This document shows positions 1 to 64,000 of a stretch of DNA of 64,000 nucleotides, piece by piece. Source of the stretch: Streptosporangium saharense (lineage in GTDB: Bacteria > Actinomycetota > Actinomycetes > Streptosporangiales > Streptosporangiaceae); contig NZ_JACHJP010000006.1 of assembly GCF_014203715.1 (NCBI RefSeq), forward strand, positions 62,001 through 126,000. Reading direction: 5' to 3'. The notes beneath the pieces were generated by a model, which was given only the letters and a program-made list of their open reading frames with translations, was not told where the DNA came from and searched no databases. The position numbers were made by a program, and so were the translations under genes. The stretch's first letter is position 1. Every line of letters starts with the position of its first letter.

Positions 1-57
1 CTGCGCCACGACATCTGGCGCCTGCTCAAGGGGGACACCCATGCCTTCTCCGAGTGA
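1..57 (+). CDS. 3' end of an unidentified gene (partial)
   Basis: The first 57 bases read open in frame 1 as 18 residues (LRHDIWRLLKGDTHAFSE) followed by TGA at 55-57. The stop lies 17 bases inside the next gene, whose ATG is at 41. This matches the overlapping style of the genes that follow, so it is probably the tail of the first gene of the same operon. Too little is visible to name it. Confidence 0.5.
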   Translation: MRHDIWRLLKGDTHAFSE

Positions 58-1438
58 CCACCTGATCGTCAGGGGGGTGAGCGCGCTCACCGCCGACGAC
101 CAGCTCGGCGACCTGGACAACACCGACATCGAGGTACGCGACGGGCAGATCGTCGCCATCGGCCCCGGCCTGGACGCGCCGGGCGCACGCGTGCTCGACG
201 CCACCGGCATGATCGCCATCCCCGGGTTCGTGGACCCCCACTGGCACCTGTGGGGGACCCTGCTGCGCGGGGTGGTCGGCGACGGCCCCAGGAACGGCTG
301 GTTCGCCCGCAAGGGCAGGCTCGCGCCGTACTTCACCCCCCAGGACACCCATCTCGGGGTACGACTCGCGGCGGCGGAGGGCATCGCGGCGGGCGTCACG
401 ACCGTCCACGACTGGGCGCACAACGTGCTCGGCCCCGAGCACGCCGACGCCGACCTGCGCGCGCTGCGCGAACTCGGCCTGCGCGCCCACTACTCCTACG
501 GCGCCCCCTCCGCGCACCCCTCGATGTCGGCAGAGGAGATGCGGCGCCTGATGGGCGACCGGGGCAAGGGCTTCGACGAGGCCATGGACTTCGCCGACGT
601 CAGACGGCTGCGCGACGAGTACGCCGCCGACCCGCTGATCTCCGTCGGGGTGAACGTGCGCGGCCCGGCCCGCTCGGCAAGGGAGGTCTACCTCGCCGAG
701 TTCCGCCAGGCCCGTGACCTCGGGCTGCCGCTGGCCATGCACTGCGCGGGCACCAGGGCCGAGGTCGAGCGCATCCACCAGGTCGCGCTGCTCGACGCCG
801 ACGGGCTGCTCGGCTCCGACCTGCTGCTCGCCCACTGCCTGCACCTGCCGGAGGCGGACCTGGCCAGGGTCGCCGAGCACGGCATTCCCGTCACCGTCAG
901 CCCGCTGTCGGAACTGCGCCTCGCCATGGGCCTGCCCCCGCTGGTCCGCCTGCGCGAGGCCGGGGTCGGGGTCAGCCTCTCCCTGGACACCACCGCCATC
1001 GCGGCCGCCGCCGACCCGTTCCAGGCGATGCGGGTCGCCCTCGGCCTGGCCAACGTCGAGGCGGGCGACGCCGAGGCGGTCACCCCGCGCGACATCCTGC
1101 GCGCCGCGACGATCGAGGGGGCACGCGCCCTGGGACTCGCCGGGACCACCGGCTCCCTCACACCCGGCAAACGCGCCGACCTCGTGCTGATCCGCACCGA
1201 CCGCCTGAACCTGGCGCCGGTCGCCGACCCCGCGGTCGCCGTCGTGCACTCGGCGCAGCCCGCGGACGTGGACACGGTCCTCGTCGACGGGCGCGTCCTC
1301 AAGAGCGGCGGACGGCTGACCGGGGTGGACGAGGCAGCTCTGGTGGCCGAGGCGGACCTGGCGCTGCGGGAGCTGTGCGCGCGGGCGGGCTTCGCGTGGC
1401 CGGGGCCGTACCGGAAGAGCGAGGGGGGAGCGGCATGA
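41..1438 (+). CDS. Amidohydrolase (ATZ/TRZ, cytosine-deaminase-like)
   Basis: A 465-residue metal-dependent hydrolase of the amidohydrolase superfamily, the group that deaminates or dechlorinates N-heterocycles and guanine-like compounds. A small N-terminal beta domain leads to the first metal motif PGFVDPHWH (about residues 60-68). AMHCAG (about 232) and LLLAHCLHL supply further ligands, and SLSLDTT carries the expected catalytic Asp. The C-terminus has the usual GSLTPGKRADLVLI segment. The substrate cannot be read from sequence. It overlaps the upstream partial gene by 17 bp and the downstream MBL gene by ATGA, so it is translationally coupled. Family assignment is firm; a specific reaction is not claimed. 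Confidence 0.9.
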   Translation: MPSPSDHLIVRGVSALTADDQLGDLDNTDIEVRDGQIVAIGPGLDAPGARVLDATGMIAIPGFVDPHWHLWGTLLRGVVGDGPRNGWFARKGRLAPYFTPQDTHLGVRLAAAEGIAAGVTTVHDWAHNVLGPEHADADLRALRELGLRAHYSYGAPSAHPSMSAEEMRRLMGDRGKGFDEAMDFADVRRLRDEYAADPLISVGVNVRGPARSAREVYLAEFRQARDLGLPLAMHCAGTRAEVERIHQVALLDADGLLGSDLLLAHCLHLPEADLARVAEHGIPVTVSPLSELRLAMGLPPLVRLREAGVGVSLSLDTTAIAAAADPFQAMRVALGLANVEAGDAEAVTPRDILRAATIEGARALGLAGTTGSLTPGKRADLVLIRTDRLNLAPVADPAVAVVHSAQPADVDTVLVDGRVLKSGGRLTGVDEAALVAEADLALRELCARAGFAWPGPYRKSEGGAA

Positions 1439-2235
1439 CCGTCAGGGTGAAGGCGGGCGCGGTGGAGATCGTCGCGCTGCGGGACGGGGAGCACCCGCTG
1501 AACCGGGAGTGGCACTTCCCCGACGTGCCCGCCGAGGCGTGGGAGGGACAGGACGAGCGGCCGCTCGGCTTCGGCGGCTATCTGGTGCTGGCCGACTCCA
1601 AGGTCGTCCTCGTGGACACCGGCTGGGGACCCTACCTCGGGCCGCCCGGCGGGCTGAACGCGCCGCCCGCCCTGCTGACCGAGCTGGCCGAGGCGGGCGT
1701 CACCCCCGACGACGTCGATCTGGTGGTCTTCACCCACCTGCACCCCGACCACGTCGGCTGGAACCTCATCCTGGAGGAGCCGGTGCGCCCCCGCTTCGGC
1801 AACGCCAGATACCTGGTGCCGCGCGCCGACTGGGAGCACTACCGCGCCCTGGAGCAGAAGCACCCCAACATCGTCCAGCAGGCAATGCCCCTCGACGACC
1901 TGGGCGTGCTCGAACTCATCGACGACGGGCACCGGGTCACCCCCTCGCTGCGGGCCGTCGCGCTGCCCGGCCACACGCCGGGACACACCGGCTACGTGGT
2001 CGGCGACCGTGACGCGTTCCTGCTCGGCGACCTCGCCCACCACCCCGTCGTGCTCGACGAGACCGGCTGGGTCCAGCGCTTCGACCTCGATCCCGAGCTC
2101 GCCGTGGCCACCCGGGAGAAAACCCTCGCCAGGGTCGAGGAGGACCGGACCCTCGTCGGGCTCGGCCACTTCCCCCACCCGGGCCTCGGATACGTGACCA
2201 GGAAGGAGGGGCGGCGCGCATGGCTGCCCTTGTAG
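1435..2235 (+). CDS. Metallo-beta-lactamase fold hydrolase
   Basis: A 266-residue MBL-fold protein. The zinc motif FTHLHPDHVGWN (HxHxDH) is followed by the second-shell motifs LPGHTPGHT and LLGDLAHHP, and a late GLGHFPHPG supplies the last histidine. It is closest in style to AHL-lactonase or MBL-fold hydrolases of small esters and lactones. The ATG at 1435 overlaps the amidohydrolase stop as ATGA. An upstream in-frame ATG at 1375 lies deep inside the preceding gene and is less likely. It probably acts next to the amidohydrolase in a shared hydrolytic pathway, which is an inference from coupling. Confidence 0.88.
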   Translation: MTVRVKAGAVEIVALRDGEHPLNREWHFPDVPAEAWEGQDERPLGFGGYLVLADSKVVLVDTGWGPYLGPPGGLNAPPALLTELAEAGVTPDDVDLVVFTHLHPDHVGWNLILEEPVRPRFGNARYLVPRADWEHYRALEQKHPNIVQQAMPLDDLGVLELIDDGHRVTPSLRAVALPGHTPGHTGYVVGDRDAFLLGDLAHHPVVLDETGWVQRFDLDPELAVATREKTLARVEEDRTLVGLGHFPHPGLGYVTRKEGRRAWLPL

Positions 2236-3071
2236 ATCCCCGATGGCTCGCCGACCGCCTCGACGACCCGAAGACCGTGGTCGTCGAGGTGCAGTACGAG
2301 CCCGACATCGACGAGTACTCCGCCGGGCACATTCCCGGCGCCAGGCACGTCTTCTGGAAGGACCTGTACTGGGACCGGGACGAGCGCGAGTTCGTCACCC
2401 CGGCCCAGGCGGCGGAGATCCTCGGCGGCCTCGGCGTCGGCCCGGACACCACGCTCGTGCTCTACAGCGGGCGCGGCCAGTTCGCCGTCTACGGCTACTG
2501 GGTCTTCAGGACGCTCAACGGCCACGCCGACGTGCGGGTGCTCAACGGGGGCAGGGGCGCCTGGACCCGCGCCGGTTACGAGCTGAGCGTCGAGGTGCCC
2601 GAGGTGACGGCGGTGCCGTACGAGCCGGTGCGTGAGAGCCGGGACGACGCCAGCAGGATCGGCCGTGACGAGCTGCTCGGGCTGGTCGGCTCGCCGGACA
2701 CCCTGCTGCTCGACGGCCGCTACCCCGAGGAGTATCGCGGGGAACGGGTCAAGCCGGGCGCGGGCTTCGACCACGGCGCCGAACGGCACGGCCGCATCCC
2801 CGGCGCCGTCAACCTTTTCTTCAGGGACCTGCTCGACGAGCGGTTCGTCATCAGGCCGCCCGAGGAGCTTGAGCGCGTCTTCCGCGCCGCGGGGGCCGCG
2901 CCGGACCAGGTCCGGCAGGTCGTCGCCTACTGCAGGCTCGGCCACCGGGCCAGCCTGCTCTGGTTCACCATGCACGAGCTGCTCGGCTGGGACCACGTCC
3001 GCGTCTACGACGGCTCGTGGACCGAGTGGGGCAGCATCGTCGGATCACCGATCGAGAGGGAGTCACGATGA
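2220..3071 (+). CDS. Sulfurtransferase, tandem rhodanese domains
   Basis: A 283-residue two-domain rhodanese of the thiosulfate/3-mercaptopyruvate sulfurtransferase type. The N-terminal domain (about 1-125) has no catalytic Cys and carries LYSGRGQFAVYGYW. The C-terminal domain has the active loop YCRLGHRAS with the persulfide-forming Cys near residue 240. It moves sulfane sulfur to an acceptor such as cyanide or a thiol. The ATG lies 16 bases inside the MBL gene, and its TGA overlaps the next ATG as ATGA. The loop CRLGHR is neither the standard TST (CRKGVT) nor MST (CGSGVT) loop, so the acceptor cannot be assigned. Confidence 0.9.
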   Translation: MAALVDPRWLADRLDDPKTVVVEVQYEPDIDEYSAGHIPGARHVFWKDLYWDRDEREFVTPAQAAEILGGLGVGPDTTLVLYSGRGQFAVYGYWVFRTLNGHADVRVLNGGRGAWTRAGYELSVEVPEVTAVPYEPVRESRDDASRIGRDELLGLVGSPDTLLLDGRYPEEYRGERVKPGAGFDHGAERHGRIPGAVNLFFRDLLDERFVIRPPEELERVFRAAGAAPDQVRQVVAYCRLGHRASLLWFTMHELLGWDHVRVYDGSWTEWGSIVGSPIERESR

Positions 3072-3628
3072 CCACGGCCACACCCCCCGTGGGGGTCTGG
3101 GAGATCGACCCCAGGCACACCAGCCTGGAGTTCACCGTCCAGCATCTCGTCGTCGCCAGGGTGCGGGGCCGCTTCGACGGGGTCACCGGCACCTTCGAGG
3201 TGGCCGACCCGCCGCGGGAGTCGCGGCTCTCGGTCAGCGTCGCCTCGGCCAACGTCAGCAGCGGTGTCGCCCGCCGTGACGACCACCTGCGCTCGCCCGA
3301 CTTCCTCGACGCGGAGAACTTCCCCACGATCACCTACACCTCCCGTGCGGTACGGCCCGGCGAGGACGGCGCCTTCGTCATCGAGGGGGAGCTGACCGTG
3401 CGCGGGGTCACCCGTCCGGTCGAGCTCGACGCGCGCTACCTCGGCACGCACGCCGACGGCGGGGTCCCGCTGGTGGCCTTCAGCGCCACCGGCTCGCTCG
3501 ACAGGGAGGACTTCGGCGTCACCTTCAACCGGGTGCTCGAAGCCGGGGGACTGGCCATCGGCAGCAGGATCGACATCGAGATCCTCGTCGAGGCGCTTCC
3601 CGAGGGAACCGCGAGGCACGTCCTGTGA
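3068..3628 (+). CDS. YceI family lipocalin-like protein
   Basis: A 186-residue YceI-domain protein. It opens with VWEIDPRHTSLEFTVQHL and contains the family features ANVSSGVARRDDHLRSPDFLDAENFPTITY, LTVRGVTRPVELD and the closing DREDFGVTFN. Family members bind polyisoprenoids or amphiphiles in a beta-barrel. No signal peptide is present, so this copy is cytoplasmic. The ATG overlaps the sulfurtransferase stop (ATGA). It is the last of four directly coupled genes; 57 bp separate it from the regulator gene that follows. Confidence 0.9.
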   Translation: MTTATPPVGVWEIDPRHTSLEFTVQHLVVARVRGRFDGVTGTFEVADPPRESRLSVSVASANVSSGVARRDDHLRSPDFLDAENFPTITYTSRAVRPGEDGAFVIEGELTVRGVTRPVELDARYLGTHADGGVPLVAFSATGSLDREDFGVTFNRVLEAGGLAIGSRIDIEILVEALPEGTARHVL

Positions 3629-3685
3629 GGCGGGGTTCGTCCGCATCTGATAGGGAAAGAGGATCACGGCCGTCGGGAAGGGGAG

Positions 3686-4387
3686 GTGCCGGTGGGGCCT
3701 GAGCCCGACGGGTCCGATGGCAGGACCTCCCTCGCCGACATCGTCGGCAGGGTCGCGGCCGGGACCCGTACCGCGGGTGAGCTGTCCTACGCGGTGATCC
3801 GCGAGGGCATCATCACCGGGCTGCTCGCCCCCGGCGAGCACCTGCGGCAGGAGGACCTCGCCGAGCGCATCGGGGTCTCGCGCATCCCGGTGCGCACGGC
3901 CCTGATGCAGTTGGAGTCCGAGGGACTGGTCTCCTTCCACCCGCACCGGGGCGCGGTGGTGCGCACGCTCACCGTCGAGCAGGTCAGGGAGATCTACCAG
4001 CTTCGGGAGCTGGTCGAGGTGCACGCGCTGCGGGCCTCCATCGCGCGGATGACCTCAGCCAGGGCGGCCCGCCTGCGGGAGCTGGGCGAGCTGCTCGACG
4101 GTCCCCACGAGAGGGGCACGCTGCACGAGCAGCGGACCGCCTTCTACCGGGAGCTCTACGACGCCGAGGACAACCCGTTCGCGATCGGGATCATCGAGGA
4201 CCTGCGCAACGTCGTCAACCGCTACCTGGTCGGCAGGCACGTGGCCCACGGGCTGCGCTACCACCGCGAGCTGGCCAGGCTCGCGGCGCGGGGCGACGCG
4301 GACGGCGCGGAGCGGACGCTGCGCGGCTACCTGGACGAGTACCGCCGCAGGGTCATCGAGGCCCTGGCCGACGGGGACGGCACATGA
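3686..4387 (+). CDS. GntR-family regulator, FadR/FCD subfamily
   Basis: A 233-residue transcription factor. The winged helix (about residues 32-95) has LSYAVIREGIITGLLAPGEHLRQEDLAERIGVSRIPVRTAL, followed by the all-helical FCD ligand domain with metal-site-like residues (ELVEVHALR, FYRELYDAEDNPF, RYHRELARL). FCD regulators usually sense organic acids. The start is GTG 3686 behind GGGGAGG. It sits between the hydrolase genes and the MFS gene on the same strand, so it is the likely local regulator. Its ligand is probably a product of the pathway, which is an inference. Confidence 0.9.
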   Translation: MPVGPEPDGSDGRTSLADIVGRVAAGTRTAGELSYAVIREGIITGLLAPGEHLRQEDLAERIGVSRIPVRTALMQLESEGLVSFHPHRGAVVRTLTVEQVREIYQLRELVEVHALRASIARMTSARAARLRELGELLDGPHERGTLHEQRTAFYRELYDAEDNPFAIGIIEDLRNVVNRYLVGRHVAHGLRYHRELARLAARGDADGAERTLRGYLDEYRRRVIEALADGDGT

Positions 4388-4426
4388 CACCACGGCGAAG
4401 GGCGGCGACGCGACGGTGACACCACA

Positions 4427-5869
4427 GTGACACGACGGGGACCGGTGGTGGCCGGGCTCATGCTCAGCACGGCTCTGGCCGCGATGGACGCCACGATCGT
4501 GGCCACCGCGGTCCCGGCGATCGTGCACGACCTGGGGGCCTTCTCCCTCTTCCCCTGGGTGATCGCGGTCTACATGCTGGCCCAGGCGGTGTGCACCCCG
4601 ATCTACGGCGGGCTCGCCGACGTCTACGGGCGCAAGCCCATGCTGCTCGTGGGCGCGGCGACCTTCCTGGCCGGGTCGCTGCTGGCGGGCCTGGCGCCGA
4701 GCATGCACGTCCTCATCGCGGCGCGGGCGCTGCAGGGGGTCGGGGCGGGCGCGATCCTGCCGATCACCCAGACGATCGCGGGCGACCTGTACCCGCTGGC
4801 CCAGCGGGGACGCATCTCGGCGCTGATGTCCACGGTGTGGGGAGGCTCGGCGCTGCTCGGTCCGGCCCTCGGCGGCCTGCTGTCGGAGTTCGGGCTGTGG
4901 CGCTGGGTCTTCCTGCTGAACCTCCCGGTCGGGGTGGCCGCGCTGGCGATGGTCACGGTGTTCCTGCGCGAGTCGGTCGAGCGCCGTCCGCACCGCCTCG
5001 ACCTGGTCGGCACCGCCCTGCTGTCGGCGGGTGTCGTCACCGTGATGATCGGGCTCCAGGAGATGCTCTGGTGGCTGGTCGTGCCCGGTCTGGCGCTGCT
5101 TGTCGCCTTCCTGCGCTGGGAGCGGCACGCGGCCGAGCCGATCGTGCCGCCGTGGGTCTGGCGTGACCGGATGCTCCTCGGCTCCTTCCTCGGCAGCGCG
5201 GTCGTCGGCGTGGTGCTGATCGCCCCCTCCCTCTACCTGCCCACCTACGCCCAGGGGGTGCTCGGGGTCGGCGCGGTCGCCGCGGGGTTCGCGCTGGCCA
5301 CCCAGTCCATCGGCTGGCCGCTGGCCGCCGCCTCTGCCGACCGCCTCTACCTGAGGTACGGCTTCCGCGCCACGGCCCTGGCGGGGCTGACGCTCATCGT
5401 CGTCTCGGCGGTGATGTTCGCGCTGCTGAGCCCGGCCTCGCCGGTCGTCTACGCGGGCCTGTGCGCGTTCGTCAACGGCTCCGGCCTCGGCCTCGTCTCG
5501 GTCTCCTGCCTGGTCGGCGCCCAGTCCGTGGTCGGCTGGGAGCGGCGCGGCGTCGTCACGGGCGGGGTGGTGTTCTTCCGCAGCGCGGGCAGCGCGATCG
5601 GCACCGCGGTCTTCGCGGCGGTCGCGAACCTCTCGCTGCTGTCGTCGGGCGCGGTGGGCACGGTCGACGACGTCGCCGCCGCGCTCGACGGCCACCGGCA
5701 GGCGCAGGGGGCCAGGGCCGCGCTGGCCTTCGCCGTACACAACGTCTTCCTGGCGATGACTGTCGTCGCGGTGCTCGGCGTGCTGGCCGTACTCGTGATG
5801 CCGCGCGGAAAACAGCCACTGCGGGAAAGCGCCACGGAAAGCGTCGAGGGGAGCGGGCAGAACCGCTGA
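4427..5869 (+). CDS. MFS transporter, DHA2 (EmrB/QacA) family
   Basis: A 480-residue inner-membrane drug/proton antiporter-like protein with about 14 predicted membrane segments. Motif A GGLADVYGRKP is in the first cytoplasmic loop and motif C is seen as GGSALLGPALGGLL in helix 5. The N-terminus carries the DHA2-typical MDATIVATAVPAI. The start is GTG 4427, 39 bp after the regulator stop; the nearby GTG at 4416 runs into a stop. It probably exports a substrate or product of the upstream hydrolase operon, or gives resistance to a toxic compound. An intrinsic terminator follows. Confidence 0.9.
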   Translation: MTRRGPVVAGLMLSTALAAMDATIVATAVPAIVHDLGAFSLFPWVIAVYMLAQAVCTPIYGGLADVYGRKPMLLVGAATFLAGSLLAGLAPSMHVLIAARALQGVGAGAILPITQTIAGDLYPLAQRGRISALMSTVWGGSALLGPALGGLLSEFGLWRWVFLLNLPVGVAALAMVTVFLRESVERRPHRLDLVGTALLSAGVVTVMIGLQEMLWWLVVPGLALLVAFLRWERHAAEPIVPPWVWRDRMLLGSFLGSAVVGVVLIAPSLYLPTYAQGVLGVGAVAAGFALATQSIGWPLAAASADRLYLRYGFRATALAGLTLIVVSAVMFALLSPASPVVYAGLCAFVNGSGLGLVSVSCLVGAQSVVGWERRGVVTGGVVFFRSAGSAIGTAVFAAVANLSLLSSGAVGTVDDVAAALDGHRQAQGARAALAFAVHNVFLAMTVVAVLGVLAVLVMPRGKQPLRESATESVEGSGQNR

Positions 5870-5920
5870 GCCGTACGGGAGCGTTCCACTCCGCGGGGCG
5901 GCTCCCGTGAGCAGGGACAA

Positions 5921-5963
5921 GACAGGAGGCGGCTCCGTTAAGGGGTCGCCTCCCGTCGTTTTT
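5921..5963 (+). terminator. Intrinsic terminator after the MFS gene
   Basis: GGAGGCG (5925-5931) pairs with CGCCTCC (5947-5953), flanked by the extra pairing GAC/GTC, and is followed by a run of five T at 5959-5963. It closes the first operon and insulates the chitinase promoter. Confidence 0.8.
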
Positions 5964-5979
5964 ACAAGCGTTTTGGGTC

Positions 5980-6008
5980 TTGTAGACCCCGGGGGTCAGG
6001 GTTACGAT
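5980..6008 (+). promoter_or_regulatory. Candidate chitinase promoter
   Basis: TTGTAG (5980-5985) and TACGAT (6003-6008) are spaced by 17 bp, a plausible vegetative -35/-10 pair. Two inverted repeats overlap the -35 and spacer: GGGTCT-TGT-AGACCC (5975-5989) and GACCCC-G-GGGGTC (5985-5997). They suggest regulator binding; no transcription data are available. Confidence 0.5.
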
Positions 6009-6019
6009 CCGCATAATTA

Positions 6020-6036
6020 TTAGGAAACTTTCCTAA
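6020..6036. promoter_or_regulatory. 17-bp perfect palindrome in the chitinase leader
   Basis: TTAGGAAACTTTCCTAA is a perfect inverted repeat around C6028. It lies just downstream of the candidate -10 and its right end merges with the ribosome binding site AAAGGAAAG (6036-6044). This position is ideal for a repressor that blocks transcription start or for a leader hairpin that hides the ribosome binding site. Confidence 0.65.
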
Positions 6037-6052
6037 AGGAAAGAGCATCCAC

Positions 6053-8620
6053 ATGCGCCGATTAGCTTCTGTGCTGGTGGTGTTCGCCATGGCGGCCGCG
6101 ATGGCCGCGTTGTCGATCCCCGCCCATGCAGCCGCCCGCCTGACAGCCGCCTTCACCCTCACCGGCAACCAGGGCAAGTTCGTGGTGAGCAACCCCAACA
6201 GCACCGCTGTGACCGGTTGGTCGATCGCCTTCGAGCTTCCCTCGGGGGTGACCGCGAGCAACGCCCAGAACGCGACGATCTCGCAGACCGGCACCAAGGT
6301 GAAGCTGACTCCCGCCTTCTACATCAACACCGTGAAGGCGAATGGCAACACCGAGCCCTACAGCCCGACCTTCACCCTCAGCTCGGCGGTCCAGCCGACC
6401 AAGTGCACCATCAACAACGCCAACTGTGACGGCAGCGGCGACCCGCCCCCGCCGGACGCGCCCGTCACCGCGACCTACTCGGCCAGCGGGACGCGTGGCA
6501 AGTTCGTGGTCAACAACAACACCGACGCCGCCCTCAACGGCTGGACGATCACCTTCGACCTGCCCGCCGGTGTCACCGCCAGCTCCGCCGACAACGGCTC
6601 GATCAGCCAGAGTGGCCGGTCGGTCACGCTGAGCCCGGCCCACTACAACACCAACGTCGCGGCCCACGGCTCGACCGAGCCCTACAGCCCGACCTTCACG
6701 CTCAGCAGCGCCTCCGCCGAGCCGGACAACTGCCGCATCAACGACGTCAGGTGTGACGGCGCCGCCGACACCCCGCCCGCCGCCCCCGGCAACCTGCGCT
6801 CGCCGGTCAAGACCACCAAGACCGTCTCCCTCGCCTGGGACGCCGCCACCCCGGGCAGCCTGCCCATCGTCGGCTACCAGGTCTACAAGGGCAGCGACCT
6901 GGCCACCACGGTCACCGGCACCACCGCGACCGTCTCGGGCCTGACCCCGAACACCGAGTACACCTTCACCGTCAAGACCAAGGACAGGAAGGGCACTCTC
7001 TCCCCGGCCAGCACCGCGCTGAAGGTCACCACCAACAACTCCGGTGACGACACCCAGCCCCCCACCGCGCCCACCAACCTGCGCAGCACGGCCAAGTCCT
7101 CCTCGACCGTGACCCTCACCTGGGGCGCCTCGACGGACAACAAGGAAGTCGCGAACTACGAGATCTACAGCGGCTCGACCCTGCTGACCACCTCGACCAC
7201 GACCACGGCCACGGTGAGCGGCCTGTCGCCGTCCACCGAGTACACCTTCACGGTCAAGGCCCGCGACACCTACGACAACGTCTCCGAGGCCAGCAACGCG
7301 GTCAAGGTCACCACCGACGACATCATCGGCAGTGGCTACGCCCGGGTCGGCTACTTCGTGCAGTGGGGCATCTACGGCCGTCAGTACTTCGTCCGCAACC
7401 TCGACACCACCGGTGTCGCGGCGAAGCTGACCCACCTCAACTACGCCTTCGGCAACATCGACCCGGTCAACCTGACCTGTCTGCAGGGCGTGACCAAGGG
7501 CACCACGGGCAACCCGCAGGACCCGAGCCAGGGTGACGGCTCCGGTGACGCCGACGCCGACTACGGCAGGCCGATGAGCGCCGGCCAGTCGGTCGACGGC
7601 GTGGCCGACACCGGCTGGGAGAAGCTGCGCGGCAACTTCAACCAGCTCAAGAAGCTCAAGGCGAAGTACCCCAACCTCAAGATCCTGATCTCCCTCGGCG
7701 GTTGGACCTACTCCAAGTACTTCTCCGACGTGGCCGCCACCGACGCCGCCAGGAAGAAGTTCGTCGCCTCCTGCATCGACACCTACATCAAGGGCAACCT
7801 GCCCACCTACAACGCCGCCGGCGGCCCGGGCAGCGCTGCCGGGATCTTCGACGGCATCGACCTCGACTGGGAGTGGCCGGGCTCCGAGGGCCACGCGGGC
7901 AACCACATCGGCGCCAACGACAAGCAGAACAACACCCTGCTGATCGCCGAGTTCCGCAAGCAGCTCGACGCCCTGACCACCGAGACGGGCAAGCGCTACC
8001 AGCTCACCGCCTTCACCCCCGCCGACCCCGCCAAGATCGAGGCCGGCTGGGACCTGCCGGAGGTCGCCAAGTCGCTGGACATCTTCAACGTCCAGGGCTA
8101 CGACTTCCACGGCTCGGGCAGTGACAACTCGTGGGAGCCGAACAGGGCGGGCCACCAGGCCAACCTGTACGCCGACAACGACGACCCGTACAACTTCCAC
8201 TTCAGCGTGGAGAACGCCGTCAACGCCTACCTGCAGGCGGGTGTGAACCCCCGCAAGATCGCCATCGGTCTCGCCTACTACGGGCGTGGCTGGCAGGGGG
8301 TCGCCGACGGCGGCAAGTCCGGTGAGTGGCAGTCGGCGACCGGCGCCGCCCCCGGACAGTTCCAGGACGAGGCCGGTACCCGCGGGTACAGCAACCTGCT
8401 GGCCAGCGTTCCCGGCTGCACCATCAAGCACGACGAGCAGTCGGTCGCGACCTACTGCTACACGGGCAACGGAGGCCAGTGGTGGACCTTCGACGACACG
8501 TGGACGATCGCGAAGAAGACAGCATGGCTCCGCAGCAAGAACCTGCTCGGCGTGATGATCTGGGAGATGTCCGGTGACCCCGGCACCCTGACCAACGCCG
8601 TGGACGCGGGACTGAGGTAA
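6053..8620 (+). CDS. Secreted modular chitinase, GH18
   Basis: An 855-residue exported chitinase that hydrolyses beta-1,4-GlcNAc polymers. A Sec signal peptide is followed by a likely AHA/A cleavage at residues 26/27. Two tandem CBM2-like binding modules (about 29-125 and 138-238) each end in two Cys near a CDG. Two fibronectin type III domains (about 242-328 and 336-421) follow, then the GH18 barrel from about 428. The catalytic motif is D600-G-I-D603-L-D605-W-E607, with E607 the acid/base, and SLGGWTYS is the second GH18 signature. ATG 6053 sits behind AAAGGAAAG. It stands alone between two terminators. Confidence 0.96.
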   Translation: MRRLASVLVVFAMAAAMAALSIPAHAAARLTAAFTLTGNQGKFVVSNPNSTAVTGWSIAFELPSGVTASNAQNATISQTGTKVKLTPAFYINTVKANGNTEPYSPTFTLSSAVQPTKCTINNANCDGSGDPPPPDAPVTATYSASGTRGKFVVNNNTDAALNGWTITFDLPAGVTASSADNGSISQSGRSVTLSPAHYNTNVAAHGSTEPYSPTFTLSSASAEPDNCRINDVRCDGAADTPPAAPGNLRSPVKTTKTVSLAWDAATPGSLPIVGYQVYKGSDLATTVTGTTATVSGLTPNTEYTFTVKTKDRKGTLSPASTALKVTTNNSGDDTQPPTAPTNLRSTAKSSSTVTLTWGASTDNKEVANYEIYSGSTLLTTSTTTTATVSGLSPSTEYTFTVKARDTYDNVSEASNAVKVTTDDIIGSGYARVGYFVQWGIYGRQYFVRNLDTTGVAAKLTHLNYAFGNIDPVNLTCLQGVTKGTTGNPQDPSQGDGSGDADADYGRPMSAGQSVDGVADTGWEKLRGNFNQLKKLKAKYPNLKILISLGGWTYSKYFSDVAATDAARKKFVASCIDTYIKGNLPTYNAAGGPGSAAGIFDGIDLDWEWPGSEGHAGNHIGANDKQNNTLLIAEFRKQLDALTTETGKRYQLTAFTPADPAKIEAGWDLPEVAKSLDIFNVQGYDFHGSGSDNSWEPNRAGHQANLYADNDDPYNFHFSVENAVNAYLQAGVNPRKIAIGLAYYGRGWQGVADGGKSGEWQSATGAAPGQFQDEAGTRGYSNLLASVPGCTIKHDEQSVATYCYTGNGGQWWTFDDTWTIAKKTAWLRSKNLLGVMIWEMSGDPGTLTNAVDAGLR

Positions 8621-8626
8621 CCCAAG

Positions 8627-8672
8627 AACGGGCTGTCCCCGCGACCTGCGACGCCGCGAGGACAGCCCGTTT
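8627..8672. terminator. Bidirectional terminator between chitinase and ABC permease
   Basis: AACGGGCTGTCC (8627-8638) pairs perfectly with GGACAGCCCGTT (8660-8671). It lies between two convergent genes and can serve both. The right arm abuts the permease stop codon. Confidence 0.8.
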
Positions 8673-9418
8673 CACGCGTCACGGCGCCCGAGCAGTACGG
8701 CACCGGCGGCCAGCGGGAGCGCGACCCAGGCCAGATAGACGGCGAAGCCGGTCCAGGGCCCCATGCCGGTCGGGTGGACCACGGCGACCTGGCTGCCCGC
8801 GTTGGACGCGGTGAACTCCAGCAGCCGCCTTCCCAGCTCGCCCGGCACCAGCGCGACCAGCGTCGGCAGCACCATGAGCAGCGCGCAGACCGTCACGATC
8901 GCCCCCGGGGTGTGCCTGACGAGCACGCCGAGCGCCAGCCCGAACAGTCCGCTCGCGGCGAGGTAGAGCCCGGCGCCGAAGACGGCCCGCGACACGCCGG
9001 GATCGGCCAGGGAGACCTCGCCCGCCCGCCCGGCGAACGCGATCCGCCCGGCGAGGAAGGCCGCGAAGGCGGACGCCACGCCCACGACGAGCGTGACAGC
9101 GGTGAGCACCACGGCCTTGGCGGCCAGGAACCTCAGCCTGCCGGGCACCGCGACCAGGGAGGTGCGGATCGCGCCCGTGCGGTACTCGCCGCTGATGGCG
9201 ATCACCCCCAGCGTCGCCGTCACCAGCGACGCCAGCACGATGCCCCGCAGACTGGTCGAGACCGGGTCCGCCAGGCGCCCCGCGTCCCCCGCCCCGACCG
9301 TCGCCAGCGCCCCGACCACGGCGAGCGCGACCATCAGCACCGGCACGGAGCCGAGGGTCCACACCGTCGAGCGCACCGAGCGCATCTTGGTCCACTCGGA
9401 CCGCATCACGTCGATCAT
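8672..9418 (-). CDS. ABC-2 type transporter permease
   Basis: A 248-residue membrane protein with about six hydrophobic segments. It starts MIDVMRSEWTKMRSVRSTVWTL, a typical opening of ABC-2 permeases that pair with BcrA-type ATPases. The start codon overlaps the stop of the upstream ATPase gene by 4 bp (9415-9418). Together they form a two-gene exporter, probably for a peptide, antibiotic or lipid-linked compound. It is the last gene of the minus-strand operon led by the sensor kinase. Confidence 0.88.
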   Translation of the reverse strand: MIDVMRSEWTKMRSVRSTVWTLGSVPVLMVALAVVGALATVGAGDAGRLADPVSTSLRGIVLASLVTATLGVIAISGEYRTGAIRTSLVAVPGRLRFLAAKAVVLTAVTLVVGVASAFAAFLAGRIAFAGRAGEVSLADPGVSRAVFGAGLYLAASGLFGLALGVLVRHTPGAIVTVCALLMVLPTLVALVPGELGRRLLEFTASNAGSQVAVVHPTGMGPWTGFAVYLAWVALPLAAGAVLLGRRDA

Positions 9419-10305
9419 GAGGAGTACTCCAGACTGTCCCTGGTCAGTTCCATGTAGGCGGCCTCCAGGGTCGGCCTGACGAGGCTCAGCTCCTCGACCG
9501 CCAGCCCCCGCGCGGCGACGAGGGTCCCGACCTCAAGCGGCGTGCGTCCCGTGACGCGCAGGTGGTCCTCATGGACCTCCGCCCCGGGCAGCACCTCGGC
9601 CACCTCCGCCAGGTACGGCGAGCGCACCCGGACATATCCCTGCGAACTACGCCCGATGAACTCCTCGACCCCGGTGTCGGCGATCAGCTCCCCCCTTCCG
9701 ACGACGATGAGATGGTCGGCCGTCTGGGCCATCTCGCTCATGAGGTGGCTGGAGACGAAGACGGTGCGCCCCTCGGCGGCCAGGCCGCGCATCAGCGTGC
9801 GGATCCACAGGATCCCGTCGGGGTCGAGCCCGTTGACCGGCTCGTCGAACAGCAGGATCTCCGGATCCCCGAGCAGCGCGGCGGCGATCCCGAGCCGCTG
9901 CGACATGCCCAGCGAGAACCTCCCGATCCGCCGCCCGGCCACCGCGCCGAGCCCGACGGTCTCCAGCACCTCCTCGACGCGGGAGGCGGGGATCGCGTTG
10001 CTCTGGGCGATGGTCAGCAGGTGGTTCCTGGCACTGCGCCCGCCGTGCACGGCCTTGGCGTCCAGCAGCGCGCCGACCCTGCGCAGCGGATGCCTGAGTT
10101 CGGCGTACGGCACGCCGCCCACGGTCACGGTCCCCGAGGTCGGCCGGTCGAGGCCGAGGACCATCCGCATCGTGGTTGATTTTCCCGCCCCGTTGGGCCC
10201 CAGGAACCCGGTCACCAGACCGGGTCTGACGTCGAAGGACAGTCCCGAGACGGCCGTGGCGGCGCCGTACTCCTTGGTGAGGCCGATGGCCCGTATCGCT
10301 GTCAT
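9415..10305 (-). CDS. ABC transporter ATP-binding protein (BcrA-like)
   Basis: A 296-residue ATPase subunit. Walker A is GPNGAGKST (about residues 36-44), the signature region is SLGMSQRLGIAAALLGDP, Walker B is ILLFDEP, and the switch His is in VSSHL. The C-terminal 80 residues match the extension seen in exporter ATPases of the DrrA/BcrA group. It energises the ABC-2 permease encoded directly downstream. The gap to the response regulator gene upstream is 81 bp. Confidence 0.93.
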   Translation of the reverse strand: MTAIRAIGLTKEYGAATAVSGLSFDVRPGLVTGFLGPNGAGKSTTMRMVLGLDRPTSGTVTVGGVPYAELRHPLRRVGALLDAKAVHGGRSARNHLLTIAQSNAIPASRVEEVLETVGLGAVAGRRIGRFSLGMSQRLGIAAALLGDPEILLFDEPVNGLDPDGILWIRTLMRGLAAEGRTVFVSSHLMSEMAQTADHLIVVGRGELIADTGVEEFIGRSSQGYVRVRSPYLAEVAEVLPGAEVHEDHLRVTGRTPLEVGTLVAARGLAVEELSLVRPTLEAAYMELTRDSLEYSS

Positions 10306-10386
10306 GTCTTCAAGGCTCCCGGGCGGGGGAGGCCGTCACCTCCTGCCGGGGAACCGTTCGCGGCGGCCCGGGATGGGAGCCGGGTC

Positions 10387-11040
10387 CTACTCTCCCGGTC
10401 GGACCAGGCCCCGCTCGTAGGCGACGATCACGGCCTGCGCCCGGTCCCGCACGTCGATCTTGGCGAACAGCGCCGTGACGTGGTTCTTCACGGTGCTCGG
10501 CGAGATCGCGAGCGCCTCGGCGATCTCGGCGTTCGAGCGGCCCCTGCCGATGAGCACCAGCACCTCCGTCTCCCTGGCGGTGAGCCCGTCGAGCGGGGCC
10601 CGGGCGTGCCGGGCGAGGTCGCCCCTGACGTGGGTGCGGATGAGGCCGAGGAGCAGGCGCGGCGCGACGGCCGCCGTGCCCTCGTGCACGGTCCTGACCG
10701 CCTCGACCAGCTCCTCCGGGGAGACGTCCTTGGGCAGGAAGCCGTTGGCCCCGGCCCTGAGCGCGGCCACCACGTTCTCGTCGAGGTCGAAGGTGCTCAG
10801 CACGAGCACCCTGGTCTCCGGCAGCTCCGCGGTGACGCGTTCGGTCGCGGCGATCCCGTCCAGCCTGGGCATGTGCAGGTCCATGATCACGATGTCGGGC
10901 CGCAGCTCGTGGCAGCGGGCCACGGCCTCAAGGCCGTCGGCGGCCTCGCCGACCACGGTGACGCCGGGCTGGGCGTTCAGCATGAGGCGGTATCCGGTCC
11001 TGACCAGGGCGTGGTCGTCGGCCAGCAGCACGGTGATCAC
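10387..11040 (-). CDS. Response regulator, NarL/LuxR family
   Basis: A 217-residue two-component regulator. The receiver domain (VLLADDHALV, phosphoacceptor Asp in DIVIMDLHMP near residue 54) is followed by a LuxR-type helix-turn-helix (LTARETEVLVLIGRGRSNAEIAEALAIS, TVKNHV). The start is GTG 11040, which overlaps the kinase stop as GTGA; a longer in-frame opening to 11109 only re-reads the kinase gene. It probably controls the ABC exporter genes downstream in response to the cognate kinase. Confidence 0.93.
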   Translation of the reverse strand: MITVLLADDHALVRTGYRLMLNAQPGVTVVGEAADGLEAVARCHELRPDIVIMDLHMPRLDGIAATERVTAELPETRVLVLSTFDLDENVVAALRAGANGFLPKDVSPEELVEAVRTVHEGTAAVAPRLLLGLIRTHVRGDLARHARAPLDGLTARETEVLVLIGRGRSNAEIAEALAISPSTVKNHVTALFAKIDVRDRAQAVIVAYERGLVRPGE

Positions 11041-12185
11041 AGCGGCAGCCTCGCGTGGACCCGGAAGCCGCCGCCGGGACCCGGCCCCGTGTCCAGGCTT
11101 CCCCCGCACAGCGCGACCCGCTCGGCCATCCCCACCAGGCCGAAGCCACCGGGGGAGGCCGGGACGGCCACGGCCCCCACGGCCCCGTCGTCCAGCACCT
11201 CGACCTCGACCTCCTGGCTTCCGTAGCTGATCCGCACGCTGGAACGCGACCCGGGGGCGTGCTTGCGCGTGTTGGTGAGGGCCTCCTGCACGATGCGGTA
11301 CACCGCCCTGTCGACCGCGGCGGGCAGGGGCACCGGCTCGCCCTCGACCACCAGCTCGGCGGGCGGCCCGGCCGCGCCCGCCTGCTCGACCAGGGCGGGA
11401 AGCTCGACCGTGCCCACGCCCGTGGCCTCCCCGCCCCCGCTTTCTGTGCCGTCGGCCCGCAGCACCCTCAGCAGGTGCCGCATCTCGGTGAGGGCCTGCC
11501 TGGCGCTGCGCTCGGCGGCCAGCAGCGCCTCCGCGGCCTCAGAACCGGCCCCAGAACCGGCCTCAGAACCGGCCGCGGACGTCCCCGCGGGCAGGCTCAC
11601 CCTCGCCCCGCCGACCAGCGCGCTGACCACGGTGATGTGGTGGGCCACGACGTCGTGCAGTTCGCGGGCGATGCGGCGGCGTTCCGCCTGGACCGCCTCC
11701 TCGGTGCGCATGTCCTGCCTGAGGTCGCGCGCCTCCGCCCTCGACCGCATCAGCAGCCCGGCGCCGGTGACGACCGGGGGGAAGAGGGCACCGAGGAGGG
11801 ACATGCCCGTCGCGACCGACACGGCGGCGTAGGCGAGTGTCATCGGGCCGAGCGTGGCGAGCAGCGCCCTCCTGGTCGCGGCGTGGCGGCCGAGGCCGTA
11901 CAGGGCGATCGTCGCGATGAGCGAGACGGAGGTGGTGACCGTCAGGCGCCCGAGGATGTCGATCGCGGCGGCCGCGACGGCGACCGGGACCGGGTGGCGG
12001 CGCCGGGCCAGCAGGGGCGGGACGGCGAGCAGGAAGAGGCCCGCTCCCGCTGCCGTGCGCGCGTCGCCGTACCCCAGCGTGAGGGGCAGGGCGATCAGCG
12101 AGGGCAGGCAGAGGAGCACGACCAGCGTCACGTCGAGGACCCGGGGACGACTCAGGAGCAGTCCGATCTTCTGCCCCGACCGCAT
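11037..12185 (-). CDS. Sensor histidine kinase, HisKA_3 type
   Basis: A 382-residue membrane kinase with about five to six N-terminal helices (residues 15-150). The dimerisation/phosphoacceptor motif is ERRRIARELHDVVAHHI, and the HATPase domain has QEALTNTRKHAP and the G-box GGFGLVGMAERV. There is no large extracellular domain, typical of intramembrane-sensing kinases linked to ABC exporters of cell-envelope stress. An AGSEAGSGAGSE low-complexity insert lies between the two catalytic parts. It is the first gene of the kinase-regulator-ATPase-permease operon. Confidence 0.92.
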   Translation of the reverse strand: MRSGQKIGLLLSRPRVLDVTLVVLLCLPSLIALPLTLGYGDARTAAGAGLFLLAVPPLLARRRHPVPVAVAAAAIDILGRLTVTTSVSLIATIALYGLGRHAATRRALLATLGPMTLAYAAVSVATGMSLLGALFPPVVTGAGLLMRSRAEARDLRQDMRTEEAVQAERRRIARELHDVVAHHITVVSALVGGARVSLPAGTSAAGSEAGSGAGSEAAEALLAAERSARQALTEMRHLLRVLRADGTESGGGEATGVGTVELPALVEQAGAAGPPAELVVEGEPVPLPAAVDRAVYRIVQEALTNTRKHAPGSRSSVRISYGSQEVEVEVLDDGAVGAVAVPASPGGFGLVGMAERVALCGGSLDTGPGPGGGFRVHARLPL

Positions 12186-12233
12186 GAGGCGATCCTAAAC
12201 GCCCGATCCACCGGGTGGGCGGGGGAGTGGAGA

Positions 12234-12270
12234 CGCGTCCTGGCGGGCGTGGGGGACCCGCCAGGACGCG
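12234..12270. promoter_or_regulatory. 14-bp perfect hairpin in the kinase leader
   Basis: CGCGTCCTGGCGGG (12234-12247) pairs without mismatch with CCCGCCAGGACGCG (12257-12270) around a 9-base loop. Read on the minus strand it lies about 49 bases before the kinase start codon. There is no T-run. It could be an attenuator, a transcript-stability structure or an insulator between the divergent units. Confidence 0.55.
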
Positions 12271-12276
12271 CTCCTG

Positions 12277-12341
12277 CCCGGCGCGGCGGTGCGAGGACCC
12301 CGGCGAGGGTTGGGGTCCTCGAACCGGTTACCCGCGCCGGG
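12277..12341. promoter_or_regulatory. Two-tier nested hairpin next to the kinase leader hairpin
   Basis: Outer arms CCCGGCGCGG (12277-12286) and CCGCGCCGGG (12332-12341) enclose inner arms CGAGGACCCC (12292-12301) and GGGGTCCTCG (12312-12321). All twenty pairs are perfect. The internal loop on one side is ACCGGTT-rich. The arrangement next to the hairpin at 12234-12270 suggests a composite structured leader rather than chance. Confidence 0.55.
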
Positions 12342-12782
12342 GGCCGGTGACAGGGGAGACACGGACCTGAGGGACCCGCGCCTCCCCGGAGGGGATGTCG
12401 CCGAAGAACGGACCCCGGTGGCACCGAAGGAGAGGGCGGGGACCGCCATTCTCATTTCGGACAAAAACCATGTTTATCCACCAAAGGGTCAGATCTGTCG
12501 GTACCGAAAGCACTCGCGTGCCGTTCCCGTCGCTCTGGTAGGTGTGGGGGAATCCGTGGCGGGGCGACGCGTAGCGCAGTGAACGCGTTGACCCACCGAG
12601 GTCGCGCCGGGACGGGCGTGGCGCGCCCACGCGGACCGATGACACCGGCGTTCACCCCCCTTGCCGACCTTTCGATGGATTTGTACCAACGATTGGATGA
12701 TGCGGGTAACGAGAGGTTGGGTCAAGAGGCTGTTCCCCGGTAAAACCAAATCGTCTAGTTTTGTTGGCACAAAGGGGACTTA

Positions 12783-13529
12783 ATGCCGCGGTCAACGCTG
12801 TATCAGCTGGTGGCCTCCGAACTCCGGAGGGCCATCTACTCCGGTGCGCTCCGACCGGGTGATCAGCTGCCGACCGAGGTCGAACTCATGAACATCCACC
12901 AGGTGAGCCGCAACACCGTCCGGCTCGCCCTTGGTGAGCTGGTCAACGAGGGTCTGATCACCCGCACTCCCCGCCGGGGGACCGTGGTCAGGGAGCGCAG
13001 GCCGCTGCTCATCCACCCCCAGCGCGAGCTCCAGCCGCAGCCCGAGGAGACCAGGGAGGCCTTCGCCTGGGCGGTCTCCCAGGAGGGCCGCGTGCCGAGC
13101 CAGCACATCGAGGTCGCGATCGTGCATCCCGCCGAGGAGATCGCCAGCAGGCTGGAGCTGGCCGACGACGAGTTCGCCGTGGTCCGTCGCAGGCTGCGCT
13201 TCGTGGACGGCCAGCCGTACAACACCAACGACTCCTACTTTCCGCTCTCCCTGGTCGCCGACTCCGAGATCGCCCGTCCCGGCGACATCACGCGCGGCGC
13301 CAACAGGGTGCTCGCCGAGCTCGGCCACCCTCAGGTGCGCATGGTCGACGACATCTGGGCCAGGATGCCCAACACCTCGGAGACCCACCGTCTGCAGCTC
13401 CAGTCGGGCACGCCCGTCGTCGTCTACATCAGGGTCGGCTACGACGAGAACGACACGCCCGTCCGTGTCGCCGTCTCCGTGCTTCCCGCGGACAAGCACC
13501 TGATCAGGTACGAGCTGGAAAGCCGCTGA
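12783..13529 (+). CDS. GntR-family regulator, HutC/UTRA subfamily
   Basis: A 248-residue transcription factor. The N-terminal winged helix has LYQLVASELRRAIYSGALRPGDQLPTE and the recognition helix in VSRNTVRLALGELV. A UTRA effector domain follows (about 85-245). Such proteins sense sugars, amino sugars, histidine intermediates or similar small molecules. No transporter or catabolic gene is adjacent, so the regulon is unknown. Operator-like half sites upstream suggest autoregulation. Confidence 0.9.
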   Translation: MPRSTLYQLVASELRRAIYSGALRPGDQLPTEVELMNIHQVSRNTVRLALGELVNEGLITRTPRRGTVVRERRPLLIHPQRELQPQPEETREAFAWAVSQEGRVPSQHIEVAIVHPAEEIASRLELADDEFAVVRRRLRFVDGQPYNTNDSYFPLSLVADSEIARPGDITRGANRVLAELGHPQVRMVDDIWARMPNTSETHRLQLQSGTPVVVYIRVGYDENDTPVRVAVSVLPADKHLIRYELESR

Positions 13530-13741
13530 CATCCTTGTGACCGCCCGGCCGGGCCGGCTCGCCGCACGCCCGCGCCGCGGGCGCCTGCCGGGCCGCCCGC
13601 CCAAGGCGGCAGGGCGTGGGCCCCAGTCCCCGCCATCCCTGGACCCCTAGGCATTCGCCTGGGCGGACACGGGCACCGTGCGTCATCGCATGGTTACTCT
13701 CCGTGTCTTTTCACGCACCCTGCGCAACGAAGGGATCAACC

Positions 13742-14395
13742 ATGCACTCCAACACCGTCAGTACCGTCACCGCGCGTCCGCTCGCGCTGCGCGCCGCGAC
13801 CGCCGCCGACCTCGCCGACGTCCTCGCCCTCCTGGCGGAGACCGCCGACTGGCTGAACGGCAGAGGCGTACGGCAGTGGCCCGCGGGTGGCTTCCCCGCC
13901 GAGCGCATAGCCCCGCTGATCGAGACGGGCGACATGTACCTGGTGGAGGGCGAGCGGGGCGTGGTGGCCACCATCGCCCTCGACGGCAACGCCGACCCCG
14001 ATTTCTGGCGGCCGGGCGACCTGCCCGGCGCCGCGCTCTACGTCCACAAGCTGTCGGTCGCCCGCTCCTGCTCGGGTCTCGGCCTGGGACAGGCGCTGCT
14101 CGACTGGGCGGGACTGCGGGTGGTCGCCACCGGCAGGCGCTGGCTCAGGCTCGACTGCTCCAAGGACAACCTGAGGCTCCAGGGCTACTACCGGGGCCAG
14201 CGCTTCACCCACCTGCGCACCGTCGACCTCCCGCACCGCGCCTCGGGCGCGCTGTTCCAGCGTGCGGGCGGCATGCGAGGCGGTCTCGGTACGGCGCTGC
14301 CGTTCACCGACCGGCGCGGTTTCGGCACGGGCAGGGCCGGGCGTCAGGCGGCCCCGCTGAGCAGCCACGGGACCCCCGTCGCCGAACATGTCTGA
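13742..14395 (+). CDS. GNAT family N-acetyltransferase
   Basis: A 217-residue acetyltransferase. It opens LALRAATAADLADVLALL and has the acetyl-CoA loop LSVARSCSGLGLGQALLDWA, followed by LRLDCSKDNLRLQGYYRGQRF. The ATG at 13742 lies behind GAAGGGA; an upstream in-frame ATG at 13616 gives an unconvincing low-complexity N-terminus. The substrate is unknown. It is followed after 43 bp by cutC. Confidence 0.87.
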   Translation: MHSNTVSTVTARPLALRAATAADLADVLALLAETADWLNGRGVRQWPAGGFPAERIAPLIETGDMYLVEGERGVVATIALDGNADPDFWRPGDLPGAALYVHKLSVARSCSGLGLGQALLDWAGLRVVATGRRWLRLDCSKDNLRLQGYYRGQRFTHLRTVDLPHRASGALFQRAGGMRGGLGTALPFTDRRGFGTGRAGRQAAPLSSHGTPVAEHV

Positions 14396-14438
14396 ACCAC
14401 GGCGATCCCAGGACAAAGTCATCCGATAGCCTCACCCC

Positions 14439-15113
14439 ATGACCGGTTCCTTGCTTGAGGTGATCGCGCTCGACGTCCGCGACGCCGTCGCGGCCGAGGA
14501 GGGCGGCGCCGACCGTATCGAGGTCGTCGCCGACATCGCCTCCGACGGGCTCACCCCGGCTGTGGAGACGGTCGCGGCCATCTCCAAGGAGTGCGCGCTG
14601 CCGCAGATGGTGATGCTGCGCGGCGAGGCCTCGTTCCTGGCCGGGCCCGAGTCTCTGGAGAGCCTGCGGCGTGACGCCAAGGCCCTCGCCGAGGCGGGCG
14701 CGGCCGGGTTCGTCTTCGGCTTCCTCGACCAGGCGGGGGTGGTGGACCTCGCCGCGACCGAGGCGCTCATCCACGCCGTCGCCCCGCTGCCCTGGACCTT
14801 CCACCGGGCCGTCGACCACGCGGCCGACGTCCAGGCGGGGTGGCGGGCCGTACGGCTGCTGCCCAACCTCGCGACCGTGCTCACCTCGGGCTCGCCCAAC
14901 GGCGTCGGGGACGGCCTGCGGGTGCTCAGGACCCGCTGCGAGGCGGGCGACGGGCCGCTGATCATGGCCGGTGGCGGCCTCAAGCCCGTGCACGTCCCGC
15001 CGCTGCTGGAGTACGGCGTGCGCGCCTTCCACGTCGGCGGCGCCGTACGGGCCTCGTGGGACCACCCGGTCGAGGCCCGCAGGGTCCGCGAGTGGCGCGC
15101 CCTGATCGACTGA
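14439..15113 (+). CDS. cutC: CutC family protein
   Basis: A 224-residue TIM-barrel protein of the CutC family, named after a link to copper homeostasis in E. coli, although its molecular role is unsettled. Family features visible: EVIALDVRDAVAAEEGGADRIEVV at the start, PWTFHRAVDHA in the middle and MAGGGLKPVHVPPLL near the end. Length is close to the family norm. It is convergent with the reductase gene, with only 16 bp between their stop codons. Confidence 0.9.
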   Translation: MTGSLLEVIALDVRDAVAAEEGGADRIEVVADIASDGLTPAVETVAAISKECALPQMVMLRGEASFLAGPESLESLRRDAKALAEAGAAGFVFGFLDQAGVVDLAATEALIHAVAPLPWTFHRAVDHAADVQAGWRAVRLLPNLATVLTSGSPNGVGDGLRVLRTRCEAGDGPLIMAGGGLKPVHVPPLLEYGVRAFHVGGAVRASWDHPVEARRVREWRALID

Positions 15114-15129
15114 CTGCTGTTTATCCGCT

Positions 15130-16443
15130 TTATCCGCGGTAGGCGTCGAGCATGGCGGGCAGGCCGAGGAGCTTGACGCGCTCGCCACGGCCCAGGCTCC
15201 TGGCCAGGTCGGCTTCGGCGGCCTCGATGGCCAGCCAGTGCTCGTAGGTGACGGGCGAGACGCCCCGCGAGGCGAGCAGGGCGTCCAGGTCGCCGCGCGG
15301 CACGGGCGTACGGCCCGCGAGGTCGGCCAGGAGCGTGCGGACCGTCTCCGCGGCGTCGGACTTGTTGGTGCCGATCACCCCGGTCGGGCCGCGCTTGAGC
15401 CAGCCCGCGACGTACTCGCGGTCACGGATCCTGCCCGCCTCGTTCGGCACGGTCGCGGTCCGCTCGGAGAAGGGCACGTCGGGCAGCGGGAGGCTGCGGT
15501 AGCCGACAGAGCGCAGGACCATCCCGACGGGAAGGGTCTCGAACTCGCCCGTCCCGACGACCCCCTCCTCGGTCTGGCGGGTCCGTTCGAGCCTGAGCCC
15601 CTCGACCCGGTCGCGGCCGACGATCTCCACGGGCCGCATCCAGAACCGGACCTCAAGGCGCCGCGGACGGCCCAGGGGGACGCGGGTGGCCCAGTCGCGC
15701 AGCACCTCGACGTTCCCCCTGACCTGGCGTGAGGCCTGGGACAGGTCGGCGGCCGACTCCTCTGGCCGAACGTGCACGTCCACGTTCGCCAGCTCGCCCA
15801 GCTCCCGAAGCTCCTTCAGGGTGAACTTGGCGTGCTCGGGCCCCCTGCGGCCGATCATGTGGATGACCCGCACCCGGCTGGCCGCCAGGCGGGCGAGCAC
15901 CTCCTCGGGCACGTCCGTCGCGCGCAGCTCCTCCGCCCGCTTGGCCAGGACACGCACCACGTCCACCGCGACGTTGCCGACCCCGACCACCGCGACCTCG
16001 GGGCTGTCGAGGGTGAACCGGTCCGCGGGCGCCTCGGGATGGCCGCAGTACCAGTTCACGAAGTCCGTGGCCGCCATGCTCCCCGGCAGGTCCTCGCCGG
16101 GAATGCCCATCCGCCGGTCGACCGGCGCGCCGGTGCAGTAGACCACGGCGTCGTAGCAGGCCAGCAGGTCGGCGACCCTGAGGTCCCGGCCAAGCTCGAT
16201 GCCGCCGAGGAAGCGGACGTTCGGCAGTTCGAGGACCCGCCGCAGGTAGTCGGCGATCGACCTGATCGAGGTGTGGTCCGGCGCGACGCCGTAGCGCACC
16301 AGCCCGTACGGCGTCGGCAGCCGCTCCAGCACGTCCACCTCGACGGCTCCCTGGGCCTGTTTCGTCAGGGCCTCCGCCGTGTAGAGGCCGGCCGGTCCAG
16401 AACCGACGACCGCGACCTTCAACGGCGTGTTCTCCGGTGCCAT
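15130..16443 (-). CDS. Ferredoxin/adrenodoxin-type NADP+ reductase (FprA-like)
   Basis: A 437-residue FAD flavoprotein. The FAD-binding GSGPAGLYTAEAL lies at the N-terminus, the family hallmark YGLVRYGVAPDH follows, and the NADP fold is VVGVGNVAVDVVRVLAK. The C-terminus has GWLKRGPTGVIGTNKSDAAETV, typical of mycobacterial FprA and mitochondrial adrenodoxin reductase. It passes electrons from NADPH to ferredoxin, for example for cytochromes P450. The chosen ATG at 16443 follows GGGAGGGG. No ferredoxin or P450 gene is adjacent. Confidence 0.92.
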   Translation of the reverse strand: MAPENTPLKVAVVGSGPAGLYTAEALTKQAQGAVEVDVLERLPTPYGLVRYGVAPDHTSIRSIADYLRRVLELPNVRFLGGIELGRDLRVADLLACYDAVVYCTGAPVDRRMGIPGEDLPGSMAATDFVNWYCGHPEAPADRFTLDSPEVAVVGVGNVAVDVVRVLAKRAEELRATDVPEEVLARLAASRVRVIHMIGRRGPEHAKFTLKELRELGELANVDVHVRPEESAADLSQASRQVRGNVEVLRDWATRVPLGRPRRLEVRFWMRPVEIVGRDRVEGLRLERTRQTEEGVVGTGEFETLPVGMVLRSVGYRSLPLPDVPFSERTATVPNEAGRIRDREYVAGWLKRGPTGVIGTNKSDAAETVRTLLADLAGRTPVPRGDLDALLASRGVSPVTYEHWLAIEAAEADLARSLGRGERVKLLGLPAMLDAYRG

Positions 16444-16558
16444 GTCCCCTCCCAAGCGGTGACCGCTCCTGGGGTGATTCTGTCCCACCACGGCGCCGGG
16501 CGGCCAGGGTGACGCGGCCGGTCCGGGATCCCCGTCCCTTGACGGTTTCTTGGGTTAT

Positions 16559-16587
16559 TTGGGTCATTCTTGCAGGTCAGATATGCT
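16559..16587 (+). promoter_or_regulatory. Candidate promoter for the unknown membrane protein
   Basis: TTGGGT (16559-16564) and TATGCT (16582-16587) are spaced by 17 bp. A start around 16594 would exclude the TTG at 16570 as initiation codon and supports a start at 16630-16633. Confidence 0.4.
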
Positions 16588-16632
16588 TTGCATGGTTATG
16601 GGGGCAATGCGATCGGGGGATCACTGACCTTG

Positions 16633-17298
16633 GTGGAACCAAACCATACGCTGGAATATGACTATCTTGCCGACGACCGGCAGGAGCGGGCCATCCTTCT
16701 GCACATGGTGCTGTCCCTCCTGGTCGGCATGCTCCTCGGCGCGGGCGGAGCGCTGCTCTCCTACGGGCCACCGCTGATCCACTCGATCTACGAGCCGTAC
16801 GCGTACATCCTGTTCGTGGTGATCGTGGGCCGCACCGCCGCCGGGTTCGGCTGGGCCGCCCTGACCAGCGCGCTGGCGACCTTCGGCCCCCTCATCTCGC
16901 TGCTGGCCGCCACGATCTTCGAGTCGGGCGCGAACCTGCTCAACCTCACCTCCAGGGGGCCGGGGGTGGCCCTCGGCAGCAACGGCTCCACGATGAACCT
17001 CACCGTCGCCGTCCTCGCGACCTTCGGCGTCCTCGCCTACCTCAGCAAACGCCGCGACATCTGGGGCGACCTGGCCTGCGGCGTCCTCGCCGGAATCGTC
17101 GCGATCGACGGCCTCGACAAGACCCTGCGCGGCGGCCCCGAGTACGTCAGGGGCTTCTGGCCCTGGGACACCCTCCTCGTAGCCGCCTTCGTCGCGGCCC
17201 TCCTGCTCACCCTCCGCCAAGGCAAACCCCTCGCCCGCTGCGCCCTCGTAGCCCTGACGGTCCTCTCCACAGCCTTCGTCTTCGCAGTAGGCGTGTAA
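16633..17298 (+). CDS. Unknown integral membrane protein
   Basis: A 221-residue protein with about six hydrophobic segments separated by short polar loops; I do not recognise the family. The soluble N-terminus (EPNHTLEYDYLADDRQER) precedes the first helix. Later pieces include YILFVVIVGRTAAGFGWAAL, a polar stretch around [21 protein letters not shown] and AIDGLDKTLRGG before the last helices. The start is taken at GTG 16633 (TTG 16630 also possible) behind GGGGGA at 16615-16620; longer readings conflict with the candidate promoter. It is a single-gene unit. Confidence 0.7.
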   Translation: MEPNHTLEYDYLADDRQERAILLHMVLSLLVGMLLGAGGALLSYGPPLIHSIYEPYAYILFVVIVGRTAAGFGWAALTSALATFGPLISLLAATIFESGANLLNLTSRGPGVALGSNGSTMNLTVAVLATFGVLAYLSKRRDIWGDLACGVLAGIVAIDGLDKTLRGGPEYVRGFWPWDTLLVAAFVAALLLTLRQGKPLARCALVALTVLSTAFVFAVGV

Positions 17299-17323
17299 AT
17301 CCGGCCCCCACCACCCTCCGAAG

Positions 17324-17537
17324 TGAAGAGCTTGGTCTTGGGGTTACCGGTGCTGTGCGTGAGGAGTGTCCGGCTTGGGCGCGTCGGTGAGCTGGACTGA
17401 GGAGTGACGGAGCGAAGCGGAGGAACGACGAGGGAAGTCACCGACTTCAGGCGCCCAAGTCCTGCGGTGCCGAAGGCACCGCAAAAGCAAGCACAGCCAA
17501 GCCCGCGCCGCCGAAGGCGGCGCAAAGGAAACACAGA
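17324..17537 (+). repeat. Dispersed structured repeat, copy A
   Basis: This 214-bp element is homologous to the reverse complement of 55306-55476. Its core (17374-17459) is bounded by CTTGGGCGC and GCGCCCAAG (9-bp perfect stem), with an inner stem TCGGTGA (17384-17390) / TCACCGA (17438-17444). The enclosed loop is nearly identical to copy B, with GGAGCGAAGCGGA in its centre. Downstream are two tandem hairpins with GAA loops (17464-17484 and 17505-17523), each followed by GCAAA(A)G-AA-CACAG. It fills most of the gap upstream of proS. It carries no open frame with coding character. Confidence 0.8.
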
Positions 17538-17583
17538 CACCTATAGCCTGAAGGTTGTTAATCCCTGCTAGCTAGGAGTAGCC

Positions 17584-19326
17584 GTGCTGCTGCGCATGTC
17601 GTCGTTGTTTCTTCGAACCCTGAGGGACGACCCGGCAGACGCGGAGGTCCCGAGCCACAAGTTGCTCGTCCGCGCCGGTTATGTTCGTCGTGTCGCACCC
17701 GGCGTCTACTCCTGGCTGCCGCTCGGCAAGAGGGTCCTGGAGAACGTCACGCGCGTCGTGCGTGAGGAGATGGACCGGATGGGCGGTCAGGAGGTCCTCT
17801 TCCCCGCCCTGCTGCCCCGCGAGTACTACGAGGCGACGGGCCGCTGGACGGAGTACGGCGACACGCTCTTCCGGCTCAAGGACCGCAAGGGCGCCGACTA
17901 CCTGCTCGGCCCCACGCACGAGGAGATGTTCACCGACATGGTCAAGGGGGAGTACTCCTCCTACAAGGACTATCCGGTGACGCTGTACCAGATCCAGACG
18001 AAGTACCGCGACGAGGCCCGTCCCAGGGCGGGCATCCTGCGCGGCAGGGAGTTCGTCATGAAGGACTCCTACTCCTTCGACCTGGACGACGACGGTCTCA
18101 AGCGCTCCTACGAGCAGCACCGTGAGACCTACATCAGGACCTTCGACCGGCTGGGCATCACCTACAAGATCTGCTTCGCCACCTCGGGCGCCATGGGCGG
18201 CTCGGCCTCCGAGGAGTTCCTCGCCCCGGCCGAGACCGGCGAGGACACCTTCGTCGCCTGTCACCACTGCGGCTACGCCGCCAACGCCGAGGCCGTCACC
18301 ACCCCCGCGCCTGCGGCCGTCACCGGGGAGCGGCCCGCGCAGCGGGTGCTCGACACCCCGGACACCCCGACCATCGAGTCCCTGGTCTCCTACGTCAACG
18401 AGCACCACGGCCTGGACATCACCGCCGCGCGGACGCTCAAGAACATCGTGGTCAAGGTCGTCACGCCCGGCTCTGACAAGGCCGAGACGCTGGTCGTCGG
18501 CGTCCCCGGCGACCGCGAGGTCGACTTCAAGCGCCTTGAGGCCGCCCTGGCCCCCGGCGAGCCCGCGATCTTCGAGGCCGAGGACTTCGCCAAGCACCCC
18601 GGCCTGGTCCGCGGCTACATCGGCCCCCAGGTGCTCAAGGACCTCGGGATCCGTTACCTCGTCGATCCCCGCGTGGTCGAGGGCACCGCCTGGGTGACCG
18701 GCGCGAACGAGCGGGGCAAGCACGCGGCCGACGTGGTCGCCGGGCGTGACTTCGTCCCCGACGGCACCATCGAGGCCGCCGAGGTCCGCGAGGGCGACTC
18801 CTGCCCCGTCTGCGGCTCGGGCCTGTCCATCGACCGGGGCATCGAGATCGGCCACATCTTCCAGCTCGGCCGCAAGTACGCCGACGCCGCCAAGCTCGAC
18901 GCCCTCGGCCCCGACGGCAAGCCGATCCGCGTCACCATGGGCTCCTACGGCATCGGCGTCTCCCGGGCCGTGGCCGTGCTCGTCGAGCAGCGGCACGACG
19001 AGCTGGGCCTGGTCTGGCCCCGCGAGGTCGCCCCCGCCGACGTCCACATCGTGGGCACCGGCAAGGAGGACCAGATCGAGGTCGCCACCAGGATCGCCGA
19101 GGAGCTCGACGCCCGTGGCGTGCGCGTGCTGCTCGACGACCGCCCCTCCGTCTCTCCCGGCGTCAAGTTCAAGGACGCCGAACTGCTCGGCATGCCGACG
19201 ATCCTGATCGTCGGCCGCGGCCTCTCCCAGGGGGTCGCCGAGCTGCGTGACCGCGTCAGCGGCGCCAAGGAGGAGATCCCGATCGGCGAGGCCGTCGAGC
19301 GCGTCCTGGCGGCCTGCGGCGCCTGA
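17584..19326 (+). CDS. proS: Prolyl-tRNA synthetase
   Basis: A 580-residue class II synthetase charging tRNA-Pro. It opens [21 protein letters not shown] as is usual for bacterial ProS. Motif 1/2 regions are seen in [24 protein letters not shown] and [18 protein letters not shown] YbaK-like editing insertion lies at about 225-385 ([20 protein letters not shown]), and motif 3 is [18 protein letters not shown]-terminal anticodon domain follows. GTG 17584 is preceded by AGGAG with 5-bp spacing. A structured repeat lies upstream and a strong terminator downstream. Confidence 0.98.
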
Positions 19327-19348
19327 CAGGGGCATCTCTCACGAAACG

Positions 19349-19376
19349 AGGCGGGTCACCCCACGGTGACCCGCCT
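19349..19376 (+). terminator. Terminator after proS
   Basis: AGGCGGGTCACC (19349-19360) pairs perfectly with GGTGACCCGCCT (19365-19376) around CCAC, followed by the T-containing TCTCGTCGT. It separates proS from the convergent minus-strand genes. Confidence 0.85.
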
Positions 19377-19441
19377 TCTCGTCGTCCCACAAGATGTCGA
19401 AGCACGCCACAGAACGCTGCCGCGCCGTACGGGACCCTGGG

Positions 19442-19633
19442 TCAGCGGGAGCGGCTGCCGAGGGTCTTGCGCCAGTGGAAGCCCCCGGGGAGGTTGACGG
19501 TCAGGGTGCGCCTGCCGTCGGCGGTCCTGGTGACCCGGAAGGCGCGGTTGCCCCAGCTGTGGCCGACTCCGCCGCGCGACAGGTTCAGCCGGAACGGGCC
19601 GAACCTCAGTGACTTCCTGTATCCCCAGCCCAT
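19442..19633 (-). CDS. Small DUF4236-family protein
   Basis: A 63-residue protein with the DUF4236 pattern: MGWGYRKSLRFGPFRLNLSR, then GGVGHSWG and a final LPGGFHWRKTLG. These short beta-rich proteins are widespread and of unknown function. The ATG is preceded by GGGAGG at good spacing. It follows the DUF4439 gene on the same strand after 66 bp and may be co-transcribed. Confidence 0.8.
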   Translation of the reverse strand: MGWGYRKSLRFGPFRLNLSRGGVGHSWGNRAFRVTRTADGRRTLTVNLPGGFHWRKTLGSRSR

Positions 19634-19699
19634 TGTTTCCTCCCTCTGGATCGCCGGTGATGTCCGGCTACCCGGTGGGACGGCGGCAAACGTGGGCTT

Positions 19700-20188
19700 C
19701 TACGACGGCGGGGCTGGGGAACCCGAGGACGAGGGGGCCGGGGCGGGCGTGGGCATGCCGGGGAAGGCCTCGATCTCCGGGCGCAGGCCGTAGGAGCGGG
19801 TGACGCACTCCTGCATGGCCAGCGCGGCCATCCGCCGCACCGACGCGTCGGAGGAGGCGGTGAGCTCCAGGTAGGCCGCCGTGACACCCCGCTCGACCAG
19901 CGTGGCCAGCTCGACGGCCTGGGCGGGCGTCGAGGGGGTGACGGGGAGCCGGTAGGCGGCGTCGGGCTCGACCGGGACGCCGCCGCCCGCGGTGATCAGG
20001 GCGCGCAACTGGTCCCTGCGGGCGCGGTGCGCGTTGAAGGCGGCGGTCGCGGTGACGCGCAGGGAACCGGTGGTCCTGGCGCCGATGACTCCGTAGGCGT
20101 AGACGGCCGCGTGCTCGGCGGCCAGGGCCGTCGTGAGGTCCTGACCTCTCGCAGCGCCTCTCGCAGCGGCCCTCGCGGTGGCTCTCAC
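19700..20188 (-). CDS. DUF4439 ferritin-like protein
   Basis: A 162-residue alanine-rich helical protein. The core is DLTTALAAEHAAVYAYGVIGART, RARRDQLRALITAGG, YRLPVTPSTPAQAVELATLVERG and MALAMQECVTRSY-type segments, matching DUF4439, a ferritin-like four-helix bundle. The GTG at 20188 overlaps the stop of the upstream lipoprotein gene as GTGA; the longer in-frame reading to 20608 merely covers that gene in another frame. A DUF4439 gene also lies between proS and rimP in mycobacteria, so the neighbourhood is conserved. Metal binding is not proven. Confidence 0.82.
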   Translation of the reverse strand: MRATARAAARGAARGQDLTTALAAEHAAVYAYGVIGARTTGSLRVTATAAFNAHRARRDQLRALITAGGGVPVEPDAAYRLPVTPSTPAQAVELATLVERGVTAAYLELTASSDASVRRMAALAMQECVTRSYGLRPEIEAFPGMPTPAPAPSSSGSPAPPS

Positions 20189-20679
20189 AGGGGCCTCGAA
20201 AGGGCCAGGGCGTGCGCCGCCTCGCAGGCGCCGATGGAGGCGATCAGCTGGGCCAGCGCGGGGGAGACCCCGTCGAGCTGGCGTGGCCGCAGGGCCGCCG
20301 ACTCGCGCTCCAGATCGCGCAGGCTCCTGACGGAGACCGGCTCCCTGGGCGTCGTCGTCGGGGTCCCCGACGGTGACGAGGACGGCGACGGCGAGGCGGG
20401 CACGGTCTCCCTGGGCAGGCGGCGGCGAAGCTCGGCGAGGTGGGCCTCGTGCCGTTGCCTGAAGGGAAGCAGCTTGCCGGAACCGGCGGAGGAGTAGAGC
20501 GCGATCGTCCGCTCCTTGCCCGCGATGAGCTGCCTGATCAGCATGATCTCCGGATCCGGTGGCTCCGCGGCGGGCGGGTGCGAGGGCTCCGGTCTGCCGG
20601 CGGCGCATCCCGCCACGGTCGCGGCGGCCACTCCGAGAGCGCCGCCCCGAAGCAGGGAGCGCCGGGAGACGGAACGCAC
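20185..20679 (-). CDS. Tat-exported lipoprotein, helical
   Basis: A 164-residue predicted lipoprotein. The N-terminus VSRRSLLRGGALGVAAATVAGC contains a twin-arginine motif directly followed by a lipobox (VAGC). The mature part is helical with a Ser/Pro/Thr-rich linker (SPSPSSSPSGTPTTTP) between two helix pairs, EIMLIRQLIAGKERTIALY and LAQLIASIGACEAAHALAL, which look ferritin-like. GTG 20679 follows GGAGG with 6-bp spacing. It is translationally coupled to the DUF4439 gene, so the two probably form a surface complex, an inference. Confidence 0.78.
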   Translation of the reverse strand: MRSVSRRSLLRGGALGVAAATVAGCAAGRPEPSHPPAAEPPDPEIMLIRQLIAGKERTIALYSSAGSGKLLPFRQRHEAHLAELRRRLPRETVPASPSPSSSPSGTPTTTPREPVSVRSLRDLERESAALRPRQLDGVSPALAQLIASIGACEAAHALALSRPL

Positions 20680-20869
20680 GGACGACCTCCGGTTATGGAT
20701 GTGGCTGCTGACGCATCTAGCATCGTACGGGCTTGGAACAGCAATCACCGCGCTTCTCGGACGGCGTCGCCACACCGAGTGGCGCTCTTTCCACGCCCCG
20801 GTGTGGATAGGCTGGTGAACCGCACGGGCGAGGTCCGCCCGCTATAGATCGTGACAATGGGAGGTCGGC

Positions 20870-21370
20870 ATGGGCAGCGCCACATCCCGCGACCGCCTGA
20901 TGAAGCTGCTGGAACCCGTCGCCTGTGCCCACGGGCTCGACCTGGAGGACGTCACGGTCACACCGGCGGGCAAGCGGCGTCTGCTGCGTGTCATCGTCGA
21001 CCGTGACGGCGGCGTGAGCCTGGACGACGTCGCCGAGGTCAGCCTCGCCGTCTCCACGGCGCTCGACGACGGTGACGCCATGGGCGCGACGCCGTACGTG
21101 CTTGAGGTCTCCTCTCCCGGGGTCGACCGGCCGCTCACCGAGCCGCGCCACTGGCGCCGCGCGGTGCGCAGGCTGGTGAAGGCCGACCTGAGGGACGGCA
21201 CGCTGGTTGAGGGCCGGATCGTCACCACGGACGAGACCGGCGTGGAGCTCGACGTTGACGGCGTGTCACGCCGCATCGACTATCAGGACCTGACCCGAGG
21301 ACGGGTGCAGGTGGAATTCCGCCGGTTTGATGACGCCGAAGACGACGGCGAAGACGGCGACGAAGGCTAA
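20870..21370 (+). CDS. rimP: Ribosome maturation factor RimP
   Basis: A 166-residue protein needed for 30S subunit assembly. It has the N-terminal KH-like domain ([51 protein letters not shown]) and the C-terminal Sm-like barrel ([19 protein letters not shown]), ending in an acidic tail. ATG 20870 follows GGGAGG. It starts the rimP-nusA-ylxR-infB operon; nusA follows after 11 bp. Confidence 0.96.
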
Positions 21371-21381
21371 GGGGGAGCCTC

Positions 21382-22389
21382 GTGGACATCGACATGAGCG
21401 TCCTGCGCAGCCTGGAGCGGGAGAAGGACATCTCCTTCGACCTGGTCGTCAAGGCGATCGAGGACGCACTGCTGATCGCTTACTTCCGGAGCGAAGGAGC
21501 CGCGGCCAAGGCCCGCGCCGAGCTCGACCGGCAGTCCGGGCACGTGACCATCTTCGCCGCGGAGCTCGACGAGGAGAGCGGGGAGGTGCTCAGGGAGTTC
21601 GACGACACCCCGGGCAACTTCAGCCGCATCGCCGCGACCACCGCCAAGCAGGTCATCCTCCAGCAGTTGAGGGACGCCGAGGACGAGATCAACTTCGGTG
21701 AGTTCGCCAGCCGTGAGGGCGAGCTCGTCGCGGGCGTCATCCAGCAGGGCAAGGACCCCAGGGTCGTCCTGGTCGACCTCGGCAAGATCGAGGCGGTGCT
21801 GCCGCACAACGAGCAGGTGCCCGGCGAGGAGTACGTCCACGGCGAGCGCATCCGCTGCTACGTGGTCCAGGTGAAGAAGGGCCACAAGGGGCCGTCGGTG
21901 ACGCTGTCGCGGACCCACCCCGGGCTGGTGAAGAAGCTCTTCGCCCTGGAGGTTCCGGAGATCGCCGACGGCACGGTCGAGATCGCGGCGATCGCCCGTG
22001 AGGCGGGCCACCGCACCAAGATCGCGGTTCGCTCGCGGCGGCCCGGCGTCAACGCCAAGGGCGCCTGCATCGGCCCGATGGGCTCGCGCGTGCGCAACGT
22101 CATGGCCGAGCTGCACGGCGAGAAGATCGACATCATCGACTGGTCGGAGGACCCGGCGGAGTTCGTGGGCAACGCCCTCTCACCCGCCCGTGTCTCCCAC
22201 GTCGAGGTGATCGACCCCGAGGGCCGCGCGGCCCGTGTGATCGTTCCCGATTACCAGCTCTCCCTCGCCATCGGCAAGGAGGGGCAGAACGCCCGGCTGG
22301 CCAATCGTCTCACCGGATGGCGCATCGACATCCGTCCCGATACGCAAGCGGGGGATGCGGCCGGTTCCGCAGATGCGTCTACACGGTAA
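21382..22389 (+). CDS. nusA: Transcription termination/antitermination factor NusA
   Basis: A 335-residue RNA polymerase-associated factor. Domains in order: NTD (1-105), S1 (about 111-185, [22 protein letters not shown]), KH1 ([26 protein letters not shown]) and KH2 ([26 protein letters not shown]). It lacks the C-terminal acidic repeats of enteric NusA, as is normal in actinobacteria. GTG 21382 is preceded by GGGGGAG. Confidence 0.97.
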
Positions 22390-22675
22390 GCTGGAATATG
22401 GTGACCGGGCGGCCCCACTGAGAACCTGTGTGGGCTGTCGGGTTCGCACGGTTTCCTCCGAGCTGCTCCGCCTGGTGGTGGTCGAGGGCGTCATCGTCCC
22501 TGACCTGCGACGACGGCTCCCGGGGCGTGGTGCTTCACTGCATCCCTCCCTGAGCTGTCTGGATCTCGCCGAGCGTCGCCGAGCGTTTCCGCGCGCGTTT
22601 CGTGTCGCGGTACCGCTTGACGTCTCGCGAGTGCGAGAACACCTGGAAGAGCTCCACTCCGAAAGGAACGGGTGA
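22355..22675 (+). CDS. YlxR family RNA-binding protein
   Basis: A small basic protein of the YlxR (DUF448) family that travels with nusA and infB and is thought to bind nucleic acid. The hallmark [12 protein letters not shown] is near residue 20 and the conserved [17 protein letters not shown] follows. If it starts at ATG 22355 it overlaps the 3' end of nusA by 35 bp and has 106 residues; ATG 22373 is an equally possible start. No strong ribosome binding site decides this. Confidence 0.85.
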
Positions 22676-22817
22676 AATGGTTGCCAACTGTCATGTAGGA
22701 CGCCGAGTTGATGGGCTGGTCAGATAGCTATGAGCGCCTGATGAGCATGCGGCGATGAGTACGTCTACGTAACGACGGTCCGGCGGCACAGCCTCCCGGG
22801 CCGAGTAAGGGAGTGCA

Positions 22818-25800
22818 GTGGCGAAGGTCCGGGTATACGAGCTCGCCAAGGAGTTCGGTGTGGAGAGCAAGGTCGTCATGGCCAAGCTCCAAGAGATGGG
22901 CGAGTTCGTGCGTTCGGCGTCCTCGACTATCGAAGCACCGGTAGTCCGCAGGCTCACGGAAGCTTTGGGCGGTCCCGCGAAGGGCTCGTCCGACAGGGGC
23001 GGCAACAGGTCGCCCAGGCCGCCGCAGGCGGCACCCCGGCCGGCGGGAGGCCAGGCCGGAAGCGGCGCTTCGGCGCCGTCGTCCATCCCGAAGCCGGGAC
23101 CGGTTCCCAAGCCGGGCCCCAGGCCGGGTCCCGCGGCACGTCCTGCGGCCCCCGCGCCGCAGGCCCCGCCGGTTTCCCAGCCTCAGCAGGAACAGCCTCA
23201 GCAGGCGCAGCCCCAGCAGCAGCCGCCCTCGCCGGTCCAGCCGCCGAGGTTCGAGGCGCCCCGTCCGGCTGCTCCCGGCCCCAAGCCGGGTCCGCGCCCG
23301 GGCCCGCGTCCGGCTCCCGCCGCCCGTCCTGACGGTCGTCCCGAGGGTCGTTCCACGGGCGGTCCCGGTGGCGGTCAGGGCTCGCGTCCCGGTCAGGGTG
23401 CCCCCGGTGCGGGTGGCGCCAAGCCGGGTCCGCGTCCCGGCCCGCGTCCGGGGCCGCGCCCCGGCAACAACCCGTTCTCCTCGAACGCGAGCGGCATGGG
23501 CCAGGCCCGTCCGCCGCGTCCCGGCCGTGAGGGCGGTCCCGACAGGGGCCCGCGTCCCGGTCCGCGTGAGGACCGTGGGCCCCGCGAGCAGCAGGGTCAG
23601 CGTGACGGCGGGCCTCGTCCCGCGGGTCCGCGCGCGGGTCAGGCCGGTCCCGGCGGTCCCCGTCCCGGGCCTTCCGCGGGCGGTCCCCGTCCCGGTGGCG
23701 GCGCCGGCGCCGGTGGTCCGCGTCCCGGTGGTCCCCGTCCCAGCCCGATGATGATGCCCCAGGGCCGTCCGGCTCCCGCCGGTGGCGGTGGCGGTCGTCC
23801 CGGTGCTCCTGGCGGTGGCCGTCCCGGTGGCGGTGGCGGTCGTCCGGGTGGCGGCGGTGGCCGTCCCGGTGGCGGCGGCTTCGCCGGTCGTCCGGGCGGT
23901 GGTGGCGGTGGCGCGGGTCGTCCCGGCACCGGAACCGGTGGTCCCGGTGGCGGTGGCGGCGGTTTCGCCGGTCGTCCCGGTGGCGGCGGTGGCCGCGGCC
24001 GTGGTGGCGGTACGGCGGGCGCCTTCGGTCGTCCCGGTGGACGCCCGACCCGTGGTCGCAAGTCCAAGCGCCAGAGGCGCCAGGAGTTCGACAACATGCA
24101 GGCCCCGGCGATCGGTGGCGTGCAGGCTCCCCGCGGTGGCGGTCAGACGATCCGTCTCTCGCGTGGCGCCTCCCTGGCGGACTTCGCCGACAAGATCGGC
24201 GCGAACCCCGCGTCCCTGGTGCAGATCATGCTGCACCTCGGCGAGATGGTGACCGCCACGCAGTCGGTCAACGAGGAGACGCTGCAGCTGCTGGCCGCGG
24301 AGCTGGACTACAACCTGCTCGTCGTCAGCCCGGAGGAGGAGGACCGCGAGCTTCTCGAGTCCTTCGACATCGAGTTCGGCGAGGACGAGGGCGACGAGGG
24401 CGACCTGGTCGCGCGTCCGCCGGTGGTGACCGTCATGGGTCACGTCGACCACGGTAAGACCAAGCTGCTCGACGCGATCCGGCACACCAACGAGGTCGCG
24501 CGCGAGGCCGGTGGCATCACCCAGCACATCGGTGCCTACCAGATCTCCACCGAGCACGAGGGCGAGGACCGGAGGATCACCTTCATCGACACCCCGGGTC
24601 ACGAGGCGTTCACCGCCATGCGTGCCCGTGGTGCCAAGGTGACCGACATCGCCGTCCTGGTGGTCGCGGCCGACGACGGTGTGAAGCCGCAGACGATCGA
24701 GGCGCTGAACCACGCCCAGGCGGCCGACGTGCCGATCGTGGTCGCGGTCAACAAGGTGGACAAGGAGGGCGCCGACCCCAACAAGGTCAGGGCCCAGCTC
24801 ACCGAGTACGGCCTGGTCGCCGAGGAGTACGGCGGCACCACGATGTTCGTCAACATCTCCGCCAAGAACGGGACCGGCATCGAGGAGCTCCTTGAGGCCA
24901 TCCTGCTCACCGCGGACGCCGAGCTTGACCTCCGGGCCAACCCGACGATGGACGCCCAGGGTGTCGCCATCGAGGCGCACCTCGACAAGGGCCGAGGCCC
25001 GGTCGCGACCGTGCTGGTCCAGCGCGGCACGCTGCGCGTCGGTGACTCGATCGTCTGTGGCGAGGCCTTCGGCCGCGTCCGGGCGATGGTCGCCGACAAC
25101 GGCAAGCTGCTCGACGAGGCCGACCCGTCGCGTCCGGTCCAGGTGCTCGGTCTGACCGCGGTGCCGGGAGCCGGTGACAACTTCATCGTCGTCACCGACG
25201 ACCGGATGGCCAGGCAGATCGCCCAGCAGCGGGCGGCTCGCAAGCGCATCGCGGACATGGCCAGGTCCGGCCGCCGCCGTACGCTCGAAGAGCTGTTCAG
25301 CGAGATGGAGAAGGGCCAGGTCGACGAGCTCAAGCTCATCATCAAGGGTGACGTCTCCGGTTCGGTCGAGGCCCTTGAGGACGCGCTGCTCAAGATCGAC
25401 GTCGGCGAGGAGGTGCGCCTGCGGGTGCTCCACCGCGCCGTCGGTGCGATCACCGAGTACGACGTCAACCTGGCGGTCGCGGACGACAACGCCGTCATCA
25501 TCGGCTTCAACGTGCGCCCGGAGGTCCGGGCACGCGACCTGGCCGAGCGCGAGGGCGTCGACATCCGCTACTACTCGGTCATCTACCAGGCGATCGAGGA
25601 GATCGAGGCGGCCCTGAAGGGCATGCTCAAGCCGGAGTTCGAAGAGGTCCAGATGGGCACCGCCGAAGTCCGCGAGGTCTTCAAGGTGCCGAAGATCGGC
25701 AACATCGCCGGTGCGCTGGTCCGTTCGGGCACGATCGTCCGCAACAGCAAGGCACGGCTCATCCGTGGCGGTGTCGTCATTTCCGACAACCTCACGGTCA

Positions 25801-25937
25801 GCTCGCTGCGCCGGTTCAAGGACGACGCGACCGAGGTCCGCGAGGGCTACGAGTGCGGTATCGGCGTCGGATACAACGACATCAAGCTCGACGACGTCAT
25901 CGAGACGTTCGAGATGCGGGAGAAGCCGCGCGTCTGA
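22818..25937 (+). CDS. infB: Translation initiation factor IF-2
   Basis: A 1039-residue GTPase that delivers initiator tRNA. The first IF2_N domain (1-50) leads into a very long low-complexity linker: Pro/Ala/Gln-rich (about 60-160), then Gly/Arg/Pro-rich with near-tandem RPGGGGG-type repeats (about 160-410). A second IF2_N lies near 440-500. The G domain has GHVDHGKT (about 540), DTPGHEAF and NKVDKEGAD. Domains II, III and IV complete the factor. GTG 22818 starts with [17 protein letters not shown]. The linker is much longer than in enteric IF-2 but similar linkers are known in actinomycetes. Confidence 0.98.
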
Positions 25938-25971
25938 CGTACCGTTCCGGAACGGGCACCGTTCCGGCCGA

Positions 25972-26000
25972 GGGAGCCGTCCACACCGTGGGCGGCTCCC
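25972..26000 (+). terminator. Hairpin after infB
   Basis: GGGAGCCGTCCAC (25972-25984) pairs with GTGGGCGGCTCCC (25988-26000), twelve Watson-Crick pairs plus one G-U, around the loop ACC. There is no T-run. It is a likely partial terminator or processing site between infB and the ylxP/rbfA genes. The nearby CCGTTCCGGAACGG (25942-25955) is a separate 14-bp palindrome. Confidence 0.6.
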
Positions 26001-26059
26001 GGAGCCGGTGGCGGTGCCCGGCCGGGCGGCACGTGGCGGCCCGCGGTGGGTGACTGACC

Positions 26060-26359
26060 ATGTATGTAGGTGCCCTGACACTGGACATCCTGCTCGGCGA
26101 CGTTCATTCGCTGAAGCAGAAGCGCTCCGTGGTGCGTCCCATCATCGCCGAGGTGCAGCGACGGTTCCCGGGTGTGGCCGTCGCGGAGACCGGCCATCTG
26201 GATCTGCACCGCCGTACCGAGATCGGGATCGCCGTCGTCTCCGCGACCGCGGCCAACTGCGGCGCGGTGCTGGACGACTGCGAGCGACTGATCGCCTTCC
26301 ACCCGGAGATCGAGCTGTTGTCGGCGAGACAACGGCTCTACAACGAGGACGAGGACTAG
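26060..26359 (+). CDS. DUF503 (YlxP) family protein
   Basis: A 99-residue ferredoxin-like-fold protein. It matches DUF503 across its length: [56 protein letters not shown] and the tail [15 protein letters not shown]. It lies between infB and rbfA, its usual place. The role is unproven, but context suggests ribosome maturation. The start at ATG 26060 has no strong ribosome binding site. Confidence 0.92.
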
Positions 26360-26423
26360 CCACGGTACGACCGGTCGCGAAGCGTTCGTGCCCGGTCGTT
26401 ACTGTGAGAAGGGGGGAGCGAAT

Positions 26424-26915
26424 ATGGACGCCGCACGAGCACGTAAGATCGCCGACCGGATCCAGCAGGTCGTCGCGGAGATGCTGGAGCGTCGGATCAA
26501 GGACCCGAGGCTGGGCTTCGTGACCGTCACCGACACGCGGATCACCAACGACCTGAGCGAGGCCACGGTGTTCTACACCGTGTTCGGCTCGGAGGCGGAG
26601 CGGGCCGACTCGGCCGCGGCCCTGGAGAGCGCCAAGGGGCTCATCCGCTCCGAGGTCGGGCGTCAGACCGGTCTGCGGCACACGCCGACGCTGACGTTCA
26701 CCCATGACCCGCTCCCCGACAGCGCCCGCCACCTGGACGGGCTGTTCGCCGAGGCCAGGGCCAGGGACGCCGAGATCGCCAGGCGGGCCGAGACCGCGCT
26801 GCCCGCTGGGGAGGCGGACCCGTACCGTAAGCCCGCCGAGGAGAGCGACCTTTCCGAGCTTTCCGAGGAGGACGAGGACGAGCCGGCCGAGCAGGCGGGA
26901 CGCTCCGCGACGTGA
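26424..26915 (+). CDS. rbfA: Ribosome-binding factor A
   Basis: A 163-residue 30S assembly factor with a KH-like fold. [36 protein letters not shown] is the family opening, and [25 protein letters not shown] covers the later core. The C-terminus is an acidic extension ([14 protein letters not shown]). ATG 26424 follows GGGGGGAG. Its TGA overlaps the next GTG start as GTGA, so it is coupled to the DHH phosphoesterase. Confidence 0.97.
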
Positions 26916-27910
26916 CCTCCGACCCGCGTGAGAGCGGTCCGGTGCCGGAGCGTGACTGGGACCGGGCCGTCGAGCTCGTCTCGGCCGCGGGCGAGGTGGC
27001 GCTGGCCTGCCATATCTCGCCCGACGCGGACGCGCTCGGCTCGATGCTCGCCGTCGGCATGGCGCTGCGCGCGGAGGGCAAGCGGGTCACGGCCTCCTTC
27101 GGGGAGCGCAGGTTCCGGGTTCCCCGGCTGCTGCGCTTCCTGCCCGGCCAGGACCTGCTGGTCGAGCCGGGGGCCTATCCCACGGCGCCGGAGCTGATGA
27201 TGACGTTCGACGTCCCCATCGCCGACCGGCTCGGCACGCTGGCCGTCAACGCGGGCAAGACCAGGGAACTGGTCGTGATCGACCATCACGCCTCCAACAC
27301 CGGGTTCGGCACGCTCAACCTGGTCGATCCGGCGGCGGCGGCGACCGCGGTGCTCGCCGAGGAGCTTCTCGTACGGCTCGGCCTGCCGATCGGCGAGGAG
27401 GTCGCGACCTGCCTGTACGCCGGGCTGGTCACCGACACCGGCTCGTTCAGGTACTCCTCGACCACGCCGGAGGCGCACGTCATGGCCGCCAGGTTGCTGG
27501 CCACCGGCCTGAACCCCGAGCAGATCGCCAGGGAGGTGTGGGACCGCTCGCCGTTCGGCTATCTCCGGGTGCTCGGTACCGCGCTCGACCGGGCGGTGCT
27601 CGAACCCTCGACGGGGCCGGGACTGGTCTGGACGTTCGTCACCCGGGAGGACCGGGCCGCCCAGGGCCTGCCGTACGACGAGGTCGAGGGGATCATCGAC
27701 GTGGTCAGGCGCACCGACGAGGCGGACGTCGCCGTGATCCTCAAGGAGGACGACGACGGAGCCTGGCAGGTCTCGACCCGTTCCAAGGGGGCCGTGGACG
27801 TCGCCCGGGTCTGCGCCGCGCTCGGCGGCGGCGGGCACGCGCGGGCGGCCGGGTTCACCTCCCACCTGTCCGTCGAGCGGACCATGGACAGCCTGCGCGC
27901 CCTCCTGTAG
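26912..27910 (+). CDS. DHH-DHHA1 phosphoesterase (NrnA-like)
   Basis: A 332-residue bifunctional oligoribonuclease/PAP phosphatase homologue. The DHH domain has [13 protein letters not shown] (metal Asp pair) and [12 protein letters not shown] (the DHH motif). The DHHA1 domain ends with the substrate loop [12 protein letters not shown]. It degrades nano-RNA or dephosphorylates pAp, and in actinobacteria may act on cyclic dinucleotide products. It starts at GTG 26912, coupled to rbfA, and is followed by truB after 61 bp. Confidence 0.92.
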
Positions 27911-27971
27911 TTCCGGGCCGCGCCGCCGGTACGGTCCCCTTTCCACAGCCCTTCGCATGATGAGGACTTCC

Positions 27972-28871
27972 ATGAGCACGGCTCGCGTCAAGCGCACCCC
28001 GCCGCCGAGCGGACTGATCGTCGTGGACAAGCCCGCCGGGTGGACCTCGCACGACGTGGTCGGCAAGATGCGCGGCATCGCGGGCACCAGGAAGGTCGGG
28101 CACGCGGGCACCCTCGACCCGATGGCCACCGGGGTGCTGGTGGTCGGCGTGGAGAAGGCGACCAGGCTGCTCGGGCACCTGGCGCTGACCGAGAAGGGCT
28201 ACGACGGCACGATCAGGCTCGGTCAGACGACCAACACCGACGACGCCGAGGGGGAGATCGTCGTCTCTGCCCCGGCGGCCGGGGTCACCGTCGAGGAGGT
28301 CGCCAAGGGCGTCGAGGCCCTCACCGGGCGGATCACGCAGGTCCCGCCGCAGGTCAGCGCCATCAAGGTGAACGGTGAGCGGGCCTACAAGCTGGCGAGG
28401 GCCGGTGAGGAGGTCGAGCTGAAGGCGCGGCCGGTGACGGTCTCCGCCTTCGAGATCCTCGATGTCCGGCGCGAGGGGGACCTGCTCGACGTGGACGTCT
28501 CGGTGACCTGCTCAAGCGGCACCTACATCCGGGCGCTCGCCCGTGACCTGGGGGCCGCGCTCGGCGTCGGCGGCCACCTGACCGCCCTGCGGCGTACCCG
28601 GGTCGGGCCGTACGACCTGTCGATGGCCCGCACGATCGACCAGCTCGCCACCGAGTGCGTCATCCTGCCGATGGCGGAGGCGGTCGCGGCGGCCTTCCCG
28701 CGCCGTGACGTGACCGAGCAGGAGGCCGGTCTCGTCGCCCACGGTGGACGGCTGCCTTCGGCGGGGCTGGGGGACGGGCCGATCGGGGTCTTCGGGCCGG
28801 ACGGCACGCTGCTCGCCCTGGTCGAGGAGAAGGGCAGACTGACCAGATCGCTGGCGGTATTCGTGCCCTGA
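27972..28871 (+). CDS. truB: tRNA pseudouridine(55) synthase
   Basis: A 299-residue enzyme making pseudouridine 55 in the T-loop of tRNA. The N-terminal GLIVVDKPAGWTSHDVVGKMR is followed by the catalytic motif GHAGTLDPMATGVLVV with the nucleophilic Asp. VPPQVSAIKVNGERAY, VSCSSGTYIRALARDLG-like and LRRTRVGPY segments complete the fold. I chose ATG 27972, which has GAGGA at 6-bp spacing; ATG 27957 and 27960 have no ribosome binding site. Confidence 0.96.
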   Translation: MSTARVKRTPPPSGLIVVDKPAGWTSHDVVGKMRGIAGTRKVGHAGTLDPMATGVLVVGVEKATRLLGHLALTEKGYDGTIRLGQTTNTDDAEGEIVVSAPAAGVTVEEVAKGVEALTGRITQVPPQVSAIKVNGERAYKLARAGEEVELKARPVTVSAFEILDVRREGDLLDVDVSVTCSSGTYIRALARDLGAALGVGGHLTALRRTRVGPYDLSMARTIDQLATECVILPMAEAVAAAFPRRDVTEQEAGLVAHGGRLPSAGLGDGPIGVFGPDGTLLALVEEKGRLTRSLAVFVP

Positions 28872-28910
28872 CCAGGTGTCACGGCGGGTCGTGGCGGTGA
28901 TTCATGGGTC

Positions 28911-30344
28911 ATGGACCAAACCAGTCAGGGGAGCCCCTTCGGGGTGGCCCTCTCGTCCGAGCCCGCCGCCGAGATCGCCGTCGACCTGCTCGTCCTTCCC
29001 GTCCGCGAGGGGCACGATCCCGGCCTCGGGCTCGGTGACGCCGTGGAGCGGGCCAGGTTCACCGGCGGGGACGGTGAGGAACTGCTGCTGCCGCGCGGCC
29101 CCGGTGATCTCTTCGCGGCGGGGGCGGTCCTGCTCGTCGGTGTCGGCGCGGGCGGCGACGAGCACACCGTACGGCGCGCCATCGGCCGGGTGGTGCCCAG
29201 ACTGGCTGATTTCCCCACGGTCGCCGTCGCCTTCCCGCACGCCCACGCGGTCGTCGAGGGCGTACGGCTCGGCGGCTACCGCTTCGACGGCTACCGCAGC
29301 GCGCCGCCCAGGAGCGCCCTGCGGGAACTGGTCGTCCTGGCCGCCGAGGACGAGCGGGAGGGAGTCACCCGGGCGGGAATCGTCGCCGACGCGGTGGTCT
29401 TCGCCAGGGACCTGGTCAACACCCCGGCCGGTGACCTGGTGCCGGCGGACCTGGCGGAACGGGCGCGGGCGATGGCCGAGACCCACGGCCTCACCGCGCG
29501 GGTGCTGGACGCGGAGGACCTCGCGGAGGGCGGGTTCGGCGGCGTTCTCGGCGTCGGCGCGGGCAGCGCGAACCCGCCGTGCCTGATCGAGGTGAGCTAC
29601 CCCGGTGACGGCCACAGCGGCGTCGTCGGGCTGGCGGGCAAGGGCATCACCTTCGACTCGGGCGGCCTGGCCATCAAGAACCTCAGGGCGATGTCCACCA
29701 TGAAGTCCGACATGGCGGGCGGGGCCACCGTGCTCGCGGTCGCCAGGGCGGCGGCCATGCTGGGCCTGCCGACCGGGGTGACCGCGGTGGTCCCCGCGGC
29801 GGAGAACATGGTCGGTGGCGCGGCGACCCGCCCCGGTGACGTGCTGACCCACCGCGACGGGCGCACGACAGAGGTGACCGACCCCGACTGCGAGGGCCGT
29901 CTCGTGCTGGCCGACGCGCTCGCCTACCTGGCCGAGAGCTCCCCGGATGTGCTGATCGACGTGGCCACGCTGACGTACGCGGTGATGTACGCGCTCGGTG
30001 AGGACGTCACCGGGGTGATCGGCGGCGACCGGCGGCTGGTCGGTGAGCTGCTCGACGCGGGCGCGCGGGCGGGGGAGCCGATGTGGGAGCTGCCGCTGTG
30101 GGAACCGTACGGCGAGCGGCTCAGGTCGGAGGTGGCGGACGCCAGGAACGAGGGCGGCCCCTACGCCGACGCGACGGTCGCCGCGCTGTTCCTGCGGCCG
30201 TTCACCGCGGGCCTGCCGTGGGCCCACCTGGACGTGGCCGCGACGGCCTACCGGGGCAGCGCGACCGATCTCGGCCCCGCGGGGGCGACGGGGGTCATGG
30301 TCCGCACCCTCGTCGGCTATCTGGAGTCACGAACCAGCTACTGA
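28911..30344 (+). CDS. Leucyl aminopeptidase, M17 family
   Basis: A 477-residue dizinc aminopeptidase that releases N-terminal residues from peptides. Metal and catalytic elements: GLAGKGITFDSGGLAIK (Lys and Asp ligands), MKSDMAGGATVL and DPDCEGRLVLADAL. The last differs from the usual NTDAEGRLVLAD by N to D, T to P and A to C, but keeps the ligand Asp and Glu and the catalytic Arg. ATG 28911 is 39 bp after truB and has only a weak ribosome binding site. It is inserted between truB and ribF. Confidence 0.92.
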   Translation: MDQTSQGSPFGVALSSEPAAEIAVDLLVLPVREGHDPGLGLGDAVERARFTGGDGEELLLPRGPGDLFAAGAVLLVGVGAGGDEHTVRRAIGRVVPRLADFPTVAVAFPHAHAVVEGVRLGGYRFDGYRSAPPRSALRELVVLAAEDEREGVTRAGIVADAVVFARDLVNTPAGDLVPADLAERARAMAETHGLTARVLDAEDLAEGGFGGVLGVGAGSANPPCLIEVSYPGDGHSGVVGLAGKGITFDSGGLAIKNLRAMSTMKSDMAGGATVLAVARAAAMLGLPTGVTAVVPAAENMVGGAATRPGDVLTHRDGRTTEVTDPDCEGRLVLADALAYLAESSPDVLIDVATLTYAVMYALGEDVTGVIGGDRRLVGELLDAGARAGEPMWELPLWEPYGERLRSEVADARNEGGPYADATVAALFLRPFTAGLPWAHLDVAATAYRGSATDLGPAGATGVMVRTLVGYLESRTSY

Positions 30345-30478
30345 ACGTGTCCGTGTACGGCGTGCCTCGCCGTACGGGAAGACAGGCGGGGGCGCGCACG
30401 GGGCTCCCCGATTGGAGCGAACCCGGGCAGGCATGGCAGGCTTTAGGGGTCGATCCGCTACAACGGGAAGAGGTCGCG

Positions 30479-31441
30479 GTGCGAGCCTGGCACGGATTGG
30501 ACGACGTGCCCGAAGACTGGGGCAGGTCCGTCGTCACGATCGGCGTCTTCGACGGGGTCCACCGGGGGCACCAGCAGATGGTCGCCCGCGCCGTGGCGCT
30601 GGCGGGAAGGCTGGGGCTTCCCTCGGTGGTGGTGACCTTCGACCCGCACCCCGAGGAGGTCGTGCGTCCCGGCACGCACCCCCCGAGGCTGACGACGGCC
30701 AGGCACCGCACCGAGCTGCTCGCCGGTCTCGGTGTGGACGCGGTCTGCGTGCTGCCGTTCACCCTCGACTTCTCCCACATGAGCCCCGACGAGTTCGTGC
30801 AGACCGTGCTGGTCGACCGGCTGCACGCGGCGGGCGTCGTGGTCGGGGAGAACTTCCGCTTCGGCCACAAGGCCTCGGGCGACGTCGAGACGCTGCAGAC
30901 CCTCGGGGAGAAGTACGACTTCGTGGCCGAGGCGGTCCCGCTGGTGAGCAACGGGGACGCGATCTCCTCGACCCTCATCCGGGAGCGGCTCGCCGCCGGT
31001 GACATGGAGGCCGTCGCCCTGGCGCTCGGCCGTCCGCACCGCGTCGAGGGCGTGGTCGTGCGCGGCTACCAGCGCGGCAGGCAGCTCGGCTTCCCCACGG
31101 CGAACGTCGAGTCGCCCGAGCACACCGCGATCCCCGCAGACGGCGTCTACGCGGGCTGGCTGCAGGGGGTCTCCAACGGCAACCTGCCCGCCGTCTACGG
31201 TGGGGAGCGCTGGCCGGCCGCGATCTCCGTCGGCACCAACCCCACCTTCGAGGGCGTGCCGCGCACGGTCGAGGCCTACGCGCTCGACCGTGATGACCTC
31301 GACCTGTACGGCGCCCACGTGGCCGTGGACTTCGGGCGGCGGCTGCGCGCCAACCTCAGGTTCGACTCGATCGAGGCGCTCATCGAGCAGATGCACGCCG
31401 ACGTGGACGAGGCCCGCCGCATCACCCGCGAGGCGCCGTAG
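30479..31441 (+). CDS. ribF: Bifunctional riboflavin kinase/FAD synthetase
   Basis: A 320-residue enzyme converting riboflavin to FMN and FAD. The N-terminal nucleotidyltransferase domain has [16 protein letters not shown] and [12 protein letters not shown], then [15 protein letters not shown]. The C-terminal kinase domain has [15 protein letters not shown] and the late [13 protein letters not shown]. The start is GTG 30479 behind GGAAGAGG; a longer opening from 30083 only re-reads the aminopeptidase gene. Confidence 0.96.
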
Positions 31442-31613
31442 GGTGTGGCGCGCGTGTGGATGTGCGTGTCCCTCCGGGCCGGTGGTAATCTGGCGTGTCA
31501 GCTCTGTAACCGGTGGTGTGTCACCCCGGCGCTGGCCCGCCACGGCGACTGTAGGCACGCACGGTCGTTCGGGCACCTGTTCACCCGCGTGCCCGCAGAG
31601 TCCGAGGAGAAAA

Positions 31614-31883
31614 GTGTCGCTCGACACCGCCGCCAAGAAGCAGATCATCGGGGAGTACGCCACGGGTGAGGCCGACACCGGCTCCCCCGAGGTGCAGATC
31701 GCGCTGCTGAGCAAGCGCATCAGCGAGCTCACCGAGCACCTGAAGCTGCACAAGCACGACCACCACAGCCGTCGCGGCCTGCTGCTGCTCGTCGGCCGCC
31801 GCCGCCGGCTGCTGAAGTACCTGCAGAACAAGGACATCGAGCGCTACCGCTCGCTCATCGAGCGGCTCGGCCTGCGCCGATAG
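31614..31883 (+). CDS. rpsO: 30S ribosomal protein S15
   Basis: An 89-residue protein, the standard S15 length, binding 16S rRNA early in assembly. The sequence runs from [32 protein letters not shown] through [25 protein letters not shown] to [17 protein letters not shown] 31614 follows GAGGAGAAA. About 170 bp of non-coding sequence separate it from ribF, with a TAATCT -10-like hexamer at 31486. A strong hairpin follows the stop. Confidence 0.98.
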
Positions 31884-31892
31884 GTTCACCGG

Positions 31893-31916
31893 GGGAGCGG
31901 CGCACGCGCCGCTCCC
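31893..31916 (+). terminator. Terminator after rpsO
   Basis: GGGAGCGGC (31893-31901) pairs perfectly with GCCGCTCCC (31908-31916); the loop GCACGC can pair further. It is followed by TCATCTCAT without a long T-run. rpsO and pnp are often partly uncoupled by such a structure. Confidence 0.75.
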
Positions 31917-31926
31917 TCATCTCATA

Positions 31927-31966
31927 TGGGGGGTGTCGGCGCGTCGCGCCGGGTAGACGCCCCCCA
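31927..31966 (+). promoter_or_regulatory. Long hairpin in the pnp leader
   Basis: TGGGGGGTGTC (31927-31937) pairs with GACGCCCCCCA (31956-31966) with one G-U pair, and the interior GGCGC/GCGCC (31938-31942/31946-31950) forms a second stem. Hairpins in the rpsO-pnp gap of Streptomyces and E. coli are RNase III processing sites used for PNPase autoregulation; the same role here is an inference. Confidence 0.6.
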
Positions 31967-32202
31967 CGTGAGCAAAACTGAATAGCCGAGACAGTGCCCC
32001 GCGTCCGCACAGCAAGCGCGCCCCACGGCGTCGGAGGGCCGGTCCTCGGTAGTGGCCCCCGGTCATCATGGCATCAGCCGTACGGAACCGGGCGCTTCAA
32101 TCGAAGACCGGCGCTGCACCTACGGGGAGCCGGCAGGAAAAGACGACCCAGGCGCGAGACGTGTGCCTGGGGGACGCGGGCGACCGATCAAAGGAGGTCC
32201 CC

Positions 32203-34521
32203 GTGGAGGGTGTCCACAGCAGTGAAGCCGTAATCGACAACGGCTCTTTCGGCACGCGTACGATCCGGTTCGAGACCGGCAGGCTCGCGCGCCAGGCGGC
32301 CGGTTCCGCCGTCGTCTACCTCGACGAGGAGACGATGGTCCTGTCCGCGACCACGGCGTCCAAGTCGCCCAAGGAGAACCTCGACTTCTTCCCGCTCACG
32401 GTCGACGTCGAGGAGCGGATGTACGCCGCGGGCCGTATCCCCGGCTCGTTCTTCCGGCGTGAGGGCCGTCCCTCGGAGGACGCCATCCTCACCTGCCGTC
32501 TGATCGACAGGCCGCTGCGTCCGTCGTTCGTCAAGGGCCTGCGCAACGAGGTCCAGGTCGTCGCCACCGTCATGGCGCTCGACCCCAACCACCTCTACGA
32601 CGTGGTCGCGATCAACGCCGCGTCCCTGTCCACCCAGCTCGCCGGGCTGCCCTTCTCCGGGCCGATCGGCGGCGTGCGGGTCGCCCTGATCGAGGGCCAG
32701 TGGGTGGCCTTCCCCACCCACTCCGAGCTGGAGAACGCCACCTTCGACATGGTCGTCGCGGGCCGGGTCCTCGACGACGGCGACGTCGCCATCATGATGG
32801 TCGAGGCCGAGTCCACCCGTGACACGATCAAGCTCGTCGCGGAGGGCGCCGTCGCGCCGACCGAGGAGACCGTGGCGCAGGGCCTTGAGGCCTCCAAGCC
32901 GTTCATCAAGGTGCTCTGCGACGCCCAGGCCAAGATCGCCAAGGTCGCGGCCAAGGAGGTCAGCGAGTACCCCGTCTTCCTCGACTACCAGGACGACGTC
33001 CTTGAGGCCGTCGCCAACGCGGTCAAGAGCGAGCTGGCCGCCGCGCTGACCATCGCGGGCAAGCAGGAGCGCGAGACCGAGCTCGACCGGGTCAAGGCGC
33101 TGGTCCTGGAGAAGGTCGCCCCCGACTTCGAGGGTCGCGAGAAGGAGATCGGCCCGGCGTTCCGGGCGCTGACCAAGAAGCTCATGCGTGAGCGGGTCAT
33201 CTCCGAGGGCGTCCGCATCGACGGCCGTGGCGTCAAGGACATCCGGCAGCTCAGCGCCGAGGTCCACGTCGTTCCCCGGGTGCACGGTTCGGCCCTGTTC
33301 GAGCGCGGTGAGACCCAGATCCTGGGCATCACCACCCTCAACATGCTCCGCATGGAGCAGATGATCGACACGCTCAACCCGGAGCGCACCAAGCGCTACA
33401 TGCACAACTACAACTTCCCGCCCTACTCCACGGGTGAGACGGGCCGCGTGGGTTCGCCCAAGCGCCGCGAGATCGGCCACGGCGCGCTCGCCGAGCGGGC
33501 GCTGCTGCCGGTCCTGCCGACCCGCGAGGAGTTCCCCTACGCGATCCGTCAGGTCTCCGAGGCGCTCGGCTCCAACGGCTCGACCTCCATGGGCTCTGTC
33601 TGCGCCTCGACCATGTCGCTGCTCGACGCCGGTGTCCCGCTCAAGGGCATCGTCGCGGGCATCGCGATGGGCCTGATCAACGAGGGCGAGCAGTACGTCA
33701 CGCTGACCGACATCCTCGGTGCCGAGGACGCCATGGGCGACATGGACTTCAAGGTCGCCGGCACCAAGGACCTCATCACCGCCCTGCAGCTCGACACCAA
33801 GCTCGACGGCATCCCCGCCTCGGTCCTGGCCGCCGCGCTGAAGCAGGCCAAGGGCGCCCGTCTGGCCATCATCGACGTGATGCAGGAGGCGATCGACTCC
33901 CCGGCGGAGATGAACGCCACGGCTCCGCGCATCATCACGATCAAGGTCCCGGTCGACAAGATCGGCGAGGTCATCGGCCCGAAGGGCAAGATGATCAATC
34001 AGATCCAGGACGACACCGGCGCCGAGATCACGATCGAGGACGACGGCACCATCTACATCGGCGCCACCGACGGCCCGTCCGCCGAGGCGGCCAGGTCGGC
34101 GATCAACGCCATCGCCAACCCGCACATGCCGGAGGTCGGCGAGCGCTACCTGGGCACGGTCGTCAAGATCGCCGCCTTCGGTGCCTTCATCTCCCTCATG
34201 CCGGGCAAGGACGGCCTCCTGCACGTCTCCCAGATCCGCAAGCTGCACGGCGGCAAGCGCATCGAGAACGTCGAGGACGTCATGAACGTCGGCGAGAAGA
34301 TCCAGGTGGAGATCGCCGAGATCGACTCGCGCGGCAAGCTCTCCCTGGTGCCGGTCGAGGTCATCGAGAAGGAGGCCGCGGACAAGCCGGACGCGGAGGC
34401 CAACGGGGACGAGTCCCCGGCGCCCGCCGACGACAGGTCCCGCGACGACTCCGCTCCGCGTCGCCGTACCCGCACGCGCAGCAGCGGTGCGAGCCGTGGA
34501 GGGGAAGACCGCAACTCGTGA
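32203..34521 (+). CDS. pnp: Polyribonucleotide nucleotidyltransferase (PNPase)
   Basis: A 772-residue phosphorolytic 3'-5' exoribonuclease. Two RNase PH domains flank a helical domain; in the second are [24 protein letters not shown] and [13 protein letters not shown]. The KH domain has [16 protein letters not shown] and the S1 domain [29 protein letters not shown] charged C-terminal tail ([18 protein letters not shown]) follows. I chose GTG 32203 because AAGGAGGT sits five bases upstream; an ATG at 32068 adds 45 unconserved residues. Its TGA overlaps the protease start. Confidence 0.97.
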
Positions 34522-35828
34522 CGACCACCACTCTGCACCCCGGCAAAGACGGTGCCGGGGTCGTACGGCGCACCGTCCTCCCCGGTGGGCTCCGGGTGGT
34601 GACCGAGTCCATGCCGACCGTGCGTTCCGTCGCGGTCGGCATGTGGGTCGGCATCGGATCGAGGGACGAGGCTCCCGAGCACACGGGGGCCTCCCACTTC
34701 CTTGAGCACCTGCTGTTCAAGGGGACCCCCACGCGGGACGCCCTGGAGATCTCCGCGGCGATCGAGGGCATCGGCGGTGAGATCAACGCCTTCACCGCCA
34801 AGGAGTACACCTGCTACTACGCGCGGGTTCTCGACGAGGACCTGCCGCTGGCGGTGGACGTCCTCTCCGACGTGATCACCTCCTCGCTCATCGCCCCCGA
34901 GGACGTCGAGGCCGAGCGCGGCGTGATCCTTGAGGAGATCGCCATGCACGACGACGACCCCTCGGATGTGGTGCACGAGCAGTTCTCCACGGCCCTGTAC
35001 GGCGACACGCCCGTCGGCCGCCCGATCCTCGGAACCGTCGAGTCGATCAAGGCGCTGTCACGTGACCGGATCGCGGAGTACTACCACCGTTACTACCTGC
35101 CCTCGCACACGGTCGTCGCGGTCGCGGGCAACGTCACCCACGAACGCGTCGTCGAGCTGGTCGCGGCCGCCTACGAGCGGGCGGGCGCACTCGGCGGCGA
35201 GGAACGGCACGCCCCGCCCCGGGTCGGCGGCGAGGAGATTGCCTACCGCTCCGGTGTCACGGTCCTCGACCGGGCCACGGAGCAGGCGAACCTCGTGCTG
35301 GGCACCGCGGCCTTCTCCCGCAACGACGACCGCCGCTTCACCCTCGGCGTGCTCAACGCCGTCCTCGGTGGCGGCATGTCGTCGCGGCTGTTCCAGGAGA
35401 TCAGGGAGAAGCGCGGCCTGGCCTACTCCGCCTACAGCTACACCTCCGCCTACGCCGACACCGGCCAGTTCGGCGTCTACGTCGGCTGCCTGCCTCCCAA
35501 GATCGACGAGGTGCTCAAGGTGGCGCAGGCCGAGGTGGCGCAGCTCGCCGCGCACGGCGTCACCGAGGAGGAGCTCGTCCTCGGCAAGGGGCAGATGCGC
35601 GGCGGTCTCGTGCTCGGCCTTGAGGACACCGGGTCCCGGATGTCCAGGCTGGGCAAGAGCGAGCTGGTGCACGACCGGCTGATGCCCGTCGACGAGGTGC
35701 TCGGCCGGATCGAGGCCGTCACCCTCGACGACATCCAGGCCGTGGCCCAGGAGATCCTGCGGCGCCCGATGACCCTGGCGGTCGTCGGACCCTACGCCGA
35801 CCGGGACTTCTCCGCGCTCCTGCTCTGA
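34518..35828 (+). CDS. M16 family zinc protease (MPP/PqqL-like)
   Basis: A 436-residue inverzincin peptidase. The HxxEH site is in [14 protein letters not shown] (about residue 60) with the third ligand Glu in the following [26 protein letters not shown] region. The C-terminal half has [24 protein letters not shown]. Homologues occupy the same place downstream of pnp in many actinobacteria. The GTG overlaps the pnp stop (GTGA). A 15-bp terminator hairpin follows. Confidence 0.93.
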
Positions 35829-35836
35829 GCTTCCGT

Positions 35837-35876
35837 CCGGGTGACCGGCCGCCCTGCGCGACGGCCGGTCACCCGG
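35837..35876 (+). terminator. Terminator after the M16 protease gene
   Basis: CCGGGTGACCGGCCG (35837-35851) pairs perfectly with CGGCCGGTCACCCGG (35862-35876) around a 10-base loop. It ends the pnp transcription unit 20 bp before dapB. Confidence 0.85.
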
Positions 35877-35886
35877 GTGGAGATAG

Positions 35887-36633
<747 letters not shown>

Positions 36634-36637
36634 GCCG

Positions 36638-37123
36638 ATGACGGACGTCCGACGGGCGAGCGCCGGGGAGCTGCCCGGCCTCGCGGAGGTCGAGATCGCG
36701 GCCGACGGGGTGTTCGCCCAGGTGGGGATCGTCTTCCCGCCGGGGACCACGATGGTCGAGGAGGTCGAGGACCCCTCCCGGGTGCTCGTCGCAGGGGACC
36801 CGCCCTTCGGGTTCGCGATGGTCGGGTGGGTGGACGGCCAGGTCCATCTGGACCAGCTGGCGGTCCATCCCGACCATGGGCGCCGGGGCGTCGGCGGGAG
36901 CCTCCTTGAGGCCGTCTGCGCGCACGCGCTCGCCGAGGGGGCGTCCGCGGTGACGCTGACGACCTTCAGGGACGTGCCGTGGAACGCGCCGTGGTACGCC
37001 AGGCGCGGCTTCGCCGTACTCGGGGAAGAGGAGTGGGGGCCGGAGCTGGCCGCGCTGGTCGCCCATGAGCGGGAGCTGGGCATCGAGCTGGCCCCCAGAG
37101 TCGCGATGCGCAGGCTACTGTGA
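36638..37123 (+). CDS. GNAT family N-acetyltransferase
   Basis: A 161-residue acetyltransferase. VHLDQLAVHPDHGRRGVGGSLLEAVCAHAL is the acetyl-CoA loop and following helix, and WYARRGFAVLGEEEWGPEL closes the domain. It starts 4 bp after dapB and overlaps tenA as GTGA, so it is probably co-transcribed with both. The substrate is unknown. Confidence 0.88.
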   Translation: MTDVRRASAGELPGLAEVEIAADGVFAQVGIVFPPGTTMVEEVEDPSRVLVAGDPPFGFAMVGWVDGQVHLDQLAVHPDHGRRGVGGSLLEAVCAHALAEGASAVTLTTFRDVPWNAPWYARRGFAVLGEEEWGPELAALVAHERELGIELAPRVAMRRLL

Positions 37124-37785
37124 GCCGGTTTCGTGATGAGCTGTGGCGGGTGGTGGACGGGGTCTACGGCCGGATCCTGGTTCATCCCTTCCTCACCGGG
37201 CTGACCGACGGGACGCTCCCGCGCGAGGTCTTCCGGCACTTCGTGGTGCAGGAGACCCACTTCCTGCCCGACTACGCGCGGGCGCTGGCGGCCTGCGGGG
37301 TCAGGGCGACCAGTCCGGCCGCGGTGCAGCGCTTCGCCGCCGACTGCGCGCGCACGGTCGAGGTCGAGCACAGCCTGCACGTCGAGCTGCTGGCGGCCTT
37401 CGGGCTCGACCAGGACGACGCGCGCCGGATCGGGGCGGCCCCGACGACCGTCGGCTACGCCTCCTACCTGCTGCGCGTGTGCCATCTCGGCACCTTCCCC
37501 GAGGCGCTCGGCGCGATCGTGCCGTGTTACTGGATCTACGCCAGGGTCGGTGAGGCGCTGCTTGAGCAGTCCTCACCCGACCCGCTGTACGCCTGGTGGA
37601 TCGAGACCTACGGCGGCGAGCACTACCAGGAGACCGTCGCCGGGGTGCTCGACCTGCTCGACGAGGTCGCCGCGACGCTGCCCGAGGCCGACAGGGCACG
37701 GCTGTGCGAGCACGCGCTGACCACCGCGCGCTACGAGTGGCTGTTCTGGGACGCCGCGTGGCGCCGGGAGTCGTGGCCGATCTGA
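37120..37785 (+). CDS. TenA family thiaminase II-like protein
   Basis: A 221-residue all-helical protein of the TenA family, which salvages thiamin breakdown products (aminopyrimidine hydrolase). Family features: FRHFVVQETHFLPDYARAL near the N-terminus, the active-site Cys in VPCYWIYARVG (about residue 133), the WWIETYGGEHY motif and the late Glu in ARYEWLFWDAAW. No thiamin gene or TPP riboswitch is near. GTG 37120 overlaps the GNAT stop. Confidence 0.88.
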   Translation: MSRFRDELWRVVDGVYGRILVHPFLTGLTDGTLPREVFRHFVVQETHFLPDYARALAACGVRATSPAAVQRFAADCARTVEVEHSLHVELLAAFGLDQDDARRIGAAPTTVGYASYLLRVCHLGTFPEALGAIVPCYWIYARVGEALLEQSSPDPLYAWWIETYGGEHYQETVAGVLDLLDEVAATLPEADRARLCEHALTTARYEWLFWDAAWRRESWPI

Positions 37786-37806
37786 GCGGCGGTTAACCTA
37801 GCAGGT

Positions 37807-39351
37807 ATGCGCCTGCGGGACCTGTGCCAGGTCGATCACCTGGGACTGAAGGTCCTCACCGGACACGACCTGCTCGACCGCCGGGTCCGTGGCGTCACGA
37901 CCACCGACCTCATCGAGCCGGGCCGCTTCCTCAAGCCCGCCGAGCTGGTCCTGACCGAGCTGACCTGGCACGACGGTCCCGACTCCGCGAGGCGGTTCGT
38001 CGCCGCCCTGGTCGAGGCCAGGGCCGCCGCGCTCTGCTCGGGCACCGCCCTCAAGGTGCCGCCCGCCGACCTCGTGGACGCCTGTGCCGAGGCGGGGCTG
38101 CCGCTGCTCGCCCTCGGCGTCGAGGTCTCCTTCGGCGCGCTCACCGAACACGTGCTGCGCGCCCTGATCGAGGAGTACGGCGCCGCCCCCAGCAGGCCGT
38201 ACGGCCCGCGCAGGAGGCTGGCCAGCACCCTTGTGGACGGCGGCAGCCTGAGCAAGGTCGTCACCACGGTCGCCGGGGAGCTGGACGTGCCCTGCTGGGT
38301 GCTCTCGGCGACGGGCCGGGTGGTCGTCGGCTCGCAGCCGCTGCCCGAGGGGGCCGGTGAACGGCTGGCGCAGGCGTTCCTCTCGGCCCGTTTCCTGCCC
38401 GGTACGGCACCGCAGCCTGACGGCACCGTGCTGTCGGTCTTCCCGGTCAGCAAGGGGGCAGCGCACCGGATCGCCAACTGGTTCCTGGCCTACGCGGGCG
38501 AGCAGGTCCGGGCGGGTGGCGAGCACGAGGACCTGGTCGTCGAGCTGGCCGCCCTGGTGGCGCTCGAACGCTCCCGTCTTGAGGCGGCCCACCGCATCGA
38601 GCGCCGGGTGCTCGACCAGCTACTGACGCTGCTGGCCTCCGGCGACGCGAACCTTCCCGGGGTCGTCTCCCGGCTGCACACCCTGCACATCGAGACCGAG
38701 CACGGCCTGCTCGCGGTCGCGCTGGCCGTCGAGGGGATCGACCGGGCCGGTGAGGTGGGGGTCGCGGTGCTCGACGAGCTGCTGCGCCCGCTGGCGCCGG
38801 GCGTGGCGACCGCCGTCGACGGACAGGCCGTGGCGCTGGTGCCGCTGGCGGGCAACACCGCGACGGAGCTGACCACGCACCTGCTCGCCGGGGCGGCCAC
38901 CCTTGAGGCCGGGCTCGGCGACGCCAGGATCACGATCGGCGTCAGCAGCGTGACCAACGGCCCGGCCACGCTGAGCAGCCTGATCGAGGAGGCCAGGCAC
39001 GCCCGCACGCTGGCCGAGCTGGGTGAGGGCCGGGTCTCGGCGATCACCGGCGCCGACGTCAGCTCACACCGCTCGCTGATCGCCGCCATCCCGGGGGAAC
39101 TGCGGCGCTCGTTCAGGACGCGGCTGCTCGGCCCCCTTGAGGAGTACGACGCCGCCCACCAGACGGACCTGCTGGAGACGCTGGAGACCTTCCTTGAGGA
39201 GTCCGGCGGGTGGGCGGCGACCGCCGACCGGCTCCACGTCCACGTCAACACGCTGCGTTACCGGCTCCGGCGCATCGAGGAGCTGACCGGCAGGTCGCTG
39301 ACCTCACTGGACGAGCGCGTGGACTTCCTGCTGGCCCTGCGGATGCGCTGA
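37807..39351 (+). CDS. PucR family transcriptional regulator
   Basis: A 514-residue regulator. The N-terminal PucR domain (about 1-120, LRDLCQVDHLGLKVLTGHDLLDRRVRGVTTTDL) is followed by a GGDEF-like central region, and the C-terminal HTH_30 domain contains WAATADRLHVHVNTLRYRLRRIEELTG. PucR proteins control purine catabolism or amino-acid and amine use. The adenine deaminase and purine permease genes 2-7 kb downstream on the opposite strand make them plausible targets, an inference. Confidence 0.9.
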   Translation: MRLRDLCQVDHLGLKVLTGHDLLDRRVRGVTTTDLIEPGRFLKPAELVLTELTWHDGPDSARRFVAALVEARAAALCSGTALKVPPADLVDACAEAGLPLLALGVEVSFGALTEHVLRALIEEYGAAPSRPYGPRRRLASTLVDGGSLSKVVTTVAGELDVPCWVLSATGRVVVGSQPLPEGAGERLAQAFLSARFLPGTAPQPDGTVLSVFPVSKGAAHRIANWFLAYAGEQVRAGGEHEDLVVELAALVALERSRLEAAHRIERRVLDQLLTLLASGDANLPGVVSRLHTLHIETEHGLLAVALAVEGIDRAGEVGVAVLDELLRPLAPGVATAVDGQAVALVPLAGNTATELTTHLLAGAATLEAGLGDARITIGVSSVTNGPATLSSLIEEARHARTLAELGEGRVSAITGADVSSHRSLIAAIPGELRRSFRTRLLGPLEEYDAAHQTDLLETLETFLEESGGWAATADRLHVHVNTLRYRLRRIEELTGRSLTSLDERVDFLLALRMR

Positions 39352-39426
39352 TCTTCGGGGGTTACCCTGTGTCCGAATGCGTCCTCATTCACCCCCCTCA
39401 TCAGCCTGAAGGACGTGAAAGACCAC

Positions 39427-40947
39427 ATGAGACACCGACTCACCGGGGCTCTGGCCGTCGCGGGAGCCCTGCTGCTCCCGCTGGGAGCCGTCCACGCGGC
39501 GGACGCCACGGTCACCCTCCCGATCCGGATCGACGCCAACGGGCCCGGCCTCACCGACTCCTCCGGCGACCTCTGGGCCGCCGATCGGGGATACGACATC
39601 CGCTACGGCGTCGGCCAGACCTCCGCTCCCATCGAGGGCACCGCGGACGACGCGCTGTACCAGACCTACAACGCCTTCGGCGGCGGGGCAGGCTACGCCC
39701 TCGACCTGCCCAACGGCACCTACCGGGTCACCCTGAAGATGGTGGAGGACTGGGCCACGGCGGTGGGACAGCGCCGCTTCGACGTCAGGGCCGAGGGGGT
39801 GACCGCGCTCAGCGCCTTCGACATCTACGCGAACTGCGGCAGGCTCACGGCGTGCGACCGCTCCTTCGTCGTCACGGTCACCGACGGCAGGTTGAACCTG
39901 CAGTTCAGCGCGAACGGCGGAGCCAACCACGCCACGGTCTCCGCCATCGAGGTAACCGCCGTGGCGTCCCCTTCACCGTCACCCACGGCCACTCCCACGG
40001 TCTCCCCGTCGCCTACCCCGTCTCCCACGGCCTCCCCGTCTCCCACAGCGTCTCCCACGGCCTCCCCGGGTGGTGGCCGGGTCGTCGAGGTGGCGACGGC
40101 CTCGGGGCTCAAGGCGGCGCTCGCCGGGGCCCTGCCCGGTGACACGATCCACCTCGCCGACGGCACCTACACGGGCAACTTCAAGGTCACCGTGGCCGCC
40201 AGGCCCGACGCCCGCGTCACGCTCACCGGCTCTCCCCGGGCGATCCTCAAGGCGGGCGGCGGGTACGGCCTGCACCTCAACGGCGCCTCCCACTGGACCG
40301 TCACCGGCGTCACCGTCACCGGGGGCCAGAAGGGCATCATGATCGACGCGGCCAAGGGGGTCGTCATCGACGCCGTCACCGTGCACGACCTCGACATGGA
40401 GGGGGTGCACTTCCGTAACTCCAGCACCGACGGCGTCATCAGGAACTCCACGATCTACGACACCGGCAACGACGGCCGGGGCATGGGGGAGGGCGTGTAC
40501 GTGGGAACCGCCAACACCCTGACCGACAACAGCGACCGCGTCCAGATCGTCGGCAACACCATCGGCCCGGACGTCGGCGGCGAGAACGTCGACATCAAGG
40601 AGGGCACGACGGGCGCCAGGATCGTCGGCAACACCTTCGACGGCGGCGGGCTCACCGGCGCCAACTACGACGACTCCTGGGTGGACGTGAAGGGCAACGA
40701 CGTCCTCGTCCAGGGCAACGTGGGCAGGCGCACCACGAACAACGGGTACGAGACCCACACCCAGCAGCCGGGGTGGGGCTGCGGCACCGTCTTCCGCGAC
40801 AACGTCTCCGACCTGACGGGCGCGACCGGTGACAGACGGCTGGCGATCAACGTCACCAACCAGGCCGCCGGCTGCGTGACGACGGTCCACGCGAGCAACA
40901 CGGTGACGGGCGGCAACGGCCTGACGAACGTCCCGGTGACGCCGTGA
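39427..40947 (+). CDS. Secreted malectin-domain / parallel beta-helix protein
   Basis: A 506-residue exported protein. The signal peptide is MRHRLTGALAVAGALLLPLGAVHA. A malectin-like carbohydrate-binding domain follows (about 28-180: LPIRIDANGPGLTDSSG, YQTYNAFGGGAGYALDLPNGTYRVTLKMVE). A Ser/Pro/Thr linker of about 40 residues leads to a right-handed beta-helix (about 222-506) with ASGLKAALAGALPGDTIHLADGTY and repeated turns such as GVTVTGGQKGIMIDAAKG. It resembles polysaccharide lyases of the pectate-lyase fold, but no catalytic site is recognised. GTG 39415 is an alternative start. Confidence 0.85.
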   Translation: MRHRLTGALAVAGALLLPLGAVHAADATVTLPIRIDANGPGLTDSSGDLWAADRGYDIRYGVGQTSAPIEGTADDALYQTYNAFGGGAGYALDLPNGTYRVTLKMVEDWATAVGQRRFDVRAEGVTALSAFDIYANCGRLTACDRSFVVTVTDGRLNLQFSANGGANHATVSAIEVTAVASPSPSPTATPTVSPSPTPSPTASPSPTASPTASPGGGRVVEVATASGLKAALAGALPGDTIHLADGTYTGNFKVTVAARPDARVTLTGSPRAILKAGGGYGLHLNGASHWTVTGVTVTGGQKGIMIDAAKGVVIDAVTVHDLDMEGVHFRNSSTDGVIRNSTIYDTGNDGRGMGEGVYVGTANTLTDNSDRVQIVGNTIGPDVGGENVDIKEGTTGARIVGNTFDGGGLTGANYDDSWVDVKGNDVLVQGNVGRRTTNNGYETHTQQPGWGCGTVFRDNVSDLTGATGDRRLAINVTNQAAGCVTTVHASNTVTGGNGLTNVPVTP

Positions 40948-40951
40948 GACA

Positions 40952-40986
40952 GCCGGAGGCCGCCGCGCCCGGCGGCGGCCTCCGGC
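40952..40986. terminator. Bidirectional terminator between convergent genes
   Basis: GCCGGAGGCCGCCGC (40952-40966) pairs perfectly with GCGGCGGCCTCCGGC (40972-40986) around a 5-base loop. It lies between the beta-helix gene and the adenine deaminase gene, which converge. Confidence 0.85.
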
Positions 40987-40993
40987 CCATGGC

Positions 40994-41995
40994 TCAGCGG
41001 GCGGCGTAGGCGTCCAGTTCGGCGAGGTATGCGTCCTTCAGGTGGCGGGGCAGCCAGGTGATCTCGAAGGCGTTGCGTTCGAGCTGGACGAGGTCCTCCT
41101 CGGTCAGCGAGAGCTCCTCGGCCAGGACGGCCAGGTTCTCCTGGACGTACCCGGCGAAGTAGGCCGGGTCGTCGGAGTTGACCGTGACGCGCAGGCCGAG
41201 GTCGAGCATCCTGCGGATGGCGTCGGCCTTCGTCGAGTCGGTCACGTAGCCGTTGGAGATCGGGCACACGGTCAGCCCGAGCCCCCGCTCGCGGATCGTC
41301 TCGACCAGCGCCTGGTCCTCAAGGGCGTTGACGCCGTGGTCGATGCGGTCGACGCCGATCTCCTCGACGGCCTGGCGGATGTGCTCGACGGAGTTCTCCT
41401 GGTCCACGTCGCAGTGCATGGTCAGCAGGTAGCCCTCCTGCCTGGCCCGCTCGTAGACGGCCCTGAACTTGACCGGGGGGTTGCCCTTCTCGTCGGAGTC
41501 GAGGCCGACGCCCACGATCCACTCCCGGTAGGGCAGCGACTCCAGCAGCGTCGCCATGGCGTACTCGGCCTGGAAGTCGCGCAGGAAGCACATGATGAGC
41601 TGCGCCCTGATCCCGAGCTGCCGCTCGGCGTCGAGCAGCGCGCGGCGCAGGCCACGGATCACCAGGTCGAACGGCACGCCGCGCGAGGTGTGGGCCTGCG
41701 GGTCGAAGAAGATCTCCGCGTAGCGGACGTTCTGCGAGGCGGCCCTGCGCAGGTAGGCCATGGCCAGGTCGTAGAAGTCGGGCTCGGTCCGCAGCACCTC
41801 CATGCCCTCGTAGTAGATCTTGAGGAAGGAGGGCAGGTCGTCGAAGGAGTAGGCAGCCCTGATGTCCTCGACCGAGGAGTAGGGCAGCTCGATGCCGTTG
41901 CGCTCGGCGAGGGCGAACTTGAGCTCGGGTTCGAGGGTGCCCTCGATGTGCAGGTGGAGCTCGCACTTGGGCAGCCCCGCGATGAAGTCGGTCAT
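40994..41995 (-). CDS. Adenine deaminase, type 2 (adenosine deaminase-like)
   Basis: A 333-residue zinc hydrolase of the adenosine/adenine deaminase fold. Zinc ligands and catalytic groups: KCELHLHIEG (residues 10-19), TMHCDVDQ, DHGVNALED and NSDDPAYFAG. The segment AEIFFDPQAHTSRGVPF is typical of the adenine deaminase (Aah1/ADE type 2) branch rather than true adenosine deaminase, so conversion of adenine to hypoxanthine is favoured. It starts 4 bp after the stop of the AdeC-like gene and is the last gene of the purine operon. Confidence 0.88.
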   Translation of the reverse strand: MTDFIAGLPKCELHLHIEGTLEPELKFALAERNGIELPYSSVEDIRAAYSFDDLPSFLKIYYEGMEVLRTEPDFYDLAMAYLRRAASQNVRYAEIFFDPQAHTSRGVPFDLVIRGLRRALLDAERQLGIRAQLIMCFLRDFQAEYAMATLLESLPYREWIVGVGLDSDEKGNPPVKFRAVYERARQEGYLLTMHCDVDQENSVEHIRQAVEEIGVDRIDHGVNALEDQALVETIRERGLGLTVCPISNGYVTDSTKADAIRRMLDLGLRVTVNSDDPAYFAGYVQENLAVLAEELSLTEEDLVQLERNAFEITWLPRHLKDAYLAELDAYAAR

Positions 41996-41999
41996 GCTC

Positions 42000-43748
42000 T
42001 CAGCTCCAGGAGACGATCGGGTCGATGACCTTGAGCTCGACGCAGTCCACCAGGCCGAGGTCGGTGATGGCGTAGTCGGGGATCGCGGTGATCGACAGGA
42101 AGAAGAGATACATCAGCGGCGAGGGCAGCGCGCAGCCCAGGCCGCGGGCCAGGTCGTCCAGCGCGCTCTCCGCCTCGGCCATCTCCCGCGCGGGCAGGTC
42201 GGAGACGATGCCGCCGACCGGCAGCGGAAGCAGCCGCAGGACCTCGCCGTCCACGACGACGGCCTGGCCGCCGCCCGCCCTGACGACCTCGTTGACCGCC
42301 AGGGCCATGTCGGAGCGGGAGGCGCCGACGCAGATGACGTTGTTGTCGTCGGGGGCGGCGCTGGTGGCGATGGCGCCCCTGGTGAGGCCGAAGCCGTTGA
42401 CCAGGGCGACCGGCCGGTTGGAGGTCTTGCCGTACCGCTCGACGACCGTGATGTAGAGCGCGTCCCGCTCGACGGACGGCTCGACGACGCCGTCGACCAC
42501 GGGAAGCGTGACGTCGTGCCGCTTGCGGACGAAGACCTGCTCGGGGCTCATCCGCATGGCCAGCGCCGTGACGGAGGAGGCTCCCTCGGGGGCGCGCAGC
42601 ACGATGTCGTCGGCGGTCAGCTCGGCGACGGGGAAGGGCCGCACCGGTGGGCGCACGGGCGGCGCCGTGGGTGTGATCATGGCGTTGTCCCTGGCCACGA
42701 GCTTTCCACCGGCCACGACCTCGCGCACCTGGAAGTCGGCGAGGTCGTCCACGATCAGCACGTCGGCGAGGCGGCCGGGGGCGAGGCTGCCGACCAGGTG
42801 GTCGATCCGGTACATCTCCGCGCAGTTGACCGTGGCCATCTGGATCGCGGTCACCGGGTCGAGACCCGCCTTGACCGCCATCCGGACCAGCTTGTCCATG
42901 TGGCCTGCGGCCAGCACGTCGGCGGCGTGCACGTCGTCGGTGCAGAAGGCCACCCGGCGCGCGCCGACCTGGGAGACCACCTGGATGTTCTCCTGGAGGA
43001 AGTGGGCGACGCTGGACTCCCGCACGATGGCGTAGATACCCAGGCGGAGCTTCTCCAGTGTCTCCCGGGCCGAGTACGACTCGTGGTCCAGGCGGATGCC
43101 CGCGGCGGCCAGGCCGCTGATCCTGCGGGTGTCGGACATCGGGGCGCAACCGAAGACCGGGAGCCGGTGCCGTTCTGCCAGTTCGAGCGCCTCCATGACG
43201 GCCTCGTCGCCGTGCTCGACGAACTCCTGCACGGTCTCCCAGACGCCGACGCACTCGGGCCAGTCGTGGACCTGCCGGTGCTCGTCGGGACCGAAGGTGT
43301 GCCCGACCGTCGACTCGGGGACGGTGTAGGGGGCCTTGGCGGGCGCTCCCCACCAGACACGCATGCCGGTGGCCGCGGCCTCGTCGAGGAAACCCCTGAC
43401 CCCGGGCAGCCCCTCGGTCACCAGGATCTGGTCCAGGCCGGAGACGACGCTGGTCGTGCCGTACGGGACCACCAGGTCGGCGAAGCTCGTCACGGAGAGC
43501 TTGCTGCACTCGATGTGCAGGTGACCGTCGATCAGGCCGGGGACGAGGTGACCGCCCTGGGCGTCGATGATCTTCGTCTCGGGTCCCCGGGGCAGGTCGG
43601 GGCCGACCAGGGCGATCCTGGAGCCGCTGATCCCGATCTCCGCGGGGTAGGTCTCGCCGGTCAGCACGTTGACCAGGACGCCGTTGGTGATGATCGTGTC
43701 GGCGGGACGTCGTCCGTACGCGACGTCGAGCAGGGCGCGGTCAGGCAT
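42000..43748 (-). CDS. AdeC-like adenine deaminase family protein
   Basis: A 582-residue amidohydrolase with the two-part architecture of AdeC: a metal barrel followed by a C-terminal ADE domain (TLPVVDGVVEPS, ERYGKTSNRPVALVNGFGL, TSAAPDDNNVICVGAS, LPLPVGGIVSD). The first metal motif is LIDGHLHIECSK. The stretch corresponding to DPHEIANV of classical AdeC reads SGLDQILVTEG, so a usual metal/catalytic His-Glu pair appears missing. It may act on another purine-like substrate. It lies 22 bp downstream of the NCS1 permease gene. Confidence 0.85.
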   Translation of the reverse strand: MPDRALLDVAYGRRPADTIITNGVLVNVLTGETYPAEIGISGSRIALVGPDLPRGPETKIIDAQGGHLVPGLIDGHLHIECSKLSVTSFADLVVPYGTTSVVSGLDQILVTEGLPGVRGFLDEAAATGMRVWWGAPAKAPYTVPESTVGHTFGPDEHRQVHDWPECVGVWETVQEFVEHGDEAVMEALELAERHRLPVFGCAPMSDTRRISGLAAAGIRLDHESYSARETLEKLRLGIYAIVRESSVAHFLQENIQVVSQVGARRVAFCTDDVHAADVLAAGHMDKLVRMAVKAGLDPVTAIQMATVNCAEMYRIDHLVGSLAPGRLADVLIVDDLADFQVREVVAGGKLVARDNAMITPTAPPVRPPVRPFPVAELTADDIVLRAPEGASSVTALAMRMSPEQVFVRKRHDVTLPVVDGVVEPSVERDALYITVVERYGKTSNRPVALVNGFGLTRGAIATSAAPDDNNVICVGASRSDMALAVNEVVRAGGGQAVVVDGEVLRLLPLPVGGIVSDLPAREMAEAESALDDLARGLGCALPSPLMYLFFLSITAIPDYAITDLGLVDCVELKVIDPIVSWS

Positions 43749-43770
43749 TTGGCTACGGCCTTTCTGCTTG

Positions 43771-45135
43771 TCAGGCGGGGACGAGGACGGGGGCGGGGCG
43801 GCGTTCGAGCGCGGCGTAGACCAGGCCCGCCACGGCGAAGCCCGCGAAGATGCTCAGGTCGGAGCCGCCCGTCGCCTGGGAGAGCGGCCCGGTGAAGGCC
43901 GCGGAGTTGATCCACAGCGCCGCCGCGACCATGCCCGCGGCCTGCGCGAGGATGCCGTTCCAGCGGATGCCGCCCCGCCCGTGGTACGGCCCGCCCTCGG
44001 CGGCGAACAGGCCCTCGGCGTCGTAGGAGCCCCTGCGCCGCAGCCAGTCGGTCAGGTAGACGCCCGCCCACGGGGCCAGCCAGAGGATCAGCAGCCCGAG
44101 GAAGGTGTTGAGCATCGTGTTGAAGGAGTCGGAGAACACCGCCACACAGGTGATCGCCACACAGATCACCAGGTCGAGCACGACCGCCGCGGAGCGGTTC
44201 AGCCTGATCCCCGACGCCTGCAGGTTCAGCCCGGAGGAGTACAGGTCGGTGGTGTTCACCGCGAACAGCGTCACGATCGCCAGCACAAGGTACGGCACGA
44301 CGAACCACGACGGCAGCGCGCCGGGCAGCCCGGAGACGGGATCGCCCGCGTCCTTCACCACGGTGGCGACGGCCGCGCCGAGCGTCATCAGCAGTACGTA
44401 CGGCACCAGCCCGCCGAGCGCCGCGTAGCCGAAGACGGCCTTCTTACTCGACGAGGCGGGCAGGTAACGCGAGTAGTCGCTGCCCAGCGGGGCCCACGAC
44501 AGGCCGCCGCACGACATGACCAGCGCCACCGCGACGGTGAACGTGGCGAAGTCGGCCCCACCTCCGGCCATGGCCTGCACCTTCGGGCCGACGAGCACGG
44601 CCATGACGGCGAACATCGCGACGAAGACCCAGGTGAAGTACTTCTGCGCCTTCATGACGGCCGCGTGCCCCACGAGCGGCAGGACGAGCTGGACCAGTGC
44701 CGCGACGACGATCACGCCGATCTTCAGGCCCGCGCCCTGGGAGGCGATCCCGGCCTGGTCGAGCAGGGCCAGCGAGGCGAAGGTGATCAGCACCATGCCG
44801 CCCGCCTCGAAGCCGACCATGTTGATCCAGCCGAAGAAGCTGAGCGCCCGGGCGCCCTTGGGGCCGAACGCGGCACGCGAGACCGCCATCGTCGAGGTAC
44901 CGACGGCCGGTCCCTGGAGGCTGGTCAGGCCGACCAGCGGGAAGGACAGCAGGTTGCCGACGACGATGGCCAGCACGGCCTGCGGGAAGCTCAGCCCGAG
45001 GGAGACGACGACAGTCCCGTAGACCAGGGTGAAGATCCCCATGGTGGTCCCGGTCCACAGGAACAGCAGGTCACGCGGCCTGCCGTACCTCTCGGACGGC
45101 GAGACCAGCTCGATCCCGCGTTGCTCGACGGCCAC
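43771..45135 (-). CDS. NCS1 family purine/cytosine permease
   Basis: A 454-residue secondary transporter with about 12 membrane helices. NCS1 features: RPRDLLFLWTGTTMGIFTLVYG in helix 1, GTSTMAVSRAAFGPKG, GGLSWAPLGSDYSRYLP and ILWLAPWAGVYLTDWLRRRG with the conserved acidic/aromatic cytoplasmic end. Uptake of adenine, hypoxanthine, cytosine or similar bases is expected. I prefer GTG 45135, which has GGAGG at 6-bp spacing; ATG 45162 adds nine residues. It feeds the two deaminases encoded downstream. Confidence 0.9.
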   Translation of the reverse strand: MAVEQRGIELVSPSERYGRPRDLLFLWTGTTMGIFTLVYGTVVVSLGLSFPQAVLAIVVGNLLSFPLVGLTSLQGPAVGTSTMAVSRAAFGPKGARALSFFGWINMVGFEAGGMVLITFASLALLDQAGIASQGAGLKIGVIVVAALVQLVLPLVGHAAVMKAQKYFTWVFVAMFAVMAVLVGPKVQAMAGGGADFATFTVAVALVMSCGGLSWAPLGSDYSRYLPASSSKKAVFGYAALGGLVPYVLLMTLGAAVATVVKDAGDPVSGLPGALPSWFVVPYLVLAIVTLFAVNTTDLYSSGLNLQASGIRLNRSAAVVLDLVICVAITCVAVFSDSFNTMLNTFLGLLILWLAPWAGVYLTDWLRRRGSYDAEGLFAAEGGPYHGRGGIRWNGILAQAAGMVAAALWINSAAFTGPLSQATGGSDLSIFAGFAVAGLVYAALERRPAPVLVPA

Positions 45136-45226
45136 TACGCCTCCACCCGGTGTCCTGGACATTCACCTTCAGTGAACCAGGGGGTGCGGCGTGCTCCCGT
45201 TGTCGGAGAACACGAGGTCAGGGGGC

Positions 45227-45240
45227 CCGGTATGTACCGG
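45227..45240. promoter_or_regulatory. Inverted repeat upstream of the purine permease
   Basis: CCGGTA-TG-TACCGG is a perfect 6-bp inverted repeat with a 2-bp spacer, 65-92 bp before the two possible permease start codons and just after the menA stop. It is a candidate operator for the permease-deaminase operon. Confidence 0.35.
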
Positions 45241-45255
45241 TCTCCAAGGTGATCG

Positions 45256-46134
45256 CTACAGGGCGTGCAGGGCCAGGCCCGCGGTGAACAGCAGGCCGAA
45301 GACGAGCTGGAAGCGGCCGGTCTGCTGCAGCGTCGTGATCAGCGCCCGGCCGGTCGCGCCCTGGACGACGGCCCTGACCGGCGCGACGGCCAGCGGGGCG
45401 GCGAGCAGGGTGAGCGCCGCGAACGGCTGCCAGGGGACCAGCGCCAGCGCGATGACCAGCGGCAGCACCAGGCACACCGAGTAGAGCGTGCGGGTACGGC
45501 TGTCGCCGAGCACGACGGCCATGGTGCGCTTGCCCACGGGGCCGTCGGTCACGAGGTCGCGCAGGTTGTTGACCACCAGCAGCGCGCAGGCCAGCAGGCC
45601 GACCGGGACCGCGGCGACGACCGCGACCCACGGCAGCGCCTCGGCCTGGACGAACGTGGTGCCCGCCACCGCGACCAGGCCGAAGAACACGAACACCGAG
45701 ATCTCACCGAGCGCGCGGTAGCCGTACGGACGGGAACCACCGGTGTAGAACCAGGCAGCCGCGATCGACAGCGCGCCGACCAGGAGCAGCCACCACGCCC
45801 CGGTCACCACGACCAGGACCAGCCCGGCCACCGCCGCGGCCAGGAAGCAGCCGAAGGCCGCCGAGAGCACCTCGCGGGGGGCGGCGGCCCCCGAGCCGAC
45901 CAGCCGCATCGGGCCGACCCGCCCCTCGTCGGTGCCGCGCACGCCGTCGCTGTAGTCGTTGGCGTAGTTCACCCCGATCTGCAGGGCGAGCGCGACGAAG
46001 AGGGCGAGCAGGGCCCGCCACCACACCGCGCCGTCGTAGCCGAAGGCGACACCGGTGCCGACGGCGACCGGGACGACGGCGGCGGGAAGGGTGCGCGGAC
46101 GGGCTCCGGCGATCCACTGGCTCGGGGTGGCCAT
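45256..46134 (-). CDS. menA: 1,4-dihydroxy-2-naphthoate polyprenyltransferase
   Basis: A 292-residue membrane prenyltransferase of menaquinone synthesis. It has the UbiA-type first Asp motif NYANDYSDGVRGTD (about residues 56-69), the second region NNLRDLVTDGPVGKRTMAVVLG, and eight or nine membrane helices. MATPSQWIAGARPRTLPAAVVPVAVG is a typical MenA opening. No other men genes are in the window. It precedes the permease gene on the same strand. Confidence 0.93.
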   Translation of the reverse strand: MATPSQWIAGARPRTLPAAVVPVAVGTGVAFGYDGAVWWRALLALFVALALQIGVNYANDYSDGVRGTDEGRVGPMRLVGSGAAAPREVLSAAFGCFLAAAVAGLVLVVVTGAWWLLLVGALSIAAAWFYTGGSRPYGYRALGEISVFVFFGLVAVAGTTFVQAEALPWVAVVAAVPVGLLACALLVVNNLRDLVTDGPVGKRTMAVVLGDSRTRTLYSVCLVLPLVIALALVPWQPFAALTLLAAPLAVAPVRAVVQGATGRALITTLQQTGRFQLVFGLLFTAGLALHAL

Positions 46135-46159
46135 GGCTGTGCGAACGTCCTCTCGAAGG

Positions 46160-46771
46160 TCAGCTGATGTCGGTGGCCAGGCGGACCATCCGTACGGTGC
46201 GGCCGATGTGCAGCACCCGCTCCGCGCCGTCCTCGCCCCAGCCCGCCGACTCCAGGAAGCCGAGCACCGCGTGGTTGTCGGCGAACGCCCACGTCACGAT
46301 GGTGCGGTAGCCGTCCTCCCTGAAGTGGTCGACCGTGGCGTTCAGCAGGCGGCTGCCGTGGCCGCGCCGTATGTGGTCGGGATCCACGAGGAAGGTCAGC
46401 AGCTCGCCGGTCGTGGTCGGGTCGAGGTCGGGGTCCTCCGCGGGGGCGTGCGAGGCCAGCCCGACGACGCGTTCGGAACCCTGGAGTGCCGCTGCGGCGG
46501 CGATGCCGCCCGGACCGAGCGCGGGGAAGGCGTCGGTGTCCAGGACGACCTTCTCGACCGCCACGAGGACCCGGTGGCGCCTGCTCGGCGGGGAGACGAT
46601 CGCCTCGTCCCACTGCCGTCGCCAGAGGTCCTCGGCCGCCGCGCCGGTCATCTGCTCAAGTGGCCCCTCGGGAAGGAAGTCCCGGTAGCCGTATTTCCAG
46701 GCGCGGATCTGGGTGCTCGCCACCGCGGCGACATCATCGTGCCGAGCCGCCCGCACGCCTACGTCTGCCAT
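46160..46771 (-). CDS. GNAT family N-acetyltransferase
   Basis: A 203-residue acetyltransferase. It starts MADVGVRAARHDDVAAVASTQIRAW and has LLTFLVDPDHIRRGHGSRLLNATVDHF as acetyl-CoA loop and helix, then TIVTWAFADNHAVLGFLESAGW. ATG 46771 lies behind GAGGGAG; ATG 46801 in frame is an alternative. It lies 25 bp upstream of menA on the same strand. Confidence 0.85.
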   Translation of the reverse strand: MADVGVRAARHDDVAAVASTQIRAWKYGYRDFLPEGPLEQMTGAAAEDLWRRQWDEAIVSPPSRRHRVLVAVEKVVLDTDAFPALGPGGIAAAAALQGSERVVGLASHAPAEDPDLDPTTTGELLTFLVDPDHIRRGHGSRLLNATVDHFREDGYRTIVTWAFADNHAVLGFLESAGWGEDGAERVLHIGRTVRMVRLATDIS

Positions 46772-46893
46772 TCGGCCCGCTCCCTCTCTGCCGTCGCCCA
46801 TGACATGCCGCCTCGCGGGTCTCGTGCCACGCGAGCGGGCATCAGGCGGGTGGAACCGTGAGGCAGCCCCTACACCGTATCGGGGAATCAGAC

Positions 46894-47430
46894 TCAGAGA
46901 TGACGTGACTGCGTCTCGGTCTGGCGCCGTGCCCGATATGCCCTGGTCTTGGTGCGGTTGCCACACACCTTCATGGAGCACCACGAGCGTGAGCGGTTCT
47001 TCGAGGAGTCGATGAAGGCCCACTGGCAGGTGCTCTCGGTGCAGACCTTCAGCCGGGGCCACATGCCCTCGGCCCGCGTGTCCATCACGGCCGCCACGAT
47101 CCTGGCGAGCCCGCCGGTGATCCCGGAGGCGACGGGTTCGAGGACCGGCCCCGTCTCGGCCAGGGTGACCCGCAGCGCGAGGCCGGGGAACGACCTGGGC
47201 GCGGCCGCCTCCTGGTCGCGGTCGTGGTTGTGCCGCAGCGCGGCGCGCAGGGACTCGCGCAGGTCGACGGCCGTGCCCAGGTCGGTCTCGTCAGCCGCGT
47301 CCGCAGGTCCGATCAGGTCACGTTTGGCGAGCCAGGCGGTCAGCGCGGCGGGTGACGGGATCGAGTCGGTCGCGGACTCGACGTCGTAGGTGTTCACGAA
47401 GTCACACACCAGGTCGGCGGGGTTGCCCAT
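46894..47430 (-). CDS. CGNR zinc-finger regulator with ABATE domain
   Basis: A 178-residue protein. The N-terminal ABATE region (DLVCDFVNTYDVESATDSIPSP, DLRESLRAALRHNHD) precedes the C-terminal CGNR zinc finger CTESTCQWAFIDSSKNRSRS, WCSMKVCGNRTKTRAYRAR. Such proteins are putative stress-response DNA-binding regulators. ATG 47430 sits 6 bp after GAGGTGA; GTG 47436 would add two residues. Confidence 0.9.
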   Translation of the reverse strand: MGNPADLVCDFVNTYDVESATDSIPSPAALTAWLAKRDLIGPADAADETDLGTAVDLRESLRAALRHNHDRDQEAAAPRSFPGLALRVTLAETGPVLEPVASGITGGLARIVAAVMDTRAEGMWPRLKVCTESTCQWAFIDSSKNRSRSWCSMKVCGNRTKTRAYRARRQTETQSRHL

Positions 47431-47539
47431 GGTCACTCACCTCTTCGGAACGCTGTCGAAACCACTGTATGTCAATAGGGGGTTGTTTTCCTCCGGACAC
47501 CGTCATAGCGTGTTCAGTGGTGTCAGTTTGGAGGGCGTC

Positions 47540-47671
47540 ATGTGGTACTGGGTTCTCCTCGCCTTCAGACGAAGCGACAGGGACAGGGATCGGGACCGCT
47601 CAGACCTCGCCGAGGGCCGTGGCCAGGCGCCTGACCCCCTCGGTCAGCTCCGCCGGGTGCGCCGCGGCTGA
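47540..47671 (+). CDS. Possible 43-residue Trp-containing small ORF
   Basis: An ATG 4 bp after GGAGGGCGTC opens MWYWVLLAFRRSDRDRDRDR and ends at 47671. The hydrophobic start and Arg/Asp repeat are unusual. Its last 72 bases run antisense to the end of the MocR gene, so chance is quite possible. It is recorded because of the good ribosome binding site. Confidence 0.2.
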   Translation: MWYWVLLAFRRSDRDRDRDRSDLAEGRGQAPDPLGQLRRVRRG

Positions 47672-48997
47672 GTGGCTGACCCTGATCCTGGGCCCCGGCG
47701 GCTCGGCCGGGTAGTAGATGCGCCCCGGGCTCACCAGGACGCCCGCCCGCCTGGCCCGCTCGACCACGGTCTCCTCGTCCAGGTGGCGTGCGAGCCGTAC
47801 CCACAGATGCAGGCCGCCACGGGGGACGAGGTGGATCTCCGCGGCGGGGGCCGAGGCGGTCAGCGCGGCGGCCAGGGTGTTCCTGCGGGCCGTCAGCTCG
47901 CCCTCCAGCGTGTCCAGGTGGCGCCGCCACGCGGGTGAGCCGACGAACTCCAGGGCCGTCTCCTGCAGCGGCCTGGCCACGAAGAACGACTCGACGATCT
48001 GGCTGGCCCGCAGCCGCCGCGCGGCCGGTCCCCTGGCCACGACGCCCGCCACGCGCATGTTGGGGGAGAGGACCTTGGTGAGCGAGTTGATGTGCACCAC
48101 GGTCCCGTGCTCGTCCAGCGCGGCCAGCGGCGGCGGCGCCGGGGAGGTCGCGAAGTATCTCGCGTAGTCGTCCTCGACGACGAACGCCCCCGCGGCCCGC
48201 GCGACCGCGAGCACCTGCCTGCGCCGGTCGAGGGGGAGCGTCGCGCCGGTCGGGTTGTGCAGCGTCGGCTGGCACAGGAAGACCCGCGCGCCCGTGACGG
48301 CGAACGCCTCGGCCAGCAGCTCGGGCCGCACCCCGTCCCCGTCCATGGGTACGGCTGTCGCCCGCAGCCCGGCCGCCCGCGCCGCGGCCAGCGCCCCCGG
48401 ATAGGTCGGGGTCTCGACCAGCAGGGGGGTGCCGGGGGCGGCCAGGGCGCGCAGCGCGTGGGTGAGGGCGGCCTGCCCGCCGCTGACCACGATGGTGTCG
48501 GCGGCGCCCACGTCACCGCCCACCTCGCCGGCGAACCAGCCGCGCAGCTCGGGCAGGCCGCCGAGCGGTGGCACCTCCCAGACGCCGGGACGCCGCATCG
48601 CGCGGGCACCGGCCGCCGACAGGGCCCGCGCGGGGCGGATCAGCGGGTTGAGGTAGCCGCCGGTGAGCGGGATGACGCCCTCCGGCGGCGGGGTGAGCAG
48701 CCCGACCACGTCGGTGTCGTCGACAACCCGGTCGCCGAGCGCGACCGTCTGCCAGGACAGGTCGGGGGCGCTCTCCACCCGCGCCTGGACGGGGGCGACG
48801 TAGGTGCCGCTGCCCGGCCTGACGATCACCCGTCCCTCGGCGGCGAGCCTGCTGAGCGCCCTGGAGACGGTCACCGGGCTCACGCCGTGGATCCGCATCA
48901 GCTCGCGGCTCGACGGCAGCCTGTCGCCCGGCCGCAGCCGCTCGGCCTCGTCCCTGATCGTGGCGGCCAATCGGACGATACTGCTATCGTCATTCAT
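47600..48997 (-). CDS. MocR-type regulator (GntR plus aminotransferase fold)
   Basis: A 465-residue fusion. The N-terminal winged helix has SSIVRLAATIRDEAERLRPGDRLPSSRELMRIHGVSPVTVSRAL. The class I aminotransferase-like domain has CQPTLHNPTGATLP, VVEDDYARYF and the PLP lysine in INSLTKVLSPNMRVAG. MocR regulators usually control an adjacent divergent gene; here it is the EamA transporter, whose start codon overlaps the MocR start by two bases. Longer in-frame openings to 49126 are unlikely because they cross the transporter gene. Confidence 0.92.
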   Translation of the reverse strand: MNDDSSIVRLAATIRDEAERLRPGDRLPSSRELMRIHGVSPVTVSRALSRLAAEGRVIVRPGSGTYVAPVQARVESAPDLSWQTVALGDRVVDDTDVVGLLTPPPEGVIPLTGGYLNPLIRPARALSAAGARAMRRPGVWEVPPLGGLPELRGWFAGEVGGDVGAADTIVVSGGQAALTHALRALAAPGTPLLVETPTYPGALAAARAAGLRATAVPMDGDGVRPELLAEAFAVTGARVFLCQPTLHNPTGATLPLDRRRQVLAVARAAGAFVVEDDYARYFATSPAPPPLAALDEHGTVVHINSLTKVLSPNMRVAGVVARGPAARRLRASQIVESFFVARPLQETALEFVGSPAWRRHLDTLEGELTARRNTLAAALTASAPAAEIHLVPRGGLHLWVRLARHLDEETVVERARRAGVLVSPGRIYYPAEPPGPRIRVSHSAAAHPAELTEGVRRLATALGEV

Positions 48998-49018
48998 GAG
49001 AGACAAGAGTAGCGCTAC
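48974..49018. promoter_or_regulatory. Candidate operator at the MocR/EamA divergent start
   Basis: Two inverted repeats flank the overlapping start codons: GACGATA-CTGC-TATCGTC (48974-48991) and GTAGCGCTAC (49009-49018). There is no room for separate leaders, so each promoter must lie within the opposite coding region, and a single bound regulator could control both genes. Confidence 0.5.
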
Positions 49019-49922
49019 GCTCGCCAGCCCGATAGCGGTCGGCCACCCGCCCTCCACGGGAGCGTGGCGCGGCACCCTGCTCGCCGGGCTGGGGGTGCTG
49101 TCCTTCTCCGGCTCCCTGCCCGGCACGGCTTTCGCGATGGAGGGGTTCGACCCCTATCTCGTCGCGATCGGGCGCGCCGTGGTCGCCGTCGTCGCGGCGG
49201 CCGTGTCCCTGCTGGTGGCCAGGGCGCCGCTGCTGCCGCCCAGGGAACACCTGGGGTCGTACGTGGTCATCTCCGCGGGGGTGGTCTTCGGCTTCCCGAT
49301 CTTCAGCGGGCTGGCCCTGGCCGCCGGGGCCGACACCTCCCACGCCGCCGTCGTGGTCGGCCTGCTGCCCGCCGCGACCGCCGTCTTCGCCGTCCTGCGC
49401 GGCGGCGAACGGCCCAGGCCGCTGTTCTGGGTGGCCTGCGCGCTCGGCGCCCTGTCGATCACGGTCTTCACCGTCAGCAGGGGAGGCGGCCACGTCACCG
49501 CCGGCGACCTGCTGATGGTCGGGGCGCTGCTGTCGGCCGCCGTCGGCTACACCGAGGGAGGGCGCCTGGCCAGGCGGACCCCCGGCTGGCGGGTGATCTC
49601 CTACGCCCTCGTCGTGGCGGCCCCGCTCACGGTGCCCGTGACGGTCGTGCTCGCCCTGACCACGGAGGTACGGCCGAGCGCGGTCTCGCTGGCCGGATTC
49701 GCCTACGTCAGCCTGATCTCGATGTTCCTCGGCTTCATCCCGTGGTACGCGGGCCTGGCCATGGGCGGCATCGCCAGGGCCGGGCAGACCCAACTCGCCC
49801 AGCCGCTGCTCACCATGGCGTGGGCCTGGCTCCTGCTCGGCGAGCCGTTCGACCCGGTGACGCTCGCCGCGGCGCTGGCCGTACTCGTGTGCGTGGCGAT
49901 GAGCCAGCGGGCGCGTTCCTGA
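48996..49922 (+). CDS. EamA/DMT family transporter
   Basis: A 308-residue membrane protein with ten predicted helices in two EamA repeats (GVLSFSGSLPGTAFAMEGFDPYLVAIGRAVVAV and the later LISMFLGFIPWYAGLAMGGIARAGQTQLAQPLLTMAWAWLLLGE). Family members export amino acids or metabolites. ATG 48996 overlaps the divergent MocR start codon. Probable target of that regulator. Confidence 0.88.
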   Translation: MRDKSSATLASPIAVGHPPSTGAWRGTLLAGLGVLSFSGSLPGTAFAMEGFDPYLVAIGRAVVAVVAAAVSLLVARAPLLPPREHLGSYVVISAGVVFGFPIFSGLALAAGADTSHAAVVVGLLPAATAVFAVLRGGERPRPLFWVACALGALSITVFTVSRGGGHVTAGDLLMVGALLSAAVGYTEGGRLARRTPGWRVISYALVVAAPLTVPVTVVLALTTEVRPSAVSLAGFAYVSLISMFLGFIPWYAGLAMGGIARAGQTQLAQPLLTMAWAWLLLGEPFDPVTLAAALAVLVCVAMSQRARS

Positions 49923-50216
49923 GGAATTCCCGGGAAAGGCGTTTTTCATGATGCTTCGGAATTGCGGGATTCCCGGGGCCGAAGTGATTCACCACATGCG
50001 AGAAGACCGGGGAAAGGCGCGTCACACCTGTCGAACGGAAAGTGATCCCATTGTTCCGGCGTCGTTCCCGGGGGCCGTTCACGTTCCGGAGGGCAACATT
50101 GTCCCCACCTTCTCTTCCCGGCGCGGGAGGAGCGGTTATACGGTCAGCGGGACCCCTCCCACGGTCACGCGCGGGCGGGACGGCACAGCCCTTTCGGCGA
50201 CAGATGGAGGACGGTC
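49923..50216 (+). other. Non-coding gap before the peroxiredoxin gene
   Basis: 294 bp with no convincing gene. It contains repeated GGGA(A)TTCCCGGG-like motifs near 49924 and 49969 and is less GC-rich than the coding sequence around it. Promoter elements are not clear by eye. Confidence 0.4.
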
Positions 50217-50696
50217 ATGGCTGGAAGCCCCAGGGTCGGGGACGTGGTCGAGGACTTCGAGCTCCTCGACGAGACCGGTACGGCACGGCGGCTCGGCGAT
50301 CTGGTGGCCAAGGGGCCGGTGGTGCTGTTCTTCTACCCCGCGGCGATGACCACGGGATGCACCGCGGAGAGCTGTCACTTCCGTGACCTGGCGGAGGAGT
50401 TCGAGGAGGTCGGGGCGAGCCCGGTCGGCATCAGCCGGGACGCCGTCACCCGGCAGCGGAAGTTCGCCGACACCTACGACCTGGGCTTCCCCCTGCTGTC
50501 CGACCCCGAGGGGGTCGTGGCCCGCAAGCTCGGCGCGCGCCGCAACTTCGCGGTCGGGCCGTTCCTCACCCGCAGGATGACCTTCGTCATCGACGTCGAC
50601 CGCCGGCTGCTCGAAGTGATCCACAGCGAGACCAGCATGCTGGCCCACGCCGACCGGGCCCTTGAGGTGCTGCGAGCCCGCGCACAGGAATCGTGA
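50217..50696 (+). CDS. Peroxiredoxin, BCP/PrxQ type
   Basis: A 159-residue thiol peroxidase reducing hydroperoxides. The motif YPAAMTTGCTAESCHFRDL holds the peroxidatic Cys (about residue 48) and the resolving Cys five residues later, typical of PrxQ. VGISRDAVTRQRKFADTYDLGFPLLSD is the following conserved segment. ATG 50217 follows GGAGG. No dedicated reductase is adjacent. Confidence 0.92.
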   Translation: MAGSPRVGDVVEDFELLDETGTARRLGDLVAKGPVVLFFYPAAMTTGCTAESCHFRDLAEEFEEVGASPVGISRDAVTRQRKFADTYDLGFPLLSDPEGVVARKLGARRNFAVGPFLTRRMTFVIDVDRRLLEVIHSETSMLAHADRALEVLRARAQES

Positions 50697-50795
50697 TTTT
50701 AGAGGTCCCGGGTGATCACACGGTGTAGCCGTGGTCATGAGGCGGACAGGCTGAGGGGAGACGGCGAGACCTTCGCTGAACCGGCGGGAGGATAC

Positions 50796-51101
50796 ATGGT
50801 CACCCTGGGACTGTTCGTGCTGCTCGAAGCCAAGCCCGGCCAGGAGGACGAGGTGGAGAGCTTCCTCAGGGAGGCGATCGCGCTCGCCGAGGCGGAGGAG
50901 GGGACGAAGGCGTGGTTCTCGATCCGGCTCGGGCCGACGACCTTCGCCGTGTTCGACGCCTTCGACGACGAGGCGGGCCGGGAGGCCCACCTGTCGGGCC
51001 AGATCGCCAAGTCCCTTGAGGAGCAGACGTCGCGCCTGTTCGCCAAGCCGCCCGCGGTCAACAGGCTGAACATCCTGTCGGCCAAGCTGCCCGGACAGTG
51101 A
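50796..51101 (+). CDS. Antibiotic biosynthesis monooxygenase (ABM) domain protein
   Basis: A 101-residue dimeric alpha-beta barrel protein of the ABM family (YgiN-like). It opens VTLGLFVLLEAKPGQEDEVESFLREAIALAEAEEGTKAWF and contains FAVFDAFDDEAGREAHLSG. Such proteins oxidise quinols or aromatic compounds without cofactor. ATG 50796 follows GGGAGG; the in-frame ATG at 50712 adds 28 unconserved residues. Confidence 0.87.
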   Translation: MVTLGLFVLLEAKPGQEDEVESFLREAIALAEAEEGTKAWFSIRLGPTTFAVFDAFDDEAGREAHLSGQIAKSLEEQTSRLFAKPPAVNRLNILSAKLPGQ

Positions 51102-51112
51102 CCGGACAGCGA

Positions 51113-51448
51113 TCAGCGCGTCTCCGTGGGGGCCAGGACGTCCGCCGCGTGCCGTAGCTCCGCCACCAGGTATTCGGTGCCGCCCCGCCCGTCGGACTTC
51201 TCGATGATCGCCGCCAGCGCCCTGGCCGCGCCCGGCGAGAGCCGTACGGCGGGCTTCGTGCTGGCGTAGGGCACCGTCAGGAGGATCGACGGGTCGTCCC
51301 GCTCGTCGGAGGAGTGCGGGCGCGCGACCTGGCTGGCCGTGATCGTGAGGTGCAGGCCCTTCCAGATGGTCGTGTGATGGATCGTCGTGAAAGCGTCGTG
51401 GTTGCCGTCACACCAAGGGGGACATTCCACCGCAAAATTATTATTCAT
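51113..51448 (-). CDS. DUF6907-like small protein
   Basis: A 111-residue actinomycete protein. The N-terminal CPPWCDGNHDAF with the later HHTTIW motif resembles the DUF6907 family, whose Cys/His residues suggest metal binding. The rest, [26 protein letters not shown], is common in these proteins. The start is ATG 51448 or GTG 51451; a TATGGT about 10 bp upstream on the minus strand suggests a leaderless transcript. It is convergent with the ABM gene, 11 bp apart. Confidence 0.75.
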   Translation of the reverse strand: MNNNFAVECPPWCDGNHDAFTTIHHTTIWKGLHLTITASQVARPHSSDERDDPSILLTVPYASTKPAVRLSPGAARALAAIIEKSDGRGGTEYLVAELRHAADVLAPTETR

Positions 51449-51451
51449 CAC

Positions 51452-51792
51452 CGAACCATAGCTGTCGGCTGTATGGCATCTTCGCCAGCATCTTAGGCGG
51501 GGGAGCGGGGTGTCAAGAAAGGAAATCCACGGATTTCCCGCCGACCGGAGAAAACAACGGAAACGTTTCGGTGCCGGTCGTCCGTATCCGTTGTCCCAGG
51601 GTGACTGATTCCCCGGGGAACCGGTTCTGGTCTCCCGTCCGGGAAAGGGCCGGGCGCGCGTGCCGTACGGTCCCGCCGAAAACGGGCCGAAAACGGGGGA
51701 GCGCGGAACGGGGAACGCGATGCATCATGGAGGGCGCGGGCCTTTCGGCTACGCCAGAACATAAGGTGTAGCCGATACGAGGAGGCCTGATC
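51452..51792 (+). other. Intergenic region upstream of the XRE gene
   Basis: 341 bp with no convincing gene. It contains the tandem direct repeat CCGAAAACGGG (51676-51686 and 51687-51697) and, close to the XRE start, a spaced inverted repeat described separately. Confidence 0.5.
51745..51775. promoter_or_regulatory. Spaced inverted repeat upstream of the XRE regulator
   Basis: TCGGCTAC (51745-51752) and GTAGCCGA (51768-51775) form a perfect 8-bp inverted repeat with a 15-bp spacer, ending 17 bp before the XRE start codon. The two arms are about two helix turns apart, as expected for a dimeric autorepressor. Confidence 0.5.
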
Positions 51793-52119
51793 GTGATCGA
51801 CCCGCACATCGCCGAGCTGCTCGGGATCGATCCGGAGGCCCCCGAGACGCGACGCGAACTGCGGGCCGCCGAGCGCGACGTGCGGCTCATCGAGGAGCTG
51901 GTCAGGCTGCGCAGGGCACGAGGGCTCACCCAGGCGCAGGTCGCCGAGCGCATGAGCCGCACCCAGCCCGCGGTCTCCGACTTCGAGCGCCTCGGCGGCG
52001 ATCCCCACCTGTCCACGATCAGGCGCTACGCCCTGGCCATCGGGGCCGAGGTCACCTACGTCGTCAGTGAGCTGGACGACCCGCCCTCCGGGCCACTGGA
52101 GCACGCGGGCGAGAGGTAG
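51793..52119 (+). CDS. XRE-family helix-turn-helix protein
   Basis: A 108-residue protein with one HTH_3 domain (LIEELVRLRRARGLTQAQVAERMSRTQPAVSDFERLG, about 37-73) and a short C-terminal part (IRRYALAIGAEVTYVVSEL). It resembles HigA/RelB-type antitoxins and orphan XRE regulators; no toxin gene lies beside it. GTG 51793 follows GGAGG. Its last 64 bp overlap, tail to tail, the TetR gene on the other strand. Confidence 0.87.
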   Translation: MIDPHIAELLGIDPEAPETRRELRAAERDVRLIEELVRLRRARGLTQAQVAERMSRTQPAVSDFERLGGDPHLSTIRRYALAIGAEVTYVVSELDDPPSGPLEHAGER

Positions 52120-52754
52120 CGGCCCTCGGGGAGGGCCAGGGCCCGTTCGAGGCAGTCGAAGGCACGTTCCAGCAGGGCGGTGTGGTCCCTGGCCACCTTC
52201 TGCGCGGGCTCGCCCGCCAGGACCCTGTCCACGGTGGTGACATAGACCGTGCGGTAGGCCGAGACGATCATCGCCGCGGCGACCCGTGGCCACGGGTCGT
52301 CCTGGGAGGCTCCCGTGGCCTCGGCCAGCAGCGAGCCGAGCAGTCCCTCAAGCTCGGCCGCCCACTCCCTGGCCCGTGCCTGCAGTGACGGGGAGTCGAT
52401 GACGACCTGCCAGAAGAACCGGTAGCCGTCGGTGAACGTGCCGAACGGGTGGTTGGCGCGCATGAGGTCCCGCTGCAGGCGTCGCAGCGCGGCCAGCGGC
52501 TCCTCGCCCTCGGGGCGCTCCCTGATCGCCTTGATGATCAGCTCGGCGGCCTCGGGGAACCGGTCGAGGAAGAGGTCCTCCTTGCGCGGGAAGTAGTTGA
52601 AGACCGTCTTCGCCGAGACCCCCGCCGCCTCGGCCACCTCGGCGACCGTGACGTTGTCGAACCCGCGCTTGAGGAAGAGCCCCGAGGCGATGTCCGAGAT
52701 CGTCTGGCGTGTCTGCTGCTTCTTCCGCTCGCGGAGTCCCGGCTCACTGCTCAT
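52056..52754 (-). CDS. TetR family repressor
   Basis: A 232-residue regulator. The N-terminal HTH has TRQTISDIASGLFLKRGFDNVTVAEVAEAAGVSAKTVFNYFPRKEDL; the C-terminal helical domain binds an unknown ligand. It is divergent from the FAD monooxygenase gene with 76 bp between start codons, so it most likely represses that gene and itself. ATG 52754 is chosen; the longer reading to 52973 crosses the divergent gene. The end overlaps the XRE gene by 64 bp. Confidence 0.9.
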   Translation of the reverse strand: MSSEPGLRERKKQQTRQTISDIASGLFLKRGFDNVTVAEVAEAAGVSAKTVFNYFPRKEDLFLDRFPEAAELIIKAIRERPEGEEPLAALRRLQRDLMRANHPFGTFTDGYRFFWQVVIDSPSLQARAREWAAELEGLLGSLLAEATGASQDDPWPRVAAAMIVSAYRTVYVTTVDRVLAGEPAQKVARDHTALLERAFDCLERALALPEGRYLSPACSSGPEGGSSSSLTT

Positions 52755-52767
52755 GCGCTGACTATAG

Positions 52768-52796
52768 TTGATAAAAATCTCTAGTGACAGTAAGTT
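52768..52796 (+). promoter_or_regulatory. Promoter of the FAD monooxygenase gene
   Basis: TTGATA (52768-52773) and TAAGTT (52791-52796) are spaced by exactly 17 bp in an AT-rich divergent gap. TCTAGTG (52779-52785) and TCTAGCG (52797-52803) form a direct repeat that overlaps the -10 region and could be TetR half sites. Confidence 0.5.
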
Positions 52797-52830
52797 TCTA
52801 GCGAGCGTAAATTTTCCCCTGGAGGAAGAC

Positions 52831-54366
52831 ATGTCGTACGACGTCGTGGTGGCCGGAGGCGGACCGGTCGGGCTGATGCTGGCCTGCGAGCTGGCGCTCG
52901 GGGGTGCCTCGGTCGTGGTGCTCGAACGGCTGACCGAGATCGACCAGACCATCAAGGCCGGATCGCTCAACACACCCAGCGTCGACGCGCTCTACCGGCG
53001 CGGCCTGCTGTCCGCGCTCAGCGCCGCGCAGGAGGAGAACCTCGCGAAGTTCGTGAAACCGGGCGGCCCACAGGGCGGAGCCAAGGCGGGGCCGAAGTTC
53101 GCGGGGCACTTCGGAGGGATCACCCTCAGGGGAGACCTGATCGACCCCGCCGACCCCGACCTGGGCGGGAACGGCCCCGGTGACAACGTCAAGCTGGTCA
53201 GCCAGCAGCAGCTTGAGGGAATCCTCGCCGAGCGCGCCGCCGAACTCGGGATCGAGGTGCGCAGGGGAGTGGAGCTGACCGGCTTCGAGGCCGACCGGGA
53301 CGGGGTGACCGTCACCACCACGGAGGGGCCGGTCCGCGGAAGCTGGCTGGTCGGCTGCGACGGGGGAAGAAGCACCGTGCGCAAGCTCGCGGGCTTCGAC
53401 TTCCCCGGCACCGCCCCCGAGGTCACCGCCTACCAGGCCATGGCCGAGATGGAGAACACCCAGGAACTGCGGCTGGGATGGCACGCCACCCCGACCGGGG
53501 TCTACGCCCACGGCCCCCTCCCCGGGCGGATCCTGACCGTGGAGTTCGACGGGGTGCCCAAGGACAGGGAGACCCCCGTCACCCCCGAGGAACTGCAGGG
53601 CTCGATCAGGCGGGTCACCGGGGCACCCGTCGTCGTGACCGGCATCAGGACCGCGACCCGGTTCACCGACAACGCCAGGCAGGCGTCCACCTACCGGAAG
53701 GGCCGGGTGCTGCTCGCCGGGGACGCCGCCCACGTCCACTCACCCTTCGGCGGCCAGGGACTCAACCTCGGCCTCGGCGACGCGATGAACCTCGGCTGGA
53801 AGCTCGCCGCCACCGTGCGCGGCCACGCCCCCGAGGACCTGCTCGACACCTACACCGCCGAACGCCACCCCATCGGCGCCTGGGTGCTCGAATGGACCCG
53901 CGCCCAGATCGCGGTGATGCGTCCCGACCCCCACGCCAGGGCGATGCGCGCGGTGGTCGCCGACCTGGCGGGGACCGTGGCCGGGACCACCTACTTCGTC
54001 AAGCAGATCTCCGGCGTCTGGCAGCACTACGACATCCCCGGCGACCACCCGCTGACCGGCGGCAGCGCCCCCGACCTGGAACTGGCCGACGGCTCCAGGC
54101 TCGCCGACCACCTGCACACCGGGCGCGCACTGCTGCTCGACCCGTCAGGGGAGCTCACCGCCTCGGTGTACGGCTACCGCGACCGGATCGAGGTCGTCGA
54201 GGGGCCGGTCGCCGAGCTGCCGCAGCTGGCCGGGCTGCTCGTCAGGCCCGACGGATTCGTCGCCTGGGCGGCGGACGCGGGCCGTACGGACCCGGCCTCG
54301 CTTGAGGCGGCCCTGTCGGCCTGGCTCGGGGCACCCGCCGTCACGGGCGCGGGCGGGAACCCCTGA
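52831..54366 (+). CDS. FAD-dependent aromatic monooxygenase
   Basis: A 511-residue class A flavoprotein hydroxylase. FAD motifs: GGGPVGLMLACELALGGASVVVLE at the N-terminus, LVGCDGGRSTVRKLAGFDFPG, and GDAAHVHSPFGGQGLNLGLGDAMNLGWKLA. The C-terminal part is thioredoxin-like as in phenol hydroxylases, rifampicin monooxygenase (Rox) and polyketide hydroxylases. The substrate is unknown. ATG 52831 follows GGAGGAAG. Control by the divergent TetR suggests an inducible detoxification gene. Confidence 0.92.
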   Translation: MSYDVVVAGGGPVGLMLACELALGGASVVVLERLTEIDQTIKAGSLNTPSVDALYRRGLLSALSAAQEENLAKFVKPGGPQGGAKAGPKFAGHFGGITLRGDLIDPADPDLGGNGPGDNVKLVSQQQLEGILAERAAELGIEVRRGVELTGFEADRDGVTVTTTEGPVRGSWLVGCDGGRSTVRKLAGFDFPGTAPEVTAYQAMAEMENTQELRLGWHATPTGVYAHGPLPGRILTVEFDGVPKDRETPVTPEELQGSIRRVTGAPVVVTGIRTATRFTDNARQASTYRKGRVLLAGDAAHVHSPFGGQGLNLGLGDAMNLGWKLAATVRGHAPEDLLDTYTAERHPIGAWVLEWTRAQIAVMRPDPHARAMRAVVADLAGTVAGTTYFVKQISGVWQHYDIPGDHPLTGGSAPDLELADGSRLADHLHTGRALLLDPSGELTASVYGYRDRIEVVEGPVAELPQLAGLLVRPDGFVAWAADAGRTDPASLEAALSAWLGAPAVTGAGGNP

Positions 54367-54377
54367 GCGCCGGTCTC

Positions 54378-55097
54378 CTACAGGGGGTGGTTGTAGACCA
54401 GGCGGAAACGGTCACCGGGGATGACGATGTCGCTGGTCTCGACCGGACGGTCACCCGCCCAGTGGGTGCGCTCCACATGCAGGACGTGGACACCGGCAGG
54501 CAGGGCCAGGACGTCGCTCTCCGTCGGCTGGGGCACGCGGGTGTAGACGTGCTCGACGATCTCGGTGACCTTGATGCCGAGGGCGGAGAGCCGGGAGATC
54601 AGGCCTCGGGGGCTCTCCTCGGCCGCGGGCTCGCCGAACCCGGCGGGCTCGTAGGAGGTGGCGAGCTGGACCGGCTTGCCGTCGCCGCGAAAGACGTAGC
54701 GGACACGGGTCACGGGGGCGGACTCGTCCAGGCGCAGCCGCTGGGCGATGCCGGGGGGCGCCTCCGTGTGCTCGGCCCGCCACTCCCAGGTGGCGCGGGT
54801 GCCCTGCGACTGGATGTCCGCGCCGAAGGGGGCGTGGTGGTCGTGGAAGCGCCAGCGGTGCAACGGCAGCAGCACCGGCGTCGCCCTGACGTAGTGGCCG
54901 GAGCCGACACGGCCGACGATCAGACCCTCCGCGGCGAGCACCCGAAGCGCGTGACGGGCGGCCGTCTCGCCCACGCCGTACTTTCTGGTCAGCTGGGCGC
55001 GGGAGGGGATCGGCGCGCCGGGAGGAAGGGAGCCGTCGACGATCTGGCGGCGGATATCGGCGACGACGCGCAGGTAGACCGGATCGGAGCTTGCCAC
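54378..55097 (-). CDS. GntR-family regulator, HutC/UTRA subfamily
   Basis: A 239-residue transcription factor. The winged helix is YLRVVADIRRQIVDGSLPPGAPIPSRAQLTRKYGVGETAARHALRVLAAEG and the UTRA domain covers about 90-239. The start is GTG 55097 (ASSDPVYL...). It converges with the monooxygenase gene, leaving 11 bp. An inverted repeat 75-90 bp upstream (TTGGA-GT-TCCAA, 55173-55184) may be its own operator. Confidence 0.88.
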   Translation of the reverse strand: MASSDPVYLRVVADIRRQIVDGSLPPGAPIPSRAQLTRKYGVGETAARHALRVLAAEGLIVGRVGSGHYVRATPVLLPLHRWRFHDHHAPFGADIQSQGTRATWEWRAEHTEAPPGIAQRLRLDESAPVTRVRYVFRGDGKPVQLATSYEPAGFGEPAAEESPRGLISRLSALGIKVTEIVEHVYTRVPQPTESDVLALPAGVHVLHVERTHWAGDRPVETSDIVIPGDRFRLVYNHPL

Positions 55098-55172
55098 GTG
55101 TCCATCCCTGGGTTCGACAGCGTCGCCCCATCCTGACGTATTCGGTGGACAACTCACGGTAATGGCGGCAAT

Positions 55173-55184
55173 TTGGAGTTCCAA
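55173..55184. promoter_or_regulatory. Inverted repeat upstream of the GntR gene
   Basis: TTGGA-GT-TCCAA lies on the upstream side of the GntR start codon and is a plausible small operator for autoregulation. Confidence 0.35.
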
Positions 55185-55260
55185 CTTTGCGGCCTCTGGA
55201 GAGCGCCTGAAAATATCTCAGAGACTGTGTAACGCCCGCGTAAGGTGCCTCGATTCACCT

Positions 55261-55310
55261 ACAGAGGCCGTCGATGTGTGTACCCCCGAGCACATATCGG
55301 CGGCCTCTGT
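55261..55310. repeat. 20-bp long-stem hairpin next to repeat copy B
   Basis: Bases 55261-55280 pair with 55291-55310 over all 20 positions, 18 Watson-Crick and two G-T pairs, around the loop TACCCCCGAG. It is followed by GTTTGCTTT. Its right end overlaps the left end of repeat copy B. Confidence 0.7.
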
Positions 55311-55476
55311 GTTTGCTTTGCGCCGCCTGGCGGCGGCGCGGGGGCTTGGGCGCCTGAGGCCAACGCTTTCCCTCGTCGCTCATCCGCTTCGCTCCTTCGC
55401 TCCTCAGTCCAAGCGTCGGCGCGCCCAAGCAAACCCCTCACGCATGGCGTCGGTAAGGCACAGGTCAAACCCTTCA
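55306..55476 (-). repeat. Dispersed structured repeat, copy B
   Basis: The reverse complement of this 171-bp stretch matches 17324-17537. The core (55345-55429) is bounded by CTTGGGCGC and GCGCCCAAG. On the minus strand the inner stem is CCGACGCTT/AAGCGTTGG, different in sequence from copy A but still paired. The loop between them differs from copy A at about 4 of 42 positions. Copy B has one distal GCGCCGCC/GGCGGCGC hairpin where copy A has two. It lies between the GntR gene and dapA. Confidence 0.8.
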
Positions 55477-55563
55477 TCTCCGGGGGGTGATGTTCGGGCT
55501 GTGTTTCTTGGGGGTTTGTCTGGTTTGGGATTTGGAGGAGTAGAGGGGCTGGCCTTGTTCGTC

Positions 55564-55636
55564 GGGGGTGAGGGCGGGGTGAACGGGGGTTGGGGCTGGT
55601 TGGAGGGGGGAGGAGGGGCTAGGCGGGGTGGCGGGG
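55564..55636 (+). other. G-run tract upstream of dapA
   Basis: At least eight runs of three or more G (for example 55564-55568, 55576-55579, 55585-55589, 55592-55595, 55605-55610, 55615-55618) occur with short spacers on the dapA coding strand, while C is scarce. Such spacing permits G-quadruplex formation. No gene is seen between the GntR start and dapA. Confidence 0.6.
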
Positions 55637-55672
55637 TCTACCGTTTGCGTGGATCCGGGTAGCGTTCGGTCT

Positions 55673-56599
55673 ATGGCAGCGCCAACTCGAACCTCTGACG
55701 CCCCCTTCGGCCGCATGCTGACCGCGATGGTCACACCGTTCACCACCGACGGCTCGGTCGACTACGAGGGAGTGCGGCGCCTTGCCGCCTACCTGGTGGA
55801 CGAGCAGCGCAACGACGGGCTCGTCGTGAGCGGCACCACCGGGGAGTCCCCGACGACCACGGACGAGGAGAAGGAGCGCATTCTGCGCATCGTCGTCGAG
55901 GAGGTCGGCGACCGCGCCACGGTCGTGGCGGGGGCGGGAACGAACGACACCCGCCACAGCGTCGAGTTGGCCAAGGCTGCCGAGCGCGCCGGGGCGCACG
56001 GCCTGCTGGTGGTGACGCCCTACTACAGCAAGCCCCCGCAGGAGGGGCTCTACCGGCACTTCACCGCCGTGGCCGACGCCACCGGCCTGCCGGTGATGCT
56101 CTACGACATCCCGGGCCGCAGCGGCGTGCCCATCGAGACCGCCACCCTGCTGCGGCTGGCCGCCCACGAGCGGATCGTCGCGGTCAAGGACGCCAAGGCC
56201 GACCTGTTCGCCGGGTCCCAGGTGATGGCGGCGACCGACCTCGTCTTCTACTCGGGGGACGACACGCTCAACCTGCCGTGGATCTCGGTTGGGGCCGCGG
56301 GGTGCGTCAGTGTCATCGGGCACGTGGTGGGCGCCGAGATCGCCACGATGATGAGCCTGTACCGTTCCGGCGACGTCGCGGGAGCGCTCGCCGTACACCG
56401 TGCGATCCTGCCGGTGGTCGCGGGCGTCATGACGCGGGCGGGCGGTGCGATCATGACGAAGGCGGCGCTGACCCTGGTGGGGCGCTCCGCGGGACCGGTG
56501 CGGGCGCCGCTGGCCGACGCCACGGCGGAGCAGGTCGCGCGGCTGAGAGAAGACTTGATCGCGGGTGGCGTGAAGCTGCCCGACGGAGATGTGTCATGA
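55673..56599 (+). CDS. dapA: 4-hydroxy-tetrahydrodipicolinate synthase
   Basis: A 308-residue TIM-barrel lyase condensing pyruvate and aspartate semialdehyde. MLTAMVTPFTTDGSVDYEGV is the N-terminus, VSGTTGESPTTT holds the phosphate/Thr loop, VVTPYYSKPPQEGL the catalytic Tyr, YDIPGRSGVPI the next motif, and VAVKDAKAD the Schiff-base Lys. ATG 55673 is used; a TAGCGT hexamer 9 bp upstream suggests a leaderless or very short leader. The upstream in-frame start at 55628 lacks support. Confidence 0.96.
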   Translation: MAAPTRTSDAPFGRMLTAMVTPFTTDGSVDYEGVRRLAAYLVDEQRNDGLVVSGTTGESPTTTDEEKERILRIVVEEVGDRATVVAGAGTNDTRHSVELAKAAERAGAHGLLVVTPYYSKPPQEGLYRHFTAVADATGLPVMLYDIPGRSGVPIETATLLRLAAHERIVAVKDAKADLFAGSQVMAATDLVFYSGDDTLNLPWISVGAAGCVSVIGHVVGAEIATMMSLYRSGDVAGALAVHRAILPVVAGVMTRAGGAIMTKAALTLVGRSAGPVRAPLADATAEQVARLREDLIAGGVKLPDGDVS

Positions 56600-56655
56600 G
56601 AGGTAACGCGGCGGCCGGTGACGGCCGCAGAGGGGAGAAACGGAAGTTTGAGTGA
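56596..56655 (+). CDS. Possible 19-residue coupling ORF
   Basis: The ATG overlaps the dapA stop (ATGA) and the frame MRGNAAAGDGRRGEKRKFE ends at 56655, inside the next small ORF. It could be a translational relay between dapA and the RNase J gene. Chance cannot be excluded. Confidence 0.2.
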   Translation: MRGNAAAGDGRRGEKRKFE

Positions 56656-56758
56656 CAGAGGACACAGTGGCCCGCCGGTGATCGGGGTGCTCGGCGAGGG
56701 AGCAGTCCTGCCGTCAGAGGGGGCCGCCTCCACCTACCAGAGAGGCGTGGCCGGATGA
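56648..56758 (+). CDS. Possible 36-residue coupling ORF before RNase J
   Basis: TTG 56648 lies behind GGGGAG and GGAAG and opens SDRGHSGPPVIGVLGEGAV, ending in a TGA that overlaps the RNase J ATG as ATGA. Together with the 19-residue ORF it bridges the whole dapA-RNase J gap. No family is recognised. Confidence 0.25.
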   Translation: MSDRGHSGPPVIGVLGEGAVLPSEGAASTYQRGVAG

Positions 56759-58440
56759 GTCACCCCCACCCGGAGCTCGGGCTGCCGCCCGCGCTCCCCG
56801 AAGGCGCGCTGCGCATCGTCGCCCTGGGCGGCCTGGGCGAGATCGGCCGCAACATGGCGGTCTTCGAGTACGACGGACGGCTGCTGATCGTCGACTGCGG
56901 GGTGCTCTTCCCCGAGCCCGACCAGCCCGGCGTCGACCTGATACTGCCCGACTTCGAGTACATCAGGGACCGTCTCGACGACGTCGAGGCACTGGTTCTG
57001 ACGCACGCCCACGAGGACCACATCGGTGCCGTGCCGTACCTGCTGAGGGAGCGGCGTGACATTCCGATCGTCGGTTCGAAGCTGACGCTGGCGCTGATCG
57101 AGGCCAAGCTCACCGAGCACCGCATCCAGCCGGTCAAGGTCGAGGTGGTCGAGGGTGAGCGGCGCGTGTTCGGTCCGTTCGAGACCGAGTTCTTCGCCGT
57201 CAACCACTCGATCCCGGACGCGCTGGCCGTGGCGATCAGGACGCCCGCGGGCATCGTCCTGCACACCGGTGACTTCCGGATGGACCAACTGCCCAGCGAC
57301 GGGCGGCTGACCGACCTGGGAGGGTTCGCCAGGCTCGGCGCCGAGGGCGTCGACCTGCTGATGTCGGACTCGACGAACGCCGAGGTCCCGGGCTTCGTCA
57401 CCAGTGAGCGGGAGATCGCCCCGGTCATCGACGAGGTGATCCGCACCGCGGAGAAGCGGGTGATCGTGGCGAGCTTCGCCTCCCACATCCACCGCGTCCA
57501 GCAGGTCATCGACTCCGCGCAGAAGCACGGCCGCAAGGTCGCGCTGGTCGGTCGTTCGATGGTGCGCAACATGGGCGTCGCCAGGGATCTGGGCTACCTG
57601 CGGGTGGCCTCCGACGTCATCGTCGACGCCAAGGAGATCGAGGGCTGGCCGCCCGAGGACGTGGTGCTGATCTGCACCGGCTCCCAGGGCGAGCCGATGG
57701 CGGCGCTGTCGCGCATGGCCAACCGCGACCACCCGATCAGGGTGGCCGAGGGCGACACCGTCCTGCTGGCCTCCTCCCTGGTCCCGGGCAACGAGACCGC
57801 GGTCAACAAGGTGATCAACGGGCTGAGCCGCTGGGGCGCCCGCGTGGTGCACAAGGGCAACGCCAAGGTGCACGTCTCCGGGCACGCCGCGGCGGGTGAG
57901 CTGCTCTACGTGCTCAACCTGACCAGGCCGTCGAACTTCATGCCGGTGCACGGCGAGTGGCGTCACCTGCGGGCGCACGCCAAGCTCGCCGCGTTGACCG
58001 GGGTTCCCGACGACCACATCGTGATCGCCGAGGACGGCGTCGTGGTGGACCTGGTCGACGGTCGCGCGCGGATCGTGGGAGCGGTCCCCGCAGGTTACGT
58101 CTACGTGGACGGCACCTCGGTCGGCGACGTCACCGACTTCGCCCTCAAGGACCGTCGCATCCTGGGCGAGGAGGGCTTCATCTCCATCGTCGTGGTGGTC
58201 GACACCGGCACGGGCAAGCTGACCGGCGGGCCGGAGATCCACGCCCGCGGGTCGGGCATCGACCCCGAGCGGCTCACGGAGGTCCTCCCGCAGATCGAGA
58301 GGGCGATCGAGGAGAACGCCGCCGACGGCGTCGTCGACATCCAGCAGATCCGCAGGGTGGTCCGCAGGACCGTGGGGCGCTGGGTGAGCGACACCTACCG
58401 CCGCCGCCCGATGATCATCCCCGTGGTGGTCGAGGTCTGA
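56755..58440 (+). CDS. rnj: Ribonuclease J
   Basis: A 561-residue MBL/beta-CASP RNase with 5'-3' exo- and endonuclease activity. LRIVALGGLGEIGRNMAVFEYDG opens the fold; the zinc motif is LTHAHEDHIGAVPYLL. HTGDFRMDQ and SDSTNAEVPGF follow, and the beta-CASP part has VASFASHIHRVQQVI and VSGHAAAGELLYVLNL. Location after dapA is conserved in actinomycetes. With PNPase (32203-34521) it covers both directions of mRNA decay. Confidence 0.97.
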   Translation: MSHPHPELGLPPALPEGALRIVALGGLGEIGRNMAVFEYDGRLLIVDCGVLFPEPDQPGVDLILPDFEYIRDRLDDVEALVLTHAHEDHIGAVPYLLRERRDIPIVGSKLTLALIEAKLTEHRIQPVKVEVVEGERRVFGPFETEFFAVNHSIPDALAVAIRTPAGIVLHTGDFRMDQLPSDGRLTDLGGFARLGAEGVDLLMSDSTNAEVPGFVTSEREIAPVIDEVIRTAEKRVIVASFASHIHRVQQVIDSAQKHGRKVALVGRSMVRNMGVARDLGYLRVASDVIVDAKEIEGWPPEDVVLICTGSQGEPMAALSRMANRDHPIRVAEGDTVLLASSLVPGNETAVNKVINGLSRWGARVVHKGNAKVHVSGHAAAGELLYVLNLTRPSNFMPVHGEWRHLRAHAKLAALTGVPDDHIVIAEDGVVVDLVDGRARIVGAVPAGYVYVDGTSVGDVTDFALKDRRILGEEGFISIVVVVDTGTGKLTGGPEIHARGSGIDPERLTEVLPQIERAIEENAADGVVDIQQIRRVVRRTVGRWVSDTYRRRPMIIPVVVEV

Positions 58441-58450
58441 CCTCGCGCCA

Positions 58451-58482
58451 GCCGTACGGCCCGCTCAGGCAGGCCGTACGGC
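58451..58482 (+). terminator. Hairpin after RNase J
   Basis: Two copies of GCCGTACGGC (58451-58460 and 58473-58482), each itself a palindrome, can pair with each other around CCGCTCAGGCAG. Without a T-run immediately behind, termination efficiency is uncertain. Confidence 0.55.
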
Positions 58483-58494
58483 ATGTCGGGAGAT

Positions 58495-58523
58495 TTGGAT
58501 CTTTGGGGTTTTTGTTCTATATG
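58495..58523 (+). promoter_or_regulatory. Candidate ftsK promoter
   Basis: TTGGAT (58495-58500) and TATATG (58518-58523) are spaced by 17 bp in a locally AT-rich stretch 62 bp before the ftsK start codon. Confidence 0.5.
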
Positions 58524-58584
58524 GTGAGGCTGGTACCGGCGAGCCTGCGCGTGATCGGCGGCCGGGGTCGATAGCCTCGCTAGC

Positions 58585-61110
58585 ATGGCCACCGGTACGT
58601 CTAAAGGCGCCTCAGGCAGGACTCCCGCCAAGGGGTCGGGCCGGTCCGGGTCCTCCGCGCCCCGCACGGCTCCCGTCAGGCGGGTCGCCACCACCCGGGC
58701 GAAGCCCGCCCCGCGCCCCAGCAGGCCCTCGGGTCCCCAGCACGACCCGCTCGGCTGGCTCTTCACCATGATCGGCAAGCTGTTCATGGGGATCTGGATG
58801 CTCCTGGCGGGCGGCGTCGGCACCGCGGCGCGTGCCCTGGGGCAGAACGCCAGGGAGCTCGACCCGGTGCACCGCCGCGACGGGCTCGGCCTTGCGGTGT
58901 TCTCCGGGGCCATCGCGCTCGCCGCCATCCTCTGGCGGGACACCACGGGCACGGTCTCCGAGGTGGTCAACGGGGTCATGCGCGGGACCTTCGGGTCCCT
59001 GGCCTGGCTGGTCCCCGTCCTGCTCGCGCTGCTGGCCTGGCGGCTGCTTCGCCACCCCGACCAGAACGCCGACACCGGCAGGATGGGCATCGGGTGGTCG
59101 GCGCTCATGGTCGGCCTGCTCGGCGTCGTGCACGTGGTGCACGACACGCCGTACCCGTCGGGAGGGCCCTCCGACGGGATGGACAAGGTCTCGGCCGCCG
59201 GGGGCATGGTCGGCTTCATCGTCTCGGCGCCGCCCGCGAGCATCCTGCCCGCCTTCGTCACGATCCCGCTGCTGCTGATCCTGTCCGGGTTCGGCGTCCT
59301 GGTGATCACCGCGACCCCGGTCCACCGGATCCCCGAGCGGCTGGCCGAGATCAGGCACATGCTCTTCGACCGGGAGGCGCCCCCCAGGTCCAGGACCGGG
59401 AAGAAGCCCGCGCGCAAACGGCCCGCGGAAGAGCGCGAGGGCGGCGAGACGGTCAAGCCGTACGACACGCCGGTGGTCACCGAGCGGCAGGCGGCGGCGG
59501 GGGCGGCGGATCACTCCCCGGAGATCGTCCCCGGGCTCACCGAGGAACAGCCGGAGGAGGAGGCGGTCTCCGCGACCAAGGTGGAGCCGCCCGCCCCGAC
59601 CCCGGCGCCGCGCAAGGTCGAGCAGCTCGTCCTGTCGCCGCAGGCGGGCCCCTACACGCTGCCCGACATCCAGTTCCTGCGCCCCGGCAGCGCCCCCAAG
59701 CCGCAGACCAAGGCCAACACCGTCGTGGTCAACGCGCTGACCAGCGTGATGGAGCAGTTCTCCATCGACGCCCAGGTGATCGGGTTCACCCGGGGGCCGA
59801 CGGTGACGCGCTACGAGATCGAGCTGGGCCCCGCGGTCAAGGTCGAGAAGGTCACCGCGCTCACCAGGAACATCGCCTACGCCGTCAAGTCCGCCGACGT
59901 GCGCATCCTGTCGCCGATCCCCGGCAAGTCGGCGATCGGCGTGGAGATCCCCAACACCGACAAGGACCTGGTCTCCCTCGGCGACATCCTGCGCTCGCAG
60001 GTGGCCCAGGCGGACCACCACCCGATGATCGTCGGCCTGGGCAAGGACGTCGAGGGCCGCACCATCGTGGCCAACCTCGCCAAGATGCCGCATCTGCTCA
60101 TCGCGGGCGCGACCGGCGCGGGCAAGTCGGTCTGCGTCAACGGCCTGATCTCCTCGATCCTGATGCGCGCCACGCCCGACGAGGTGCGGATGGTGCTGGT
60201 CGACCCCAAGCGGGTCGAGCTGAGCGTCTACGAGGGCATTCCGCACCTGATCACGCCGATCATCACCAACCCGAAGAAGGCCGCCGAAGCCCTGGAGTGG
60301 GTGGTCGGCGAGATGGACCGCCGCTACGACGACCTGGCCGCCAGCGGCTTCCGGCACGTCGACGACTTCAACAAGGCGGTGCGCGCGGGCAAGCTCGTGC
60401 CGCCGCCGGGCAGCGAGCGCGTCTACCAGCCCTACCCCTACCTCCTGGTGATCGTGGACGAGCTGGCCGACCTGATGATGGTCGCCCCCCGCGACGTCGA
60501 GGACTCCATCGTCCGCATCACCCAGCTCGCCCGCGCCGCGGGCATCCACCTGGTCATCGCGACCCAGCGGCCCAGCGTGGACGTGGTCACCGGCCTGATC
60601 AAGGCCAACGTGCCCTCCAGGCTGGCCTTCGCGACCTCCTCGCTGGCCGACTCCCGGGTCATCCTGGACCAGCCGGGCGCCGAGAAGCTGGTCGGACAGG
60701 GTGACGCGCTGTTCCTGCCGATGGGCGCGAGCAAGCCCATGCGGCTGCAGAACGCCTTCATCTCCGAGAAGGAGATCACCGAGGTCGTCTCGCACTGCAA
60801 GGAGCAGATGCAGGTCGAGTACCGCGACGACGTGTCCGCCTCGGCGACCGCCAAGAAGGAGATCGACGAGGACATCGGCGACGACCTCGACCTGCTGGTC
60901 CAGGCCGCCGAGCTGATCGTGACCACCCAGTTCGGCTCGACCTCGATGCTCCAGCGCAAGCTGCGGGTCGGCTTCGCCAAGGCCGGGCGGCTGATGGACC
61001 TGCTGGAGAGCAGGAACGTCGTGGGGCCCAGCGAGGGCTCCAAGGCACGCGAGGTCATGGTCAAGCCCGACGAGCTGCCCGGCCTCCTGGCCGACCTGCG
61101 GGGTCAATGA
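58585..61110 (+). CDS. ftsK: DNA translocase FtsK/SpoIIIE
   Basis: An 841-residue septal DNA pump. The basic Ser/Pro N-terminus (1-55) precedes about four membrane helices (about 60-240) and a Pro/Glu-rich linker. The motor has GATGAGKSVCVNGLI (Walker A, about 507-521), LLVIVDELADLMM (Walker B) and ATQRPSVDVVTG. The C-terminal gamma winged helix is AAELIVTTQFGSTSMLQRKLRVGFAKAGRLMDLLE, which reads KOPS/SRS-type sequences. ATG 58585 is the start. Confidence 0.97.
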   Translation: MATGTSKGASGRTPAKGSGRSGSSAPRTAPVRRVATTRAKPAPRPSRPSGPQHDPLGWLFTMIGKLFMGIWMLLAGGVGTAARALGQNARELDPVHRRDGLGLAVFSGAIALAAILWRDTTGTVSEVVNGVMRGTFGSLAWLVPVLLALLAWRLLRHPDQNADTGRMGIGWSALMVGLLGVVHVVHDTPYPSGGPSDGMDKVSAAGGMVGFIVSAPPASILPAFVTIPLLLILSGFGVLVITATPVHRIPERLAEIRHMLFDREAPPRSRTGKKPARKRPAEEREGGETVKPYDTPVVTERQAAAGAADHSPEIVPGLTEEQPEEEAVSATKVEPPAPTPAPRKVEQLVLSPQAGPYTLPDIQFLRPGSAPKPQTKANTVVVNALTSVMEQFSIDAQVIGFTRGPTVTRYEIELGPAVKVEKVTALTRNIAYAVKSADVRILSPIPGKSAIGVEIPNTDKDLVSLGDILRSQVAQADHHPMIVGLGKDVEGRTIVANLAKMPHLLIAGATGAGKSVCVNGLISSILMRATPDEVRMVLVDPKRVELSVYEGIPHLITPIITNPKKAAEALEWVVGEMDRRYDDLAASGFRHVDDFNKAVRAGKLVPPPGSERVYQPYPYLLVIVDELADLMMVAPRDVEDSIVRITQLARAAGIHLVIATQRPSVDVVTGLIKANVPSRLAFATSSLADSRVILDQPGAEKLVGQGDALFLPMGASKPMRLQNAFISEKEITEVVSHCKEQMQVEYRDDVSASATAKKEIDEDIGDDLDLLVQAAELIVTTQFGSTSMLQRKLRVGFAKAGRLMDLLESRNVVGPSEGSKAREVMVKPDELPGLLADLRGQ

Positions 61111-61193
61111 CGCCCCCGACGTACGGGAGCAACCCGATTACTGGTTGAATAGGACTCACTACGCAGCGTCGGGTGCTTTGGGGGCGTGCGGCT

Positions 61194-61952
61194 ATGAGCA
61201 TTGGCAGCAGTTTGGCGCAGGCGCGCCGGTCGGCGGGACTGACCGTCACGGAGCTGAGCGCGCACACACGCGTTCGCGAGGCACTGATCCACGCGATCGA
61301 GCGGGACGACTTCTCCCAGTGCGGAGGGGACTTCTACGCGCGGGGCCACGTCCGCAACATCGCCAAGGCCCTGGGGCTCGATCCCGAGGCCGTGGTGCAC
61401 GAGTACGACGAGGAGCACGGGGGCGTGCCGCAGCCGGTCAGGGCCGCCAGCGTGTTCCAGGCGGAGACCCCCATCAAGATCCGGGAGAGCCGCTCGCCCA
61501 ACTGGACGATGGCCATGGGCGTCGCGCTGGCCATCGTGGTGGTCTTCGGCGTGGTCAAGACCATGGGCGGGCAGGGGGAGACCCCCACGGCCGATGTGCG
61601 CCCGGCTGTACCCTCGCCGTCGGAGGCGGGCAGGAGGCCCGACACGCCCGGGCCGACGCGCAAGCCCAACTCGCTGGCCGCGGGCACGGTGAGCGGTCCC
61701 GTGGTCCTCAAGATCAGCGCGAAGCGCTCCTCGTGGCTCGACGTGAAGGACGTGGGTGGCAAAAAACTCTTCTCCGGCACGCTGGAGGCGGGTAAAACCT
61801 CGGTCTGGCGGGCCGAGAAAGGGATGAAGGTCACCTTCAGCGACGGCGGGGCCGTCTCCCTGCAGCTCAACGGCAAGAACCTCGGCACCCCGGGACGCCG
61901 TGGGCAGGTCGTCAACCGCTCCTACGGCATGTCGGAGTCCACCTCGGGCTAG
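61194..61952 (+). CDS. RodZ-like membrane protein with HTH and DUF4115
   Basis: A 252-residue bitopic protein. The cytoplasmic HTH_25 domain ([39 protein letters not shown]) is followed by one transmembrane helix (about 110-128, [19 protein letters not shown]), a Pro-rich spacer and a C-terminal DUF4115 beta domain ([26 protein letters not shown]). It is the actinobacterial counterpart of RodZ/YmfM, linked to cell shape and septation. It follows ftsK after 83 bp. ATG 61194 is preferred over 61173. Confidence 0.9.
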
Positions 61953-62020
61953 CCCGGCGGGAGCTGGGAACGGGGGAGGTGCATCGGTGGCCGCCAACTC
62001 CCGATACCGTAGTGTCCACC

Positions 62021-63430
62021 ATGTCATCCCGCCGAACCGCATCGCTGATCACGCTGGGCTGCGCGCGTAACGAGGTCGACTCAGAGGAGCTCGCCGCGCG
62101 TCTTGAGGCTGCCGGCTGGCAGGTGGGCGACGACGACCCCGATGTCATCGTCGTCAACACCTGCGGCTTCATCGACTCAGCGAAAAAGGACTCCATCGAC
62201 ACACTGCTGGCCGCGGCCGACTCGGGGGCCAAGGTGGTCGCCGCGGGCTGCATGGCGGAAAGGTACGGTGACCAGCTCGCCGACGCCCTGCCCGAGGCGT
62301 CAGCCGTCATCTCCTTCGACGACTACACCCAGATCGGCGCGCGCCTCGACGACGTGCTCGAAGGCAGGTCGCTCGTCCCGCACAGCCCGCGCGACCGCAG
62401 GACCCTGCTGCCGATCTCCCCGGTCGAGCGCGCCGCGGCCCCCAAGACCAACATCCCCGGCCACGGCGAGCTGCCCGAGGGCCTGGCCCCGGCCAGCGGT
62501 CCCCGGCCACTGCGCAAGCGCCTGGGGGACGGCCCCGTCGCCTCGCTGAAGCTGGCCTCCGGGTGCGACAGGCGCTGCACGTTCTGCGCCATCCCCGCCT
62601 TCCGCGGCGCCTACGTCTCCCGTGACCCCGCCGAGCTGCTCGGTGAGGCCACCTGGCTGGCGGAACAGGGCGTCAGGGAGCTCGTCCTGGTCAGCGAGAA
62701 CTCCACCTCCTACGGCAAGGACCTGGGCGACCTGCGGGCGCTGGAGAAGCTGCTGCCCTCCCTGGCCGCCGTCGAGGGGATCGAGCGGGTGCGGGTCAGC
62801 TACCTGCAGCCCGCCGAGCTGCGTCCCGGCCTGCTTGAGGCGATCTCCTGCACCGAGGGCGTCGCGCCCTACTTCGACCTGTCCTTCCAGCACGCCAGCG
62901 GCTCCGTGCTGCGGCGGATGCGCCGTTTCGGCGACCCGAGGCGCTTCCTCGACCTGCTGGAGACGATCAGGGCCAAGGCGCCCGAGGCCGGGGTCCGTTC
63001 CAACTTCATCGTGGGCTTCCCCGGTGAGACCGAGGAGGAGTTCGGCGAGCTGGTCTCCTTCCTGGAGCAGGCCAGGCTCGACGTGGTCGGCATCTTCGGC
63101 TACTCCGACGAGGAGGGCACCGAGGCGGCCGACCTGCCGGGCAAGCTGGAGCAGGAGGTCGTCGACGCCAGGGTGGCCACGCTGACCGAGCTGGCCGACG
63201 AGCTCATGGCCCAGCGGGCCGAGGAGCGCATCGGCACCGAGGTGGACATCCTCATCGAGGAGGACCTCGGCGACGGCGGCTACGAGGGGCGTGCCGAGCA
63301 CCAGGGCCCCGAGGTGGACGGGTCCGTCACGGTCCAGGGCATCGGCCTGGTGCCCGGGCAGATCGTCAGGGCCGTCGTGGTCGACTCAGAGGGAGTGGAT
63401 CTGATCGCCCGCATCAAGGCCGCGCCGTGA
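62021..63430 (+). CDS. rimO: Ribosomal protein S12 methylthiotransferase
   Basis: A 469-residue radical-SAM enzyme that methylthiolates Asp of ribosomal S12. The UPF0004 domain begins [19 protein letters not shown] and has [15 protein letters not shown] and [10 protein letters not shown] as further cluster Cys. The radical SAM motif is C182-DRR-C186-TF-C189, then the TRAM domain at the C-terminus ([25 protein letters not shown]). ATG 62021 follows a short leader with a TACCGT/TAGTGT -10-like region, possibly leaderless. Confidence 0.96.
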
Positions 63431-63455
63431 GCGCGCCACCGGGCCGGGAGACCGT

Positions 63456-64000
63456 ATGACCAACCCGCCAGAGACCGGCACCGGCGCGACGCCGGCGACC
63501 ACGCGCCCGAAGGTGAGCGCGTGGAACATCGCCAATGTCGTGACGGTGATACGGCTGGCGATGGTCCCCATCTTCGCGCTCTGCCTGTTCGTGCCGGGCA
63601 CCGGCTGGCGGTTCACCGCGCTTGCCGTCTTCCTGGTCGCCTCGCTGACGGACCTGCTCGACGGTGAGCTGGCCCGGCGCTACGGCCTGATCACCGACTT
63701 CGGCAAGATCGCCGATCCGATCGCGGACAAGGCGCTGATCGGCGCGGCGCTCATCAGCCTCTCGCTGCTCGACGAACTGCCCTGGTGGGTCACGATCGTG
63801 ATCCTCGGCAGGGAACTGGGCATCACCGTGCTGCGGTTCGCGGTCATCAGGCACGGCGTGATCCCCGCCAGCTACGGCGGCAAGGTGAAAACCGTCCTGC
63901 AGATCGCCGCGATCGTCTCCTACATGTGGCCTGGGGTTCCCGGGCCGATCCGCGTGGTCGTCATGGGCGCCGCCGTCCTCGTGACGGTGGGCACCGGGCT
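63456..64000 (+). CDS. pgsA: CDP-diacylglycerol-glycerol-3-phosphate 3-phosphatidyltransferase (cut by window end)
   Basis: The visible 181 residues start MTNPPETGTGATPATTRPKV and include WNIANVVTVIRLAMVPIFAL in the first helix and the CDP-alcohol phosphotransferase motif DLLDGELARRYGLITDFGKIADPIADK (about 68-94). It makes phosphatidylglycerol phosphate. The usual next genes in actinomycetes are cinA and a XRE regulator. ATG 63456 follows GGGAG; rimO ends 25 bp upstream. The 3' end is missing. Confidence 0.94.
   Translation, partial: MTNPPETGTGATPATTRPKVSAWNIANVVTVIRLAMVPIFALCLFVPGTGWRFTALAVFLVASLTDLLDGELARRYGLITDFGKIADPIADKALIGAALISLSLLDELPWWVTIVILGRELGITVLRFAVIRHGVIPASYGGKVKTVLQIAAIVSYMWPGVPGPIRVVVMGAAVLVTVGTG

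Follow-up and report, generated by a model that had tools for sequence, protein, structure and literature searches.

A dispersed, structured repeat of actinomycetes with covarying stems and a predicted tandem-GA ladder, read as a probable miniature mobile DNA element

A structured sequence present twice in a 64,000-nucleotide stretch of the Streptosporangium saharense genome (the whole stretch analysed, here called the window) is best explained as a miniature mobile DNA repeat, non-autonomous and about 115–200 bp long, with a lifestyle like that of REPs and REPINs and with selection acting on a folded single strand, a reading to which we assign a probability of roughly 60%. On the strand that reads GGACTGAGG..GACGAGGG, the stems P1, P2 and P4 covary and the region between is conserved; copies are scattered, congeners have none at the two window sites, and some copies have duplicates beside them. 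The conserved region is predicted to pair as a tandem-GA ladder. A narrower form of the proposal, in which the fold would be a hairpin of single-stranded DNA with a tandem-GA ladder and GNA or GNNA tips, and the mover an actinomycete enzyme other than a Y1 transposase or a reverse transcriptase, is offered tentatively, with appreciably less than an even chance of being right.

The original prediction had placed two matching inverted copies in the window, and both were located there, copy 1 at 17324-17537 on the forward strand and copy 2 at 55306-55476 on the reverse strand; the core pattern gave these two matches in the window and none in 100 shuffles of it. Each copy is built in the same order: P1, P2 with five bulged bases between them on the 3′ side, a purine-rich conserved region, and finally the second hairpin, P4. 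In copy 1 (all positions on the forward strand), a 5′ module recognised from the sequence, TTGGGGTTACCGGTGCTGTGCGTGAGGAGTGTCCGG (17338..17373), precedes the core (17374..17459), which comprises the outer stem P1, CTTGGGCGC/GCGCCCAAG (17374-17382/17451-17459), the inner stem P2 (17383-17392/17437-17445) and the bulge (17446-17450); a GTGARGRGT-type module also lies upstream of 38 of the 41 own-genome copies whose upstream sequence reaches far enough. The stretch enclosed by P2 (17393..17436) is assigned to a GA ladder and an apical GC-GAA-GC mini-hairpin on the basis of the predicted RNA fold and of pair counts in 43 copies. Downstream lie P4, GCGGTGCC-GAA-GGCACCGC (17464..17482), with a GNA loop and a covarying stem; a second hairpin of the P4 type, read from the sequence as GCGCCGCC-GAA-GGCGGCGC (17505..17523; direct repeat D2); and the right-hand end, CACAG (17532..17536), a terminus that recurs in many family members and whose junction here adjoins the block upstream of proS. 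Copy 2 has its core at 55345..55429 on the reverse strand and belongs to a subfamily with P2 of the form GCCGACGC/GCGTTGGC; its P1, of the same sequence as in copy 1, occupies 55429-55421/55353-55345, its ladder and apical GC-GAA-GC mini-hairpin 55368..55411, and its P4, GCGCCGCC-GCCA-GGCGGCGC with a GNNA loop, 55320..55339. A coding element was rejected, as the original prediction had anticipated, copy 1 being overlain by mechanical antisense open reading frames only. The sole Rfam match in the window at gathering score is the Actino-pnp RNA (RF01688), at 32038-32112.

Selection for structure in P1, P2 and P4 is strongly indicated by pair statistics in three sets of copies. The largest contains 114 non-redundant copies (126 matches minus duplicates and edge cases, from 112 GTDB contigs and 2 viral contigs); the second, A2, of 85 copies, takes a single copy from each locus, chosen so that the P2 arms are distinct, and includes the two window copies; and the third, A1, consists of 43 own-genome copies chosen by their recognisable P1 arms, a choice that biases P1 pairing in this set upward. 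Between the window copies, P2 changes from TCGGTGA/TCACCGA to CCGACGC/GCGTTGG, and a recount agrees that four of the seven pairs differ on both sides while one becomes G.T. Across the 85 copies, pairing in P2 reaches 93.2% of cells (60.9% after shuffling), and all nine pairs change on both sides, giving a score of 0.757 compared with 0.190 in the shuffles and 0.095–0.140 in slid controls. Watson-Crick pairing in the 114 copies ranges from 77 to 98% per P2 position, with shuffled values of 31–47% at six positions and 66–98% at three conserved or biased ones; the innermost one shows no more pairing than its shuffles. The non-Watson-Crick cells of P2 in this set (49 G.T, 19 A.C and 66 other mismatches, of 1026) mark the GGACTGAGG strand as the likelier folded strand. 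P1 runs average 8.8 pairs, against 4.8 with partners swapped, and outward of it GA stands opposite GA in 29 of 114 copies, flanked mostly by GC/GC (16) or GT/AC (5). P4 covaries as well, one of its pairs being GC in 15, AU in 11, CG in 10 and unpaired in 7 of the 43 own-genome copies. The covariation under selection claimed from two copies thus finds strong support in all three sets, with values beyond both shuffles and slid controls; homologues exist, and they keep the stems.

The interior of P2 had been described as a shared loop of about 42 bases with about four differences. The four differences are confirmed; an open loop is not, since the region is predicted to pair, probably as a ladder in which tandem G.A mismatches stand between short Watson-Crick steps. 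RNA folding of both window copies (z-scores −4.2 and −3.5) gives steps of 1–2 bp alternating with GA/GA or GGA-type mismatches and ending in GC-GAA-GC, and the four differences resolve into two compensatory pairs, T17405-A17425 becoming C-G and C17408-G17422 becoming A-T from copy 1 to copy 2. In the 43 own-genome copies these two positions (17405-17425 and 17408-17422) change on both sides 10 and 13 times; ladder positions pair in 98.8% of cases, and both-sided cells number 23, compared with 8.5 in shuffles. Five of the eight ladder pairs are invariant in this set and therefore uninformative on covariation, and the number of pairs with a both-sided change, two, is not above shuffles. By inspection, the apical stem seemingly changes in step in four genomes (G003, G005, G278 and G388). 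With DNA parameters the ladder is absent from the minimum-energy fold, which either counts against the DNA reading or reflects a parameter set that gives tandem GA no reward. A good fold is predicted for the opposite strand of copy 1 as well (z −3.8 with RNA and −4.5 with DNA parameters).

The closing loops bear on whether the selected fold is DNA or RNA. In the own-genome alignment, all 43 P4 tips are GNA or GNNA (GCCA 20, GAA 12, GCA 6, GTCA 3, GTTA 1, GGA 1), as are all 43 apical tips (GAA 26, GCA 12, GCCA 5). Among the 114 wider copies, 76 carry a GC[GNA]GC apical tip with all four bases at N (GAA 42, GCA 24, GGA 7, GTA 3), 6 carry GC[GNNA]GC (GCCA 3, GGGA 2, GCAA 1), and 32 have other tips. 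The RNA-stable class of tetraloop is GNRA; the own-genome tetraloops GCCA, GTCA and GTTA do not belong to it, and three of the six four-base apical tips in the wider copies do (GGGA 2, GCAA 1). On the 3′ side of the cores, 57 distinct hairpins were recovered, 42 of them cGNAg, while 35 of the 114 copies gave none. In a stricter count of triloop hairpins, with stem thresholds of 6 and 7, 24 of the 30 lying just 3′ of a core had GNA on the strand of the element, compared with 18 of 175, either strand being counted, at other places in these loci. Only one of nine four-base loops in the stricter count was GNNA, so that the GNNA rule is unsupported there. The rule described for stable DNA mini-hairpins is a GNA or GNNA loop closed by at least two G-C pairs (PMC4686876), and tips of this DNA-stable type argue for a DNA over an RNA fold. 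G.T pairs, which a survey of GTAG REPs took as a hint of RNA function (PMC3733652), suit RNA as well as DNA, and so does tandem GA.

The element is abundant in its own genome and patchy beyond it. The exact core pattern matches 60 times in the 8.5-Mb genome (32 forward, 28 reverse), a covariance model 63 times (150 of 17741 candidates scored) and a BLAST search 54 times (40 of 128 candidates scored). Sixteen of 394 sampled members of the class carry the exact pattern, all of them within the 41 of the same family and none among the 353 others, and a reversed control pattern gave none among the matches listed in this sample; a looser BLAST query matches 23 of 60 relatives. Named GTDB genomes contribute at least 115 stretches with the element, and the 80 titled matches listed include Streptosporangium, Nonomuraea, Herbidospora, Acrocarpospora, Microtetraspora and Planotetraspora, and further Actinomadura, Actinoallomurus, Thermomonospora, many Kribbella, Virgisporangium, Actinophytocola and Gordonia amarae. 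Judging from these named loci, the family appears to be concentrated around the relatives of Streptosporangium and patchy elsewhere. The outer stem of Kribbella copies reads GGTCATGGGGC..GCCCCATGACC (L079, L164, L178 and other Kribbella loci), and in several of them, on inspection, a gene on the opposite strand seems to start at the left-arm ATGACC behind a GGGAGG motif. Two viral contigs carry the element; a window copy used as single query found no match in phages, and one copy from G001, likewise as single query, none in plasmids. One contig end in a public metagenome assembly (L105) carries CGCTCTTCCGATCT, presumably leftover sequencing adapter.

Copy number differs among genomes assembled in few contigs, four genomes of one or two contigs having 7, 1, 3 and 2 exact core matches and G007, in four contigs, 50. 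Ten copies with identical cores lie head-to-tail in G007 with a period of 115–116 bp (G007:C3:1209839-1210921). Partial copies accompany full ones: for 18 of 19 suffix fragments a full copy lies no more than 260 bp upstream, and for 15 of 26 prefix-only matches one lies within 150 bp downstream. About 10 of the 26 look like coding sequence that a loose pattern matched by chance, and, among the 15, L062 and L066 look like full copies split by the pattern and L055 runs into Ns. Nests of the form prefix-full-suffix also occur, with breakpoints in the apical hairpin.

Copies stand in either orientation and favour convergent gene ends. After de-duplication, 42 own-genome copies divide into 18 convergent, 15 co-directional, 5 divergent, 3 undetermined and 1 inside a called open reading frame, and the co-directional ones show no bias (7 sense vs 8 antisense). 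Clustering of 745 neighbouring open reading frames from 115 loci gave two largest clusters of 10 and 6 loci, with 0 and 1 members, respectively, within 600 bp of the element, and the neighbours have no gene family in common. One cluster is an exception, with all four of its members near the element (L158, L160, L167 and L189); these loci share other neighbour families too and are therefore taken as one conserved region in relatives. A cis-linked gene was rejected on this clustering, the four-locus cluster excepted. A regulatory leader, another of the readings proposed at the outset, does not agree with the mixed placement (convergent, sense and antisense), with the lack of a common neighbour gene family, or with the lack of a fixed position or orientation relative to any gene class.

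At the two window sites, copy 1 lies upstream of proS and copy 2 upstream of dapA, and the element core is absent from about 800 bp upstream of both genes in 15 of 15 congeners, by a test that reads the core pattern and that a decayed copy without the pattern would escape; the absence at both sites could in principle be loss. In 15 of 15 congeners a similar stretch comes directly before the ATAGCCTG block that precedes proS; here that stretch is missing and the right end of copy 1 abuts the block (17530-17560), so that the insertion may have taken the place of some of the proS promoter. For the element itself, neither a transposase nor an insertion event was seen; as for features of MITEs, its ends recur, with no clean pair of empty and filled sites that defines a target duplication.

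Of the three readings proposed with the original prediction, the hairpin-type dispersed repeat fits best. A structured RNA family (small RNA or 3′-UTR element), its genes spread by duplication and the fold acting in RNA, has in its favour the strong covariation, the many copies at gene 3′ ends, and the full ladder that both window copies form under RNA but not DNA parameters. Such a family is nevertheless unlikely in view of the absence of a common gene context, the equal sense and antisense placement, the tandem arrays of up to 10 copies, and the own-genome tips, GNA and non-GNRA GNNA. No Rfam family reaches gathering score over the element, and at relaxed E-value only two sub-threshold matches appeared around copy 1 (E 0.31 and 0.33); the undescribed structured RNA suggested at the outset is less likely than a mobile repeat, the loops being of the DNA-stable type. 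Passive multiplication of palindromes through replication slippage and gene conversion, needing no dedicated enzyme, would agree with the tandem and nested arrays, the breakpoints in the apical hairpin and the lack of a generally associated gene family, and yet is very improbable: local slippage does not suffice for dispersal to unlinked sites where relatives are without the element, or for a core conserved across distant actinomycete genera.

Movement by a transposase acting in trans is plausible, although its usual candidate, a RAYT- or IS200-type Y1 transposase, fits poorly. A REP/REPIN or IS200-type end mobilised by the genome's own Y1 (HUH) transposase would share the lifestyle of the element, extragenic, in high copy and with hairpins bearing compensatory changes as in REPINs (PMC3116915), and the own genome has two Y1 hits. 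The intact one, however, is an IS200/IS605 transposase (148 bits, cut-off 55) with a TnpB gene beside it, below the cut-off for REP-associated enzymes (33.9 vs 80), and its 3.35-kb locus contains none of five motif strings of the element; the other Y1 locus holds one short chance match. GTAG occurs in 0 of 43 own copies, and in 30 of 114 wider copies when sought anywhere within core plus flanks, with position unconstrained. Moreover, PF01797 gave no hit in six genomes, some of them fragmented drafts (G013, G015, G017, G024, G027 and G036), where the best element matches have E-values from 3.7e-16 to 8e-5. Dependence on Y1 or RAYT was accordingly rejected, and this explanation is held to be very unlikely. 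Reverse-transcriptase (retron) dependence was rejected on the absence of RVT_1 hits in G000, G007, G024 and G036, all with the element, the domain being present in the other four of the eight genomes searched. The core of integron attC sites is GTTRRRY, and an attC site was rejected, this motif occurring in 1 of 114 copies.

For the mobile repeat, the preferred explanation, the fold would form in single-stranded DNA on the lagging strand, during repair or by extrusion from supercoiled DNA, and a putative enzyme supplied in trans would recognise the ladder and cut or copy at the ends; since shape, ladder and tips alone would be read, the stems would drift freely. If this is true, a large fold-selected repeat family would be added to the actinomycetes, and the putative mobilising enzyme would become a defined target, which should bind the GA ladder as single-stranded DNA; loop chemistry, beyond covariation, would help to tell a DNA from an RNA fold. 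The window copies show such repeats landing beside the housekeeping genes proS and dapA. No description of this element was recognised, by title and start of abstract, among the matches listed from the open-licence PMC literature, and the family would be one unnamed in the main text of two REP/HuH surveys: the terms Actinobacteria, Streptomyces, Frankia and Mycobacterium are absent from that of the GTAG/CGTC survey (PMC3733652), and Actinobacteria and Streptomyces from that of the HuH survey.

In lifestyle, the nearest known systems are REPs and REPINs with their RAYT transposases (a further paper on these is PMC2817692). As described for them, the element forms high-copy extragenic palindromes (1 of 42 copies inside a called open reading frame), clusters, and lineage-specific variants (PMC3116915, PMC3733652, PMC6006769). 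REPs and REPINs form hairpins in single-stranded DNA and show compensatory changes (PMC3116915); the element likewise has compensatory changes, and a single-stranded DNA form would be a further likeness. In contrast to REPINs, in which the ends are conserved and the spacer less so (PMC3116915), the unit is larger and the tip-side ladder is conserved, with variable stems and ends. Unlike RAYT-associated REPs, its own-genome copies have no GTAG tag and Y1 was not found in six element genomes; lacking the tag and the RAYT association, the family is filed as REP-like in behaviour and not as a REP member. The CGTC REPs, reported from five other phyla, are likewise dispersed palindromes and reportedly lack a dedicated transposase, but have stems of 8–9 bp and loops of 4–5 bases, and the GA ladder is absent from their description; a single unpaired GA occurs in the stem of one GTAG family (PMC3733652). 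The STAXI motif is similarly a tandem structured repeat for which a role in single-stranded DNA was considered, and Weinberg and colleagues also used loop type, there with UUCG loops in favour of RNA, whereas the loop type of the element argues for DNA (PMC2864571). The tips follow the same loop rule as the d(GCGNAGC) and GNNA DNA mini-hairpins, of which d(GCGNAGC) is a synthetic fragment used in aptamers (PMC4686876); the element, a conserved genomic family, would then be a natural counterpart of stabilised DNA aptamers.
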